From Luteibacter jiangsuensis (GTDB lineage: Bacteria > Pseudomonadota > Gammaproteobacteria > Xanthomonadales > Rhodanobacteraceae): DNA of 64,000 bases. The DNA lies in contig NZ_JAUSSK010000001.1 in assembly GCF_030812295.1 (NCBI RefSeq), positions 806,001 to 870,000 on the forward strand, written 5' to 3'. The position numbers and the translations under genes are program-made. The notes beneath the pieces were generated by a model, which was given only the letters and a program-made list of their open reading frames with translations, searched no databases and was not told where the DNA came from. Positions 1-64,000 of this stretch are shown in pieces. Each line of letters begins with the position of its first letter. Position 1 is the first letter of the stretch.

Positions 1-15
1 TACGGGGTCACGCGC

Positions 16-423
16 TCATCCCCTCGGCGACTTGCCGGTGACCAAGCCGACCTGCGGCAGGTCCACGCGACGCAGCAGATCGAGGATGTCCATCACCTTC
101 TGGTACTGGACCGTGGCATCGCCCTTCACCACCACCGGGAAATCCGGCGTGATCGCCTTCAGCGAACGCAGGCGCTGCTCCAGTTCGGCGAGCGTCACCG
201 GATAGGCATCGAGGAAGATCTGGCCCGTGTCGGAAATGGTGATGGCCTTGGTCTGCGGCTTGGCCATGCTCACCGCCGCGCTGGCCTTGGGCAGGTTCAC
301 CTTGATGCCCTGCACCGACGCGGTGGTCATGATGATGAAGATGACGAGCAACACGTACGCCAGGTCGAGCATCGGCGTGATGTTGATGTCGTCGTACGGC
401 TTATCGTCGTCTTGCGCGCGCAT
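16..423 (-). CDS. exbD: ExbD/TolR-type biopolymer transport protein
   Basis: This 135-residue inner-membrane protein is the D subunit of a proton-motive-force-driven ExbB/ExbD channel. It has a short charged cytoplasmic N-terminus, then one membrane helix with the family's essential aspartate in PMLDLAYVLLVIFI (Asp20), then a periplasmic ExbD domain ending in the usual DLPQVGLVTG. A GAGGA Shine-Dalgarno sequence lies 7 nt before the ATG, and the gene starts 10 nt after the upstream exbB-like gene stops, so the two are co-transcribed. Just past its stop codon a GTG at position 11, with GGGGAT upstream, could start the next gene, plausibly tonB, which lies outside the window. Family assignment is firm. 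The partner and substrate are inferred from context. Confidence 0.93.
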   Translation of the reverse strand: MRAQDDDKPYDDINITPMLDLAYVLLVIFIIMTTASVQGIKVNLPKASAAVSMAKPQTKAITISDTGQIFLDAYPVTLAELEQRLRSLKAITPDFPVVVKGDATVQYQKVMDILDLLRRVDLPQVGLVTGKSPRG

Positions 424-433
424 GATCCGATCC

Positions 434-2209
434 TCAGGCCGCGACGGCCGACGGTTGGTTGACGCGCTGCTGTTCGGCGAGGCGCGTCACGAACTCGTCC
501 ACGAACACCTGCATGTTCGCGGTGACGTTCTTGTTGCGGATCAGCAGATAGTTGTAGCCGAACAGTGCCGGGATCGCGACGAACAGACCGGCCACCGTGG
601 CGAGCAGCGCCGCGGCGATACCCGGGGCGATGGCGTTGACGTTGACGTCGCCCGCCGCGGCGATCGCCGCGAAGGTGATCATCACGCCGACCACGGTGCC
701 GAGCAGGCCAAGGAAGGGGCCGCCGGAGATCGCGATGGTAAGCAACACCATCGACCGGGACAGGGCCTGGTTCTCGCGCACCAGGACCGAATCCATGGTG
801 GCGCGGATCGCCTCGATGGACTCCGAAGCGATGTGGTCCTGGCCGTCTTCATCGCGGCGGTTCCACACTTCGGCGGCGCCGACCTTGTAGAGACGATAGA
901 GCGAGGCGTCCTGCAACCTCGACGCGGTGGCATCGCGCGACAGCGCGAGGATGTTACGGCCTTGCTGGCGGAAGGCGTCGAGGAAATCCTCGTTGGCGCG
1001 GGTCACCTTGTTGACGTACGCCGCACGCTGCCACATGACCACCCAGGAGATCGCTGCCATGACGAGCAGGATGCCGATCACCACCCAGGCATCGGCAGTC
1101 ACGGACTTGACGATGATGCCGAAGTAGCCGAAGCCCACGCCGGACTGTTTCTCGTCGGCGCCGTAAGCGAGCAACTTGGATTCCGCGCCCTGGGTCTGCG
1201 CATCGACCGCGATGACCACCGCCGGGCGGGCGATACGCGACAGGCGCACTTCGTCCATCAGGCCCGTGAATGGCAGGAAGGATTCGGCCTGGCCCGCGAT
1301 GTCGCCACCGAGGGTGGCCTGGCTGGTCATCGCGGGGAGCTTCGTCTCCAGCTTCGCGTAAGGCTTGCCGTCGACGTACAGTTCGATATCGCCGCCCGTG
1401 GCGGTGACGGCGACATGCGCCCATGTGGCGGCCTTGAGCGGTTCGCCGGCGGCGCTGGTGGTGTCGTTCACCTGGACGAAGGGCACACCGTTGTCGAGCC
1501 CGACCAGCAGCTTCTGCTCGCCCTGGCGGCGCGCGTAGACCAACGTACGCCCCGCAGGCAACGCGTCGGGCTTGATCCATGCGCTGAACGTGAAGCTGCC
1601 GCCCTCGGCGACATTCATCGAGACACTGCCCGGCAGGGTGACGATCTTCGAGCCGTCGAAACGCGCGGCCTTGCCGATGATGCCGTCGGCGGCGAGGATG
1701 TCGTTGCCCACGGCGTTGTTGGCGTAAGCGGTGGCGTCCTGTGGCGGTGTACCCGAGGCTTCCTCGAAGTGATAGACGGCGGCGTAGTCGGCGTCGAACA
1801 CCGCGCCGGCCTTCTCGGCGCCCTGCGCCTTGGGATTGCCGTAGTACATCCACACCTGCTGCTGGCTGTCCGCGCCGAGCTGCGGCACGTCCACCCAGAC
1901 CAGGGCCACGCCCAGCACCGGGTCGAAGCTCTCGATCTGGTAGTTCAGCGGGGTCTTGTCGTCGGCTGCGACGAAGCGGACGTCGGCACCCGTCTCGGAC
2001 ACGCCGTCGAAAGTGAAGTTGCCCGAGTGCAGGCGCACCAGCAACGGCGTGCGGCCCGCGGCGATCGTCACGTTGCCGCCCTTGGCCGTCGTATCGATGG
2101 TGATGGCCTTGCGGAAGGCGAAGTCCTGGTTCCACCACGAGGCGTCGGCATAAGCAGCCGGCACCCAGCCGAGGAGAAGCAAGCAGGTCAGGAACAAGAG
2201 TCGAGTCAC
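434..2209 (-). CDS. DUF2341/LamG-like domain fused to MotA/TolQ/ExbB proton channel
   Basis: This is an ExbB-type channel subunit with a large N-terminal extracytoplasmic part, 591 residues from the GTG chosen here. A signal peptide (residues 1-21, ending PAAYA) is followed by a DUF2341 module to about residue 140, then a concanavalin/LamG-like beta-sandwich (about 150-325, with GSFTFSAWIKPD and IELYVDGKPY). A membrane helix near residue 370 follows, then the ExbB domain with its conserved GPFLGLLGTVVGVMITF segment. Normal ExbB is about 240 residues, so this is a fusion. The GTG is preferred over an upstream ATG at 2293 because it begins the signal peptide, has GGGG about 7 nt upstream and avoids overlap with the transporter gene. 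It sits between tpsB and exbD. The fold suggests glycan or protein binding in the periplasm, which is inference. Confidence 0.88.
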   Translation of the reverse strand: MTRLLFLTCLLLLGWVPAAYADASWWNQDFAFRKAITIDTTAKGGNVTIAAGRTPLLVRLHSGNFTFDGVSETGADVRFVAADDKTPLNYQIESFDPVLGVALVWVDVPQLGADSQQQVWMYYGNPKAQGAEKAGAVFDADYAAVYHFEEASGTPPQDATAYANNAVGNDILAADGIIGKAARFDGSKIVTLPGSVSMNVAEGGSFTFSAWIKPDALPAGRTLVYARRQGEQKLLVGLDNGVPFVQVNDTTSAAGEPLKAATWAHVAVTATGGDIELYVDGKPYAKLETKLPAMTSQATLGGDIAGQAESFLPFTGLMDEVRLSRIARPAVVIAVDAQTQGAESKLLAYGADEKQSGVGFGYFGIIVKSVTADAWVVIGILLVMAAISWVVMWQRAAYVNKVTRANEDFLDAFRQQGRNILALSRDATASRLQDASLYRLYKVGAAEVWNRRDEDGQDHIASESIEAIRATMDSVLVRENQALSRSMVLLTIAISGGPFLGLLGTVVGVMITFAAIAAAGDVNVNAIAPGIAAALLATVAGLFVAIPALFGYNYLLIRNKNVTANMQVFVDEFVTRLAEQQRVNQPSAVAA

Positions 2210-2246
2210 GGTGATACCCCTGGATGTCTGTGGTCCGACCTGCCGG

Positions 2247-3869
2247 TCAGAGATCCGCTTTGAGTGAGAAATGAATGCGAGTGTCGTGCGCACGCGTCGC
2301 CTGCCCGTCCTTGAACGGATAGGCCACCTCGAAGGCGCCGGTGGCGATGTTGAAAATCTGGAAGCGCGTGCCCAGGCCGGCGCTGGACAGGTCGTAGCTG
2401 TTCACGCGTGTGCTGCCGGCCGCCGGGTTGGCCGGGTCGACGAGGCTGGGCAGCGCGTTCATCAGCACGAGGTGCGCCGCGTCGACGAAGGCATGGAAGC
2501 GCCAGTCGTTGACCCATGCGCCGAGGTGCGCGGCGATCGATGGTGTACGCAGCTCGATGGAGCCGGTGACGCCGTGGTCGGCGGTCTGCTCCGCCTCGAG
2601 GTAACCGCGCACGCTGCTCTGTCCGCCTGCCGCGTACTGTTCGCTGGAGATCAACGACGAATTCGACAACTGCAGGCCCAGGCGCCCGGCGAGGCTGAAA
2701 CCGTTGACGAAATTCCGCGTGTGGCCACCATCGAACTTCAAGTAGAAGAAATTGGTTCGTGCCTTGTAGCGCTGGTTGTCGAACTCCGCCGCGTTGCTGC
2801 CGCCGGCACGGAAACCCAGGGTGCCGCCGATCGCGACCGTGCTGATCGAGGTTTCGCCGATCGACTGGCCCTGATACGTGACGTTGAGCGGTATGTAAGT
2901 GATCGGCGCCTTGGATGTCTGGCCCGAGAGACTGATGTTCTGGTCGAAATGCTTGCGGGTGAGGCCGATCGACAGCGATTGCGAATACTCACCGTGCGTC
3001 GGCAGCGTGCGGATGAAACTGAAGCCCACGGCATTGCCCTTGCCCAGCACGGTCGTGCCACCGACGGCATTGGCATTGCTGTTGGACTTGTAGCCCGACG
3101 CCAACACGCTCCAGTCGCCGCCCAGCGGCACGAGATAGGAACCGGCCCAAACCTCGGCCGCGTTGCGATCCTGCGGCGCGACGATATAGGTGAGCGAGGC
3201 GGCGTGCCCTTCCTGGAACAGGTTGTCATCGCGCACGCTGGCCACGGTACGCAACTCCGGCGTATTGACACTGTGGTCGTTGTTCACTTCCAGGCTCGCG
3301 TGCCACGGCGAACCGTCCGTCACCTTCAGCGTCACATCCATCGTCTGCGGGAGCTTCCCCGGCGTGAGCACGGGAACCACCTGGCTGCCCCCCCGGCGAT
3401 TGACGTCGGTGAGCTGCTGCTGGGCCTGGGTGAAGTTCGGCACCTCGCCCTCGCGCAACGCGGGAACCGCGTCGCGGATGTCCTTGGGCGAACGGTAGGT
3501 CGCGCCTTCGACGCGCACGCGGCCGATCGCATTCTCGGTCACCTGGAAACGGATCACCCCACCCTTCACCTGCTGCGGCGGAAGGTCGACCACCACCGAC
3601 TGGTAACCATGCGCCTGGTACGCCTTCTGCAAGGCTTCGCGTGCCGCGCCGACGTCATTCATCGACTTGCCGGGGCCCAGGAACGGATAGACCGCCGTCT
3701 CGATCTCCAGCGCCTGCAGCGTGGTGTTGCCGTCCACGACGTATTCGTTGACGTCGAACGACGTCGGCGCGTCCTGGGCACCCGCGTCCATCGCCAGTCC
3801 CAGCGAGATGGCCAGCGCGAACGCATTGGCGCGCCAAGGGCTCGCGATACGCATCATGCGTTCACCCAT
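2247..3869 (-). CDS. ShlB/FhaC/HecB-family two-partner secretion transporter (TpsB)
   Basis: This outer-membrane beta-barrel of the Omp85/TpsB group exports a large partner exoprotein (TpsA) to the cell surface. The order is a signal peptide ending DAGAQ (about residue 32), a first POTRA domain (about 37-115, EYVVDGNTTLQALEIE), a second POTRA (about 118-195), then a 16-strand-type barrel. The barrel carries the family's loop-6 signature SVRGYLEAE near residue 430. Length (540 aa) is typical. An internal ATG at 3854 or 3857 with GGGTGA in front may be the true start. No TpsA gene lies in the window, so it is expected further left or elsewhere. The tight linkage with an ExbB/ExbD pair is not usual for two-partner secretion. 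Confidence 0.9.
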   Translation of the reverse strand: MGERMMRIASPWRANAFALAISLGLAMDAGAQDAPTSFDVNEYVVDGNTTLQALEIETAVYPFLGPGKSMNDVGAAREALQKAYQAHGYQSVVVDLPPQQVKGGVIRFQVTENAIGRVRVEGATYRSPKDIRDAVPALREGEVPNFTQAQQQLTDVNRRGGSQVVPVLTPGKLPQTMDVTLKVTDGSPWHASLEVNNDHSVNTPELRTVASVRDDNLFQEGHAASLTYIVAPQDRNAAEVWAGSYLVPLGGDWSVLASGYKSNSNANAVGGTTVLGKGNAVGFSFIRTLPTHGEYSQSLSIGLTRKHFDQNISLSGQTSKAPITYIPLNVTYQGQSIGETSISTVAIGGTLGFRAGGSNAAEFDNQRYKARTNFFYLKFDGGHTRNFVNGFSLAGRLGLQLSNSSLISSEQYAAGGQSSVRGYLEAEQTADHGVTGSIELRTPSIAAHLGAWVNDWRFHAFVDAAHLVLMNALPSLVDPANPAAGSTRVNSYDLSSAGLGTRFQIFNIATGAFEVAYPFKDGQATRAHDTRIHFSLKADL

Positions 3870-3963
3870 ACTGCTCGTGTAGCCACGCGGACTTTCCCCT
3901 GATGTTCCCGTTTGCCCACAAGACGCGTGGGCTGTCGTGGCACTGAACCGCTGTCACGAAAAA

Positions 3964-3992
3964 TTCATGAGCCGACCGTGCCGGCTCATGAA
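3964..3992 (-). terminator. intrinsic terminator after fecR
   Basis: An 11-bp perfect stem (TTCATGAGCCG / CGGCTCATGAA, 7-nt loop) is followed on the minus strand by a run of five T. It lies 6 nt beyond the fecR-like stop and about 95 nt before the tpsB start, so it separates the signalling genes from the secretion genes into two transcription units. Confidence 0.85.
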
Positions 3993-3997
3993 CGTGC

Positions 3998-4975
3998 TCA
4001 GCTCAGCAACACCCAACCGCCGGGAAGATGCGTCGCATGCGCGCCGTAGGCGTCCTGGATGAGGGTGGCGACGTCAGCCATCTGGTCGAGCGTGAAGCGC
4101 GCGTGCACGCGGCGCTCGCCGAGTGCGCGATCGGTGATGACGATGCGGCCCGGACGATAGCGGTTGATGTCCGCGACGACGTCGGCCAGTGGCTGGTTGT
4201 CGTAGATCAACACGCGTTGGCGCCAGGCCAGCGCGGTATCCGGATTCACGGCGACGGCGGGAGCCATGCCGCGGTCGTCGAACGCCACTTGCTGCGCCGG
4301 CTTCACCTCGGTCCTGGCCGCGCCCAGCGCGAGCACCGCGTGCCCATCGAGGCACGTCACCGCGGCGTCGCGGTCGATGCAACGCACGGCGAACGACGTA
4401 CCCGGCGTGGAGGTCAGGGTCGCATCCGCCAGTTCCACCACGAAGGGTATCGTGCGCGAGGCGTCGATACGGACCACGGCCTCGCCACTGCGCAGGCGCA
4501 TACCCGTGATGTCCTTGCCGCTGCCACGAAGCCCGATGTCGGTCGCCGTGTTCATTTCCACGGTGACACCCCGCACCACTTCGACACGGCGCTGCTCACC
4601 GACCGCCGTGCGGAGCCGCGAGCCATCCGCCGCGCCGGGCACGAGGTCCGCGCCGTAGCGCCCGATCAGCACGGCGGCGACCGATGCGCTGACCGCCGTG
4701 GCGAGGAACATCCGGCGGTTCATGCGTACGCCATGGCGAGGCGCGGATGGCTGGTCCCGATCCATGCGCTCGGCCCGTTGGGCGATGGCGGGGCCAAGGT
4801 CTTCCCACATGCGCCGCGTGCGGGCAAAGGCGGCCGCATGTTGCTCGCTCGCCAGGCACCATCGGCGGAACGCCTCGCCGTCTTCACGCGTGGCCGTTCC
4901 CGAGGTCAGGTGGACGAGCCAGGCCCGCGCCTGGCGCTCGCTTTCATGGATGCTGGTCGTTCCCATATCGCTCAA
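3998..4975 (-). CDS. FecR-family anti-sigma factor / signal transducer
   Basis: This 325-residue inner-membrane regulator is expected to relay a periplasmic signal to the ECF sigma factor encoded just upstream. The cytoplasmic N-terminal FecR_N region (residues 10-60, ARAWLVHLTSG, FRRWC) is followed by a basic stretch and a single membrane helix (about 89-110). Then comes the periplasmic FecR beta domain (about 120-215) and a C-terminal STN-like region (about 245-320). The start is probably TTG at 4975, which overlaps the sigma-factor stop and has GGAG 7 nt upstream; an ATG at 4966 is the alternative but has no good ribosome site. An intrinsic terminator follows the gene. Confidence 0.9.
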   Translation of the reverse strand: MSDMGTTSIHESERQARAWLVHLTSGTATREDGEAFRRWCLASEQHAAAFARTRRMWEDLGPAIAQRAERMDRDQPSAPRHGVRMNRRMFLATAVSASVAAVLIGRYGADLVPGAADGSRLRTAVGEQRRVEVVRGVTVEMNTATDIGLRGSGKDITGMRLRSGEAVVRIDASRTIPFVVELADATLTSTPGTSFAVRCIDRDAAVTCLDGHAVLALGAARTEVKPAQQVAFDDRGMAPAVAVNPDTALAWRQRVLIYDNQPLADVVADINRYRPGRIVITDRALGERRVHARFTLDQMADVATLIQDAYGAHATHLPGGWVLLS

Positions 4976-5508
4976 GACGGATCTCCGGCACCCGGACCGA
5001 ACCGCTGAACGGATTTGCGTCCCACTTTTGTGGCACAGGTCTCAAGTGCCTTCTTCAATTCCTTGCCCACCATGCGCACCGAGATGCCGTGGCGGGCCGC
5101 AATGGCCGCTTGCGGCTGTTCGTCGACCCGCGCCGCGATGAGGATCTCGCGCTGGCGGCGGGTGAGCATCTCCAGGGCCTCGCAGAGGGCGGCGAGATCC
5201 TGCCGCGAGGCGAGTACGGCAGGTGGGTCGAGTTGATCGTCCGCGCCGTGCACCAGCTCGTCGATCTCCTCGCCTGTCAGCAGGCGGCTGGAGGAACGAT
5301 GGTGATCGGCAGCCATGTTCAGCGCCATGCGGAACAGGTAACCCGTGGGATGCGTCGCGCGCTCGACGTTGGGATCGAGCCGCTCCACGCGCAGGTAGGT
5401 TTCCTGGAGCACATCGTCGACCAGGTCGTCCGACCGCAAGCGACGCCGCAGTCGACGGCGGAAGTCCTCGTAGTTGTCGAGGAACAACCCGAGCAGTGAG
5501 GTCTCCAT
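4972..5508 (-). CDS. ECF sigma-70 factor, FecI-like
   Basis: This 178-residue extracytoplasmic-function sigma factor has region 2 at about 8-75 (LVDDVLQETYLRVERL) and region 4 at about 115-165, whose helix-turn-helix reads TRRQREILIAARVDEQPQAAIAARHGIS. The ATG at 5508 has a GGAGGGCTGAGG ribosome site and follows the STN-protein stop by 2 nt, so translation is likely coupled. A longer in-frame extension upstream is not coding, because it runs through the STN gene. With the adjacent FecR it forms a cell-surface-signalling pair. Its target promoters are unknown; the neighbouring tpsB operon is the obvious candidate. Confidence 0.92.
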   Translation of the reverse strand: METSLLGLFLDNYEDFRRRLRRRLRSDDLVDDVLQETYLRVERLDPNVERATHPTGYLFRMALNMAADHHRSSSRLLTGEEIDELVHGADDQLDPPAVLASRQDLAALCEALEMLTRRQREILIAARVDEQPQAAIAARHGISVRMVGKELKKALETCATKVGRKSVQRFGPGAGDPS

Positions 5509-5510
5509 CC

Positions 5511-6227
5511 TCAGCCCTCCCCTGCGCGGTGGGCCCGGCACGCCTCGTCGGCGTTGGCCGAGGGTGTCAGCAAGACCGTCACGGGACTGGAACGATGGAC
5601 GTCCGCCGGCAAGCGCAACGAGCGAAGGGTGGCGAGCACCCGGTCGTCGCGTTCCTGATCGCCGGAGGTGGCCAGGGCCGCCACGTCGGTCACGCCGCCG
5701 TCGTTCCCGATCCACAACTGCATGGCCAGCCGGAACCCGCCTGGCCGCGTGTCCTCGTGCGCGCACAAGGCCCGCTCCACCGCCGCCTGCACGACACGTG
5801 CGGAGCGCTCGTCGAGCCTGTCGCCCGTAGGAACGGCCTCGTGACGCGGCGCGACGCCGTCGTCCGCCGGGTCCTGGCTGGATGCGGTGACCGTGAAGGC
5901 GTTCATCGAGGAAAAGTGCGCCACGAGCCCCGTGCCCACGAGCAGGGTGCGCAACGCGTCGCGCGGCGCGGCCACCCCGTGGAGCCCCTGCGACCGCTCG
6001 CCCGCGACAAGGCCGTCGTCGAACAGCACGGCGATACCCGTGGTTTCGCTGAAAGCGCGCAACGCGGTGGCGAGCGCCTGAGCGTCGATGTCGAAGCGCG
6101 TGGGTACATGCGTTCCTTCCGACCCCTGTGGCTGTCCCGTGGATGTGCGCACCTGCGCCGCCAACCATGGCGACGCGAGCAGGGCCATGCACGCGACAAG
6201 CGCGAGGACGCTGCGTGTCACGGTCAT
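5511..6227 (-). CDS. secreted stand-alone STN-domain protein with TonB-C-like C-terminus
   Basis: This 238-residue protein has a signal peptide (1-24, ending PWLAA). A Secretin_N/TonB short domain follows (about 42-110: FDIDAQALATALRAFSETTG, then GLHGVAAPRDALRTLL). The C-terminal half (about 140-228, AMQLWIGNDGGVTDVAAL and DDRVLATLRSLRLP) resembles the C-terminal domain of TonB-like proteins. In classical surface signalling the STN domain is the N-terminal plug extension of a TonB-dependent receptor. Here it is a free periplasmic protein and the first gene of an STN, sigma, fecR operon. The role as signal input to FecR is inference from the gene order. Confidence 0.8.
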   Translation of the reverse strand: MTVTRSVLALVACMALLASPWLAAQVRTSTGQPQGSEGTHVPTRFDIDAQALATALRAFSETTGIAVLFDDGLVAGERSQGLHGVAAPRDALRTLLVGTGLVAHFSSMNAFTVTASSQDPADDGVAPRHEAVPTGDRLDERSARVVQAAVERALCAHEDTRPGGFRLAMQLWIGNDGGVTDVAALATSGDQERDDRVLATLRSLRLPADVHRSSPVTVLLTPSANADEACRAHRAGEG

Positions 6228-6410
6228 TCCTCACGCATGAGCGGACGGGACGGAAACTCGTCTCGGGGTGAAGGCTAGGCGCGCCAAATGACACAACGAC
6301 GCTATTTCAGTGACAGGATTAATGACCGTCGCGTGACACCGTCCGATTCGCTTACCGGTGCAACCGGTTACGTGCTATCTGGTGCGGACGGCCAGACGAA
6401 GGAAATCATC

Positions 6411-6770
6411 ATGCGTATTCGGCAAGTCCTTGCCATGGCCCTGGCCGTCGCGACGCCCTGCGCGATGGCGCAATCGGTCGTGGACTTGCCAGGCGTGCAC
6501 GCCGCGGCGAACGCGGGCTGCGTCGAAGCCGCCGATACGGCGTCGACGGGACTTTCCTATGCCTGCCTGAGCCGCCTGATGGCGGCGGACACCGTGCCGG
6601 CAAGCACGCCCGCCATCGATGCCGGGGTTAGCCGACGACCCACCAACACGCTGGGCCTCTACAACGCCGCCGGCCTGCAACATCGCATGGGGCCGAACCT
6701 GGGGGTGTCGGTGCAGCCGTATCGGCCGAAGCCCACCTACCCCAAGCTGCTGGTCGGCCCGGCACGCTAG
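6411..6770 (+). CDS. small secreted protein of unknown function
   Basis: This 119-residue protein is not recognised. It begins with a clear signal peptide (MRIRQVLAMALAVATPCAMA, cleavage near residue 20) and has an AAGGAA ribosome site 6 nt before the ATG. The mature part has two cysteines (about 37 and 50), a Ser/Thr/Ala-rich middle and a Pro-rich tail (VSVQPYRPKPTYPKLLVG). It is transcribed divergently from the STN/sigma/fecR operon with 183 bp between, so it may be a member or target of that signalling system. The reading frame is judged real from the signal peptide and ribosome site, not from homology. Confidence 0.6.
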   Translation: MRIRQVLAMALAVATPCAMAQSVVDLPGVHAAANAGCVEAADTASTGLSYACLSRLMAADTVPASTPAIDAGVSRRPTNTLGLYNAAGLQHRMGPNLGVSVQPYRPKPTYPKLLVGPAR

Positions 6771-6786
6771 CCGGGACGGACACGTC

Positions 6787-9114
6787 TCAGGGCTTGCCCA
6801 GCGGCAGAACCGTGGCGGGTTCGCCACTGCCCAACTTCGCATCGGCGCGAACCGGACGCAGCGATTCGAACTTCCGCTGGTACTCATCCGTCACCTGCTT
6901 GGCTTCCTCGCCGTTGCTGATGACGCGCGGCGTGATCAGCACGATCAGTTCGGTGCGATCGCGGCCGCGGGTCGTGGAACCGAACAAGCGGCCGAAAATG
7001 GGGATGCGATTCAGGCCCGGAATGCCGGTGTCGGTGACACCTTCCTGCTGCTTGATGAGTCCGCCGAGCAAGACCGTCTGTCCGCTCTGTACCGCCACCT
7101 GGGTGGCGACCTCGCGTTGCTGGATCGGGAAGTTGCCCGTGGTCGTGTCCTTCTGGCCCGGCGCGCTCACCACCTGGTTGATGTTCATGTACACCAGGCC
7201 GCCCGGATTCACACGCGGACGCACGTTGAGGATCACGCCGGTGTCCTTGTATTCCACCTGGCCGATCGTGTTGTCCGTGTTGGCGCTGGTATTGACGAAG
7301 GTCTGCGTGATCGGGATCTGGTCGCCGACCTGGATGTGCGCCTTCTGGTTGTTCAGCACCACCAGCGAGGGAGCCGACAATGTCTTCGTGTTGCCGCTGG
7401 TTTCCATCGCGCGCAGCGCGACGGCGAGGTTGTTGTTGACGAAGGAGTAGAAGAAGCTGTCGGTGTTTGGATTGTAGACGTTGCCGCCGTTACCCAGCGC
7501 CCACTGCTGTTTGTTGCCGGGCTGTCCCACGGAACCGTTGGTGCCGCCGACCAGGCCTTCCAGGTACCACTGCACGCCGAACTGGAAATCGCCGGTCAAG
7601 GCCACCTCGAGGATGCGCGTCTCGATCTGCACCTGCAGCGGCACGGCATCCAGGCGCTTGATCGCCTGCTCGATCTCCGTCCACTGCGAGGGGCGGCAGC
7701 GCACCATCAGCTGGTTGTTCGCATCCACCGAAGTGATGCGCACGCCTTCGTCCGTCGTGACCGGCCCATTGCGCTGGCGGCGCGACGAGGTGTCGTCGTC
7801 GCCGAACCCGCTGCCGGCAAAGCCGCTGCCCGAGCCGAACGAGGAACCGCCACTCATGCCGGAAGACGAGCCGTTGAGGCCGCTGTTGTTCGTCGTGTTG
7901 AGCAGACCTGAATTCGACGACGAGCTGTTGCCGAAACCGCCCGTGGTGCTGCCGAGGCCCGAGCCGCCACGATTGCCGAGGTCGCTGTCGCCGCCGAGGG
8001 TGCCGGAACTGAGCCCCGGCCCGACCTTGCCGCCGCGATCGCTGGAACCGCCACCGCCTGAGCCGCCACCATAGATGTCCGACAGGTAATCGGCGAGATC
8101 GGCGGCTTGCACATTGCGCACGTCATAGACATACAGCTGTGGCTCGTTGCCGCCGCCCCGGTCGATGCGGTCGATCCAGCTCCTCACCTCGTCGAGGTAC
8201 ACGGGCTGCGGGCTGATCACCACGAGGGAATTGGTACGTTCGATGGGGATGAAGCGAAGCATACCCGCCATGGGCGTGTTGCCCTTCTCGCCGAACAACT
8301 TGTCGAGTGTTGGCGTGAGGTCCTTCACTTCCGCGCGTTGCAGGCTGAACACACCCACCGACATGCCACGCAACCAGTCGACGTCGAAGGTCTGCACCGT
8401 GCGCTGGTAGTTCTCCAGTTCGGTCGGCGTGCCGGCCATCACCAGCACGTTGCGCGTGGGGTCGGCCAGCAAGGTGGCATCGGGTCGCGCGAAGGGCTTG
8501 ATCAGTTTCTGCATCTCGGTGGCCGAGATGAAACGCAGGGGAAACAAGCGCGCCTGCAAGCCGCCCGGCGGTGCCGTCGCGCCCATGCTCGGCACGAGGT
8601 TGCCCGCCACCGCGTCCTTCGCGGGCATGACCACGTAGCGGTCGCCGCTACGGACCAGGGCATTGCCCGTCCAGGACAACAGGGTCTCCAGGATCGGCAA
8701 GGCCTGCTCGCTCGACACCGGCTGCGAGGTGGAGAAGGAGACGTTCCCCTGCACGCCCGGCACGATCGAATAGTTCTCATGCAGCAGGTCTCCGAGGATG
8801 GCTTTCACCACCGACTCGACCGGCTGGTTCTCGAAATTGAAGGTCACCGTGCCCGCGCCCGCCGCCACCGGCTTCGGCTTGGGCAGGCCCACCGCTTTCA
8901 CGAATTCACCCGTGCCCGTGGTGATGTCGGGCTGCGCGGCCGCCGGAACGGGAGGATTGGTGGTGCCCACCGTCAACGGCTTGGGCACCGGCTTCTCCGT
9001 GCCGGCCAGCGCTTCCCGCTGGAGCGATCCATCGTCGCGCGGCTGCGGCAGCGTCGAGCATCCGGCAAGCGCTACCGCCAGCGCCGTGGCGCCGATCAGG
9101 GAACTTCTCAACAT
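6787..9114 (-). CDS. gspD: type II secretion system secretin GspD (XpsD-like lipoprotein)
   Basis: This 775-residue outer-membrane secretin forms the exit pore for folded exoproteins. A lipoprotein signal with lipobox ALAGC (Cys about 20) is followed by N0 (about 95-170), N1 and N2 domains, and an N3 domain split by about 110 residues of Gly/Ser/Asn-rich sequence (about 350-460). The secretin core has the C-terminal signature VLLGGLIKQQEG and IPIFGRLFG. Xanthomonas XpsD, also a lipoprotein with an insert, is the closest described type. The ATG at 9114 is used because it starts the signal peptide; a longer frame to 9153 has no support. No other gsp gene is in the window, so the rest of the machine must be elsewhere or to one side. 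Confidence 0.93.
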   Translation of the reverse strand: MLRSSLIGATALAVALAGCSTLPQPRDDGSLQREALAGTEKPVPKPLTVGTTNPPVPAAAQPDITTGTGEFVKAVGLPKPKPVAAGAGTVTFNFENQPVESVVKAILGDLLHENYSIVPGVQGNVSFSTSQPVSSEQALPILETLLSWTGNALVRSGDRYVVMPAKDAVAGNLVPSMGATAPPGGLQARLFPLRFISATEMQKLIKPFARPDATLLADPTRNVLVMAGTPTELENYQRTVQTFDVDWLRGMSVGVFSLQRAEVKDLTPTLDKLFGEKGNTPMAGMLRFIPIERTNSLVVISPQPVYLDEVRSWIDRIDRGGGNEPQLYVYDVRNVQAADLADYLSDIYGGGSGGGGSSDRGGKVGPGLSSGTLGGDSDLGNRGGSGLGSTTGGFGNSSSSNSGLLNTTNNSGLNGSSSGMSGGSSFGSGSGFAGSGFGDDDTSSRRQRNGPVTTDEGVRITSVDANNQLMVRCRPSQWTEIEQAIKRLDAVPLQVQIETRILEVALTGDFQFGVQWYLEGLVGGTNGSVGQPGNKQQWALGNGGNVYNPNTDSFFYSFVNNNLAVALRAMETSGNTKTLSAPSLVVLNNQKAHIQVGDQIPITQTFVNTSANTDNTIGQVEYKDTGVILNVRPRVNPGGLVYMNINQVVSAPGQKDTTTGNFPIQQREVATQVAVQSGQTVLLGGLIKQQEGVTDTGIPGLNRIPIFGRLFGSTTRGRDRTELIVLITPRVISNGEEAKQVTDEYQRKFESLRPVRADAKLGSGEPATVLPLGKP

Positions 9115-9308
9115 GAAACAACGTACTCCCTCGTTGGACACGGCACGATACACCGACGCCTGGTGCGCTGCCGATCCGGCAACTCTAAAGGGAGGGTTCC
9201 TACAGCGCCAGCACCCGGCGGCGGGCCTGCGTCACAGGTCCGCGCCGCCGACGTCTGCCGAAGGCCGCGCCGGCCCAGCGAGTGCCGGGCGGAAAGCCGT
9301 TCAGTTCG

Positions 9309-10721
<1,413 letters not shown>

Positions 10722-10943
10722 GTTGAATTCTCCGGGCGTGGGGGCTTTGAGGGACATAAGGATGAAGGACCTTCGATCAAAGCCCCGTTCATGGTGCCAA
10801 TGCTTGCAGGAATCTGGTGTGGGGTACAAAGGCCGGCCCGGCGGCAAGGGGATTGGACCAAAGGGCAACCACGGGCCGGTGCGGTGCTCGGCTATCATGG
10901 GCGGCGAACCGGCGGCGGGACCGTCCGGATGGATCGATGACGC

Positions 10944-11663
10944 ATGAACCAGGTGAAGTCGCACTCACGCGACAAACGTGTCGCCTCCGCCCGTGAGGCA
11001 CTGGCCGGTCTGGTCGCCGACGGACAGACCGTCGCCGTGGGCGGTTTCGGCCTCTGCGGTATTCCCGAACTCCTGATCGAGGCACTGCGCGACTCCGGTG
11101 TCACCGGCCTCACCGCGGTCTCCAACAACGCCGGCATCGACGGCGTGGGCCTGGGCCTGCTGCTGCAGACCCGCCAGATCCGAAAGATGGTTTCGTCCTA
11201 TGTCGGCGAGAACAAGGAATTCGAGCGGCAGTTCCTGGCCGGCGAACTCGAGGTGGAGTTCACCCCCCAGGGCACGTTGGCAGAGAAGCTGCGCGCCGGC
11301 GGCGCGGGCATTCCCGCCTTCTTCACCCGCACCGGCTACGGCACCCAGGTGGCCGAAGGTAAGGAAGTGCGCGAGTTCGACGGCAACATGTACGTGATGG
11401 AACGCTCGATCGTCGCCGATGTCGCCCTCGTCAAGGCCTGGAAGGCGGATCCTTCGGGCAACCTGGTCTATCGCAAGACCGCGCGCAACTTCAATCCCAT
11501 GGTCGCCACGGCGGGCAAGGTCTGCGTCGCCGAAGTGGAGATCATGGTGGAGGTGGGTAAGCTCGACCCGGACCAGATCCACACGCCGGGCATCTACGTC
11601 GACCGTATCGTGCACAATCCCGCGCCGTCCAAGCGCATCGAACAGCGCACCGTGCGCGCCTGA
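10944..11663 (+). CDS. scoA: 3-oxoacid CoA-transferase subunit A
   Basis: This alpha subunit (239 aa) of succinyl-CoA:3-oxoacid CoA-transferase moves CoA between succinyl-CoA and acetoacetate or related 3-oxoacids. The glycine-rich family signature [10 protein letters not shown] is at residues 33-42 and [14 protein letters not shown] at about 59-72; the rest matches the PcaI/ScoA/LpsI fold throughout. It is followed after 11 nt by the beta subunit. A TATCAT hexamer at 10893-10898 may be a -10 element but no matching -35 is clear. In Xanthomonads the homologous pair is annotated LpsI/LpsJ. Confidence 0.94.
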
Positions 11664-11674
11664 AGGAGAAGACC

Positions 11675-12310
11675 ATGGCCTGGACCCGTGAACAGATGGC
11701 GCAGCGCGCCGCCCTGGAACTCTCCGACGGTGATTACGTGAACCTCGGTATCGGCCTGCCCACGTTGGTGGCCAACCATCTGCCGGACGGCGTCGACGTC
11801 TGGCTGCAATCCGAAAACGGCCTGCTCGGCATCGGCCCCTTCCCCACCGAGGACGAAGTGGACGCCGACCTGATCAACGCCGGCAAGCAGACGGTGACCG
11901 CCCGCGCCGGCGCGTCGTTCTTCTCCAGCGCGGATTCGTTCGCGATGATTCGCGGTGGCCACGTGGATATCTCCATCCTGGGCGCGATGCAGGTGACCTG
12001 CGAGGGCGACATCGCCAACTGGATGGTGCCCGGCAAGATGGTCAAGGGCATGGGTGGCGCGATGGATCTCGTGGCCGGGGTGAAGCGTGTCGTGGTGGTG
12101 ATGGAACACACGGCGAAAGACGGTTCCCCGAAGATCCTCACCGAATGCACCTTGCCGCTGACCGGCAAGGGCGTGGTCGACCGCATCATCACCGACCTGG
12201 CGGTGTTCGACGTGACGCCCGACGGACTCGAACTGATCGAGATGGCGCCCGGCGTGGACGAGGCGACGGTCAAGGCCGGCACGGGGTGTGGGTTTACCTC
12301 GAAACTCTGA
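11675..12310 (+). CDS. scoB: 3-oxoacid CoA-transferase subunit B
   Basis: This beta subunit (211 aa) contains the catalytic glutamate that forms the covalent CoA thioester, in [11 protein letters not shown] at about residues 46-56. It also has the conserved [14 protein letters not shown] and a C-terminal GTGCGFTS. The ribosome site is a strong AAGGAGAAG before the ATG. With scoA it makes a complete two-gene operon for ketone-body or 3-oxoadipate-type CoA transfer. A perfect short palindrome (12349-12373) follows the gene and may act as transcript end. Confidence 0.94.
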
Positions 12311-12312
12311 GG

Positions 12313-12373
12313 GCATCGCCGACAAGTCGGCTCCCACAGGAAGCAAGAGCATCGCCGACAGGGTCGGCGATGC
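12313..12373. repeat. REP-like intergenic repeat copies after scoB
   Basis: One half-element (GCATCGCCGACAAGTCGGCTCCCAC, starting at 12313) is followed by a complete 11-bp palindrome GCATCGCCGAC-agg-GTCGGCGATGC at 12349-12373. It belongs to the repeat family described at 13801, 22465 and 24056. The rest of the 288-bp gap up to lysR contains no gene that I can support. Confidence 0.75.
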
Positions 12374-12539
12374 GCGCCCACGATTTCCGCCGCCACAAAG
12401 AAAGTCGCCCCGCAGGAGACGCCTCAGCATGGGCCTCGGGGGGGGAGGTAGGCCAGATGCCGGTAGTTAGCGTCGCTGCGAGGCGAGGGACCTACCGACC
12501 CAGGGGGAGGGGTTGGTGGTAGGCCGAGACGAATCATAG

Positions 12540-12553
12540 ATTTCCTAGGAAAT
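12540..12553. promoter_or_regulatory. perfect 14-bp palindrome upstream of lysR
   Basis: ATTTCCTAGGAAAT is a perfect palindrome centred about 52 bp before the lysR start codon, inside an AT-rich patch that contrasts with its surroundings. Its position suits an operator for autoregulation, but LysR sites usually have a T-N11-A core, which this does not clearly show. Confidence 0.4.
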
Positions 12554-12598
12554 TCCGGCCAATATATCTTTCAGCTTCCACTTATTCGAAAAACGACT

Positions 12599-13513
12599 AT
12601 GTTCGACCTGCGCCAACTGCGCTACTTCGTCGAGGTGGCCGAGACCCTCAGCTTCACCCAGGCCGCCCAGCGCCTGCATATTTCCCAGCCACCGCTATCC
12701 CAGCAGATCCAGTCACTTGAAGCCGACCTGGGCGTGCGCCTGCTCGACCGCAACCGGCGCCGCGTCGCTCTTACGGAGCCCGGCCGGATCTTCCTGGTCG
12801 AAGCCAAGGCGATCCTCGCACGCGCGGAAAGCGCCCGGACGGTCGTGGCGGAGGCCGCGGCCGGCTTCACCGGCCAACTCCGGCTGGCTTATGCGGTCTC
12901 CGTGTCCTTCCATCCCGCCCTGCCGGAGACCTTGCTGCGTTTTTCGCACGCGGCGGCCGGAGTGAGCCTGCACCTCGGCGAGATGCTCACCGGCGCTCAA
13001 TACGACGCCCTCCTTTCCGGCCAGATCGACGTGGGCCTGCTTCGGGCGCACCCCGAGGGCGTCGCGAACGCCCGCCAGCTGAACGTGGAAGTGATCGACC
13101 ACGAACCGCTGGTGATCGCCCTTCCCGCTCGTCACCGCCTGTCGAAGGAGGCCAGCTTGCGCATGGAGGCCCTGGCGGGAGAGCGATTCGTCGCCCCACC
13201 GCGTGGCCAGGCCACGACCCTGACCGACCGGCTGACCCTGCTCGCCAACAAGGCCGGCTTCCGCCCTAACGTCCGCCAGGAAGCGCAACAGATTCCTTCG
13301 TTGCTGCCGCTCGTCGCCGCGGGACTGGGCGTGGCCCTGGTTCCGGCCTCGCTCCGGGCGGTCCACCTGGATGGCGTCAGTTTCGTTCCCGTGGACGATC
13401 CGGAGGCCTATCTGTTGCTCGCGGTGGCCTCGCGCGTGGACAATACGTCCCCGGTGCTCGAGAGTTTCCTGCGCACCGTCCGCGAGGCCCGGGCGAAGCT
13501 GGGGCTCGGCTGA
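12599..13513 (+). CDS. LysR-family transcriptional regulator (CatR/BenM-like)
   Basis: This 304-residue protein has an N-terminal winged helix-turn-helix (residues 3-62, [20 protein letters not shown] and [17 protein letters not shown]). A two-lobed effector domain follows (about 90-295) with [17 protein letters not shown] at its start. The overall pattern resembles regulators of aromatic and acid catabolism in the CatR/BenM branch. It lies downstream of scoAB in the same direction, so it may control that operon or something else; the target is not shown by the sequence. Confidence 0.9.
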
Positions 13514-13534
13514 AAGACGAATGCTTCCCGGCGC

Positions 13535-13563
13535 TTGCGTAACGTCAGCCGGATCGTTACAAT
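13535..13563 (+). promoter_or_regulatory. sigma-70 promoter of rpmJ
   Basis: TTGCGT (13535-13540) and TACAAT (13558-13563) are separated by 17 bp. Transcription would start near 13570, about 32 nt before the rpmJ GTG, leaving room for the AGGAG ribosome site. Confidence 0.75.
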
Positions 13564-13601
13564 CCCGTTTTTCCTTGTCCGTAAAGTTTCAGGAGCTGGC
13601 C

Positions 13602-13727
13602 GTGAAGGTGCTTTCCTCTTTGAAGTCCGCGAAGTCGCGTCACCGTGACTGCAAAGTCGTTCGCCGTCGCGGCAAAGTGTTCGTGATCTGCAAGAGCAAC
13701 CCCCGTTTCAAGGCTCGTCAGCGCTGA
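13602..13727 (+). CDS. rpmJ: ribosomal protein L36, YkgO-like type
   Basis: This 41-residue large-subunit protein begins at a GTG with AGGAG 6 nt upstream. It contains [20 protein letters not shown] and ends NPRFKARQR, matching the E. coli YkgO (second L36) pattern rather than the four-cysteine zinc-binding form. Only two cysteines are present, so it should be zinc-independent. It is monocistronic, flanked by its own sigma-70 promoter and intrinsic terminator. No Zur-like operator was evident, unlike the zinc-responsive E. coli paralogue. Confidence 0.93.
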
Positions 13728-13754
13728 TCCAGCTGCGACGGGTTTAGAAAGAAA

Positions 13755-13778
13755 GGCCGCGAAAGCGGCCTTTTTTTT
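13755..13778 (+). terminator. intrinsic terminator of rpmJ
   Basis: A GGCCGC-GAAA-GCGGCC hairpin with a stable tetraloop is followed by eight T, 27 nt after the rpmJ stop. It is a textbook terminator. Confidence 0.95.
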
Positions 13779-13801
13779 GGCTCTGGAAGCCGACGCTGAC
13801 T

Positions 13802-13883
13802 GTGGGAGCCGACCTTGTCGGCGATGGGTACTTGCCGCGACCTGGCCCGCTGCCGCGGGATCGCCGACAAGGTCGGCTCCCAC
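13802..13883. repeat. REP/BIME-type element (82 bp)
   Basis: Perfect 24-bp inverted arms run from GTGGGAGCCGACC... at 13802-13825 to ...GGTCGGCTCCCAC at 13860-13883. They enclose a conserved GC-rich middle (GGCCCGCTGCCGCGGG). An almost identical element occurs at 24056-24137. No transposase accompanies it. Confidence 0.9.
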
Positions 13884-13992
13884 CAGGTTTCTTCCACCGG
13901 GCAGGTTTCTTCCACCGGGCAGGTTTCTTCCACCGGGCAGGTTTCTTCCACCAGGCAGGTTTCTTCCAGCAGGCAGGGTTTCTTCCACCGGG
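13884..13992. repeat. 18-bp tandem repeat, about six copies
   Basis: The unit CAGGTTTCTTCCACCGGG is repeated head to tail: three identical copies, then three with one to three changes, the last 19 bp long. It begins exactly where the preceding palindromic element ends. It is non-coding as far as I can see and lies in the 290-bp gap between rpmJ and the convergent GGDEF gene. No spacers exist, so it is not a CRISPR. Confidence 0.92.
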
Positions 13993-14017
13993 TGGGTTGT
14001 CTGGCCGGGTGGGCTGC

Positions 14018-15817
<1,800 letters not shown>

Positions 15818-15821
15818 AGCC

Positions 15822-16133
15822 TCAGCGGTGCGTGCCCGTGGGTGGCATGTAAGCGACCGTGTCGTCCGGTTCGCCGTCTCCATCCTCATCCTCGCCATCG
15901 AGCGGATCCTCCTGTTCCTCGTGCTCGGGGGCTATCGGCATCTGCGTGGAAAAATACGCGCGCTGGCCGAGCAGCAACCGAACGGCATCGCCATCCTTCG
16001 CACTGAATGCTTCACGAAGATCACCGTCGTCGACACCGGCATCCCGCAGGGCGGCATCGACGGCGTCCGTCGAAGCATGCCGCAACGACGCGTCACTCCC
16101 GACGCGCGCGAGAAACTCGATGACCTTCCCCAT
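15822..16133 (-). CDS. small acidic protein of unknown function
   Basis: This 103-residue protein starts at an ATG with GGGAA upstream and begins MGKVIEFLARVGSDASLRHA. It has a helical N-terminal half, then a strongly acidic segment (HEEQEDPLDGEDEDGDGEPDD) and a short tail. I do not assign a family. The N-terminal pattern resembles small Xanthomonad hypothetical proteins with about five helices. It ends 4 nt before the GGDEF protein starts, so the two are probably translated together, which may link it to cyclic di-GMP signalling. Confidence 0.65.
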   Translation of the reverse strand: MGKVIEFLARVGSDASLRHASTDAVDAALRDAGVDDGDLREAFSAKDGDAVRLLLGQRAYFSTQMPIAPEHEEQEDPLDGEDEDGDGEPDDTVAYMPPTGTHR

Positions 16134-16316
16134 GCTTCCCGTTCCCCGGCCCAGGGAAGTCACCCCCGACCCTCGCGGCGATCCTCCCCTCGAGGTCACT
16201 CGCAGGTCGGATCATAGCTCCATGCGCCACGGCGGAGTAGTAGGCCACCTGGCTGGGCCAAAGGAAATGTGACGCAGGATCAGATACCTGGCGTGACAGG
16301 CAATGTTTCTACGCCA

Positions 16317-16811
16317 TCAATCCGCCAGTTGCACGACGCACTCGATGCCCTGCCGCGCCATCTTCGCGTAAGGACACAAGCGCTCGGTGTTGCGGACCAG
16401 GGCCTCGGCGATGTGACGGGCCACGCCAGGCAATGCGATGCGTACGTGGGCGGCGAGCGTGAACAAGCCGTCGGCCGGGTCGCGGCCGAAGGTCACGGCG
16501 GCGGTCACCGCCGCGTCGGCGGGAACGGCGATGCGTTCGCGCTTCGCCAGCAGGCAGAGCGCTCCATGGAAACAGGCGGCGAAACCTGCCGCGAACAGCT
16601 GTTCCGGATTGCTTCCTCCCCCGGGACCGCCCATCTCCAGGGGCAGGCGCAGGGCCACGTCGAGATTGCCGTCGCTGGAGCGGACGGCACCCGAAGCGCG
16701 GCCATGCACCGCTTCGCCGCCGGTCACCGTGACGGTACCCGTGTACAACGGATCGAAATCGTCTCCGTCGTACCGGTCGAGGAACGAGACCGGCGGTGGC
16801 GTCGGTTTCAC
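16317..16811 (-). CDS. OsmC/Ohr-family peroxiredoxin
   Basis: This 164-residue thiol peroxidase should reduce organic hydroperoxides. The two catalytic cysteines are visible: Cys80 in NPEQLFAAGFAACFHGAL and Cys146 in ERLCPYAKMAR, with the Ohr-type spacing. The start is GTG at 16811; no strong ribosome site is seen. It follows the NmrA-like gene by 15 nt, so it is likely the last gene of that operon. Ohr is usually controlled by OhrR, which is not present here. Confidence 0.9.
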   Translation of the reverse strand: MKPTPPPVSFLDRYDGDDFDPLYTGTVTVTGGEAVHGRASGAVRSSDGNLDVALRLPLEMGGPGGGSNPEQLFAAGFAACFHGALCLLAKRERIAVPADAAVTAAVTFGRDPADGLFTLAAHVRIALPGVARHIAEALVRNTERLCPYAKMARQGIECVVQLAD

Positions 16812-16826
16812 GATGGATTCGTCGAT

Positions 16827-17603
16827 TCAGGCCGCGGAAGCGAAACTGGCGTACTGGGACGACTTCAGCCAGGCATGGAAATCGATCTCGCCCAACGTCG
16901 CGTCCGGCCCCGGCAACAAGCTGTCATCGGCCAGCACGGCGCCGAAATACGGTGCCTTGGCGTCGCCGACGACATGGTGCGGATCGTTGATGATCGTCAG
17001 GAACCGGCCGACCAGTTCGGACATGCGCAGCTTGTCGGGCCCCGCGATCTCGACCACGCCGTTGGCCGGCTGGCCCAGCGAGGTCCTCACCACGGCATCG
17101 GCCACGTCGTCCGAGGCGATGGGCTGGATGTAGCCCGTCGACAAGGTGATGGTGTCGCCACCGGCGGCCGACTTCGCGATTCCGGCCAGGAACTCGAAGA
17201 ACTGCGTGGAATGGATGATGGTGTATGGCACGCCCGATTCGCGGATGATCGTCTCCTGCGCGACCTTCGCGCGCATATAGCCACTGCCGGCGGCCGCGAC
17301 GCGGTCGGTGCCGACGATCGACAAGGCCACGTGATGGGCGATGCCCGCGCGCCGCTCCGCCGCGACGAGGTTGCGCCCCGAGGTCTGGAAGAAGTCGAGT
17401 ACCGCCTTGTCTTCGAACGAAGGTGAATTGGCCAGGTCGATGACCGTGTCGACGCCGGCCATGGCCTCGTCCAGTCCTGCGCCGGTGAGCGTGTTCACGC
17501 CTGACGAGGACGATGCCGCGATCGCCTCGTGGCCCTTTGCGCGCAGGCGCTGCACGACCTTGCTGCCGATGAGGCCGGAGCCGCCGATGACCAGGAATTT
17601 CAT
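16827..17603 (-). CDS. NmrA-like / atypical SDR NAD(P)-binding protein
   Basis: This 258-residue protein has an N-terminal dinucleotide-binding motif (VIGGSGLIGSKVVQRL, residues 5-20) and a second conserved stretch VDTVIDLANSPSFED. It lacks the canonical Tyr-x-x-x-Lys pair in a clear context, as in NmrA/HSCARG redox sensors and atypical SDRs of the NAD(P)H-binding group. It lies between a LysR gene and ohr on the same strand. A quinone-reductase or redox-sensing role is plausible but not shown. Confidence 0.82.
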   Translation of the reverse strand: MKFLVIGGSGLIGSKVVQRLRAKGHEAIAASSSSGVNTLTGAGLDEAMAGVDTVIDLANSPSFEDKAVLDFFQTSGRNLVAAERRAGIAHHVALSIVGTDRVAAAGSGYMRAKVAQETIIRESGVPYTIIHSTQFFEFLAGIAKSAAGGDTITLSTGYIQPIASDDVADAVVRTSLGQPANGVVEIAGPDKLRMSELVGRFLTIINDPHHVVGDAKAPYFGAVLADDSLLPGPDATLGEIDFHAWLKSSQYASFASAA

Positions 17604-17681
17604 GATGGGATACCTATCTTGCTTTGGACGTGACTGGATCGTAGGAGCCGGGCGTGAACGCCGGTAGGACCGCGCACGGGA

Positions 17682-18683
17682 TCACGATGTTGCCGTCGAT
17701 GCACCAATGGGCAGGGTGCTGCCGCACTCCAGGTCCAGCGCGCGAATGGCGGGAACCATGAAGTCGATGAACACGCGGATGCGCGAAGGCAACTGCTGCC
17801 GGCTCTGGTAACAGATGTAGTGGCCGCGGTCGTCGGGCGCGTACTGCGGCAGGCAGGCGACGAGACGCCCGGCCCTGAGGTGGGCGCATACCTGGTACCC
17901 CGCGAGCTGGGCGATCCCCCTGCCGTCCAGCACCGCCTGCAACACCAGGTCGGGATCGTTGAAGGCGTCCATGGCGGGCGGCAGGGTCTTGTGCGGCCGG
18001 CCGTCGATCTTGAATTCCCATTCATCGATGCGGCCCGAGGCCAACCGTAAATGGATGGCCCGATGCGAGGCCATATCCTCGATCCGTTCGATGGCGCCAT
18101 GGGCACGCAGGTAGTCCGGCGTGGCGCAGATGAACAACTGCATGGGGACGACCTGCCGGGCGATGACCTGGCTATCCTCCAGCCGCCCGTGGCGGAACGA
18201 CACGTCCACGCGGTCGGCGGTGAAGTCGACGGGATGGTCGTCCAGGACCAGGTCGACCGCGATCTCCGGGAACGTGTCCCGGAAGCGCTTCAACAGCGGA
18301 GCCACCACGTTGCGGCCAAAACCGACGGGCGCACCGATACGCAGGCGTCCGCGCGGCGGCCCGTCGCGAAGTTCGCGCATGTCGTCCAGCGCCTGGGCGA
18401 TGCGTTCCACGCCGGGGTGACAGTTCTCGAAGAAGATCTCGCCCTCCCGCGTGAGCGCGGTGCTGCGCGTGGTCCGCGAGAACAACCGCGCGCCCACTTG
18501 CTGTTCGAGCTTCTGTACGCTGCGGCTCACGGCCGAGCGGCCGATGCCGAGGCGATCGGCGGCCCTGGCGAAGCTGCCCTCGGACACCACGGCGATAAAG
18601 GCGATCACGCCGGCATAGCTGGCGGAGAACGAGGTGGCGAGGGTATCGACGGTCTCCACCGGCGACGATAGATAGTGGCTCAT
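17682..18683 (-). CDS. LysR-family transcriptional regulator
   Basis: This 333-residue protein has a helix-turn-helix slightly displaced from the N-terminus (about 24-82, FIAVVSEGSFARAADRLGIGRSAVSRS) and a substrate-binding domain (about 110-310, RLRIGAPVGFGRNVV). The ATG at 18683 has GAGGA 7 nt upstream and starts only 10 nt after the sigma region-4-like gene. It belongs to the DsdC/AaeR-like subgroup that often controls a neighbouring oxidoreductase; here the NmrA-like gene follows by 78 nt. Confidence 0.9.
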   Translation of the reverse strand: MSHYLSSPVETVDTLATSFSASYAGVIAFIAVVSEGSFARAADRLGIGRSAVSRSVQKLEQQVGARLFSRTTRSTALTREGEIFFENCHPGVERIAQALDDMRELRDGPPRGRLRIGAPVGFGRNVVAPLLKRFRDTFPEIAVDLVLDDHPVDFTADRVDVSFRHGRLEDSQVIARQVVPMQLFICATPDYLRAHGAIERIEDMASHRAIHLRLASGRIDEWEFKIDGRPHKTLPPAMDAFNDPDLVLQAVLDGRGIAQLAGYQVCAHLRAGRLVACLPQYAPDDRGHYICYQSRQQLPSRIRVFIDFMVPAIRALDLECGSTLPIGASTATS

Positions 18684-18693
18684 GGGCAGGTCC

Positions 18694-18960
18694 TCATTCC
18701 ACGGCACGGCGCGGGCCGGCCGCTTGTATATGTGCGCGAGCCAGCTCGACCAGGGCATGGCATGCCGCCGCATCCTTGCGCAGCAGCAAGGCCACCTCGT
18801 CGATGCTCGCATCGAAGATGTCACTCATCAGGAAGGCGACCCGGGCCTCTGCCGGCAGCTCGTCGAGTACATCCAGGAATCCCGCCCACACGGCATCGAC
18901 TGTATGTCGTGTCGACAGCTGCCTGCGCAGCCATTCGTAGGTTCGGGTGATCGGGTCCAT
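18694..18960 (-). CDS. sigma-70 region-4-only protein (truncated ECF-like)
   Basis: This 88-residue protein consists of little more than a sigma region 4: LDELPAEARVAFLMSDIFDA, then a helix-turn-helix DEVALLLRKDAAACHALVEL. It aligns by eye with region 4 of the SigJ-like factor 1.1 kb away, which has LSPEARAAFLLREVFDV and a similar AAC-x-x-LV helix. Region 2 is missing, and no remnant of it can be found in the 146 bp upstream. It may be a decayed duplicate or a functional small regulator. GAGG lies close to the ATG, and it is closely followed by lysR. Confidence 0.6.
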   Translation of the reverse strand: MDPITRTYEWLRRQLSTRHTVDAVWAGFLDVLDELPAEARVAFLMSDIFDASIDEVALLLRKDAAACHALVELARAHIQAAGPRRAVE

Positions 18961-19106
18961 GCCTCATAGACGTGGGCATCCGGCGTTTTGTGACTCGCCG
19001 ATTGGTGCACGCCGCGCAACACGGTGATCCCGCCCACGGACCTACCGACCCCCCATTGCGCGAACCTAGGCTACGGCTGGCAATCACTCCCGAATGAGGA
19101 AGCACC

Positions 19107-19607
19107 ATGACCCAGCGTCTCGATTACCAGCAGCAGTCGCCCGAACTGACCAAAAAGCTCATGGAACTCAGCATGGCGGAGGCCAAGTGCGCGATCGAGG
19201 AGTCGATCCGACACCTGGTCCACATTCGCGCTTCGCAGCTCAACGGGTGCGCGTTCTGCGTCGACATGCACGTGAAGCAGGCGGTCATCCATGGCGAGCG
19301 TCCGCTGCGCCTGCACCACATCGCCATCTGGCGCGAATCGAACCTGTTCTCGCCACGCGAACGCGCCAGCCTGGCATGGACGGAAGCACTCACGCAGATT
19401 CCGGCGCAAGGCGTGCCGGACGACGTCTACGAGCGCGTCCGCGGCCAGCTCTCCGAGAAAGAGATCTCCGACCTGACCTTCGTCGTCGCGGCCATCAATG
19501 CGTGGAATCGCATCAACGTGGCCTTCCGCAGCGTTCCCGGCACGATGGACAAAGCCTGGGGCCTCGACAAGGCCGGTCTTTCCGAGCCCGTCGCCACCGC
19601 CGCCTGA
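19107..19607 (+). CDS. carboxymuconolactone decarboxylase / AhpD-like protein
   Basis: This 166-residue protein has the alkylhydroperoxidase core motif with Cys48, Cys51 and His55 in CAFCVDMHVKQAVIHGE. That gives thiol-disulphide chemistry rather than decarboxylation. A GAGGAAG ribosome site precedes the ATG. It is followed after 10 nt by a secreted cupin, and then by a SigJ-like sigma factor. Such AhpD-like plus SigJ pairs are a common arrangement in which the sigma factor responds to redox stress. Confidence 0.9.
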   Translation: MTQRLDYQQQSPELTKKLMELSMAEAKCAIEESIRHLVHIRASQLNGCAFCVDMHVKQAVIHGERPLRLHHIAIWRESNLFSPRERASLAWTEALTQIPAQGVPDDVYERVRGQLSEKEISDLTFVVAAINAWNRINVAFRSVPGTMDKAWGLDKAGLSEPVATAA

Positions 19608-19617
19608 GGAACCTCCC

Positions 19618-20022
19618 ATGCGCATTTTCAAGACCTTCGCCTTCCTGCTGGCCCTTTCGCCCGGCCTTGTGGTCGCGCAGGATGCCGGGGCACCCCAGGC
19701 AACCGTCACCGATCTCATGAGCAAGGCGCTGAAGGACTACCCTGGCAAGGAAATCACCCTGATCAACGTCGATTACCCACCCGGCGCCGTCGACCCGGTA
19801 CATCGCCACGATGCGCACGCGATCGTCTATGTTCTGGAGGGAAGCATCGTGATGGGTGTGCGCGGACAGCCCGAGAAGACGCTCAAGGCCGGCGAGACGT
19901 TCTATGAGGGCCCGGACGATGTGCACACGATCGGCCGCAATGCGAGCAAAACCGCACCGGCCAGGTTCGTCGTGTTCCTGCTGAAGGACAAGAAGAACCC
20001 GGTGCTGACACTCGTGCACTGA
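19618..20022 (+). CDS. secreted cupin-domain protein
   Basis: This 134-residue protein has a signal peptide (MRIFKTFAFLLALSPGLVVA, cleaved near residue 20) and a single small beta-barrel cupin. Cupin motif 1 reads HRHDAHAIVYVLEGSIVMGV and motif 2 GETFYEGPDDVH, so a metal site with three histidines and one glutamate is possible. It is 10 nt after the AhpD-like gene and 70 nt before the sigma factor. Substrate unknown. Confidence 0.86.
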   Translation: MRIFKTFAFLLALSPGLVVAQDAGAPQATVTDLMSKALKDYPGKEITLINVDYPPGAVDPVHRHDAHAIVYVLEGSIVMGVRGQPEKTLKAGETFYEGPDDVHTIGRNASKTAPARFVVFLLKDKKNPVLTLVH

Positions 20023-20092
20023 AACGAAACGCTCCGCCATGTGAGACGATTTTGCAAGGACCTGTCACAGGGGAACTGGCAAGATCGTCTCC

Positions 20093-20986
20093 ATGGGTAT
20101 GAACGACGCCACGGCCACCTTCTCCGCCTTGCGGCCCCGCCTGCACGGGATAGCCTACCGCATGCTCGGCTCGGTGGCCGAGTCCGAGGACGTGGTGCAG
20201 GACATCTGGCTCAGCTGGAACGCCGCCGAACACAGCGCTATCGAGAATGCCGAAGCGTGGCTGGTGGCCGCCACGACGCGCCGTGCGATCGACCGGCTCA
20301 GGGCGGCGAAGGTCCGGCGCGAGGAATACGTCGGCATCTGGCTGCCCGAGCCCATCCTCACCGACCATGGCGCGTCCCCGGAGGACGTGCAGGAGCTGGC
20401 GGGCGATGTCTCCGTGGCGTTCCTCCTGCTGCTCGAACGGCTGTCGCCGGAGGCACGCGCGGCCTTCCTGCTTCGCGAGGTCTTCGATGTCGACTACGCC
20501 GAGATCGCCGGCACCATCGGCAAGAGCGAAGCCGCGTGCCGCCAGCTCGTACATCGGGCAAAGGACCAGTTGCGTGACGAGCGTCCGCGTCACGCGGTTC
20601 CGCGCGAGGCCCACCTTGCCCTCATGCGCCGCTTCGCGGAGGCCCTGGCGAACGGCGATTTCCCCGCCATCCGTTCCATGCTCGCGGTGGACGCGGACTT
20701 CAGCGGCGACGGCGGCGGCAAGGTCACCAGCTTCCCCAAGCCCATGCTCGGCGGGCAGCGTATCGCGCAACTCTTCTACGCCGCGCACCTGCGTTACGGC
20801 ACCGCCGTGGAAGTACGGCTGACGCGCATCAATGGCGAATGGGCTTTCCTGCGCTATATCGAAGGCCAGCTGGAATCCGCGCAGACCTATGTGACGGACG
20901 GCGAGAAGATCCTGAGCATCCATGTGCAGCGGAACCCCGACAAACTGCGGCGAATCGAGCAAGGCCTGCAAGGATTCGCCGCCTAG
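20093..20986 (+). CDS. SigJ-like ECF sigma factor with SnoaL-like C-terminal domain
   Basis: This 297-residue factor has sigma region 2 (about 10-75, LHGIAYRMLGSVAESEDVVQDIWL), region 4 (about 105-160, LSPEARAAFLLREVFDVDYA) and a C-terminal SnoaL/NTF2-like domain (about 180-290). That architecture defines the ECF41/SigJ group, in which the C-terminal domain modulates activity and no separate anti-sigma is needed. The group is typically linked to an AhpD/CMD-like or oxidoreductase gene, as here. A second ATG at 20099 is an alternative start. Confidence 0.92.
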   Translation: MGMNDATATFSALRPRLHGIAYRMLGSVAESEDVVQDIWLSWNAAEHSAIENAEAWLVAATTRRAIDRLRAAKVRREEYVGIWLPEPILTDHGASPEDVQELAGDVSVAFLLLLERLSPEARAAFLLREVFDVDYAEIAGTIGKSEAACRQLVHRAKDQLRDERPRHAVPREAHLALMRRFAEALANGDFPAIRSMLAVDADFSGDGGGKVTSFPKPMLGGQRIAQLFYAAHLRYGTAVEVRLTRINGEWAFLRYIEGQLESAQTYVTDGEKILSIHVQRNPDKLRRIEQGLQGFAA

Positions 20987-20997
20987 GCGACCCGAGC

Positions 20998-22395
20998 TCA
21001 GCCACCGCCACCGCCACCGCCGTGGATACCGCCCTTGGTCAACGCGGCGGGGTCGAGCAGTTTCGCCAGTTCGGCCTTCGACAAGCCCGTGGTTTCCAGC
21101 GCCACCTCCATGATCGGGCGCTTCTCCTTGTATGCCTGCTTCGCGGTGGCCGCCCCCTTCTCGTAACCGATCACCGGATTGAGCGCGGTGACGAGGATCG
21201 GGTTCTTGTCCAGTGCCTCGCGGATATGGTCCTCGTTGACCTTGAATCCGGCGATCGCCTTGTCCGCAAGCAGCGTGACGGCGTTTGCCAGGATTTCGAT
21301 CGACTGCAACAGGTTGTACGCGATCACGGGCAGCATCACGTTGAGCTGGAAATTGCCCGACTGCCCCGCCACCGCGATCGTCGCGTCGTTGCCGATCACC
21401 TGCGCGGCGACCATGGCGGCCGCCTCGGGAATCACCGGGTTGACCTTGCCCGGCATGATCGACGATCCCGGTTGCAACGCAGGCAGCTCGATCTCGCCCA
21501 GGCCCGCCAGTGGACCGGAATTCATCCAACGCAGGTCGTTGGCGATCTTCATCACGCCGACCGCCAGCGCTCGCAACTGCCCGGAGAGCTCCACCGGCGC
21601 GTCCTGCGCGGCCATCCCCGCGAAATAGTTCGCCGCCGATTCGAACTTCACTCCCGTCAGCTTCGACAGTTCGGCCGCCACCGTGGGGCCGAATTTCGGA
21701 TCGGCATTGATACCGGTACCCACGGCGCTGCCGCCTTGCGGCAACCGCCGGGTGCGCCTGAGCGTATCCGTGATCCGTTCCGCCGCGTCGCCGATCTGGG
21801 CCGACCAACCGGACAGCTCCTGGCCGAAGGTGATCGGCATGGCGTCCATCAAGTGGGTGCGGCCGGTCTTGACGACCTTCTTCAACTCCTTCGCACGCGT
21901 ATCGATCGTCTTGCGCAGGTGCTTCAGGGCCGGCAGCAATTTCTCGCTCGTGGCCAGGGTGGCACTGACCAGGATCGCCGTCGGGATCACGTCGTTGGAG
22001 CTCTGTCCGGCGTTCACATGGTCGTTCGGATGGACCTTGCTGCCAGCAGCCCCAGCGAGGTGGGCGATCACCTCGTTGGCGTTCATGTTCGAACTGGTGC
22101 CCGAGCCGGTCTGGAAGACGTCGATGGGGAATTGATCGTCGACTTCGCCGGCGGCGACCTTTTCGGCCGCCGCGCGGATGGCCTTGGCCGATGCCTTGTC
22201 GAGGTGGCCGAGCTTGACGTTGGCTTCGGCCGCGGCCGACTTGATGAGGCCGAGCGCCCGGACGAACTCGCGCGGCATGGCCAGCCCCGACACCGGGAAG
22301 TTATCCACCGCCCGTTGGGTCTGTGCGCCGTAAAGCGCCCTGGCGGGGACCTTCAACTCGCCCATGCTGTCGCGTTCTGTGCGGAACTTGCTCAT
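20998..22395 (-). CDS. fumC: fumarate hydratase, class II
   Basis: The enzyme hydrates fumarate to L-malate in the citric acid cycle and needs no iron-sulphur cluster. Its 465 residues carry the superfamily signature GSSIMPGKVNP and the class II pattern GTSSNMNANEVIA. The ATG at 22395 has GGAG 7 nt upstream; the longer frame runs through an intergenic palindrome and is rejected. The C-terminus ends with an unusual run of seven glycines (HGGGGGGG). It converges with the SigJ-like gene. Confidence 0.97.
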   Translation of the reverse strand: MSKFRTERDSMGELKVPARALYGAQTQRAVDNFPVSGLAMPREFVRALGLIKSAAAEANVKLGHLDKASAKAIRAAAEKVAAGEVDDQFPIDVFQTGSGTSSNMNANEVIAHLAGAAGSKVHPNDHVNAGQSSNDVIPTAILVSATLATSEKLLPALKHLRKTIDTRAKELKKVVKTGRTHLMDAMPITFGQELSGWSAQIGDAAERITDTLRRTRRLPQGGSAVGTGINADPKFGPTVAAELSKLTGVKFESAANYFAGMAAQDAPVELSGQLRALAVGVMKIANDLRWMNSGPLAGLGEIELPALQPGSSIMPGKVNPVIPEAAAMVAAQVIGNDATIAVAGQSGNFQLNVMLPVIAYNLLQSIEILANAVTLLADKAIAGFKVNEDHIREALDKNPILVTALNPVIGYEKGAATAKQAYKEKRPIMEVALETTGLSKAELAKLLDPAALTKGGIHGGGGGGG

Positions 22396-22464
22396 GCGGG
22401 AACTCCGGTGGGGGACTTGCATACAGTAAGGCCGCATCGGGTCGTTTTGTAGGACAGGGGCGGA

Positions 22465-22583
22465 CCCCATCGCCGACAGGGTCGGCTCCCACCGGGCAGC
22501 GCCCGGTCCAGCCCGCCAACTTGCCCTCCCGCTGCCTTGCCCTCCCGCCGGCTTGGTGGGAGCCGACCCTGTCGGCGATGGGG
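22465..22583. repeat. REP-type element with perfect 29-bp inverted arms
   Basis: The left arm is 22465-22493 and the right arm 22555-22583. They are exact reverse complements and carry the CATCGCCGACAGGGTCGGCT / GTGGGAGCCGACCCTGTCGG core. The 61-bp middle is GC-rich with imperfect short repeats. It lies between fumC and purB, and its right arm ends 4 bp before the purB -10 hexamer. Confidence 0.92.
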
Positions 22584-22586
22584 CGC

Positions 22587-24032
<1,446 letters not shown>

Positions 24033-24055
24033 CTTCGGCAGGGACCGACTCTTGT

Positions 24056-24137
24056 GTGGGAGCCGACTTTGTCGGCGATGGGTGCTTGTAGCAACCCGGC
24101 CCGCTGCCGCGGGATCGCCGACAAGGTCGGCTCCCAC
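24056..24137. repeat. REP/BIME-type element (82 bp)
   Basis: Arms at 24056-24079 and 24114-24137 pair over 24 bp with one G-T wobble. The middle is nearly the same as in the copy at 13802-13883. Two further half-copies (CGGCTCCCAC) follow at about 24150 and 24179, so the element fills the purB-roxA gap. Confidence 0.88.
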
Positions 24138-24205
24138 CAAAGCAATTATCGGCTCCCACGAGGGCATGCCACCGGGGTCGGCTCCCACCCACTACAATGC
24201 CGCGC

Positions 24206-25408
24206 ATGGCCATCCAGACCCCCACCCGCAAGCCCCTCCCGATCGAAGTGCGCGGCAGCGCCAGCCAGCCGCTCGGCATGAGCGCCGCGCAGTTCCTGCG
24301 CGATTACTGGCAGAAGCGCCCGCTGCTCATCCGCAACGCCTTCCCTGATTTCCAGGCGCCGATCGAGCCCGACGACCTCGCCGGCCTCGCCTGCGAGGAA
24401 GGCGTGCTCGCCCGCCTCATCGTCCACGACGAGAAACGCGATCGCTGGACAGTGAAGAATGGCCCGTTCGAGGAAGCCGAATTCGGCAAGACGCCCAAGC
24501 GCGACTGGACCCTGCTGGTCCAGGACGTCGACAAGTGGGATGCCGATGTGGCCGCCCTGCTCGACCATTTCACCTTCCTGCCGAGCTGGCGGCTCGACGA
24601 CATCATGATTTCCTACGCGGAAGATGGCGGCGGCGTGGGCGCCCACGTCGACCAGTACGATGTCTTCCTGCTGCAGGGCATCGGCGAACGCCATTGGGCG
24701 ATCAGCGACGATCCGGATGCACCGCTGGACTTCCGCAACGACGTGGAACTCAAGCAGTTGCAGGTCTTCGAGCCGACCCACGAATGGCTGCTCGGCCCGG
24801 GCGACATGCTTTACCTGCCGCCCGGCGTACCCCACGACGGCGTAGCCATCGGCAACTGCATGACGATCTCGATCGGCATGCGCGCGCCCTCGCAGGCCGA
24901 GCTGACCGGCGACCTCGCCGACTTCCTCGCCGAACGGATGCCCGAGGAATTGCGCTATACCGACCCCGACCTCGTCCCGGCGAAGCGCGCTGGCGAGATC
25001 GACACCGCTGCATTGAACCGCCTGCGCCAGGCCCTACCCTTCGCCGCGGCGCTCGATCGCGACCTGCTGGCGGATTGGTTCGGCCGCTTCATCACCCGCT
25101 ACCGCAACGCGCAGGTCGCCGCCGCGCCGCCGAAGGCCACCACCGACGCCGCCTTCGACAAGGCCATCGAGGGGGGTGCGACCCTGGTCCGCCATCCCTA
25201 CGCCCGGATCGCCTGGGTCAAGGGGAAGAAGGACGCCACCCTCTTCGTCAGCGGTAACGCCTATGAATGCCCGGCGGCGCTGGCCGAACGCCTGGCGGCC
25301 GAACGTGAACTCGTCTTCGAACGCCTTCCCACCGGGGCGGAAAAGCGCGTGCTGCTCACCCTGGTCAACGACGGCCAACTTGGCGTGCGCAAGGGCCGGC
25401 GCCGGTGA
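24206..25408 (+). CDS. roxA: ribosomal protein uL16 arginine 3-hydroxylase (JmjC/cupin oxygenase)
   Basis: This 2-oxoglutarate and Fe(II) dependent oxygenase hydroxylates an arginine of ribosomal protein L16 (YcfD in E. coli). The JmjC/cupin core has the metal ligands in GGGVGAHVDQYDVFLLQG (His, Asp) and the later histidine in YLPPGVPHDGVAIGN. The C-terminal half is the dimerisation and winged-helix region. The ATG at 24206 is chosen because a TACAAT hexamer (24193-24198) ends 7 nt before it, and an in-frame ATG at 24197 would overlap that hexamer; 24197 remains possible. It is followed, with overlapping stop and start, by a DUF7931-like gene. Confidence 0.9.
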   Translation: MAIQTPTRKPLPIEVRGSASQPLGMSAAQFLRDYWQKRPLLIRNAFPDFQAPIEPDDLAGLACEEGVLARLIVHDEKRDRWTVKNGPFEEAEFGKTPKRDWTLLVQDVDKWDADVAALLDHFTFLPSWRLDDIMISYAEDGGGVGAHVDQYDVFLLQGIGERHWAISDDPDAPLDFRNDVELKQLQVFEPTHEWLLGPGDMLYLPPGVPHDGVAIGNCMTISIGMRAPSQAELTGDLADFLAERMPEELRYTDPDLVPAKRAGEIDTAALNRLRQALPFAAALDRDLLADWFGRFITRYRNAQVAAAPPKATTDAAFDKAIEGGATLVRHPYARIAWVKGKKDATLFVSGNAYECPAALAERLAAERELVFERLPTGAEKRVLLTLVNDGQLGVRKGRRR

Positions 25409-25899
25409 ACGGCGGGGCGGACACGATCCTGGCGGCGGAAGACCGTGCCGGTCTCGAAGCCGCCCATCTGCGCCTGCTTGCGGGCGCACGCCACCGGGTC
25501 TCGATCTACCTGCCCCTGCTGGAACCCGGGGTGCTCGACAGCGACCCCGTGCACGCCGAACTGCGCCGGATAGCCACCAGCGGCCGGCAGGCGCAGATCC
25601 GTATCGTCACCCACGACGCCGAGCGTGGGCATCGCGAAGGCCACCGCCTGCTCGCCCTCGCCCAGCGTCTTCCCACGGCTATCGGTGTCCGCGTCCCCAC
25701 CGAGGAGGCCCATCTGCGCTACGGATCGGCCTTCACCACCGATCACGCCGGTGGCTTTCTGTTCAGGCCCGTGGCCGGGCGCTTCGAGGCGAGGGGCGCC
25801 CTCGACGAACCAGGTGAGACCTCTCGCCTGACGGCTTATTTCGACGAAGTCTGGGAGCGGGCCGAGCCTGCCTGGCAGATAAGACCACTCGGGATCTGA
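25405..25899 (+). CDS. DUF7931-like protein, possible RoxA partner
   Basis: This 164-residue protein starts at a GTG that overlaps the roxA stop codon (GTGA), so translation is coupled. It contains a phospholipase-D-fold-like pattern without a full HKD motif: DRAGLEAAHLRLLAGARHRVSIYLP, then TIDH-like TDHAGGFLFRPV. Similar proteins in Xanthomonadales are annotated DUF7931 and often stand next to an acetyltransferase or hydroxylase gene. The function is unknown. Confidence 0.7.
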   Translation: MNGGADTILAAEDRAGLEAAHLRLLAGARHRVSIYLPLLEPGVLDSDPVHAELRRIATSGRQAQIRIVTHDAERGHREGHRLLALAQRLPTAIGVRVPTEEAHLRYGSAFTTDHAGGFLFRPVAGRFEARGALDEPGETSRLTAYFDEVWERAEPAWQIRPLGI

Positions 25900-25924
25900 C
25901 CTTCGCCGCAAGCGCATGAATGGG

Positions 25925-25955
25925 TTGGCGCAGCGCAGCAGCACGGGGCTATAAT
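25925..25955 (+). promoter_or_regulatory. probable sucA promoter
   Basis: TTGGCG (25925-25930) and a perfect TATAAT (25950-25955) are 19 bp apart, a little longer than optimal. The expected start near 25962 gives a leader of about 70 nt before sucA. Confidence 0.5.
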
Positions 25956-26031
25956 TAACGGATTCTTATGCCGCAGGCGCTCCCCACATGCCGCGCGGCA
26001 GCCCGTCCTTTTCGTGTGTGCCGGTGGTGAC

Positions 26032-28884
26032 GTGAGCGCAAACCTGATCCGCGAGTTTTCCGAATCCTCCCAACTCGCCGGCGGCAACGCCGATTACGTA
26101 GAGCAAGTCTACGAAGCCTGGCTAGCCGATCCCGGCTCCGTCCCGGCCGAATGGGACGGGTATTTCAAATCCTTCAGGGGCCGCGAGGCCGGCGACGTCG
26201 CCCATTCCGGCGCCATCGCCCGCATCGAGGCGGCACAGAAGCAGCGCCGCACCGCGGCCGCCGCGCCCGCTGCCGGCTCCGCCGACAACGCCTACGCCCA
26301 GAAACAGGCCGGAGTACTCCGCCTGCTCACGGCCTACCGCTCGCGCGGTCACATCGCCGCCCAGCTCGATCCGCTCGGCCTGACCGTCCCGGATATCGAC
26401 ACGCCCGACCTCGGCCTCGCCTTCCACGGCCTCTCCGACGCCGACCTCGACACCGAATTCGACGCGGGCACCTTCGCCGGCGGCGGCCAGCGCATGAAGC
26501 TGCGCGACCTCCTCGCGAAGCTGAAGCACATCTACACCGGCACCATCGGTGCCGAGTTCATGTACATCTCCGACTACGACCAGCGCGCCTGGATCTATTC
26601 GCGACTGGAAAAGGCCGCCGGGTCCGCCGGACTGCAGAAGACCGAGAAGGTCCGCGTCCTCGAGGCGCTCACCGCCGCCGAAGGCCTGGAACGTTACCTG
26701 CACACCAAGTACGTCGGCCAGAAGCGCTTCTCGCTCGAGGGCGGCGACAGCCTCATCCCGATGGTCGACGACGTCGTCCGCGCGGCCGGCGACAACGGCG
26801 TGAAGGAACTCGTCATCGGCATGGCCCACCGCGGCCGCCTCAACGTGCTGGTGAACATCCTCGGCAAGGCTCCCTCGCAGCTCTTCAACGAGTTCGAAGG
26901 CAAGTTCGAGCACGACGACAGCCCGATCCATTCCGGCGACGTGAAGTACCACATGGGCTTCTCCGCCGACGTCAAGACGCCGAACGGTGGCGTGCACGTC
27001 GCGCTCGCCTTCAACCCGTCGCACCTGGAAATCGTCAATCCGGTGGTCGCGGGCTCCGTGCACGCGCGCCAGTCGCGACGCCGCGACACCGCCCGCGACA
27101 AGTCGATCGCCGTGCTGATCCATGGCGACGCCGCCTTCGCGGGCCAGGGCGTCAACATGGAACTCATGCAGATGTCGCAGGCCCGTGGCTTCGCCATCGG
27201 CGGCACGCTGCACATGGTGGTCAACAACCAGGTCGGCTTCACCACGTCCAAGCGTGAGGACGCCCGTTCCACGCTGTACTGCACCGACCTGGCCAAAATG
27301 GTCAACGCGCCGGTGTTCCACGTGAACGGCGACGACCCGGAAGCCGTGATCCAGGTCACCCGCCTGGCCTACGAGTTCCGCCGGCAGTTCAAGAAGGACG
27401 TCGTCATCGACCTCGTCTGCTACCGCCGCCACGGCCATAACGAGGCCGACGAGCCGGCCGCGACACAGCCGCTCATGTACCAGATCATCCGCAAGCGTCC
27501 CACCACGCGCGATCTGTACGCGCAGCAGTTGGTGAAGGAATCGGCCATCGGCGCCGACGACGGCCAGAAGATGCTCGACGATTACCGCGCGCGCCTCGAG
27601 AAGGGCGAGCCGCTGATCGCGATCGAGCCCAACCCCACCCGCGACATCCCGGTCGACTGGACCCGCTTCCAGAAGAACAAGCTGTCGATGGAAGTGGACA
27701 CGGGCGTGTCGCGCGACCAGTTGGGCAAGGTGCTCGACGTCATCCTCGACATCCCGTCCGATGTCACGCTGCACCCGCGCGTCGCCAAGATCTACGAAGA
27801 CCGCCGCAAGATGGCCGCCGGCGAGCTCCCGGGCGACTGGGGTTTCGCGGAAAACCTCGCCTACGGCACGCTGATCGCCGAGGGCAACGACCTTCGCGTG
27901 GTCGGCCAGGACGCCGGCCGCGGCACGTTCTTCCATCGCCATGCGGTGCTGCACGACCAGAAGAGCGACGACACCTACATGCCGCTGTCCCGGCTTCGCG
28001 CGGACGCCCGTGTCGAGGTCATCGACTCGCTGCTTTCCGAAGAAGCCGTGATGGCCTTCGAGTACGGCGAAGCCACCACCTCGCCGGACCAGCTCACCAT
28101 CTGGGAAGGCCAGTTCGGCGATTTCGCCAATGGCGCCCAGGTCGTGATCGACCAGTTCATCAGCTCGGGCGAAGCCAAGTGGGATCGCCTCTGCGGCCTT
28201 GCGCTGTTCCTCCCGCACGGCTACGAGGGCCAGGGTCCGGAGCATTCCTCCGCCCGCCTGGAGCGCTTCCTCCAGCTGTGCGCTCTGGACAACATGCAGG
28301 TCTGCGTGCCCACCACGCCAGCCCAGGCCTTCCACATGATCCGCCGCCAGCAGGTGCGCCCGGTACGCAAGCCGCTGATCGTGATGACGCCGAAATCGCT
28401 GTTGCGCCACAAGCTGGCGGTGTCCTCGCTCGACGAACTGGCCAACGGCAAGTTCCAGCTGGTGATCGGCGAGCACCGCGACCTGCAGCCGAAGAAGGTC
28501 AAGCGCGTGGTGCTCTGCTCGGGCAAGGTCTACTACGACCTGCTCGAGGACGCCGAGAAGCGCCAGCTCACCGACGTCGCCATCGTCCGCGTCGAACAGC
28601 TCTATCCGTTCCCGCGCCCGGAAGTGTCGGCCGAACTGGAAAAGTACCCTTCCGTCAAGGAAGTGGTGTGGTGCCAGGAAGAACCGATGAACCAGGGCGC
28701 CTGGTTCCAGATCCGTCACCACCTGCAGGCCAGCGTGGGGCCGAAGCACAGCCTGTCCTATGCGGGACGCGCTCGTTCGCCGGCACCGGCCGCGGGTCAC
28801 CTCAACACCCATGTCGCCGAACAGACGGCGCTCGTCGAACAGGCGCTGGTCGCGCCGGTCGGCACCGATCACGCAGCGGAGTAA
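26032..28884 (+). CDS. sucA: 2-oxoglutarate dehydrogenase E1 component
   Basis: This thiamine-diphosphate enzyme decarboxylates 2-oxoglutarate in the citric acid cycle and passes the succinyl group to SucB. About 950 residues show the E1 N-terminal helix ([16 protein letters not shown]), the dehydrogenase core with [18 protein letters not shown] and [11 protein letters not shown], and the C-terminal transketolase-like domain. The GTG at 26032 gives a start MSANLIREF like other SucA proteins; GTG codons at 26014 and 26016 are less likely, and the ribosome site (GGTGGTGA) is unusually close. It is followed by sucB after 7 nt. Confidence 0.96.
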
Positions 28885-28891
28885 GACAAGC

Positions 28892-30100
28892 ATGTCCATC
28901 GAAGTCAAAGTCCCGGTCCTGCCCGAGTCGGTCTCCGACGCGCTCATCGCCACCTGGCACAAGAAAGCCGGTGATGCGGTCAAGCGCGACGAGAACCTGC
29001 TCGACCTCGAGACCGACAAGGTCGTCCTCGAAGTCCCGGCGCCGGTCGACGGCGTGTTGAAGGAAATCAAGTTCGAGGAAGGTTCCACGGTCACCAGCAG
29101 CCAGGTGATCGCCGTGATCGAGGAAGGCGCCGCCGCTGCCGCGCCTGCCCCGGCCGCCGCGCCCGCCGCCGCCGAAGCGCCGAAGGCCACCAAGGCCGAC
29201 GCACCGGCCGCGCCCAAGGGCGTCGACGAACTCTCCCCGGCCGGCCGCCGCGTCGCCGTCGAGGAAAACATCGACCCGTCCAAGGTCGCCGGCACCGGCC
29301 GCGATGGCCGTGTGACGAAGGAAGACCTGGTCAATGCCGGCAAGGGCGGTGCCGCCGCGGCGGCACCTGCCGCTCCGGCCGCCAAGCCGACCCCCGGCAG
29401 CCGTCCGGAAGAACGCGTGCCGATGACCCGCATCCGCGCCCGCATCGCCGAGCGCCTGATGCAGTCGAAGAACTCGATCGCGATGCTCACCTCGTTCAAC
29501 GAAGTGAACCTCGCCGAGGTGGTGAAGCTGCGCAAGTCCCTGGGCGAGCAGTTCGAGAAGGCCAACGGCGTCAAGCTCGGCTTCATGAGCTTCTTCGTCA
29601 AGGCGGCCACCGAAGCGCTCAAGCGTTACCCGGTGGTCAACGCCTCGGTCGACGGCAACGACATCATCTATCACGGCTACCAGGACATCTCGATCGCCGT
29701 GTCGACCGACAAGGGTCTGGTCACGCCGGTGCTGCGCGACGTCCAGGACATGTCCTTCGCCGACGTCGAGAAGGGCATCATCGGTTACGCCAAGAAGGCG
29801 CGTGACGGCAAGCTCGGCCTGGACGACCTGCAGGGCGGCACCTTCACCATCACCAACGGTGGCACCTTCGGTTCGTTGCTCTCCACCCCGATCGTGAACC
29901 CGCCGCAGAGCGCCATCCTCGGCATGCACACGATCAAGGAGCGTCCGGTCGTCGAGAACGGCCAGGTCATCGCCGCGCCGATGATGTACATCGCCCTCTC
30001 GTACGACCACCGGATCATCGACGGCCGCGACGCCGTGCTGTTCCTGGTCGACATCAAGAACCAGCTTGAAAACCCGCAGCGCATGCTGCTCGGCCTGTAA
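28892..30100 (+). CDS. sucB: dihydrolipoyl succinyltransferase (E2)
   Basis: This core subunit of the 2-oxoglutarate dehydrogenase complex has 402 residues. The lipoyl domain (1-75, lipoyl lysine Lys43 in [12 protein letters not shown]) is followed by an Ala/Pro-rich linker, a subunit-binding domain (about 108-145, [20 protein letters not shown]) and the catalytic domain ending in [13 protein letters not shown] with the active-site histidine. GGAG lies 10 nt before the ATG. The lysine neighbourhood and length match SucB rather than AceF. An intrinsic terminator follows. Confidence 0.97.
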
Positions 30101-30120
30101 TGGTCGGTTGATTCACACAT

Positions 30121-30154
30121 GTGAAAACGGGAGTCGAGAGACTCCCGTTTTCAC
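30121..30154. terminator. intrinsic terminator after sucB
   Basis: A perfect 15-bp stem, GTGAAAACGGGAGTC and its complement with a GAGA loop, starts 21 nt after the sucB stop. The stem itself contains an A4 and T4 tract, so it can act on the plus strand and has some bidirectional character. Confidence 0.85.
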
Positions 30155-30207
30155 GTTTCGACCCCATATTGGGCGGTAGCCAATACCGCAGTGACATCCG
30201 GAGCTAA

Positions 30208-31638
<1,431 letters not shown>

Positions 31639-31656
31639 TCGTCCCTGTGTCACCGG

Positions 31657-31688
31657 AGCCCGCCCCTGCCGCAACGCATGGGCGGGCT
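31657..31688 (+). terminator. possible terminator after lpdA
   Basis: The 9-bp stem AGCCCGCCC / GGGCGGGCT has a 14-nt loop and is followed by a T-containing stretch (TCGTCGTTTC). The T tract is poor, so this is only a possible terminator. Confidence 0.45.
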
Positions 31689-31719
31689 TCGTCGTTTCAG
31701 GGGTCGTGGAGATTTGAAC

Positions 31720-32322
31720 ATGCGTGAGATCACATCCCTTTGCGTCTACTGCGGTTCCAGTAGTGGTTCGCATCCGGAATACACCGAAGCGGCCAGGGCC
31801 TTTGGCGCGCGGCTGGCGAAAGAAGGCATTGCGCTCGTCTACGGCGGCGGCAAGGTCGGGCTGATGGGCACCGTCGCCGATGCCACGCTCGCCGCCGGGG
31901 GCCGCGTCATCGGCGTCATTCCACGCCAACTGGTCGAGAAGGAAGTCGCCCATACCGGGTTGTCGGAATTGCAGGTCGTCGAGACCATGCACCAACGCAA
32001 GACGCGCATGTACGAGATCGCCGACGCCTTCGTGGCCCTGCCCGGCGGCTTCGGCACGATGGACGAGATGTTCGAGATGCTCACCTGGGCGCAACTCGGC
32101 CTGCATAGCTATCCCTGCGCCTTCCTCGACGTGCGTGGCTTCTACCGTGGCCTGTCCGCGAGCATGGACCACATGGTCGCCGAAGGCTTCGTCAAGCAGA
32201 ACCAGCGCGAGCAGGTGTGGTTCGGGGACGACATCGACCAGTTGTTCGACTGGATGAAGCACTACGAATCCACCTACACACCGAAGTGGATCACGGGTAC
32301 GTCTGTCGATAGCATCGACTGA
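31720..32322 (+). CDS. LOG-family protein (nucleotide 5'-monophosphate phosphoribohydrolase)
   Basis: This 200-residue Rossmann-fold protein of the lysine-decarboxylase-like group hydrolyses cytokinin riboside or other nucleoside monophosphates. The conserved PGGFGTMDEMFEMLTW motif is present, with an N-terminal VYCGSSSGSHPEY and GGGKVGLMG. The ATG at 31720 has GGAG 8 nt upstream; an upstream ATG at 31678 would have no ribosome site. The real substrate in this organism is not known. Confidence 0.93.
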   Translation: MREITSLCVYCGSSSGSHPEYTEAARAFGARLAKEGIALVYGGGKVGLMGTVADATLAAGGRVIGVIPRQLVEKEVAHTGLSELQVVETMHQRKTRMYEIADAFVALPGGFGTMDEMFEMLTWAQLGLHSYPCAFLDVRGFYRGLSASMDHMVAEGFVKQNQREQVWFGDDIDQLFDWMKHYESTYTPKWITGTSVDSID

Positions 32323-32346
32323 TCGCTCACGCCCAGGGACACACGC

Positions 32347-33339
32347 ATGACGAATTTCCGCGCGTTCCGTATCCACCAGGACGACACCGGCTATCGTGCC
32401 GGCATCGAAACCATGGACACCGACGCCCTCTCTCCGGGCGAGGTCCTGGTCAAGGTCGAATGGTCGTCCGTGAATTACAAGGATGCATTGGCCGGTACCG
32501 GCAAGGGCAAGATCTTGCGAAAGTTCCCCTTGAACGGCGGTATCGATGTGGCAGGCACCGTGGTCGCGTCGACCAGTCCGGCGTTCAAGGAAGGCGACAA
32601 GGTGCTAGCCACCGGCAGCGGCCTGTCCGAGACGCGCGACGGCGGCTATGCCGAATACGTGCGCCTGCCCGCCGAATGGACGGTCGCCCTGCCCGCCTCG
32701 CTCACCACGCGCGAGGCGATGATCATCGGCACGGCCGGCTTCACCGCCGCGTTGGCCCTCTTGCGCATGACCGACAACCGCCAGACACCCGCGCTCGGCC
32801 CGATCGCCATCACAGGTGCCACGGGCGGCGTGGGCATGCTCGGCATCGACATCTTCAGCCGCGCCGGCTACGAGGTGCATGCCATCAGCGGCAAGGCCGA
32901 CCGCTTCGACGTCCTGCGCATGCTCGGTGCCAGCGAATGCGTCGACCGCCATGGGCTCGCTTTCAGCGGCAAACCGATGGATTCCGCGAAATACGGCGGC
33001 CTGCTCGACAACGTCGGCGGCACGACACTCGCCGGTTTCCTGCCGCTGATCTCGCCCTATGGCAACGCCGCCATCTGCGGCCTGGCGGGAAGCCCCGAAC
33101 TGTCGACCACGGTGATGCCCTTCATCATCCGTGGCGTGAGCGTGCTGGGCGTGGCCTCGGCTGGCACCGCGCGCGACGTTCGCGACGAGGTGTGGAGCCG
33201 TCTCTCCGGCGAGTGGAAGCCACGCCACCTCGACGCCATCTGCACCAAGGAAGTGGCGCTGGAGGATGTGGCCGGCGTCTTCGGCACGATGCTCGAAGGC
33301 GGCTCGTTCGGCCGTACCGTCGTCCGTATCGGGCCGTAA
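32347..33339 (+). CDS. acuI: acrylyl-CoA reductase AcuI / YhdH-type medium-chain reductase
   Basis: This 330-residue medium-chain dehydrogenase/reductase lacks the zinc ligands and belongs to the YhdH/AcuI quinone-oxidoreductase-like group. That group reduces acrylyl-CoA to propionyl-CoA with NADPH. Visible features are SSVNYKDALAGTGKGKILRKFP near the N-terminus and the nucleotide motif ITGATGGVGMLGIDI. The DMSP-degradation partners known from marine bacteria are absent, so acrylyl-CoA detoxification is inferred only from the family. Confidence 0.88.
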   Translation: MTNFRAFRIHQDDTGYRAGIETMDTDALSPGEVLVKVEWSSVNYKDALAGTGKGKILRKFPLNGGIDVAGTVVASTSPAFKEGDKVLATGSGLSETRDGGYAEYVRLPAEWTVALPASLTTREAMIIGTAGFTAALALLRMTDNRQTPALGPIAITGATGGVGMLGIDIFSRAGYEVHAISGKADRFDVLRMLGASECVDRHGLAFSGKPMDSAKYGGLLDNVGGTTLAGFLPLISPYGNAAICGLAGSPELSTTVMPFIIRGVSVLGVASAGTARDVRDEVWSRLSGEWKPRHLDAICTKEVALEDVAGVFGTMLEGGSFGRTVVRIGP

Positions 33340-33374
33340 TCGCCTGCCGGGACAGCTATCTGTGCTTCGCACCA

Positions 33375-33402
33375 TTGATACCCGCGCGGCGGCCGGTAGA
33401 AT
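33375..33402 (+). promoter_or_regulatory. sigma-70 promoter of pilH
   Basis: TTGATA (33375-33380) and TAGAAT (33397-33402) have a 16-bp spacer. The leader of about 110 nt contains two short hairpins (GTGACG-N6-CGTCAC at about 33427 and GACGCC-N13-GGCGTC). Confidence 0.65.
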
Positions 33403-33521
33403 GGCCCCTCGCCAGAGGCGCCACGCGTGACGTTTTCTCGTCACCGCGGGTCCGAGACGCCAGCCGGGACGGCCGGCGTCACCAAAGAGAACACATCGGG
33501 CATCGACCCGGGGGAAAGTGA

Positions 33522-33887
33522 ATGGCTCGTATCCTGATCGTCGACGATTCGCCGTCTCAGTTGCTTGGCATCAAGCGCATCGTCGAGAAGCTGGGCCATG
33601 AGGCCATCACCGCCGAAGATGGCGCCCAGGGCGTCGAGGTGGCCAAGCGCGAGATCCCCGACCTTATCCTGATGGATGTGGTGATGCCGAACCTCAACGG
33701 GTTCCAGGCCACGCGCACGATCAGCAAGGAAGAAACCACCAAGCACATCCCGATCATCCTGGTGACCACGAAGGACCAGGATACGGACAAGGTGTGGGGC
33801 CTGCGCCAGGGTGCGAAGGCCTATGTGGTGAAGCCGATCAAGGAAGAGGAACTGGTCGCGGCCCTTAAGGAACATTTGCCGGGCTGA
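33522..33887 (+). CDS. pilH: CheY-like response regulator PilH
   Basis: This single receiver domain of 121 residues has the acidic pair at the start (ILIVDDSPSQ), the phospho-acceptor Asp in LILMDVVMPNLNGFQATR, the conserved Thr in LVTTKDQDTDKVWGLRQGA and the Lys in VVKPIKEEE. This KDQ(D/E)TDKVWGxRQGA string is the hallmark of PilH of the type IV pilus chemosensory (Pil-Chp) system, which controls twitching motility. The other pil-chp genes are not adjacent here. Confidence 0.85.
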   Translation: MARILIVDDSPSQLLGIKRIVEKLGHEAITAEDGAQGVEVAKREIPDLILMDVVMPNLNGFQATRTISKEETTKHIPIILVTTKDQDTDKVWGLRQGAKAYVVKPIKEEELVAALKEHLPG

Positions 33888-33952
33888 GGAAACCCGCCAG
33901 GCTGTGGATGCCTGCCGGGCTTATGGTCTTCAGGCAGAGTCCCACTGGGGCG

Positions 33953-33984
33953 GGCCATCATCGCCAACAGGGTCGGCGATGGGG
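33953..33984. repeat. degenerate REP-like copy
   Basis: CATCGCCaacagggtcGGCGATG is an imperfect copy of the intergenic palindrome, between the convergent pilH and cbpA genes. A terminator-like imperfect hairpin (33892-33922) precedes it. Confidence 0.55.
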
Positions 33985-33991
33985 AAAGCCC

Positions 33992-34906
33992 TCACCCCCG
34001 CCGCGGATCGAACCCCGCGAACGCATCCTTGAACTCCGCGTACGCCGCCTGTTCCTCATGGGTCTCGGGCACCGGCACGCGGATCTCCAGCACCACGATC
34101 TGGTCGCCCGGTTCCGAACCCGGCAAGCCACGCCCCTTCAGTCGCAGCTTCCGCCCCGATTGTGAGCCCGCCGGAATACGCAGGTCCACATGCCCACCGA
34201 GCGTCGGCACGGGGACCGTTGCCCCGAGCGCGGCCTCCCAGGGCGTGATCGGCAGCACGTGGGTCACCGTGCGTCCGTCCAGCCGGAAGCGTGCGTCATC
34301 ACGGATGGCGATCTCGAGCAAGAGGTCGCCCGAGGGGCCACCGGCCGAGCCGGGATGTCCCTGCCCGGCAAGCCGGATTGTCTGCCCGGACGTGATGCCG
34401 GCGGGAATCTTCACCTCGAGCACGCGTTCGCCGCCCGAGGAATCGTTCAGCACCACGCGCGTCTTGCCGCCGTTGTAGGCCGTCTGCAGGTCGGTCTCGA
34501 TCCTGGCCTGGATATCGCGTCCGCGGCGTGCCTGTGGCTGGTGGCCACGGGCACGGCCGCCGCCACCGAACAGGCTCTCGAAGAAGTCGCTGAAGTCGCC
34601 GCCACCGCGGCCACCCATGTCGCCGAAGTCGAAGCCGTTGCCCTGCTGGCCCCAGCCCGGCGGCGGACGGAACTGCTCGCCCTGGCGGTATCCGCCAGCG
34701 CGGAACTGGTCGTAGGCGCGGCGTTTCTCGGGGTCTTTCAGGGCCTCGTTGGCCTCGTTGACCGCCTTGAACTTCTCTTCGGCACCGGCTTCCTTGTTCT
34801 TGTCGGGATGGTACTTGCGGGCAAGCTTGCGGTACGCGGCCTTGATCTCCGCCTCGGTCGCGTCGGGCTTGACCCCCAATGTCTCGTAATAATCCTTGAA
34901 CTCCAC
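33992..34906 (-). CDS. cbpA: curved DNA-binding protein / DnaJ-class co-chaperone
   Basis: This 304-residue type II J-protein stimulates DnaK. The J domain (residues 1-70, with [15 protein letters not shown] carrying HPD) is followed by a Gly/Arg-rich linker (about 75-130, [22 protein letters not shown]) and two C-terminal peptide-binding beta domains. No zinc finger is present, which matches CbpA and not DnaJ. The GTG at 34906 has GGGAGA 4 nt upstream; the longer frame adds a non-conserved leader. Its neighbour on the same strand is hsp20, which fits a heat-stress cluster. Confidence 0.92.
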
Positions 34907-34934
34907 AGGCTCTCCCGGGCTTGTGTCGAAAACC

Positions 34935-34977
34935 AAAAAAAGCGAAACGCCCGCGGCGGACAGGGTCCGCCACGGGC
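34935..34977 (-). terminator. intrinsic terminator after hsp20
   Basis: A GC-rich 13-bp stem (34949-34961 with 34965-34977, one G-T wobble) is followed on the minus strand by GTTTCGCTTTTTTT. It lies 24 nt after the hsp20 stop, so cbpA is normally transcribed from its own promoter. Confidence 0.85.
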
Positions 34978-35000
34978 CAGACAGCTAAGCTTAGGCCGTT

Positions 35001-35453
35001 TTAGCCCGCAGCGTTAATCGCGATGCGGCGCGGCGCGCTCTGCGCCTTCTTCGGAATCGCGATCTCGAGCACGCCATGGGCACCCGACGCGGTGATCCCG
35101 TCGGCATCGGCGCTCTCGGGCAGCGTGAAGCTGCGCTTGAACGCACCGGCCGCACGTTCCACGCGGCTGAACTTGCCCTCGGTCTCGCTGGCGAAAGCCT
35201 TCCGTTCACCCTTGATGCTGAGCACGTTCTTGTCCATCTGGATCTCGATATCGGCAGGATCCACGCCCGGCACATCGGCCAGGATCAGGAAACGGCCGTC
35301 CTCTTCGCGGATGTCGACACGCGGCGCCCAGGCGCTGGAAGCGGTGCTGGCCGGCACGGCGATGTCACCGCCGAAGAAATGCTCGAAGACGTTGCGGACA
35401 TCGCTGCCGAACACCGGCGCACGGCGAAACGATACCTGACGAAGCTGGTTCAT
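35001..35453 (-). CDS. Hsp20 / alpha-crystallin family small heat-shock protein
   Basis: This 150-residue holdase has an alpha-crystallin domain at about 45-140 (WAPRVDIREEDGRFLILADVPG, then VLEIAIPKK). The ATG at 35453 has GGAG 8 nt upstream. A CTTGAA hexamer on the same strand (35529-35524) equals the sigma-32 -35 consensus, though no good -10 follows. It is divergent from the peroxiredoxin gene. Confidence 0.93.
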   Translation of the reverse strand: MNQLRQVSFRRAPVFGSDVRNVFEHFFGGDIAVPASTASSAWAPRVDIREEDGRFLILADVPGVDPADIEIQMDKNVLSIKGERKAFASETEGKFSRVERAAGAFKRSFTLPESADADGITASGAHGVLEIAIPKKAQSAPRRIAINAAG

Positions 35454-35523
35454 CTGTTTGACTCCAAAGAAGTTTCGGCCCCGTGGCCGCCTGATCGGAA
35501 AGATGATGACCGGTCCCGGGCAA

Positions 35524-35529
35524 TTCAAG
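35524..35529 (-). promoter_or_regulatory. possible heat-shock -35 element of hsp20
   Basis: CTTGAA exactly matches the sigma-32 -35 consensus 71 bp before the hsp20 start. The expected CCCCAT -10 is not clearly present, so the call is tentative. Confidence 0.3.
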
Positions 35530-35614
35530 AGCACCCGGCCTCCGGTTGCCGTTTCTTCAGGTCTCCCGCCTTGACGTACACTCGGCGCATTCCCACCGAA
35601 GAGGCATTCCTCCC

Positions 35615-36097
35615 ATGACCATCGCAGTCGGCGAACGACTTCCGGAAGCGACCCTCGCCATCTTCGAAGATGGCATCAAGACCGTGACGAGCACCGAGGT
35701 TCTCGGCGTTGGCAAGGTCGTGCTTTTCGCCGTGCCGGGTGCGTTCACGCCCACCTGTTCGAACAAGCACCTGCCGGGCTTCGTGCAGCACATGGAGGAC
35801 TTCCGCGAGCGTGGGGTCAAGGTCGCCTGCATGTCGGTGAACGACGCCTTCGTGATGCACGCCTGGGGCGAGTCGCAGGGTGTGCCCAACGATCTCCTGA
35901 TGCTGGCCGATGGGAACGCCACCTTCGCCAAGGCATTGGGACTGGAGCTCGACGGGACGAAGAATGGCATGGGCATCCGTGCCAAGCGCTTCGCGCTGTA
36001 TGCCGAGGACGGCGTGGTGAAGGCGATCCAGGTCGAAGCCCCGGGCGAGTTCCGCGTGTCGACGGCCGAGGCGATGCTGGAAGCCATCGACGCCTGA
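35615..36097 (+). CDS. Prx5-type peroxiredoxin
   Basis: This 160-residue thiol peroxidase of the AhpE/Prx5 (hybrid-type) group has the peroxidatic cysteine in the PGAFTPTCSNKHLPG motif and a conserved arginine later. No fused glutaredoxin is present. A downstream bidirectional terminator separates it from gyrA. It shares the intergenic region with hsp20, which fits stress responsiveness. Confidence 0.94.
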   Translation: MTIAVGERLPEATLAIFEDGIKTVTSTEVLGVGKVVLFAVPGAFTPTCSNKHLPGFVQHMEDFRERGVKVACMSVNDAFVMHAWGESQGVPNDLLMLADGNATFAKALGLELDGTKNGMGIRAKRFALYAEDGVVKAIQVEAPGEFRVSTAEAMLEAIDA

Positions 36098-36120
36098 TAT
36101 CGCCGACCACCCGGCAAAGA

Positions 36121-36150
36121 AAAACCCGCGTCGCCGCGGGTTTTCTTTTT
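36121..36150. terminator. bidirectional intrinsic terminator (peroxiredoxin/gyrA)
   Basis: A 10-bp stem AAAACCCGCG / CGCGGGTTTT with TCGC loop is followed by CTTTTTT on the plus strand. In the other direction it has A-rich flanking (T-rich on the minus strand). It serves both convergent genes. Confidence 0.9.
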
Positions 36151-38786
36151 TACGCTTCGCCAGGTTCGGCCGGATCGCCGTCACCCGTGGGACCGCTTTC
36201 GATCGGTGGCATGTCGGCGGCGGCTTCGCCGTCGGGCGTTTCGCCTTCGCCTTCGATCTCTTCCTCGGCCTCAAGACGGACGACGCCTATCAAGGTCTCG
36301 TCCTTCGGCAGCTTGATCAAGGTGACGCCCTGCGTGTTACGGCTGAGCTGGGACACCTCGGAGACACGCGTGCGTACCAGGGTACCCTGGTCGGAGATCA
36401 GCATCAGCTGCTGCGTTTCCGTGACCTGCTCGGCGGCGACGAGGTTGCCGTTGCGCTCGGAGCACTGGATGGCGATGACACCCTGCGTGCCACGGCCCTT
36501 CTTCGGGAATTCCCCGAGTGCGGTGCGCTTGCCGTAACCACGTGCGGTGGCGGTGAGGATGTCGCCCTCGCCCGCCGCCACGATCAGCGACACCACCTCG
36601 GCATCCTCGGCCAGGCGCATGCCGCGCACGCCGGTGGCGGTACGGCCCATGGAACGCACGCTGCCTTCGTCGAAGCGCACCGATTTGCCGTTCGAGGCGA
36701 ACAACAGCACGTCGCTCTCGCCATCGGTCATCGCCACGTCGACCAGCGCATCACCCTCTTCGAGGTTGATCGCCGCCTTGCCCTTCTGCAGCTGGAAGGC
36801 GAACTCGGTCAGCGGCGTCTTCTTCACCGTGCCCTTGCGGGTGGCGAAGAACACGAAGCAGTTCGGATCGTAATCGCGCACCGGCAGCAACGCCTGCACC
36901 TTCTCACCCTCGCCAAGCGGCAACAGGTTCACGATCGGCTTGCCACGTGCGCCCGGACCCGCCTCCGGCATCTGGTAGACCTTGAGCCAATAGACGCGGC
37001 CGGTGCTGGTGAAGGTGAGCAGCGTATCGTGCGTGTTCACCACCCACAGCTGCTGCACGACATCCTCGTCCTTCAACGCCGAGGCCGAACGGCCCTTGCC
37101 ACCGCGCTTCTGCGCACGATAGAGGCTGGCCGGCTGGCGCTTGATGTAGCCGGTGTGCGAGAGCGTGACCACCACGTCTTCCGGCGCGATGAGGTCGAGG
37201 ACGTTGAGGTCTTCCTGCGAATGCTGGATCTCGGTGCGGCGCGCATCGCCGTAGTCGGTGCGGATCTGCTCGAGTTCCTCGCGAATGACCTCGAGCAGGC
37301 GGTTCGGGTTCTCGAGGATCTCGATGAGGCCACGGATCGTATCGAGGATCTCGCGGTATTCATCGGAGAGCTTCTCCTGCTCCAGCCCCGTGAGGCGGTG
37401 CAGGCGCATCTGCAGGATCTCGGTCGCCTGCGATTCGGACAGCTGGTAACCGTCCTCGCGCAGGCCATCGCGCGGGTCCATGTCTTCCGGACGCGACGCG
37501 GCGGCACCGGTGGCGGCGAGCAATGCCTTCACCAGGCCTGGTTCCCAACGGCGGGCGACCATGCGCTCGCGCGCCTCGGCCGACGACGCGGACGTGCGGA
37601 TCAACTCGATCATCTCGTCGATGTTGGCGAGCGCGACCGTGAGGCCTTCGAGGATATGCGCACGTTGGCGCGCCTTGCGCAGTTCGAAGATGGTACGGCG
37701 GGTGACCACCTCGCGGCGGTGACGGATGAACGCTTCGAGGATGTCCTTGAGGTTCAGCAGCTTCGGCTGGCCGTCGAGCAAGGCCACCATGTTGATGCCG
37801 AAGGTGACCTGCAACTGGGTCTGCTGGAACAGGTTGTTGAGCACCACGTCGGCCATCGCGTCGCGGCGGATCTCGATCACGACGCGCATGCCATCCTTGT
37901 CGGATTCGTCGCGCAGTTCGCTGATGCCCTCGAGCTTCTTCTCCTTGACCAGCTCCGCGATCTTCTCGATCAGGCGGGCCTTGTTCACCTGGTACGGCAG
38001 CTCGTGGACCAGGATCGTCTCGCGGCCATTGGCCTCGGTCTCGATCTCGGTCCGTGCGCGGACGAGGATGCGGCCACGGCCGGTGCGATAGGCCTCGACG
38101 ATGCCCGACGAACCGTTGATGATGCCCGCGGTCGGGAAATCCGGACCCGGGATGTACGTCATCAGGTCGTCGACACCGAGCGAGGAATCCTCGATCAGCG
38201 CCAACGTGGCATTGATGACCTCGGTCATGTTGTGCGGCGGGATGTTGGTCGCCATGCCCACGGCGATGCCGGCGGAGCCGTTGACGAGCAGGTTCGGCAC
38301 ACGGGTCGGCAGGACCAGCGGTTCGTGCTCGCTTTCGTCGTAGTTCGGGCCGAAGTCGACGGTTTCCTTGTCGATGTCCGCCATCAGCTCGTGCGTGAGG
38401 CGCGCCATGCGCACCTCGGTGTATCGCATGGCTGCCGCGTTGTCGCCGTCGACCGAACCGAAGTTACCCTGGCCGTCGACCAGCATGTAGCGCAACGAGA
38501 ACGGCTGCGCCATGCGGACGATGGTGTCGTAGACCGACGCATCGCCATGCGGATGGTACTTACCGATCACGTCACCGACCACGCGGGCCGACTTCTTGTA
38601 CGGTTTGTTCCAGGCATTGCCCAGTTCGTTCATCGCGAACAGCACGCGGCGATGCACCGGCTTCAGGCCGTCGCGAACATCGGGTAGCGCACGCCCCACG
38701 ATGACGCTCATCGCGTAGTCGAGATAGCTCTGGCGCATCTCGTCTTCAATGTTGACGCGGATGACTTCTTTGGCGAGTTCTGCCAT
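36150..38786 (-). CDS. gyrA: DNA gyrase subunit A
   Basis: This subunit cuts and rejoins DNA during negative supercoiling. Its 878 residues have the N-terminal breakage-reunion domain with the catalytic tyrosine in [11 protein letters not shown], then six-bladed C-terminal DNA-wrapping repeats containing the GyrA box QKRGGKGRS, and an acidic tail. The ATG at 38786 has AGGA 9 nt upstream, and a TTG one codon earlier is disfavoured. The quinolone-resistance region reads HGDASVYD: position 83 is Ala and 84 Ser (E. coli Ser83, Ala84), with Asp87 kept. Confidence 0.98.
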
Positions 38787-38870
38787 CAATCGGCTTCCTG
38801 GATGTCCGTGAAAATACCCCCGCCGGCCCTATGTATCGCGCTTGCGCGATGCCGTCGGCTCAACCCAAGG

Positions 38871-38876
38871 ATCATA
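38871..38876 (-). promoter_or_regulatory. possible -10 element of gyrA
   Basis: TATGAT on the minus strand lies 85 bp before the gyrA start. A matching -35 is weak, so this is a tentative call. Confidence 0.35.
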
Positions 38877-38925
38877 TCACATCGGGCGTGGAAATGACAG
38901 CAAAAAACCACGCAAATTCAACGAC

Positions 38926-39339
38926 TTATATCGATGTCCTGGCGGTGCGGAAAAGCACCGCGCGAGCCAGCAGGAAATTGGCGACGGCACCCGCCGCCGA
39001 GCCCACCGCCACGGCCACCGCGGGCCAGGCGTGCAAGGCGGGAAACACCTTGAAGGCAAGCACGTACAGACCGTTGTTGATCACCGCGCCGAGCGCCATC
39101 AGGCCCATCCAGTGCAGCCATTCGGCACGATGGCCACGGCCGGAATCGCGGTGGGCGAAGGTGTGCGTGCGATTCCACCACCATGTCACGGTGGCGGCAC
39201 TGAGGAAGGAAACGACGCGCGCGGTGTAGACGTTCCAACCCGCCAGGCCGACAAGCGATTGCGCGATGCCGGCGTCGACGGCCAGCCCGAGGATGCCGCC
39301 GACCGCGAACAGCGCGACCTCGCGGCGCAGCCGTGTCAC
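38926..39339 (-). CDS. GtrA-family membrane protein
   Basis: This 137-residue protein has four predicted membrane helices. It belongs to the GtrA-like group, which takes part in moving lipid-linked sugars across the inner membrane. The conserved helix 1 reads [17 protein letters not shown], and the W/N motif [12 protein letters not shown] is visible. The start is GTG at 39339, which overlaps the mtnA stop (GTGA), so it is translationally coupled to mtnA. A partner glycosyltransferase is not in the window. Confidence 0.85.
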
Positions 39340-40349
39340 GGGAACAGGATCCGCATCTGCTCTTCGTCGGGACGGAGGATCACGCCGCGCTCGGTCACGA
39401 TCGCGTCGATCAGTTCAGCCGGTGTCACGTCGAAGACGGGATTCCAGGCGTCCGCACCGTCGATCACCGTACGCGTGCCGCCGACCGACAACAGTTCCGT
39501 GGCATCGCGCAATTCGATCTCGATATCGGCACCCGTCGCGGTCGCCATGTCCACCGTGGTGGATGGCGCGACGACCATGAACTTCACGCCATGATGGCGC
39601 GCGGCGATGGCGAGCTGGTAGGTACCGATCTTGTTCGCGGTGTCGCCATTGGCGGCGATGCGGTCGGCACCGACGATCACCCACTTCACCTTGCCGTCCT
39701 TCATGAGGTGCGAGGCCGCCGAATCGGCGATGAGTTTCGCCGGAATGCCGTCGCGCACCAGTTCCCACATCGTGAGGCGCGCACCCTGCTGCCAGGGGCG
39801 TGTTTCCCCGGCGTACACCTGCTCGATGTGGCCCGACGCCACGCCGGCACGGATCACGCCCAGCGCGGTGCCATAGCCGGCCGTGGCGAGCGAGCCGGTA
39901 TTGCAATGCGTGAGCACGTGCGAGCCCGGCTCGATGAGGGCGGCGCCCAACTGCCCCATGTGCCGATTGGCGGCGAGGTCTTCATCCTGGATCGCCTGTG
40001 CCTCGCGCTCCAGCGCGGCGGCGTCCGCTCCTTCGAGGACACGCAGGTTCATGCGATCCAGCGCCCACATCAGGTTCACCGCGGTGGGACGCGCGGCACG
40101 CAGCGTGGACATGGCCAGGGGAAGGTTCGCGCCGGCCTTCGCCGCGAGCACCACGCCCCAGGCCGCCGCGATACCGATGGCTGGCGCACCGCGCACGGCG
40201 AGATCGCGAATGGCCTGGGTGACGTCGTCGGAGGAGGTGCAATCGAACCAGGTCTCCTCGGCGGGGAGGCGGCGCTGGTCGAGCAGGCGCAGGCGGTCGC
40301 CGTGCCACTGCACGGCACGGATGGAATCGTGGGAGGCGTGGGAGTTCAT
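39336..40349 (-). CDS. mtnA: S-methyl-5-thioribose-1-phosphate isomerase
   Basis: This enzyme of the methionine salvage pathway converts methylthioribose 1-phosphate to the ribulose form. Its 337 residues (family usual about 340) contain the catalytic cysteine in [19 protein letters not shown] and the catalytic aspartate in [18 protein letters not shown]. The start lies 7 nt after the DUF2165 gene. Other mtn genes are not present here. Confidence 0.96.
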
Positions 40350-40356
40350 GCGGCGA

Positions 40357-40878
40357 TTATCGCATGGGGTGTGAGTGGCGATGCTCTTCCAGGTCGCCGT
40401 CGCGCTGGTTCACGAAGATCAACACGCCCAGCAAGGCCATGTAGAACCGGAACGCCCCCTCCTGCCCGTTCCAGACCTTCGACTGCCACATGGCGAACCA
40501 CTCACCACCGACCACCATGAAGCCGAAGAACCAGACAAGGAAACCGAGCGTGCAGCCGGCGACGACCCAGCGTTTGGCCGCGTCGAAGCGGGCGCCACTC
40601 GCGCGCCGGGCACGCCAGAGCGCAACCGCACCCAGCGACAACAGCACGCACGTCGCGCCCTCGGCCGCGATGATGAGCCCGTAACCGACATGCCACAGGG
40701 CCGGGCTGGTGATGGCGCGGCCCATCAGCGCGTTTCCGGGGAACGTGGTGTCCATCGACAGCACGTGCCGCACGAAGGCGAAGTTCGAACCGTAATCGAC
40801 CAGGTTGTCGTAGGTCACCACGAAGGCGAAGGCGGCGAGCGCCAGGGTGAGCAGGATCTTCGCCAGCCGAACCATCAT
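40357..40878 (-). CDS. DUF2165-family membrane protein
   Basis: This 173-residue protein has four predicted membrane helices (about 5-25, 60-85, 105-130, 145-160) and the DUF2165 pattern [23 protein letters not shown]. The ATG at 40878 overlaps the phaC stop (ATGA), and GAT-rich sequence replaces a clear ribosome site. DUF2165 genes often stand alone; the coupling here is to the PHA synthase. Function unknown. Confidence 0.82.
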
Positions 40879-41942
40879 CGATCCGCGAGCCACGCATGGA
40901 TCGCCGGGGGCACCTGCTTCTGCGCGCGCCCGGAGACATAGATGCCGATATGACCACCCTGGAAAGCCAGCGCGGTGTAGTCCTCGCTGCCGACGGCCTT
41001 GCCCAGCGGCGCCGACGCCGCCGGCGGAACGAGGTGATCCTGCTCCGCGTAGACGTTCAGCACCGGCTGGGTGATGGTCTTGAGGTCGACCCGGCGTCCA
41101 CCGATGCGCACCTCACCCTTGATCAGCAGGTTCTTCTGGAAGAAATCGCGGGCGAACTCCCGGAACGCCTCCCCTGCCTGGTCCGGCGAATCGAAGATCC
41201 ACTTCTCCATGCGAAGGAAGTTTTCCACTTCCTTCGGGTTGTCGAGGATGTCTACGAGGCCGATGTACTTCTGTTGGTTCAGGCGCAGCGGCTTCAACGT
41301 GAGGTACGCGAAGTTCATCACGTCGGCAGGCACGTTGCCGGTCGCGTCGACGAACAAGTCGATGTCGACGTTGCGCGCCCAGTGCGAAAGCATGTTGTCG
41401 GGAGTGTGGAAATCCACCGGCGTCACCATCGTGACGAGGTTGCGCACCTTCTCCGGATGCAGCGCCGCATAGCAGAGCGAGAACACGCCGCCCTGGCAGA
41501 TGCCGAGCAGGTTCACCGCCTCGATGCCATGGCGTTCACGCACCACGCCCACGCAACGGTCGAGGTAACCGTCGATGTAATCCTCCAGCGTGAGCCAGCG
41601 ATCCGCACCGTCCGGATAACCCCAGTCGACCAGGTATACGTCCTCGCCCTGTTCGAGCAGGTTGCGCACCATCGACCGGTCTTCCTGCAGGTCGATCATC
41701 CACGGCGTGTTGACCAGCGCGTAGCAGATCAACAAGGGGACCTTCGCCGTGGGCGCTTTCTCACCCTTGAAATGCCAGAGCGTCAGCTTGTCTTCGGTGT
41801 AGACCGCCTCGCGCGGCGTGATACCGAGCTCGATCGGCCCCACCCGCTTCAGTGTCTCCAGCCCGGCCTCGAGCTTGCGCCGGAACGCCTCGACCTCGGC
41901 ACGCGCCCGTTCCGGGTCGAACGGGAACGGAGGCATGCTCAT
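40875..41942 (-). CDS. phaC: class III poly(R)-hydroxyalkanoate synthase subunit PhaC
   Basis: This catalytic subunit polymerises 3-hydroxyacyl-CoA into polyester granules. Its 355 residues are the usual class III size. The alpha/beta-hydrolase fold has the nucleophile cysteine in the lipase-like box GICQGGVFSL, the aspartate in AEQDHLVPP and the histidine in QGGHIGIYVSG. Its start overlaps the phaE stop by four bases, and the DUF2165 gene overlaps its own stop the same way, so the three genes are one translational unit. No phaA or phaB is in the window. Confidence 0.95.
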   Translation of the reverse strand: MSMPPFPFDPERARAEVEAFRRKLEAGLETLKRVGPIELGITPREAVYTEDKLTLWHFKGEKAPTAKVPLLICYALVNTPWMIDLQEDRSMVRNLLEQGEDVYLVDWGYPDGADRWLTLEDYIDGYLDRCVGVVRERHGIEAVNLLGICQGGVFSLCYAALHPEKVRNLVTMVTPVDFHTPDNMLSHWARNVDIDLFVDATGNVPADVMNFAYLTLKPLRLNQQKYIGLVDILDNPKEVENFLRMEKWIFDSPDQAGEAFREFARDFFQKNLLIKGEVRIGGRRVDLKTITQPVLNVYAEQDHLVPPAASAPLGKAVGSEDYTALAFQGGHIGIYVSGRAQKQVPPAIHAWLADR

Positions 41943-42877
41943 CGTGCCTTGCCCTTGGTCGTCGCGGCGCGCTTGCTGGCCGTCGATGCGGCCTTCGTCT
42001 TCGCCACGGCCTTCATGCCACCGGCGCGATTCGCGGCCGCGGCCACCTTCTTCGCCGTCGCCGCGGGTTTCCTTTTCGAGCGGTTCGGCTCGGCCATCTT
42101 TACGTCCACCCTGGCGCCGCGAAGCCTGGCCACCTCGGCCTTCAGGGCGGCGACCTCGGCAGCCAGCCCCTGCATATGGCGCAGGTCGCGGCGAGCGGCC
42201 TGCAGGCGCTCGCCCAGGCTATCCACTTCCTTGCGCGTGGGCATGCCCGCCTGCACGGCCATCCGTTCGACCTGCCGCTGCTGGAGCACCCGCAGGCGCA
42301 TTTGCGCATTCACCAGCGCGGCATAGACCTCGCGAAACTCTTCCGACAGCGCCGCCTCGGCATAGCTTTCCTCGGCGAGGTTCACCCAGCGATCGTAGAC
42401 CGAGCGCATGGAGTCGGCGTCGGTGGGCGGCGCCTGTTCACGCAACGCCGCGTTCGCCCGCTCATGGACGCCTTGCAGCAGCGCCTGGTAACGCTGGTAG
42501 TGACCGGCGTAGTCGATCCAGGCGCGCAGCAGCGCCTGCTGTTCTTCCTGCTGCTCACGAGTGAGGCCGAAGGCCGGCATCGACAGCGTGTCGTTGGCGG
42601 CACGCGCCCAATCGTCGAATTCGGGCGGCACGCCGGGCCCATGGCCGAATGGCGGCATGCCGCCGGTGAAGGCCGCGGTGGGCGGCTCGCCACCGGCGAT
42701 GGATCGCATCCAGTCGCCGAATCCACCAAGGCCGGCGAACAGCCGCCCCATGACATCGGTCACCGGCGAACTCTCCGCGGGAGCGGTCTTCGGATCGAGC
42801 TGTTTCGCCCAGGCCTCGACGCCCTGGCGGACAAAGGCCTGGTACTGTTCGATGAAATCGGTCGGTTTGTCTGCCAT
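41939..42877 (-). CDS. phaE: class III PHA synthase subunit PhaE
   Basis: This 312-residue subunit is required for PhaC activity in class III synthases. The N-terminal half is the conserved PHA_synth_III_E domain (FIEQYQAFVRQGVEAWAKQL, DDWARAANDTLSMP), followed by a coiled-coil (about 230-275, LRHMQGLAAEVAALKAEVARLRG). A long Lys/Ala-rich tail (KPAATAKKVAAAANRAGG) follows that resembles a phasin/histone-like DNA-binding tail. It is 17 nt downstream of the GH3 gene on the same strand and overlaps phaC by four bases. Confidence 0.9.
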   Translation of the reverse strand: MADKPTDFIEQYQAFVRQGVEAWAKQLDPKTAPAESSPVTDVMGRLFAGLGGFGDWMRSIAGGEPPTAAFTGGMPPFGHGPGVPPEFDDWARAANDTLSMPAFGLTREQQEEQQALLRAWIDYAGHYQRYQALLQGVHERANAALREQAPPTDADSMRSVYDRWVNLAEESYAEAALSEEFREVYAALVNAQMRLRVLQQRQVERMAVQAGMPTRKEVDSLGERLQAARRDLRHMQGLAAEVAALKAEVARLRGARVDVKMAEPNRSKRKPAATAKKVAAAANRAGGMKAVAKTKAASTASKRAATTKGKAR

Positions 42878-42894
42878 GCGCGTATGGTACGCCG

Positions 42895-45264
42895 TCAGGG
42901 CGCGATCTCGAACGTCGCCTGCTGATCGGCCCGTGAACTGCCGCCCACCCAGACGGTGTATCGCGTCGGTTCGACCACCTCCTCGCTTTTCGCGTTCCAG
43001 AACGACAGTTCGGGAAAGCCGAGCTGGAAGGTTACCCGCCTCGATTCACCGGGCTGCAACGCCACGCGCTGGAACCCCTGCAGGCTGCGAACCGGCTGTT
43101 CGACGCTGGCACCCAGGTTGCGTACGTAGAGTTGGACCACTTCCGTGCCGGCGCGTTGCCCGGTGTTCTTCACCATGGCGGTCACGGTAATCAGGTTCTT
43201 CGCGCTCTTGTTGTTCGCTTCCACCAACGGCACGCGGGCGCGCGACACCTGCACGTCCGAATAGCCGAACGTGGTGTAGGACAAGCCATGGCCGAAGGCG
43301 TACAGCGCATCGTTCGGCACGTCGATGTAGCGCGAGATGAAGGCCGTGCCGCGCGACGGCGGCTTCGACAGATCCGCATCGCCCGGCGGACGGCCGGTCG
43401 GGAACTGGTTGTAATAGAGCGGCTCCTGGCCGACAGCGCGGGGGAAGCTCATCGTCAGCTTGCCGCTGGGGGCGACGTCGCCGAACAGCACGTCCGCCAC
43501 CGCGTTGCCAGCCTCCGTGCCGGGGAACCACATGGCCATGATCGCGGGGACGTTCCGGTCGGCCCAGTCGAGCACGAGGGGACGGCCCGAGAACACCAGC
43601 AGCACCACGGGCTTACCCGTCGCGACGATCCGCTGGAGCAAGGCCTGCTGGTTGCCCGGGAGATCCAGGTGCGCGCGCGAACCGGCTTCGCCGCTCATGC
43701 GCGACGATTCGCCCAACGCCATCACCACCACATCGGCCTTGGCGGCGGCGTTCATCGCCTCGGCGAACCCCGCTTCGGAATCCGTCTCGATATCGGTGCC
43801 CTTTACATACAGCAATTCCCCGCCTTGTTTCTTCATGCGCGCCGCCAGCCCGCCGCGCAGCGTGACCACATCGGGGAAGTGCTGGGCGCCGCCCCATGCG
43901 CCCTGCATCTCGCTGGCCGCATCGGCGAGCGGGCCGATCAGCGCCAGTGTCTTCACGCGACGGTCGAGTGGGAGCACCGGCGCCGAGCCTTGTCCTCCAT
44001 TCTTGAGCAGCACGAAGGATTCCTCGGCGGCACGCCGCACGAGAGGACGATGCGCATCGACGGTCTGCACCACCTCGGTGCCGCGAGCATAGGGGTGCTC
44101 GAACAAGCCCAGCGCGAACTTCACCCGCAGCACCCGCCGTACCGCTTCGTCCACGGTCGCCATCGACAGCTTGCCTTCCTCCAGCAGCTTCGGAATCTGC
44201 GTGTCGTAGAAGTGGCTCATCATGTCCACCTCCACGCCGGCTTGCAGCGCTTTTCGGGTCGCCGTGGCGGCGTCCAACGCGATGCCATGATGGGTCAATT
44301 CCATCACGGCGGTGAAGTCGCTCACCACGAAGCCGTCGAAGCCCCATTCCTTGCGCAGGATGTCTGTCATGAGATACGAACTGGCGGTGGCGGGCACGCC
44401 GTTGAGCGCGTTGAAGGCGCTCATCATCGTCGCCGCGCCGGCTTCGACTGCCGCGCGGTAAGGCGGCAGATAGACCTGGCGCAAACGGATGTCCGACATG
44501 TCCGTGGTGTTGTACTCGCGCCCGGCCTCGGCTGCGCCATACGCCGCGAAATGCTTGACCGACGCCGCCACGCTTTCCGGGTCCGTGAGGTTCGTACCCT
44601 GGTAACCGCGAATGTAGGCGCGCGCCATGGCCGCACCCAGGTAGGCATCTTCGCCCGCGCCTTCGGTCGAACGCCCCCATCGCGCATCACGCGAGATGTC
44701 GACCATCGGCGAATAGAACCATTTCACGCCGCCGGTCGTCGCCTCCACGGCGGCCATGTGCGAAACCTCCTGCACCAGGGCCGGATCCCATGTCGCGGAC
44801 AGGCCCAGGGGAACCGGATAGATGGTGCGGTAGCCATGGATGATGTCGGCACCGAACAGCAGGGGAATACCCAGCCGGCTGCCCAGGGCGGCTTCCTGGA
44901 ACGGCCGGGTCTTCGCGACGCCGACGACATTGAGCATCGAACCCAACTCGCCCTTCCGCGCCAACGCCATCGCGTCGACTTGCGTGAGCGTCTCCGGATT
45001 GACGGCAACCGCATTGCCGTCGGCAGGCGTGGCCGCACCGCCCGCACCGTATTGCACGAGCTGGCCGATCTTCTCGGCCAGGGTCATCCGCGCCAGCAGC
45101 GCGTCCACCTTCCGCTCGATCTCCGGCGAAACCAGCTGCGCGTTCGACGCGGGAACGACAGCGGCATCACCTGCCGATGTAGCGCACGCGGCACCGGCCA
45201 GGGCTAGCGATGCGCCGAGCGAGAGCATGCGCGTGGACAGGCGGGGACGGAATCGGAAGCTCAT
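42895..45264 (-). CDS. bglX: glycoside hydrolase family 3 beta-glucosidase, BglX-like
   Basis: This secreted beta-glycosidase has 789 residues. The signal peptide (about 1-26, LGASLALAGAACA) is followed by the GH3 N-terminal barrel with the nucleophile aspartate in FDGFVVSDFTAVMELTHHG, the GH3 C-terminal domain (ALIGPLAD...) and a fibronectin-III-like domain at the end. The ATG at 45264 has GGAG 5 nt upstream, and the longer frame is not supported. It runs into the phaE operon with a gap of 17 nt. Confidence 0.94.
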   Translation of the reverse strand: MSFRFRPRLSTRMLSLGASLALAGAACATSAGDAAVVPASNAQLVSPEIERKVDALLARMTLAEKIGQLVQYGAGGAATPADGNAVAVNPETLTQVDAMALARKGELGSMLNVVGVAKTRPFQEAALGSRLGIPLLFGADIIHGYRTIYPVPLGLSATWDPALVQEVSHMAAVEATTGGVKWFYSPMVDISRDARWGRSTEGAGEDAYLGAAMARAYIRGYQGTNLTDPESVAASVKHFAAYGAAEAGREYNTTDMSDIRLRQVYLPPYRAAVEAGAATMMSAFNALNGVPATASSYLMTDILRKEWGFDGFVVSDFTAVMELTHHGIALDAATATRKALQAGVEVDMMSHFYDTQIPKLLEEGKLSMATVDEAVRRVLRVKFALGLFEHPYARGTEVVQTVDAHRPLVRRAAEESFVLLKNGGQGSAPVLPLDRRVKTLALIGPLADAASEMQGAWGGAQHFPDVVTLRGGLAARMKKQGGELLYVKGTDIETDSEAGFAEAMNAAAKADVVVMALGESSRMSGEAGSRAHLDLPGNQQALLQRIVATGKPVVLLVFSGRPLVLDWADRNVPAIMAMWFPGTEAGNAVADVLFGDVAPSGKLTMSFPRAVGQEPLYYNQFPTGRPPGDADLSKPPSRGTAFISRYIDVPNDALYAFGHGLSYTTFGYSDVQVSRARVPLVEANNKSAKNLITVTAMVKNTGQRAGTEVVQLYVRNLGASVEQPVRSLQGFQRVALQPGESRRVTFQLGFPELSFWNAKSEEVVEPTRYTVWVGGSSRADQQATFEIAP

Positions 45265-45386
45265 GCATTCTCCGGGGAAGCGTCGCCAGCTTTCAGCGAC
45301 GGGGATGACCCCCGGAATGTAAACGTTTGCGGCTGTTCCGGTAAACCTTGCTGGCTCGGCTTCGCCGAGCCGCCCCACAACCAACA

Positions 45387-45417
45387 CAAAAAAACCCGGC
45401 ATCTCGCGATGCCGGGT
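45387..45417 (-). terminator. intrinsic terminator of pnp
   Basis: A 10-bp stem ACCCGGCATC / GATGCCGGGT with TCGC loop is followed on the minus strand by seven T. It lies 27 nt after the pnp stop. Confidence 0.93.
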
Positions 45418-45443
45418 CTTTATTCAACGCTGAAAGCCAGGGA

Positions 45444-47549
<2,106 letters not shown>

Positions 47550-47579
47550 TTCGATCTCTCCTCGTCCTGTTCCGGTGGT

Positions 47580-47849
47580 TTAGCGGCGCAGGCCGAGGCG
47601 TTCGATCAGGGTCTGGTAGCGAGCGAGGTCGCTCTTCTTGAGGTAGGCCAGCAGCGTCTTGCGCTTGTTGACCATCTTCAGCAGGCCGCGACGCGAGTGG
47701 TGGTCCTGCTTGTGCGCCTGGAAGTGATCCTGCAGCGCGGTGATGTTCGCGGACAGCAGCGCGACCTGGACTTCGGTCGAGCCGGTGTCGTTTTCCTTGC
47801 GACCGTAGTCCTTGATGATCTGGCTGGTCTGTTCGACGGTGAGCGACAT
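47580..47849 (-). CDS. rpsO: ribosomal protein S15
   Basis: This 89-residue small-subunit protein (E. coli 89) binds 16S rRNA at the central three-way junction. The conserved [16 protein letters not shown] stretch is present. AAGGA lies 9 nt before the ATG. Upstream it has its own sigma-70 promoter and a long hairpin leader, which could allow S15 feedback control. Confidence 0.98.
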
Positions 47850-47864
47850 GTGTATCGATTCCTT

Positions 47865-47929
47865 AAAAGCGGGTGCGAGACTTGCGCAACCTCAACGGGT
47901 ACCGGTGAAGTTGCGCAAGCCTCGCTTTT
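47865..47929 (-). promoter_or_regulatory. structured leader hairpin of rpsO
   Basis: On the minus strand the leader folds into a long stem. The 10-bp core CTTGCGCAAC / GTTGCGCAAG (47881-47890 with 47910-47919) is extended by GCGAG/CTCGC and by AAAAGC/GCTTTT, with an internal bulge. The loop is about 19 nt. It ends directly at the AAGGA ribosome site of rpsO. In other bacteria S15 represses its own mRNA through a leader structure; that role here is inferred. Confidence 0.7.
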
Positions 47930-47955
47930 GATGAAAGCCGTTAAACGAGCACGTA

Positions 47956-47985
47956 ATTGTAACGTCCTGCGCGTAGTGGCAACAA
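47956..47985 (-). promoter_or_regulatory. sigma-70 promoter of rpsO
   Basis: TTGTTG (47985-47980) and TACAAT (47961-47956) on the minus strand are separated by 18 bp. Transcription would begin near 47949, 100 nt before the rpsO ATG, and would include the whole hairpin leader. Confidence 0.6.
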
Positions 47986-47991
47986 GCCCGG

Positions 47992-48909
47992 TCAGACGGG
48001 CGGCAGGTTGAATCCCCTGAGGACGCGAAGGATACCGTCTTCGCCGACCTCTCCCAAGGCCATCAGGCGCCCGTCGGCGCCCCAGACCCCGCGGCGGCCC
48101 GGGTCCGCGCCCTGCCCCAGCGGCACGGGCTGGCCGAAGCCCAGCACCCGGGTCTGGTCCGGGTCGAGATCCACCCGGGGGATATGGGCCAGGCCCGCGT
48201 CCACGGGCAAGAGACAGGCCTCGAGTTGATCCGGACCCGTCTCTGCAGCCTCGCGCAATTGGTCGAGCGTGACCATGGCGGGCGCCATGAAAGGTTCGAC
48301 CCAGAGCCGGCGCAGCCCGGTCAGGTGCGCGCCACAACCCAGGTTCGCGCCGAAGTCGACCGCCAGGCTGCGCACATAGGTGCCCGAGCCACACTCGACG
48401 AGCAGGCGCACGGTGTCGCCCTCGCGATCGAGCACGTCCAGGCGGTAGACGTCGACTTCGCGGGCCGGGACATCCACGGCTTCGCCGCGGCGGGCGCGGA
48501 CATACAGCGGCACGCCATCCTGCTTGATCGCCGAATAGGCCGGCGGGACCTGGACGATGTGACCGCGCAGGGGCGCCAGGGCGGCCTCGATGATCGCGTC
48601 GTCCAGTGGCGGTACCGGACGTGTCTCGACCACCTCGCCTTCCAGGTCGGCCGTGGTGGTGCTGACGCCCAGGCGCACCTCCGCTTCATAGGCCTTGCGC
48701 GACCCCAGCAGCCAGCCGGCGATCTTGGTGGCCTCGCCGAAGCAGAGCGGCAGCAATCCCGTCGCCAGTGGATCGAGGCTGCCCGTATGCCCGCCCTTGG
48801 CCGCGCCCACGAGCCGGCGAGCCGTCTGCAAGGCCTGGTTGGAACTCAGGCCCAGCGGTTTGTCGAGCAGGAGGATGCCGTGGATGTCTCGAAAGGTTCG
48901 GCGGTTCAT
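47992..48909 (-). CDS. truB: tRNA pseudouridine(55) synthase
   Basis: The enzyme makes pseudouridine 55 in the T-loop of tRNAs. Its 305 residues contain the catalytic aspartate in GGHTGSLDPLATGLLP and the later motif GTYVRSLAVDFGANLGCGAHL. The ATG at 48909 gives the usual start MNRRTFRDIHGILLLDKP; a longer frame reaches into the intergenic repeat. A repeat-filled gap of 267 bp separates it from rbfA. Confidence 0.96.
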   Translation of the reverse strand: MNRRTFRDIHGILLLDKPLGLSSNQALQTARRLVGAAKGGHTGSLDPLATGLLPLCFGEATKIAGWLLGSRKAYEAEVRLGVSTTTADLEGEVVETRPVPPLDDAIIEAALAPLRGHIVQVPPAYSAIKQDGVPLYVRARRGEAVDVPAREVDVYRLDVLDREGDTVRLLVECGSGTYVRSLAVDFGANLGCGAHLTGLRRLWVEPFMAPAMVTLDQLREAAETGPDQLEACLLPVDAGLAHIPRVDLDPDQTRVLGFGQPVPLGQGADPGRRGVWGADGRLMALGEVGEDGILRVLRGFNLPPV

Positions 48910-48965
48910 GAGGGTCGGAAAAGGAGGCGGTACGTCATGGTTACGGCGGTTCGGCGACAGGCGGG

Positions 48966-49141
48966 CCATCGCCGACAGGGTCGGCTCCCACCGAAAATGG
49001 TCTGCCGCCCGTGGCTATATGTGGGAGCCGTGGCTCTGGTGGGAGCCGGCTATGCCGGCGATCCCGCGGCAGCGGGCAACCTTGTCGCGAGCATCCTGTC
49101 GCCGCTGAAGCGGCTCCCACATGTCAAGCGGCTCCCACATG
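48966..49141. repeat. cluster of REP-like copies between truB and rbfA
   Basis: The gap contains one copy CATCGCCGACAGGGTCGGCTCCCAC (from 48967), two GTGGGAGCC(G) units at 49021 and 49039, a GCCGGC palindrome near 49050-49063 and two further GCGGCTCCCACATG units at about 49112 and 49130. They are in mixed orientations. No gene is seen in the gap. Confidence 0.8.
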
Positions 49142-49176
49142 AGCCCATGGACTCAGGTCTTGTATTGTCCGACGAC

Positions 49177-49557
49177 TCAGGTCTCGTCCGACGACTCGGG
49201 TTCGGCCGGGGGGACCGGGTTCTCGCGCAACAGGCGTTCGATCCGCTCGCCGGTGTCGACGGACTCGTCGTACTTGAACTTCAACTCGGGCACCCGGCGG
49301 AGACGCATGGAGCGCGACAGGGATCGACGGAATTCCGGGGCCAGTTCCTTCAATGCCTTGACCGCGACGACCGACTGCTCGGGCATCAGCGCGGTGACCC
49401 ACACCGTGGCCCAGTCCAGGTCCCTGGTCACTTCCACGTCGGACACGCTGACCGACGGCAACGCGTGGTCGCGTACCGCGGCATGCACCAGGAGGCCGAT
49501 CTCGCGCCGGAGTTCGGCGGAGACGCGGTCGGTGCGCTTGAAATCACGGGACGGCAT
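49177..49557 (-). CDS. rbfA: ribosome-binding factor A
   Basis: This 126-residue KH-like protein assists late maturation of the 30S subunit. It has SRDFKRTDRVSAELRREIG at the start and the conserved VTRDLDWATVWVTAL. A GGAGG site lies 5 nt before the ATG. It lies between infB and truB as in most bacteria, but an intrinsic terminator precedes it here. Confidence 0.96.
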   Translation of the reverse strand: MPSRDFKRTDRVSAELRREIGLLVHAAVRDHALPSVSVSDVEVTRDLDWATVWVTALMPEQSVVAVKALKELAPEFRRSLSRSMRLRRVPELKFKYDESVDTGERIERLLRENPVPPAEPESSDET

Positions 49558-49596
49558 ATCCGCCTCCAGTTTTTATGGGGTGCATTAACGAATAAA

Positions 49597-49622
49597 GCCT
49601 CCCCGGCGCATGCCGGGGAGGC
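49597..49622 (-). terminator. intrinsic terminator-like hairpin after infB
   Basis: A perfect 11-bp stem GCCTCCCCGGC / GCCGGGGAGGC with a 4-nt loop is followed on the minus strand by TTTATTC. It lies 14 nt after the infB stop and 40 nt before rbfA, so it could reduce read-through from infB. The T tract is short. Confidence 0.7.
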
Positions 49623-49635
49623 GCATTGCCCGCTG

Positions 49636-52521
49636 TTACAGCGTGCGTGCGACTTCGATGCGCTCGAAGCACTCGATCTGGTCGCCGACCTTCACGTCGT
49701 TGTACTGCTTCACGGCGATACCGCATTCCATGCCGTTGCGGACCTCGTCCACCAGCTCCTTGAAGCGGCGGAGCGATTCCAGCTCGCCCTGGAACACGAC
49801 GACGTTGTCGCGCAGCACGCGGATCGGCTTGGACCGCTTGACGAAGCCCTCGGTGACCATGCAACCCGCCACCGCGCCGAACTTCGACGAACGGAACACG
49901 TCGCGGACCTGCGCGATGCCGATGATCTCCTCGCGGATTTCCATGCCGAGAAGACCGGAGGCCGCCTGCTTCACCTGGTCGATGACGTCGTAGATGATCG
50001 AGAAGTAACGGACATCGAGGCCGTTGGTGTCGATCACCTTGCGTGCCGACGCGTCGGCACGGACGTTGAAGCCGATGATCAGCGCCTTGGAGGCCGCCGC
50101 CAGCGTGGCTTCCGACTCGGTGATGCCGCCCACGCCGGACGAGATCACGTTCACCTTCACCAGGTCGTTGCCGATCTGGGTGAGCGAATCGCGCAGCGCT
50201 TCCACCGAACCCTGCACATCGGCCTTGACCAGGATGTTGAGGGTCTGCTGGCCTTCGCCCTGGCCCATCTGGGCCATGATGTCTTCCAGGCGGTTCGACT
50301 TCGAGACGAGGCGGTTCTCGCGACGCTTCTGCTGACGCTCGGCGGCCACCTGGCGGGCGAGGCGCTCGTCCTCGACCGCGACGAAGTCGTCACCCGATTC
50401 AGGCACGCCGGAAAGGCCCAGCACCTGCACGGGAATCGACGGGCCGGCTTCGTTCACCTGCTTGCCGGTCTCGTCCACGAGCGCACGCATGCGGCCGTAT
50501 TCGATACCGCAGACGACGAAATCGCCCTTCTTCAGCGTGCCCTGCTGCACCAGCACCGTCGCCACCGGACCACGGCCGCGGTCGAGGCTGGATTCGATCA
50601 CGACACCCGAGGCGCGGCCGTCGGCCACGGCCTTGAGTTCCATGATCTCGGCCTGGATCGAGATCGCATCGAGCAGCGCATCGACACCGTCGCCGGTCTT
50701 CGCCGAAAGCGGCACGAACGGCGTGTCGCCGCCCCACTCTTCCGGGATGACTTCGAGGTTCGCGAGGCCTTGCTTCACGTTGTCCGGGTTGGCGTCGGAC
50801 TTGTCCATCTTGTTGACCGCGACGATCAGCGGCACCTTGGCGGCGCGCGCGTGACGCACGGCTTCCTGCGTCTGCGGCATGACACCGTCGTCCGCGGCGA
50901 CCACGAGCACCACGATATCCGTGGACTGCGCACCACGTGCGCGCATCGAGGTGAACGCGGCATGGCCCGGGGTGTCGAGGAAGGTGATCACGCCGCGGCT
51001 GGTTTCGACGTGGTACGCGCCGATGTGCTGCGTGATGCCGCCGGCTTCGCCCGAGGCGACCTTGGTCCGGCGGATGTAATCCAGCAACGAGGTCTTGCCA
51101 TGGTCGACGTGACCCATGATCGTGACCACCGGGGGACGCGTGACCTTCTCGCCCTCGAGCTCGACGCTCTGGGTGTGCGAGGCCAGCGCGGCTTCCGCGT
51201 CGTTATCGGTCGCGCGGACCGGGTTGTGGCCCAGTTCCTCGACGACGAGCGCCGCGGTGTCGTGATCGATCGTCTGGTTGATGGTCGCCATGACGCCCAT
51301 CTTGAACAGCGCCTTGACTACCTCGGCGCCCTTCACGGCCATCTTCTGCGCCAGCTCGGCGACGAGGTTGTTATCGCCGATCACCACGTCGCGAACCACG
51401 GCGACGGTCGGCCGCGTGAAGCCGTGCGGACCGCCCGACGAAGCGCCGCCACGAGGTGCCTCGGCACGACCCTTGGCCTTGCCGCCACGGCGATTGCCGC
51501 TGGAACGGCGCGCGCGGTCGGCGTCGGACAGGTGCAGTTCGCCAGCGGCGAAACGCTTGCCACCCGCCTCGCGATCGCGGCCACCGCCGCCACCGCCGCC
51601 GCCACCCTGTTTCGGACGCGCGTTGCCGCGCGAATCGTTGGCAGCCGCCACCGCGCCCGGTGCCGGGCGTGCGGCGGGCGCGGGCGTCGCGGGACGCGCG
51701 GCGGCCGGAGCCGGTGCGGGCGCCGGCGCGGGTGCCGGCGGGGGAACCGGAGCGGGCGCCGGCTTGGCGATCACGCGCTCGCGTTTACGCGGTTCGTGGA
51801 TGCGCGGCAGGATCATGCCGAGCGAGCGCGTATCGAGCTTGCCCGTCTGATGGGTCACGCCATCGTCGTTGCCGGACGCGGCGGCGGCCGGTGCCGGCGC
51901 GGATGCCTCGACCGTCGCGGGAGCGTCTGCCGGGGCCTGTGCTTGCTCGGCGCGTGCGCGTTCCGCCGCGGCCTGTTCAGCCTCGGCCTGGCGACGCGCT
52001 TCCGCGGCGGCCTCTTCCTGGCGGCGCGCTTCAGCCTCGGCTTCGCGACGTGCCGCTTCGGCCTGTTCACGGCGCTCGGCTTCCTCGCGGCGCGCCGATT
52101 CCTCGTGCTCGCGCTGGGCGTGCGACTCGGCCAGCTTGCGCGCGGCTTCCTCGCGCTCCGGCTCGTGTGCGGCATCTTCCGCGATCGCGCTGCGCTTGAC
52201 GTACGTGCGCTTGGTGCGGACCTCGACGTTGACCGTCTTGGCCGCGCCAGCGCCCCGGCCCGTGCCGGAGTTCACTTTCAGCTCGCCAACGGTGCGGCGC
52301 TTGAGCGTGATCTGGCGCGGCGCCGACTCGTCCGCTTCCGGAGCGGCGTCGTTCTTGCCATGCGTGCGACGCAGGAAGCCAAGCAGCTTGAACTTTTCAG
52401 TGCTGCTGATGACTTGCTCCGCATCGGAGAATTTCATTCCGGCTTCGCCAAGCTGCCCAAGCAGCTTGTCGACCGGCAAACCCAGTTGCTGGGCGAGTTG
52501 TTTGATAGTGACGTCCGACAT
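49636..52521 (-). CDS. infB: translation initiation factor IF-2
   Basis: This GTPase places fMet-tRNA on the 30S subunit. Its 961 residues begin with the conserved IF2 N-terminal helix ([24 protein letters not shown]). A long charged, Ala/Glu/Arg-rich coiled region (about 110-190) and a Pro/Ala- and Gly-rich linker (about 245-310) follow. Then comes the G domain with [23 protein letters not shown] and NKMDK, and domains II to IV. GGAG lies 11 nt before the ATG. Gene order nusA-infB-rbfA is conserved. Confidence 0.98.
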
Positions 52522-52654
52522 CGTTATTTATTCTCCGCCGTTCCCGCGCGTAACCCTACGTGCCGACGATGACCCGTACGGCTGCCTCCATCCATGGCGG
52601 GAGACCTCATGGCCTCCCTCGAGGCGCCCGTCCAGGACGCTTCCGGTCTCGCGC

Positions 52655-54169
52655 TCAGCCACCTTTCTCCAGGCGGGCGATCATCGGGGCGCGCGCAGCC
52701 ATGATCAGCTGCGATGCGCGCTCCTCGGTCATGCCTTCGATATCGATGAGCTCGTCGACGGCGAGGTCGCCCAGGTCGTCGAGCGTCTTCACACCACGAT
52801 CCGCCAGCGCGAAGGCGGTCGCTTCATCCATGCCATCCATCCCGAGCAGTTCCTCGGACGGAGCGTTTTCCTCCACGCCTTCCTCGGCGGCGAGCGCCTC
52901 GGTCAGCAAGGCGTCGCGGGCACGGGCGCGGAGTTCCTCGACGATGTCCTCGTCGAAGCCTTCCACCGCCAGCAGCTCGGCGCTCGGCACGTATGCGATT
53001 TCTTCCACGGACGAGAAACCTTCCTGCACCAGGATGCTGGCGATTTCTTCGTCCACTTCCAGCTTGTCCTGGAACAGCGCCAGCGCGGCGGCCTGCTCGG
53101 CCTCGCTCTTGGCGGTGACCTGGTCCTGCGTCATCACGTTGAGTTGCCAGCCGGTGAGCTTGCTGGCGAGGCGCACGTTCTGGCCACCGCGGCCGATCGC
53201 CTGGGACAGCTTGTCCTCGGCCACCGCGATGTCCATCGAGTGCTTCTCTTCATCCATGATGATCGACTGCACTTCGGCCGGCGCCATCGCATTGATGACG
53301 TACTGGGCCTGGTTTTCGTGCCACAGGATGATGTCGACGCGCTCGCCATTGAGCTCGTTCGACACGGCCTGTACGCGTGAACCACGCATGCCGATGCACG
53401 CGCCGATGGGATCGGTGCGGCTGTCGTGCGCCACGACGGCGATCTTGGCGCGATCGCCCGGATCGCGGGCGCAACCCTTGATTTCCACCAGGCCCTGGCC
53501 AACTTCGGGCACTTCGAGCTTGAACAGTTCGATCATGAATTCCGGTGCGCTGCGCGAAACGAACAGCTGCGGGCCGCGGATTTCAGACTTCACTTCATAG
53601 AGGTAACCGCGCACGCGGTCGCCCACGCGGGCCGACTCGCGGGGGATGGTCTTGTCGCGCGGGATGAACGCCTCGGCGTTGCTGCCCAGGTCGAGGTAAA
53701 CGTTGCCGCGCTCGACGCGCTTGACGATACCCGTGACCAGCTCGCCCACGCGATCGGCGAAGGCGTCGACCACCTGCTGGCGCTCGGCCTCGCGGACGCG
53801 CTGCACGATCACCTGCTTGGCCGCCTGGGCCGCGATGCGACCGAACTCGGCGTTCTCGATCTGGTGCTCGATCCAGCCACCGACCTCGGCCACTTCGTCC
53901 TCGCCCGCCTCGTCCTGCGCGTCCATCAGACGGATCTGGAAGGACGGATCCTCCATCTCGCCGTCGTCCGCGATGATCTCCCAGCGACGGAAGGTCTCGT
54001 AGTCGCCCGTGTTGCGATCGATCTCGACGCGGATGTCCGGATCCTCATCGGGGTAGCGCTTCTTGGCAGCCGAGGCCAGCGCCGCTTCCATGGCTTCGAA
54101 AATGACTTCGCGCGGTACGCCCTTTTCGTTGGCGACCGCGTCAACTACCAGCAAAAGTTCTTTGCTCAT
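52655..54169 (-). CDS. nusA: transcription termination/antitermination factor NusA
   Basis: This 504-residue RNA-polymerase-binding protein has an N-terminal NusA domain (1-125), S1 (about 135-200), two KH domains (about 230-345) and two C-terminal helix-hairpin-helix repeats (about 365-490). The second KH carries [19 protein letters not shown]. The ATG at 54169 has GGGAG 8 nt upstream. Its operon starts at rimP, 45 nt before it. Confidence 0.98.
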
Positions 54170-54214
54170 TGCCGCTACTCCCGTAAGGATGCCCCGCGGC
54201 ACCCCGTCGTTTCG

Positions 54215-54730
54215 TTATTTGGGTTTCTTTCCGCCCGGCGTGGGCTTCGGCTGCGGCGCATAGCCGAGGGCCACCCAGTCGGGAACCACGCGGGCGCTTT
54301 CGACGTCCGCATGCTCGAATTCGAATCTGCCGGCCTCGCCCTCGACCACAATGTGCTCGCCGTTTACTTCAACGACGTTGCCCTTGAGTCGCCGCCGCCC
54401 CTCGATCGGGGCCTTCAGCAGCACCTTGACCTCCTGGCCGGCCACGCGGGCGAACTGCCCGGCCGTGAACAGGGGGCGGTCGATGCCAGGGGAGGAGACC
54501 TCCAGTACATAGTTGCCGGGAATCGGATCTTCAACGTCCAGGAAGGCCGAGAACTCGCGGCTCGCGGCCTCGCAGTCCTCCACCGTGACCTCGCGCTCGC
54601 CACCGGGCACGTCGAGATAGACGCGCAGGGTGCTCTGCCCGCCGGACGGGATGAATTCGATGCCGAGGACCTCGAGACCGAGATCGGCCACGATGTCCGA
54701 GAATCGCTGTGAAAGTGCGTTGGTATCCAC
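54215..54730 (-). CDS. rimP: ribosome maturation factor RimP
   Basis: This 171-residue protein is needed for 30S subunit assembly. It has the conserved [20 protein letters not shown] and [26 protein letters not shown]. The start is a GTG with AGGT close upstream. It is the first gene of the rimP-nusA-infB operon, behind a long structured leader with two terminator-like hairpins. Confidence 0.96.
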
Positions 54731-54770
54731 GTTACCTGCGGTTTTTGCGGTTTTCCGGTCGCCAGAAACA

Positions 54771-54791
54771 AAAAAAGGGCGCGAACGGCCC
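54771..54791 (-). terminator. premature terminator in the rimP leader (second hairpin)
   Basis: On the minus strand GGG-C-CG-UUCG-CG-CCC forms a short stem with a UUCG loop, followed by seven U. It stands 40 nt before the rimP start. It has the shape of an attenuator inside the leader. Confidence 0.6.
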
Positions 54792-54875
54792 ATTCCTTTC
54801 GTCGCCGATGTATCCCGACACTTTCCTCCAGCGCCCTCCGCGATGCCCTGACGGCGCTCACAGTGTGTCGCAGGG

Positions 54876-54916
54876 AGCCTCCTTGCGCCCAACAAAAAAG
54901 CCTCACGAGGAGGCTT
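54876..54916 (-). promoter_or_regulatory. rimP leader: terminator with possible antiterminator
   Basis: On the minus strand AAGCCTC-cucgu-GAGGCTT followed by six T (54916 to 54894) is a terminator. Its AGCCTCCT strand (54915-54908) can pair alternatively over 8 bp with AGGAGGCT 32 nt downstream (54883-54876), which would break the terminator. The 329-bp gap 54731-55059 holds only this leader and its promoter. rimP leaders with premature terminators have been described in gammaproteobacteria; whether this is the same class is not known. Confidence 0.6.
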
Positions 54917-54994
54917 TCTTGTAAAAAGAAAGTTCCTTGAAGCGTCGCTTGACGAAAGGCCGAAACCGCTGTCAACGCCACTTAAGATTCACGA

Positions 54995-55024
54995 ATTCTA
55001 TCGCATTTTTGTCGGTTCATGCAA
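54995..55024 (-). promoter_or_regulatory. sigma-70 promoter of the rimP-nusA-infB operon
   Basis: TTGCAT (55024-55019) and TAGAAT (55000-54995) on the minus strand are 18 bp apart. Transcription would start near 54988, giving a leader of about 258 nt before rimP. Confidence 0.6.
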
Positions 55025-55059
55025 GTTGGCCAACCCCTCTCCCGGGGGATACTTTCACA

Positions 55060-55701
55060 ATGACGGACGACGCGCCCTACCCCCGATTCGCCTCCCGAGG
55101 CCGAGCCTACGTCTACGTGGTGCCGTGCCGGGACGAGGACCTGCTCAAGCTGGGCTTCTCGCGCGACCCGTTCACCCGGTTCAGCACCCTGCACCGGCGC
55201 TTCTTCGAGTTCTTCGACCTCGACCGGGGACTGCTGGTGGACGCCGAGCGTGTCGCCGCGGCCCGGCGGATCGAGCGCCGCCTGATCGGCGCCTTCACGG
55301 AATATCACGCCATGGCCCCGCTGGTGGTGCCGGCCACGGCGGGCGGGCATACCGAGTGGTACCGGGGCGCCCACCCCGAGGTGGCCGGCCTGCTACGGAG
55401 CATCGCGGCGGCCGAAGGACTGGCACTGCAGGATGGCCTGCGGCCCTGGCTCCGGGCCCATCTCATGACCCGCGCGGACCTGCTCCACGATTGGTCGCTG
55501 CGTATCGTCGACACGCTCGACTGGGCCCGTCACAACGCCCCGGACGACACGGATGCCGCACGCCTCCGCCAAGGCTTGCTGGACACTTGGGCCATGTTCG
55601 AGGCGGCCAGCATCGATGTCCGCCCGCTGGTCCCCGCCGTCGTCACCCATTGGTACGACCATGGCGATCATCGCCGCCTCTTCGGCAAGGACCTCGGCTA
55701 G
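55060..55701 (+). CDS. GIY-YIG/T5orf172-like protein
   Basis: This 213-residue protein begins with a segment that resembles a degenerate GIY-YIG nuclease fold: YVYVVPCRDEDLLKLGFSRDPFTRFSTL, with GGHTEWYRG further on. That combination (YVY ... KLG ... EWY) is typical of T5orf172/Mug113-type domains. The C-terminal half is helical and not recognised. It is divergent from the rimP operon. Nuclease activity is uncertain. Confidence 0.65.
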   Translation: MTDDAPYPRFASRGRAYVYVVPCRDEDLLKLGFSRDPFTRFSTLHRRFFEFFDLDRGLLVDAERVAAARRIERRLIGAFTEYHAMAPLVVPATAGGHTEWYRGAHPEVAGLLRSIAAAEGLALQDGLRPWLRAHLMTRADLLHDWSLRIVDTLDWARHNAPDDTDAARLRQGLLDTWAMFEAASIDVRPLVPAVVTHWYDHGDHRRLFGKDLG

Positions 55702-55750
55702 CGCTTTCTGGGCCTAGAATGGCCCCGAGGGTGAATGGGGGGATCGGGGA

Positions 55751-56902
55751 ATGGACGGCGTATCGGGGCTGGACGTCCACACACTAGGCGTCATCGGTCT
55801 GGCGGTGGGCGTGACCATCGCGTTGAGTTTCACCCTGCTCAGCCTGGTGCTGCGCGGGATGCTCGCGCTGCACATCTGGGCGGCGGCGTTCTGGATGCTC
55901 ACCGCGGCGGGGCTTGCCGAGGGCTACGACGAGAAGTCGACCTTCCTGTCCGCCATCGTCGGCAGCGCCCTGATCGCCCTGGCCAATGGCGCGATGGTGC
56001 TTGGCATAGCCATCCATATCGGGCAGCCGCTGCGCTGGCGCTGGCCGGCACTCGTCATCACGCTCTTCCTGGCCATCCAGGTCAGCTTCCTCCTCGCGCC
56101 CCCGCCGCAGGCGGTGGAAGCGGCGGTATTCGGGGGCAAGAGCATTGTCTGGGATGCGTGGATGGTCTGGCTGCTGCTCTTCCGCGCGCCGCGGGAATTG
56201 CGCACCAGCGCCGCCTTCACCGCGATGATCTTCATCATCGATGCCCTCTTCTATCTCGCGCGGGGTGCGGTTTCGCTGCATCCGGAGATGGATTCACACG
56301 CCCTGCTGGCGACGGTGCTGACTGCCTCGAACTACCTGTTCGGCATCCTCTGCACGTTCCTGCTCAGCACCGGGTTCACCTTGATGCTGGCCCAGCGGCT
56401 GGTCCACGACCTCCGGCGCGCGGCGGAGGTCGATGGACTGACCGGGCTGTTGAACCGCTCGGCCTTGCTCAGGGAATCCAACCGCCAACTGGCATCGGGC
56501 CGCGGCTATCCGAACGCCGCGCTGCTTTTCGACCTGGACAACTTCAAGGCCATCAACGATCGCTGGGGCCACGCCGGCGGCGATGCGGTGCTGAAGCATT
56601 TCGCCGAGGTGATCCGGTCGGTCGGCCTGCCCGCGCACTCGCTTTTCTCGCGCTATGGTGGCGAGGAATTTCTGCTACTGGTTCCCGGCATGGACCCGCG
56701 CGACGCCGCCGGCCTCGCCGAGGCGTTGCGGCTGCGGGTGGCCGAGGCTCCCGCCTCATATTCCGATGCCAGCATCGCCTTCACCACCAGCGTGGGCGTG
56801 TGTGCCTCCAGCGACACACGGGTGCACCAGTTGATCCAGGCGGCGGACGAAGCGCTTTATCGCGCCAAGAACGCCGGACGAAACCGCGTCGAGACGGCCT
56901 GA
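55751..56902 (+). CDS. membrane diguanylate cyclase (GGDEF)
   Basis: This 383-residue protein probably makes cyclic di-GMP. It has six or seven N-terminal membrane helices (to about residue 205) and a C-terminal GGDEF domain (about 218-380). The active site reads SRYGGEEFLLLVPG and the metal/substrate region LLFDLDNFKAINDRWGHAGGDAVL. The RxxD inhibitory site is absent. Start ATG 55751 with GGGG upstream. It is unrelated in its sensor region to the GGDEF protein at 14018-15817. Confidence 0.9.
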   Translation: MDGVSGLDVHTLGVIGLAVGVTIALSFTLLSLVLRGMLALHIWAAAFWMLTAAGLAEGYDEKSTFLSAIVGSALIALANGAMVLGIAIHIGQPLRWRWPALVITLFLAIQVSFLLAPPPQAVEAAVFGGKSIVWDAWMVWLLLFRAPRELRTSAAFTAMIFIIDALFYLARGAVSLHPEMDSHALLATVLTASNYLFGILCTFLLSTGFTLMLAQRLVHDLRRAAEVDGLTGLLNRSALLRESNRQLASGRGYPNAALLFDLDNFKAINDRWGHAGGDAVLKHFAEVIRSVGLPAHSLFSRYGGEEFLLLVPGMDPRDAAGLAEALRLRVAEAPASYSDASIAFTTSVGVCASSDTRVHQLIQAADEALYRAKNAGRNRVETA

Positions 56903-56914
56903 CCGGAGCGGCGG

Positions 56915-57436
56915 TCAGGGCTGCCCCAAAGGAATCGACAGCAAGCTGCGCCACGCGCGCGCGGCACGCTCCATGACGTGGACATCGCGGCACGTGCAGT
57001 GGATCGGTCCACTGGCATGTAAACGATCCTCCAGCGTCGTCACGATGACGGGACGGTCACCACGGACATTCCTGGCCACGGACAGGTGCGGCACGTAATC
57101 GGGAAACGCTCGGTCATCGCGGGGCCGCTCCGGAAACGCGGCCTCCAAGGAGGCGGCAAGCGCCACGATCGCCCCGCCGGGCGCCGGCCTCAACCAGACG
57201 GTGGAAGGAAACGTCCGCACCGAGTCCAGGCGGAACGAAGGCGGGTCGCAGGCCCGGGCGACCGCACGCAAGCGTTCGACCGTGCCCGCATCGATGGCAT
57301 CGCTGTCGACGAAGGGATAGACCAGCGTGATGTGTGCCCCCAGCCCACGCTGCGCGGCGGGATCGAGCCGCGCGCGCAGGTCGCCGACGAGGGGTTCGGC
57401 TTCCGGAACCATCAGTGCGAGCAGGGTGCGGCTCAT
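56915..57436 (-). CDS. 2'-5' RNA ligase family protein
   Basis: This 173-residue protein of the 2H phosphoesterase superfamily has the two catalytic motifs HITLVYP (about residue 35) and HLSVARN (about 117). It is of the RNA ligase/cyclic phosphodiesterase type (LigT-like). The ATG at 57436 is 8 nt downstream of the GlxA-type gene, so it is the third gene of that operon. The RNA substrate is unknown. Confidence 0.85.
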   Translation of the reverse strand: MSRTLLALMVPEAEPLVGDLRARLDPAAQRGLGAHITLVYPFVDSDAIDAGTVERLRAVARACDPPSFRLDSVRTFPSTVWLRPAPGGAIVALAASLEAAFPERPRDDRAFPDYVPHLSVARNVRGDRPVIVTTLEDRLHASGPIHCTCRDVHVMERAARAWRSLLSIPLGQP

Positions 57437-57444
57437 GGTGCAGT

Positions 57445-58443
57445 CTATACCTCGACCTCGCGCATCCGGCTTGGAGGCAGGTCGTTCACGCGTGCCCATG
57501 CGCGACGCAGCTGGCGTGACGAGCCAAAACCGGACCGCTCCGCCACGGTCTCGACATCCAGGCGTGAACCGGTGAGCAACTCACGAGCCAGGGCGACCCG
57601 CATGCGGTTCACGAAATCGGTGACGCTCATGCCCGTGTGTTCATTGAAGAGACGAGAGAGATTTCGCGGACTCGATGCCGCCACGCGGGCCAGCGACGCG
57701 ACCGACCAGTCACGCGCCGGATCGGCCGCCACCGCGTCCTGTGCACGATGGACCGCGGCATGCATATGGTTGCGTCCTTCCAGCCATGGCGAGAGCTGCG
57801 GATCGCCGCCCGCCCTGCGCAGATAAACCACCAGGAAGCGGGCAACGGCGAGCGCCACGGAGGGCCCCACGAGGCTGGCCACCAGATGCAGCATCAGGTC
57901 GACCCCCGCGGTGATCCCCGCGCTGGTGAGGCGTTCGCCATCCTCGACATACAGGCGGTTCTCCCGCACCCGTGCGGCCGGCGCCGCACGGGTGAGCTGC
58001 GCGGTGCAACCGTGGTGCGTCGTGCACTCGTAGCCGTCGAGCAGGCCCGCGCGGGCCACGAGCAAGGCGCCTGAGCAAATCGAAACCACGCGCATGCCCG
58101 GCCTCACCACCTTGCGCAGCCAGGCGACAATCGAAGCTTCGCTCGCGTCGTCCTGCGCGGCCGTCGTCCGGCCAACGCCAAGCGGAACATCCGCCGCGCC
58201 GGGAACCACGACGATGGCTCCTTCCGTGATACGGGCAGGCAAGGCCCCGATGCCTGTGACGTCCAGGCCGACCGAACTGCCGACCGTGCGCATGGTTCCG
58301 ACATAGGTGACATCGAAGCGAACGGTTTCCTGTTCCAGGTTCGCCCTGCGCAATACCTCGATCGGTCCCGCGACATCCAGCAGCAGAACACGCGGCGGGA
58401 CCACCACGTAGACCGGTATCTGGCGCGGCGAGGGTCTTGGCAT
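57445..58443 (-). CDS. GlxA-type AraC regulator with DJ-1/PfpI domain
   Basis: This 332-residue regulator has an N-terminal DJ-1/PfpI domain (about 10-190; nucleophile-position cysteine in VVSICSGALLVARAG) and a C-terminal AraC helix-turn-helix pair (about 225-325, WSVASLARVAASSPRNLSRLF). The start codon overlaps the stop of the cysteine hydrolase by one base. GlxA-type regulators often stand beside an isochorismatase-like gene, as here. Confidence 0.9.
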   Translation of the reverse strand: MPRPSPRQIPVYVVVPPRVLLLDVAGPIEVLRRANLEQETVRFDVTYVGTMRTVGSSVGLDVTGIGALPARITEGAIVVVPGAADVPLGVGRTTAAQDDASEASIVAWLRKVVRPGMRVVSICSGALLVARAGLLDGYECTTHHGCTAQLTRAAPAARVRENRLYVEDGERLTSAGITAGVDLMLHLVASLVGPSVALAVARFLVVYLRRAGGDPQLSPWLEGRNHMHAAVHRAQDAVAADPARDWSVASLARVAASSPRNLSRLFNEHTGMSVTDFVNRMRVALARELLTGSRLDVETVAERSGFGSSRQLRRAWARVNDLPPSRMREVEV

Positions 58444-59006
58444 CAGGTGACCGCGTGCGGCATCCCCGCCAGCGCCTCCTCGACCGTGGCGATCCGCGCG
58501 AAACGGCCGGCAAGCACCAATTCCGTACGAGCCCGGATTTCCGCCGCGCTCCACTCGCGCCCCTCCACGTCGACCATCGGAAACGTGAGCGTCGCTTCAC
58601 CCACGTAGTCGACGTCATAACCGAGGTCGGAGGCGTGGCGCGTGGTGGTCTCGCAACACTGTTCGGTGCGCACGCCGGAAACGATCAGGCGCCGGATACC
58701 GTGCGTCGTCAACCAGACATCGAGACCCGAACCCACCAGCGCGCTATGGCGGCGCTTGCGGAACGTGGCGTCGGCGTCGATGCGAAGCGGCGCCAGGGTG
58801 GTCACGAAACCCGACGCTTCGGAAAACACCCCGCTTTCTTCCACATGGAAAATCTGCACGACAGGAATCCCGCTCCGCTTCGCCCCATCGACCAGGGCCT
58901 GCTGCCTGCCAATATAAGCAGCCACGTCGTCATCGCGCCAGTAGGGACGATGGCGAAAGGACTCCTGCGCGTCGATGACGATCAAGGCGGTATCGGCAAG
59001 GGACAT
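58443..59006 (-). CDS. isochorismatase-family cysteine hydrolase
   Basis: This 187-residue enzyme has the catalytic triad of the isochorismatase/nicotinamidase group: Asp in ALIVIDAQESF, a Lys in DATFRKRRHSA and Cys in GVRTEQCCETTTRHASDLGY. The ATG at 59006 has GGAGG 9 nt upstream; the longer frame is not supported. It is the first gene of a three-gene operon with the GlxA-type regulator and the 2'-5' RNA ligase. Substrate unknown. Confidence 0.9.
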   Translation of the reverse strand: MSLADTALIVIDAQESFRHRPYWRDDDVAAYIGRQQALVDGAKRSGIPVVQIFHVEESGVFSEASGFVTTLAPLRIDADATFRKRRHSALVGSGLDVWLTTHGIRRLIVSGVRTEQCCETTTRHASDLGYDVDYVGEATLTFPMVDVEGREWSAAEIRARTELVLAGRFARIATVEEALAGMPHAVT

Positions 59007-59105
59007 GGCGGTTTTCCTCCGGGAAGAGACGCCAGTTTCCGCTTCGCCGAACCAGCCCGACAGGCCACGCACGGACGCAGACCGGACATTTCACGCCATG
59101 CTGGC

Positions 59106-59135
59106 AAAAAAACGCCCGCTCTTTCAAGCGGGCGC
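59106..59135 (-). terminator. intrinsic terminator of the S53 peptidase gene
   Basis: The stem GCCCGCT / AGCGGGC with a 6-nt loop (59114-59133) is followed on the minus strand by G and seven T. It lies 30 nt after the peptidase stop and before the cysteine-hydrolase operon. Confidence 0.9.
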
Positions 59136-59163
59136 CCTTCTTGCGGTGTTGCCTACACGCCGA

Positions 59164-61380
59164 TCAGTTCGTCCACGTCGCCTTCAACGTCACGCCCGAG
59201 AACGCGGTATAGCCGTTGAGCATCACGTAGTAGGTGCCGGTTTGCGGCGAGGAGAACGAGCAGCTTTCCGTGTTGCCCGTGATGTACGGACGGCAGTCGT
59301 AGCTCGACGTGGTAGGTGCCGCGCCGAACTTCACGTACAGATCGGCATCGCCCGTGCCGCCCGAGATGGCGATCTTCAGATTGGTCGCGCCTGAGGGAAT
59401 GGCCACCGTGTAGTTGACCTTGCCGTTCTGTGCCGCCGCCAGCCCCGTCACCGCCACGCCGTTCTGCAACACATTGCTGGGCGGCGGCGTCGTGCCGCCA
59501 CCGCTTACCCAGTTCGCCTGGGCATAGGTGTTGAGCTTGCCGATGTCGAAGCTGCCGAAGCCGGTCGCCTCGTCGAAGCCGGTGGCCGCGGTATAGCCAT
59601 GGCTCTGGTACCCGTTATTGCCCGAGGTCACATCGTGCAACAACGAGGTCTGCGTCGGGAAGGCCTGGTAGAACTTCGAGGCCGGGAAGCCGATGGCGTT
59701 GTTCGCCACCGATTCGATGCGCGCGAACGCACCCACGAACAGGGGCGAGGCGAGGCTCGTGCCACCCACCTGCTCCGTCGTGCCGTTCACGACGATCAAC
59801 GCACCGGAGGACGAGGCGGCGTCGAACGACACGTCGGGGCCGACACGCTTGGTCGAACTGGTGACCGAGGACTGCCACGACGGCGCCGTCTCGAACAGGC
59901 TGGTGCCGCCGCCGGTGGCCCACAGGCGCTCGTTGTTGTCGCCCTGGCTCGGTGCGATGGCCGACAGTCCTTCGTTCCACACCGTTTCGCCACTCCATGT
60001 GGTGCCGCTGGTCGACAGCTGCGTGCCGCCCACCTGGATCACATAGGGCGAACTGGCCGGCTCGCTCACCGAGTAATGGGTGAGGTCGATCTTCACCGTG
60101 CCCGCGGAATTGGCCACGTAGCCGGGGGAACCGGACAAGGGATCGGACGACCATTGGTACACACCGGCATCGCCGGCCGCGACGGAGAATGTCTGCCCCT
60201 GGGCCACGGCCTGCTGGAAGATGGCGTCGTCGGCGGCCTGCGTGCCCGATTGCTCCGCCGCCGTTTCGTCTTCCCCGAGCGAGACGTTGATCAGCTTCGC
60301 GATATTGTCGGTCACGGCACGATTGAACGTCGCGGTGATACCCGCATTCGTGATGCCACTGGAACTCGAGTCGCCGTTCGCCGAGGTGTAGAAGATCAGC
60401 TGCTTGACGCCGCCGGCGATGCCGACGATGTCCTGGCTGTCGAGCGACCATTCGCCATTGGAGTCGGGATCGTTGGCGAACGTGCCACTGCCGACCTTCG
60501 TGATGGTCGAGTTCACCGTGGCGAGACCGGCGCTGGACGTGAAGCTGTTGAGATCGGCCACAGTCTGCGTGATCGAACCCCAGGTAATGATGCCCACGGC
60601 CGTGTTGGTCGCCGCCGGCACGCTGGAACCACCGTAGATGGCGGCGAAGTCCTGCGGCTGGTGCGAAGTGACGGCCGCGGTGGCCAGCGTGCTCGACGCC
60701 GGCCCGGGCACGGTCACGTTCTCGGGCTTGTACACGTGGTGCAGCGTGTGTTTCACCGACACGTTCTGCAGGCCCAGCACGGCATCGACGGAATCGCCGA
60801 GCGCCGCGGGAACCAGTGCGGGGGTGTCGTTGGCGAAGAATTCGCGACCATTCGCGTTGAAGCGCTTGATCGACGTGTGGAAACCATTGGTCGCCGTACC
60901 CGCGGTGCCATCGGCGGACACCAGCAGGTTGTTGGGCGCCACGTCGATATTCGTGAAGCCGGCCTGTTGCAGGTGCGCGACGACCGCGTCGACCTGTGCC
61001 TGGGTCGGCGCGAAACGCGCCTTGAACTGTTCCGGCGTGAGGAACTTGCCATACAGCGGATTGCCCGGCGTGGTGACGCCGGCCAGGAAAGCCTGCAACT
61101 GGTCGGGATTGCGCAGCTTGAGGCTGACGGTAACGTGCAGCGGCTGGTCCGCCGCCATCGCCGTCACCGTCGTGCCGTCGATATGTGGGGAGCCGGTCAT
61201 GTTGAGTGCGTAACCGGTGGCGGCCGCCTGCGTCGCCGCCACGGGCAGCATCGCCGCCCTCGTATGCGTGGATACCCACGCGTCCTCCGCATGCGCGGAA
61301 AGGGACGGCATCGCCAGCGCGATCGCCATCGTCAGTACCGTCTTACGCATGATCCCTGAAGCAAATGCATCGATCTTCAT
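59164..61380 (-). CDS. secreted S53 (sedolisin/kumamolisin-type) serine-carboxyl peptidase with PPC domain
   Basis: This 738-residue secreted protease is probably active at acid pH. The signal peptide (about 1-31, ending LSAHA) is followed by an S53 pro-domain (about 45-210, removed on activation) and a subtilisin-like catalytic domain (about 235-645). The catalytic Glu310 and Asp314 are in NGEWSLDSQD, the oxyanion Asp404 in SVAAGDAGVY, and Ser542 in GGTSLASP. A C-terminal PPC (pre-peptidase C-terminal) beta domain follows (about 665-738). The ATG at 61380 has AAGGA 7 nt upstream. Xanthomonalisin is a related enzyme. It needs export by a Sec and then probably the type II system. Confidence 0.95.
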   Translation of the reverse strand: MKIDAFASGIMRKTVLTMAIALAMPSLSAHAEDAWVSTHTRAAMLPVAATQAAATGYALNMTGSPHIDGTTVTAMAADQPLHVTVSLKLRNPDQLQAFLAGVTTPGNPLYGKFLTPEQFKARFAPTQAQVDAVVAHLQQAGFTNIDVAPNNLLVSADGTAGTATNGFHTSIKRFNANGREFFANDTPALVPAALGDSVDAVLGLQNVSVKHTLHHVYKPENVTVPGPASSTLATAAVTSHQPQDFAAIYGGSSVPAATNTAVGIITWGSITQTVADLNSFTSSAGLATVNSTITKVGSGTFANDPDSNGEWSLDSQDIVGIAGGVKQLIFYTSANGDSSSSGITNAGITATFNRAVTDNIAKLINVSLGEDETAAEQSGTQAADDAIFQQAVAQGQTFSVAAGDAGVYQWSSDPLSGSPGYVANSAGTVKIDLTHYSVSEPASSPYVIQVGGTQLSTSGTTWSGETVWNEGLSAIAPSQGDNNERLWATGGGTSLFETAPSWQSSVTSSTKRVGPDVSFDAASSSGALIVVNGTTEQVGGTSLASPLFVGAFARIESVANNAIGFPASKFYQAFPTQTSLLHDVTSGNNGYQSHGYTAATGFDEATGFGSFDIGKLNTYAQANWVSGGGTTPPPSNVLQNGVAVTGLAAAQNGKVNYTVAIPSGATNLKIAISGGTGDADLYVKFGAAPTTSSYDCRPYITGNTESCSFSSPQTGTYYVMLNGYTAFSGVTLKATWTN

Positions 61381-61408
61381 GATTGATCCTTCCATTAGCC
61401 CGTAGATT

Positions 61409-61428
61409 GCTTCCGCCAAGGCGGAAGC
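61409..61428. promoter_or_regulatory. 9-bp inverted repeat in the S53 peptidase leader
   Basis: GCTTCCGCC-AA-GGCGGAAGC is a perfect inverted repeat 28-48 bp before the peptidase start. It may be an operator or an mRNA hairpin. The rest of the 355-bp gap from 61381 to 61735 holds no gene, promoter or repeat that I can support. Confidence 0.4.
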
Positions 61429-61735
61429 CCTGACACTGCTGGCGTTATGGCTAAGCGGCACCTTCCCCGCCGGTCCGACGGACTCCTGCTGCGTTCATCG
61501 CAGGAAATCACGAATTCCCCCACCGTCCCGCCTCTTGCTCCCCCTGCGCGGACGAGCAATGAGCAGAGGAGCTTTCGCCAGGCTTTCCCCACGACCCGGC
61601 GGACACGTCCGAAAGGACCCTCCGTGACGTGACCCACAAAAATCGGCTGCGGAATGACCCGACGGCACATCGGTGCCGGCACCCGCGCACGGCGCATCGG
61701 GCCGGGTGGGGTCGCAAGTTATTGCGTGAAGATCG

Positions 61736-62224
61736 TCAGGCAGCCTGTCCGGCCAACCTGCGGACATCGGCGGAGGTGTAGCGGTCGATCCACATGCGCG
61801 CGACCAGTTCACGCCCCTCCGTCACGTCGAGGTACTGGATGGGTGCACGGTGGTCGAGATCCGGCGTGGGCGTGCGCAACCACATGCCCAGCTGCCTGGC
61901 TATGTGGACTTCCTGCACGACCTGTCCACCCGCGGCCAGCGCCAGGAAGGTATCGCCAAGAAGTTTCGCCGTCGCGACGATCGCTTCGGAGTCGTGCGGG
62001 GCAAGGCGCTCGCCCCCGGCCAACCGCCTTGCCATCGCCCGGCGGTCGAGACCGAGATAGAGCACGAGATGTTCGTCAGCGATACGCATGGCCCTGGCCA
62101 GGCGGCTCACCCATACCGGTGCGATACCTCGACGTACCCGGTCTATCCGCTCCATGGGTGCCGCACGTGCCACATCGAGGCAAAACGCCTTCACCCGTTC
62201 CTCGCCGTCCCTGGTACCCATCAT
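61736..62224 (-). CDS. Xre/MbcA/ParS-type antitoxin-like protein
   Basis: This 162-residue protein has the architecture of Xre-family antitoxins of RES-Xre modules. An N-terminal helix-turn-helix-like region (about 25-75, GIAPVWVSRLARAMRIADEHL) is followed by the conserved toxin-binding MbcA/ParS domain (about 85-160), with LAPHDSEAIVATAKLLGDTF and the typical C-terminal W-I-D-R-Y segment. GGAG lies 6 nt before the chosen ATG; three consecutive ATG codons make the exact start uncertain. No RES-domain toxin lies next to it on either side, which is unusual. Confidence 0.8.
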   Translation of the reverse strand: MMGTRDGEERVKAFCLDVARAAPMERIDRVRRGIAPVWVSRLARAMRIADEHLVLYLGLDRRAMARRLAGGERLAPHDSEAIVATAKLLGDTFLALAAGGQVVQEVHIARQLGMWLRTPTPDLDHRAPIQYLDVTEGRELVARMWIDRYTSADVRRLAGQAA

Positions 62225-62307
62225 CATTTTCTCCGTTGAACCCATGGGTTCACACGGTCGCACATCGTCCGAAGAGAATCATGAGAATTCCGGACGGTGG
62301 GCGGACA

Positions 62308-63186
62308 TCACGCCCGCGCGGTGAGCGGAAGGAAGATGTCCGTGACCGCTTCATGCTCCGGTACGTCGGGAAAGAAGGCCACACGGCGCAGGAACAACGG
62401 TGCGTCGCGCGGCTCCTCGCCGCTTCCCGACAACCACTCGCCATAGAGGAAACGGATCGCATCGCCAAGCAGCGCGTCGGAACCTTCATGACGCAGGACG
62501 GCGCAACGGCCACCCTCGATGCGCGCCGCGACCACGCCGGCATCGTTCGGGACGACGGTGTCGCAGGAGGTACAGATGTCGAGGCGGAAGATATCCGGCG
62601 GCGTCGTTTCCGGATCGTCGTGGAGGATGTTCCACGTCGCGCTCTTCGCTGGCGTCAAGCCGTGGGCGCGCCGCCAATCGATGAACCGCCGGATGGATCC
62701 GCCGATGCGTTCCGGCGGCCCCCTGTGCGACAGGCAGGCCACGTGTGTGTTGGGGAAATCGATGATGCGCACGTCGTCCACGGTGTACTCCGCCGGCATG
62801 TGAAACCTCCTTACCTCGTCGAGTTCGCGCCAGGCTTTCGCCCAGACGCTCCAATCAGGCACTTCGCGGAATGCCGAAGGCGATTGCCCCAGCCTTTGCC
62901 GGAACGCGCGCGAAAAGGCTTCGGGGCTTTCGTAGCCGGCATCGAGGGCCACTCGTGTCAGCGACACCCCCGGCCGGAAGGCGGCCTGCCACGCCGCACG
63001 CTTGAACCGCGAGAGCTGCACGTAACGGTGTACGGTCATGCCGGCCAGCGCGGTGAAGCGGCGGTGGAAATGGAAGCGCGAATACGCCGCCAGTTCCGCC
63101 AGCGTCTCCAGCGCGAGGTCGCTGTCGAGATGGTTGTCGATATGGTCGAGGACCCGGCGGAAGCGCTGTTGCGATGCATCGTTCAT
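62308..63186 (-). CDS. AraC-family regulator with GyrI-like effector domain
   Basis: This 292-residue regulator has an N-terminal AraC helix-turn-helix pair (1-110, LAELAAYSRFHFHRRFTALAGM; ESPEAFSRAFRQRLGQSPSAFR) and a C-terminal GyrI/Rob-type small-molecule binding domain (about 130-292). This is the order of MarA/Rob-related SoxS-like regulators. It is divergent from the GH35 gene with 137 bp between. Confidence 0.92.
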   Translation of the reverse strand: MNDASQQRFRRVLDHIDNHLDSDLALETLAELAAYSRFHFHRRFTALAGMTVHRYVQLSRFKRAAWQAAFRPGVSLTRVALDAGYESPEAFSRAFRQRLGQSPSAFREVPDWSVWAKAWRELDEVRRFHMPAEYTVDDVRIIDFPNTHVACLSHRGPPERIGGSIRRFIDWRRAHGLTPAKSATWNILHDDPETTPPDIFRLDICTSCDTVVPNDAGVVAARIEGGRCAVLRHEGSDALLGDAIRFLYGEWLSGSGEEPRDAPLFLRRVAFFPDVPEHEAVTDIFLPLTARA

Positions 63187-63323
63187 GGGTAGAGGCTAAC
63201 GTCCCGCGAGACCGCGCGCATGACGGATCTTGCGCAATGCTCCGCCGGGAATGTGATCCGGTCCCTTGCGGCAGGAACGACGTGCTGTGTAACGTCGGGC
63301 GATTCCCACGATGGAACCCATCC

Positions 63324-64000
63324 GTGAAGCGTCTGAGCCTGTTCCTCTCGACCTGCCTCGTCGCTTCGGCGGCCCTGTCCTCCTCCGCCCTGGCCGCCAC
63401 GCCTCCGCATTTCGCCATCGAGGGCGACCACTTCCTGCTCGACGGCAAGCCCTACGTCATCCGCTCGGGCGAGATGCACTATCCACGCATTCCCCGCGCC
63501 GACTGGCGCGACCGTCTGCGCAAGGCGCGGGCGATGGGCCTCAACACCATCACCACCTATGCGTTCTGGAATGCGAGCGAACCGGAGCCGGGCAAGTTCG
63601 ATTTCAGCGGCGACCACGACATCGCCGCCTTCGTGCGTACCGCGCAGGAAGAAGGGCTCAACGTGATCGTGCGCCCCGGGCCCTTCGTATGCGCGGAGTG
63701 GGAATTCGGCGGATTCCCCGCCTGGCTGCTACGCACGCCGGGGCTTCGTGTCCGCTCCCTGGACCCGCGCTTCCTGCAGGCGAGCGCGGCATGGTTCAAG
63801 CGCCTCGGGCAGGAACTCGCGCCACTGATGAGCACCCGCGGCGGACCGATCCTGATGATGCAGGTGGAGAACGAATACGGTTACGTCGGTAACGATCGCG
63901 ACTACATGGAAGCGATCCGCCGGCAGATGGTCGAAGCCGGTTTCGACCTGCCGTTGTTCATGTCGAATGGCCCGGGCCCCACCTGGATGGCGCGGGGCAC
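63324..64000 (+). CDS. secreted GH35 beta-galactosidase (5' part, runs off the window)
   Basis: This reading frame is open from the GTG at 63324 to the window end (225 full codons and 2 bases). It starts with a signal peptide (about 1-25, ALSSSALAA) and enters the GH35 catalytic barrel. It has GEMHYPRIPR, WNASEPEPGKFDF, RPGPFVCAEWEFGGFPAWLL and the acid/base glutamate in QVENEYG (Glu184). The family hydrolyses terminal beta-linked galactose. No strong ribosome site precedes the GTG, so the start could be slightly different. Confidence 0.92.
   Translation, partial: MKRLSLFLSTCLVASAALSSSALAATPPHFAIEGDHFLLDGKPYVIRSGEMHYPRIPRADWRDRLRKARAMGLNTITTYAFWNASEPEPGKFDFSGDHDIAAFVRTAQEEGLNVIVRPGPFVCAEWEFGGFPAWLLRTPGLRVRSLDPRFLQASAAWFKRLGQELAPLMSTRGGPILMMQVENEYGYVGNDRDYMEAIRRQMVEAGFDLPLFMSNGPGPTWMARG

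Follow-up and report, generated by a model that had tools for sequence, protein, structure and literature searches.

Why should a two-partner secretion (TPS) transporter gene sit in one run with genes for an ExbB-ExbD channel and a set of surface-signalling regulators? In the part of the literature consulted, type V secretion is described as independent of any external energy source (PMC5422565). The question arises from a window of 64,000 nucleotides of Luteibacter jiangsuensis DNA, the whole stretch that was analysed, in which ORFs and Pfam matches define the following features at and beyond the left edge, given from right to left.

5511..6227, minus strand: VreA-like periplasmic protein with an STN domain (Pfam STN 3.4e-7) and a TonB-type C-terminal domain, no barrel
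4972..5508, minus strand: ECF sigma factor, VreI-like (Pfam Sigma70_r2 and r4_2; also sigma70-ECF)
3998..4975, minus strand: FecR-type anti-sigma factor, VreR-like (Pfam DUF4880 and FecR)
3963..3993, minus strand: hairpin with a T-run (1 site, against 3.3 expected by chance)
3942..3964, minus strand: conserved promoter-like motif ATTTTTCGTGACAGCGGTTCAGT upstream of tpsB, seen by eye in 17 of 20 aligned rows
2247..3869, minus strand: TpsB outer-membrane transporter, PdtB-like (Pfam POTRA_2 6e-16, ShlB 2e-18)
434..2209, minus strand: ExbB with an N-terminal DUF2341 and LamG-like periplasmic part (DUF2341 4e-19, Laminin_G_3 2e-19, MotA_ExbB 1e-27)
16..423, minus strand: ExbD, membrane Asp at residue 20 (Pfam ExbD 3e-28)
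1..11, minus strand, continuing left of the window to C1:805328: TonB-like gene, starting at window base 11
C1:805331-790396, after the TonB-like gene: genes for Porin_5, a coiled-coil protein, a 158-aa protein and a 4,021-aa TpsA

The first-pass annotation had read the order STN protein, ECF sigma factor, FecR, TpsB, ExbB and ExbD from the sequence, and all of these genes are present in that fixed order, each domain confirmed by Pfam. The possible further start that it saw at the window edge is that of the TonB-like gene. It had also proposed a search left of position 1 for tonB and a TpsA gene; both are there, with a Porin_5 barrel gene (Pfam E 2e-176) and a coiled-coil gene besides. TpsA has a TPS domain (4e-19) and a C-terminal DUF3739 (3e-36). 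The run tpsB-exbB-exbD-tonB-porin-coil-(158 aa)-tpsA is tightly packed, and is preceded by the regulators: the STN-TonB fusion, the ECF sigma factor and FecR. The start codon of the ExbB fusion is GTG, with AGGGG 5' of it. The whole cluster is flanked by two GspD genes, and the left flank also has GspK-like and pseudopilin-like matches, both under the Pfam cut-offs.

The layout had been put forward as novel, a claim that is not supported because a published system, PUMA3/Vre of Pseudomonas aeruginosa, has the same arrangement. As described in the portions of the sources consulted, PUMA3 consists of vreA-vreI-vreR with pdtA/pdtB, exbB2, exbD2, tonB4, PA0696 and PA0697, and homologous clusters occur in other genera (Llamas 2009, PMC2729926; PMC4971064; PMC7035377). 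The Luteibacter cluster is almost certainly of this PUMA3/Pdt kind. So far as those accounts go, the two share a barrel-less STN protein with a TolA/TonB-like C-terminus, followed by an ECF sigma factor and then FecR; they also share a TpsB followed by ExbB, ExbD, TonB, a putative porin and a further small gene, and a large TpsA. PUMA3 adjoins type II secretion genes (Hxc), to which the two GspD genes here may correspond. They differ in that the Luteibacter tpsA closes the run begun by tpsB and the regulators stand directly before tpsB. The PUMA3 tps genes are described as under PhoB and VreI control; at the Luteibacter cluster, a conserved promoter-like motif is all that was seen of such control. 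In zebrafish, with vreI overexpressed, a mutant in the tonB homologue PA0695 was reported to be as virulent as the wild type, and so were tpsA and tpsB mutants (PMC2729926, in the part consulted). Because the tpsA and tpsB mutants behaved in this way too, the test says little about export. A study by Faure (2013/2014) is said to have dealt with PdtA.

Across 397 Pseudomonadota genomes, the DUF2341/LamG-ExbB fusion, full-length Porin_5 and DUF3739 were found in the same 19, which belong to 11 families. Eighteen of these have the fusion at E < 1e-35, and in the other (G285) it is cut by a contig end; the count leaves out 13 of the 32 genomes with fusion matches, in which the match was weaker (E 1.6e-10 or weaker), and 8 further genomes with partial or weak Porin_5 matches. 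Neither DUF3739 nor full-length Porin_5 was found in any of the 397 genomes that lacks the fusion. In one genome (G274) the motor and TPS genes are on separate contigs, yet both are present. The association of the three is close to obligate in this sample. POTRA_2, the TpsB-type domain, is in 219 of the 397 genomes (202 above the Pfam cut-off) and in 18 of the 19, all except G285, so most genomes with TPS lack the module.

The gene order was examined in the best 80 of 567 confirmed relatives, which include P. fluorescens and other Pseudomonas, P. aeruginosa not being among them. The order TpsB-ExbB-ExbD-TonB-Porin_5-coil is intact in 79 of the 80 loci and is conserved across genera, as the first-pass annotation's check had called for; with the co-occurrence, this rules out a chance neighbourhood. 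Since the DUF2341-LamG part served as the query for the 80 loci, the frequency of TpsB-linked ExbB proteins without it cannot be read from them; the association is tested independently by the searches with DUF3739 and Porin_5. Twenty wider loci are looser, with ExbD and TonB in all 20, Porin_5 in 17, the coil gene in 13 and TpsA or TpsB in 16. An end of TpsA lies within about 10 kb in 45 of the best 80 loci. Some genomes have additional copies of fusion-ExbD-TonB that no TPS match adjoins (loci L059 and L063), a point against a motor for export. The two other TpsB genes of the Luteibacter genome have no ExbB, ExbD or TonB match within about 10 kb. Near the module in the best 80 loci are a group of PPIC-type rotamase ORFs (25 loci) and a group of DegP-like trypsin/PDZ protease ORFs (14 loci), each with one Pfam-confirmed member; the counts depend on filtering the ORFs by GC3 and grouping them by single linkage. 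Such neighbours would suit a protein-export operon.

The ExbB fusion is a motor protein of unusual build. It is not an artefact of gene calling or assembly, as about 100 loci (99 distinct sequences) have both halves in one ORF. Its model (mean pLDDT 85) has a beta ectodomain and a TolQ-like channel. The membrane Asp of ExbD and the TM3 Thr of ExbB, which we take to be proton-path residues, are each present in 100 of 100 relatives' sequences, drawn from 99 loci, a set in which at least one genome is present twice (L047/L075), as it is in the set used for Porin_5 conservation. The usual TM3 Glu of ExbB/TolQ, presumably also a motor residue, is replaced by Ala in 99 of 100 fusions and by Ser in the other, although the Luteibacter genome's own TolQ and ExbB keep it; proton flow may therefore differ. 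Compared with ExbB/TolQ channels, then, the modelled fold and the Asp and Thr are shared, while the large DUF2341 and LamG ectodomain and the Ala are not, and the model suggests an ExbB-type motor by fold that is atypical at the Glu site. DUF2341 is described elsewhere on the A subunit of 'generic ion transporters' (PMC12505986, in part). The words DUF2341, laminin, lectin and DUF3739 are absent from the three Vre papers cited above, and the lectin-like part of ExbB seems to have gone unremarked in them; a literature search on DUF3739 found no paper.

Two outer-membrane proteins could receive the work of such a motor. TpsB resembles FhaC of the FhaC/FhaB pair (type Vb) in its POTRA_2 domain and ShlB barrel, as TpsA resembles FhaB in its TPS domain; the Luteibacter cluster differs in having a dedicated ExbB-ExbD-TonB and a Porin_5. 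Its TpsB differs also at the N-terminus, where the POTRA begins at residue 38, about six residues after the signal peptide (by eye), so that no plug helix of the usual kind can be made out there; the linker is longer in some relatives. A TPS barrel is otherwise described as plugged by one helix (PMC5422565, in part). Porin_5 is modelled with 16 long strands, no plug and a helical N-terminus of low confidence (pLDDT blocks 41-71), in which a highly conserved VRVxYVP stretch is modelled without structure. On this model it is not a plugged TonB-dependent receptor, with a 22-strand barrel and plug. Solved structures, when searched with a Porin_5 profile, matched only weakly (best E 0.12).

The module is best read as a TonB motor dedicated to a single TPS subtype. 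Judging from gene content and order, the leading possibility, at a probability of roughly 45%, is that this motor works in the export or the surface placement of TpsA.

The same parts might instead work inward. A surface TpsA would capture a large substrate and Porin_5 would admit it, powered by TonB, by analogy with HxuA/HxuC for haem. The HxuABC system of Haemophilus influenzae offers a precedent, since an outer-membrane protein linked to TonB is encoded next to its TPS genes (PMC5422565; PMC4873976, both in part). Porin_5 is linked to the fusion as tightly as the TPS genes are, a PBP_like_2 binding protein is encoded beyond tpsA in the Luteibacter locus, and the P. aeruginosa genes are described in a phosphate-starvation context (PMC4971064, in part). 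However, the Hxu partner is a TonB-dependent transporter, whereas the Luteibacter cluster has a motor of its own and a porin that is modelled without a plug, and the closest folds to Porin_5 are porins, OmpM1, AlgE and DcaP, with TonB-dependent receptors not among the fold matches listed. Nor was an importer found among one member each of 10 Pfam-scanned groups, out of the 14 largest neighbour groups (6 were named and 4 had no clear match). Import is judged unlikely.

Less likely still is a tether, in which Porin_5 and the coil protein would hold TpsA at the surface via DUF3739 and the TonB motor would release or reposition it. Porin_5 co-occurs with DUF3739, its model has the helical N-terminus, and the solved structure that best matches that model is OmpM1, a porin that serves in outer-membrane attachment (TM-score 0.44 by query, 0.74 by target). 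The likeness is one of analogy, however, and Pfam reports no peptidoglycan-binding domain in Porin_5.

The regulators had been described as a non-receptor STN protein with an ECF sigma factor and FecR, which is correct, the STN protein being without a barrel; to this must be added its TonB-type C-terminal domain, since residues 144-206 match an HMM built from the C-termini of the clusters' TonB proteins (1.8e-10). A domain of the same subfamily is on 41 of 43 STN proteins, and several Burkholderia-type loci encode small secreted proteins with it. These proteins would fit a motor whose main client is the STN-TonB protein; this protein would compete with TonB for a shared dock and report occupancy to FecR. 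Such a signalling role is improbable, as at least one of STN, sigma and FecR lies no further than about 10 kb away in only 46 of the best 80 of 567 loci (on the module's strand, STN in 34, sigma in 37 and FecR in 44) and, under phosphate starvation, the P. aeruginosa regulon is described as not requiring VreA (PMC4971064, in part).

The terminator called before tpsB stands only in part. The hairpin at 3993-3963 exists; it is not above chance, because one site of this type was found in 6.8 kb and 3.3 were expected from shuffled sequence. Its T-run lies within the promoter-like motif TGAATTTTTCGTGACA-n-GGTTCAGT...CGTCT. Among the 20 aligned rows, which include the locus's own row, one incomplete row and two rows without the motif, those with the motif include L072, where no hairpin was seen. 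The motif is a single site in the genome at up to 3 mismatches, and on sequence grounds is perhaps read by the ECF sigma factor. Repeats were also seen by eye upstream of tpsB in the Dyella rows, with a spacing that did not fit Pho boxes.

A dedicated motor for TpsA export or placement would then work as follows. FecR would hold the ECF sigma factor until a periplasmic signal via the STN-TonB protein freed it, and the freed factor would start transcription of the tpsB operon at the conserved motif. The proton gradient through ExbB-ExbD would move TonB, and TonB in turn would pull on the Porin_5 barrel, its most likely partner in the outer membrane, or on TpsB itself. The N-terminal VRVTYVPE of Porin_5 is a candidate TonB box, though only a resemblance. 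The most likely task would be to complete the export of the giant TpsA or to place it on the surface, with its C-terminal DUF3739 as the feature that travels with the motor. Known ExbB/TolQ proteins are pentamers, and the ExbB ectodomains might encircle the motor as a ring, with at most five lectin-like modules, which could steady it on peptidoglycan or its partners.

In its fullest form – a DUF3739-marked TPS subtype driven by protons through a private ExbB-ExbD-TonB, with a lectin-like ExbB, a TonB that docks on Porin_5 and soluble TonB-domain proteins as occupancy sensors – the proposal is doubtful. If true, type V secretion would gain its first route with an energy input, and DUF3739, Porin_5 and DUF2341-ExbB would together give a rule for finding the energised TPS subtype in genomes. 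The tight co-travel of these parts makes the question of energised secretion testable, and if the subtype depends on its private TonB complex, simple deletions would test it directly.

Pfam matches confirm each gene of the cluster in the window: an STN protein, an ECF sigma factor, FecR, TpsB, a fusion of a DUF2341/LamG periplasmic part to ExbB, and ExbD, all on the − strand. The window covers C1:806001–870000 of a 4.32 Mb genome, which carries the cluster onward, nearly gapless, past the left window edge. The first-pass annotation had proposed looking there for tonB and TpsA genes, and both are present (positions on the contig, C1):

C1:806011–805328, − strand, TonB-like gene, Pfam TonB match borderline
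C1:805331–803592, − strand, Porin_5 gene, Pfam E 2e-176
C1:803582–802956, − strand, coiled-coil secreted protein gene
between the coiled-coil gene and tpsA, − strand, gene for a 158-aa protein
C1:802461–790396, − strand, TpsA, 4,021 aa, with TPS and DUF3739 domains

The TonB-like protein scores 21.9 bits against a Pfam cut-off of 22; a membrane anchor and a region rich in proline can be made out by eye, and 99 proteins in relatives' clusters resemble it.

Two GspD secretin genes bracket the whole cluster, at 6787–9153 of the window and at 8320–10602 of L158, the left side of the same genome beyond tpsA. The pair is ~90% identical in DNA across two stretches, which suggests that a type II secretion locus was the site of a duplication or an insertion; the left side also has genes with weak GspK-like and pseudopilin-like matches. 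A small putative secreted protein (window 6288–6770), with zero matches in a Pfam scan, is encoded on the opposite strand between the STN gene and GspD. Beyond tpsA are genes for a PBP_like_2 binding protein (L158:13848–15314), presumably of the phosphate-binding type, and a beta-propeller protein (L158:12748–13788), in keeping with a phosphate theme.

The gene order, which the first-pass annotation had proposed to look for in other genomes, is kept elsewhere. Querying named genomes with the DUF2341-LamG part gave at least 567 confirmed relatives, of which the best 80 were kept; the nearest are Luteibacter, most likely also the genus of the window genome. Within these 80, the ExbB channel lies downstream in the same ORF at every locus, TpsB is likewise present at 80, and ExbD, TonB, Porin_5 and coil genes are each found at 79 – the sole exception, L106, is interrupted by a contig end. 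Within ~10 kb, a TpsA end was found at 45 of the 80, and at least one of the STN, sigma and FecR genes at 46. Genera among the best 80 include Luteibacter, Dyella, Burkholderia, Paraburkholderia, Trinickia, Pandoraea, Pseudomonas, Achromobacter, Cupriavidus and Bordetella. In a search of relatives, 19 of the 23 genomes belonging to the same genus had the full-length fusion, as did 3 of 14 from the family's other genera and 1 of 24 elsewhere in the order.

An independent sample of 397 evenly drawn Pseudomonadota genomes contained the fusion (E < 1e-35) in 18, plus one (G285) in which it is broken by a contig end; full-length Porin_5 (E < 1e-100) in 19; and DUF3739 in 19, with zero weaker rows. 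These counts exclude 13 further genomes with weak fusion matches and 8 with partial or weak Porin_5 matches. The three form an identical set of 19 genomes in 11 families, though these are not 19 independent events because the genomes are related. POTRA_2 was found in 219 of the 397 (202 above cut-off), including 18 of the 19.

In a wider set of 20 fusion neighbourhoods from 17 other genomes, ExbD and TonB adjoin the fusion at all 20, with Porin_5 at 17, TpsA or TpsB at 16 and the coil protein at 13. The four loci without TPS genes (L057, L059, L060, L063) are in genomes with TPS genes elsewhere. L059 and L063 are extra fusion-ExbD-TonB copies with zero adjoining TPS or porin matches, in genomes that also have the full set. 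The window genome has two more TpsB genes, both with zero motor-gene matches within about 10 kb.

The novelty proposed by the first-pass annotation is not supported: in outline, the arrangement is already published. One account (Llamas 2009, PMC2729926) describes the PUMA3 system of P. aeruginosa, in which VreA lacks a barrel and joins an N-terminus resembling STN to a C-terminus resembling TolA/TonB, VreI is the sigma factor and VreR the anti-sigma. The regulon includes tpsA, tpsB, exbB2, exbD2, PA0696 and PA0697, with the tonB homologue PA0695 among them, and clusters of TPS, ExbBD and PA0696 homologues are reported from P. fluorescens, P. entomophila, Burkholderia vietnamiensis, R. palustris and Janthinobacterium. 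Other papers give the operon as phdA-pdtB-exbB2D2-tonB4-PA0696 to PA0701 (PMC4971064), and describe the TonB system as still uncharacterised and PA0696 as a putative porin of the outer membrane (PMC7035377). Between tpsB and the coil gene, the cluster in the window matches this arrangement in the kinds of parts and in their order, and is therefore a member of the PUMA3 kind. The terms DUF2341, laminin, lectin and DUF3739 are absent from these three papers.

ORF groups near the module in the best 80 of the at least 567 relatives include PPIC-type rotamases (25 loci; L116:8310–9251), the YbjN family (26; L095:15623–16234) and a transposase-like group with a weak Phd-like stretch (16; L099:2207–3988). 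They recall PA0699, PA0698 and PhdA/PA0691, respectively.

An HMM built on TonB C-termini from the clusters themselves found this domain in 41 of the 43 STN proteins of these loci and in that of the window (1.8e-10); those without a match are in L052 (1,039 aa) and L054 (extending to the locus end). Another 44 ORFs match (E < 0.01), and many of these encode small secreted proteins of Burkholderia-type loci. Such proteins (L091:20041–20526, L082:20387–20920 and similar loci) adjoin the clusters and have little beyond the TonB-type domain; a Pfam scan of one found no named domain. Upstream of tpsB, a promoter-like motif is seen in 17 of the 20 rows of an alignment made up mostly of Luteibacter and Dyella, and overlaps the T-run of the hairpin earlier named a terminator. 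It is a single site in the whole genome, and a second copy ahead of tpsA was therefore not found.

Across 100 fusion sequences (99 distinct) the TM3 Thr is unchanged, as is the ExbD membrane Asp in 100 sequences from 99 loci. At the TM3 Glu site, 99 fusions have Ala and one has Ser; the window genome's own TolQ and ExbB have the Glu. We take all three positions to line the proton path. The fusion model (mean pLDDT 85, pTM 0.60) predicts a beta ectodomain, with a channel resembling TolQ after it, and a sequence search against structures matched the channel to TolQ/ExbB and the LamG part to an arabinanase domain. Porin_5 is modelled (mean pLDDT 81) as a barrel of 16 long strands that lacks a plug; its nearest solved folds, with modest TM-scores, are OmpM1, AlgE and porins. 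Its N-terminal helices and a conserved VRVxYVP stretch, which may be a TonB box, are modelled at low confidence.

The cluster would encode a private proton-driven TonB motor serving one TPS subtype. Import, tethering and signalling are rival tasks for this motor; its likeliest task, at a probability of roughly 45%, would be to export the giant TpsA or to place it on the surface.
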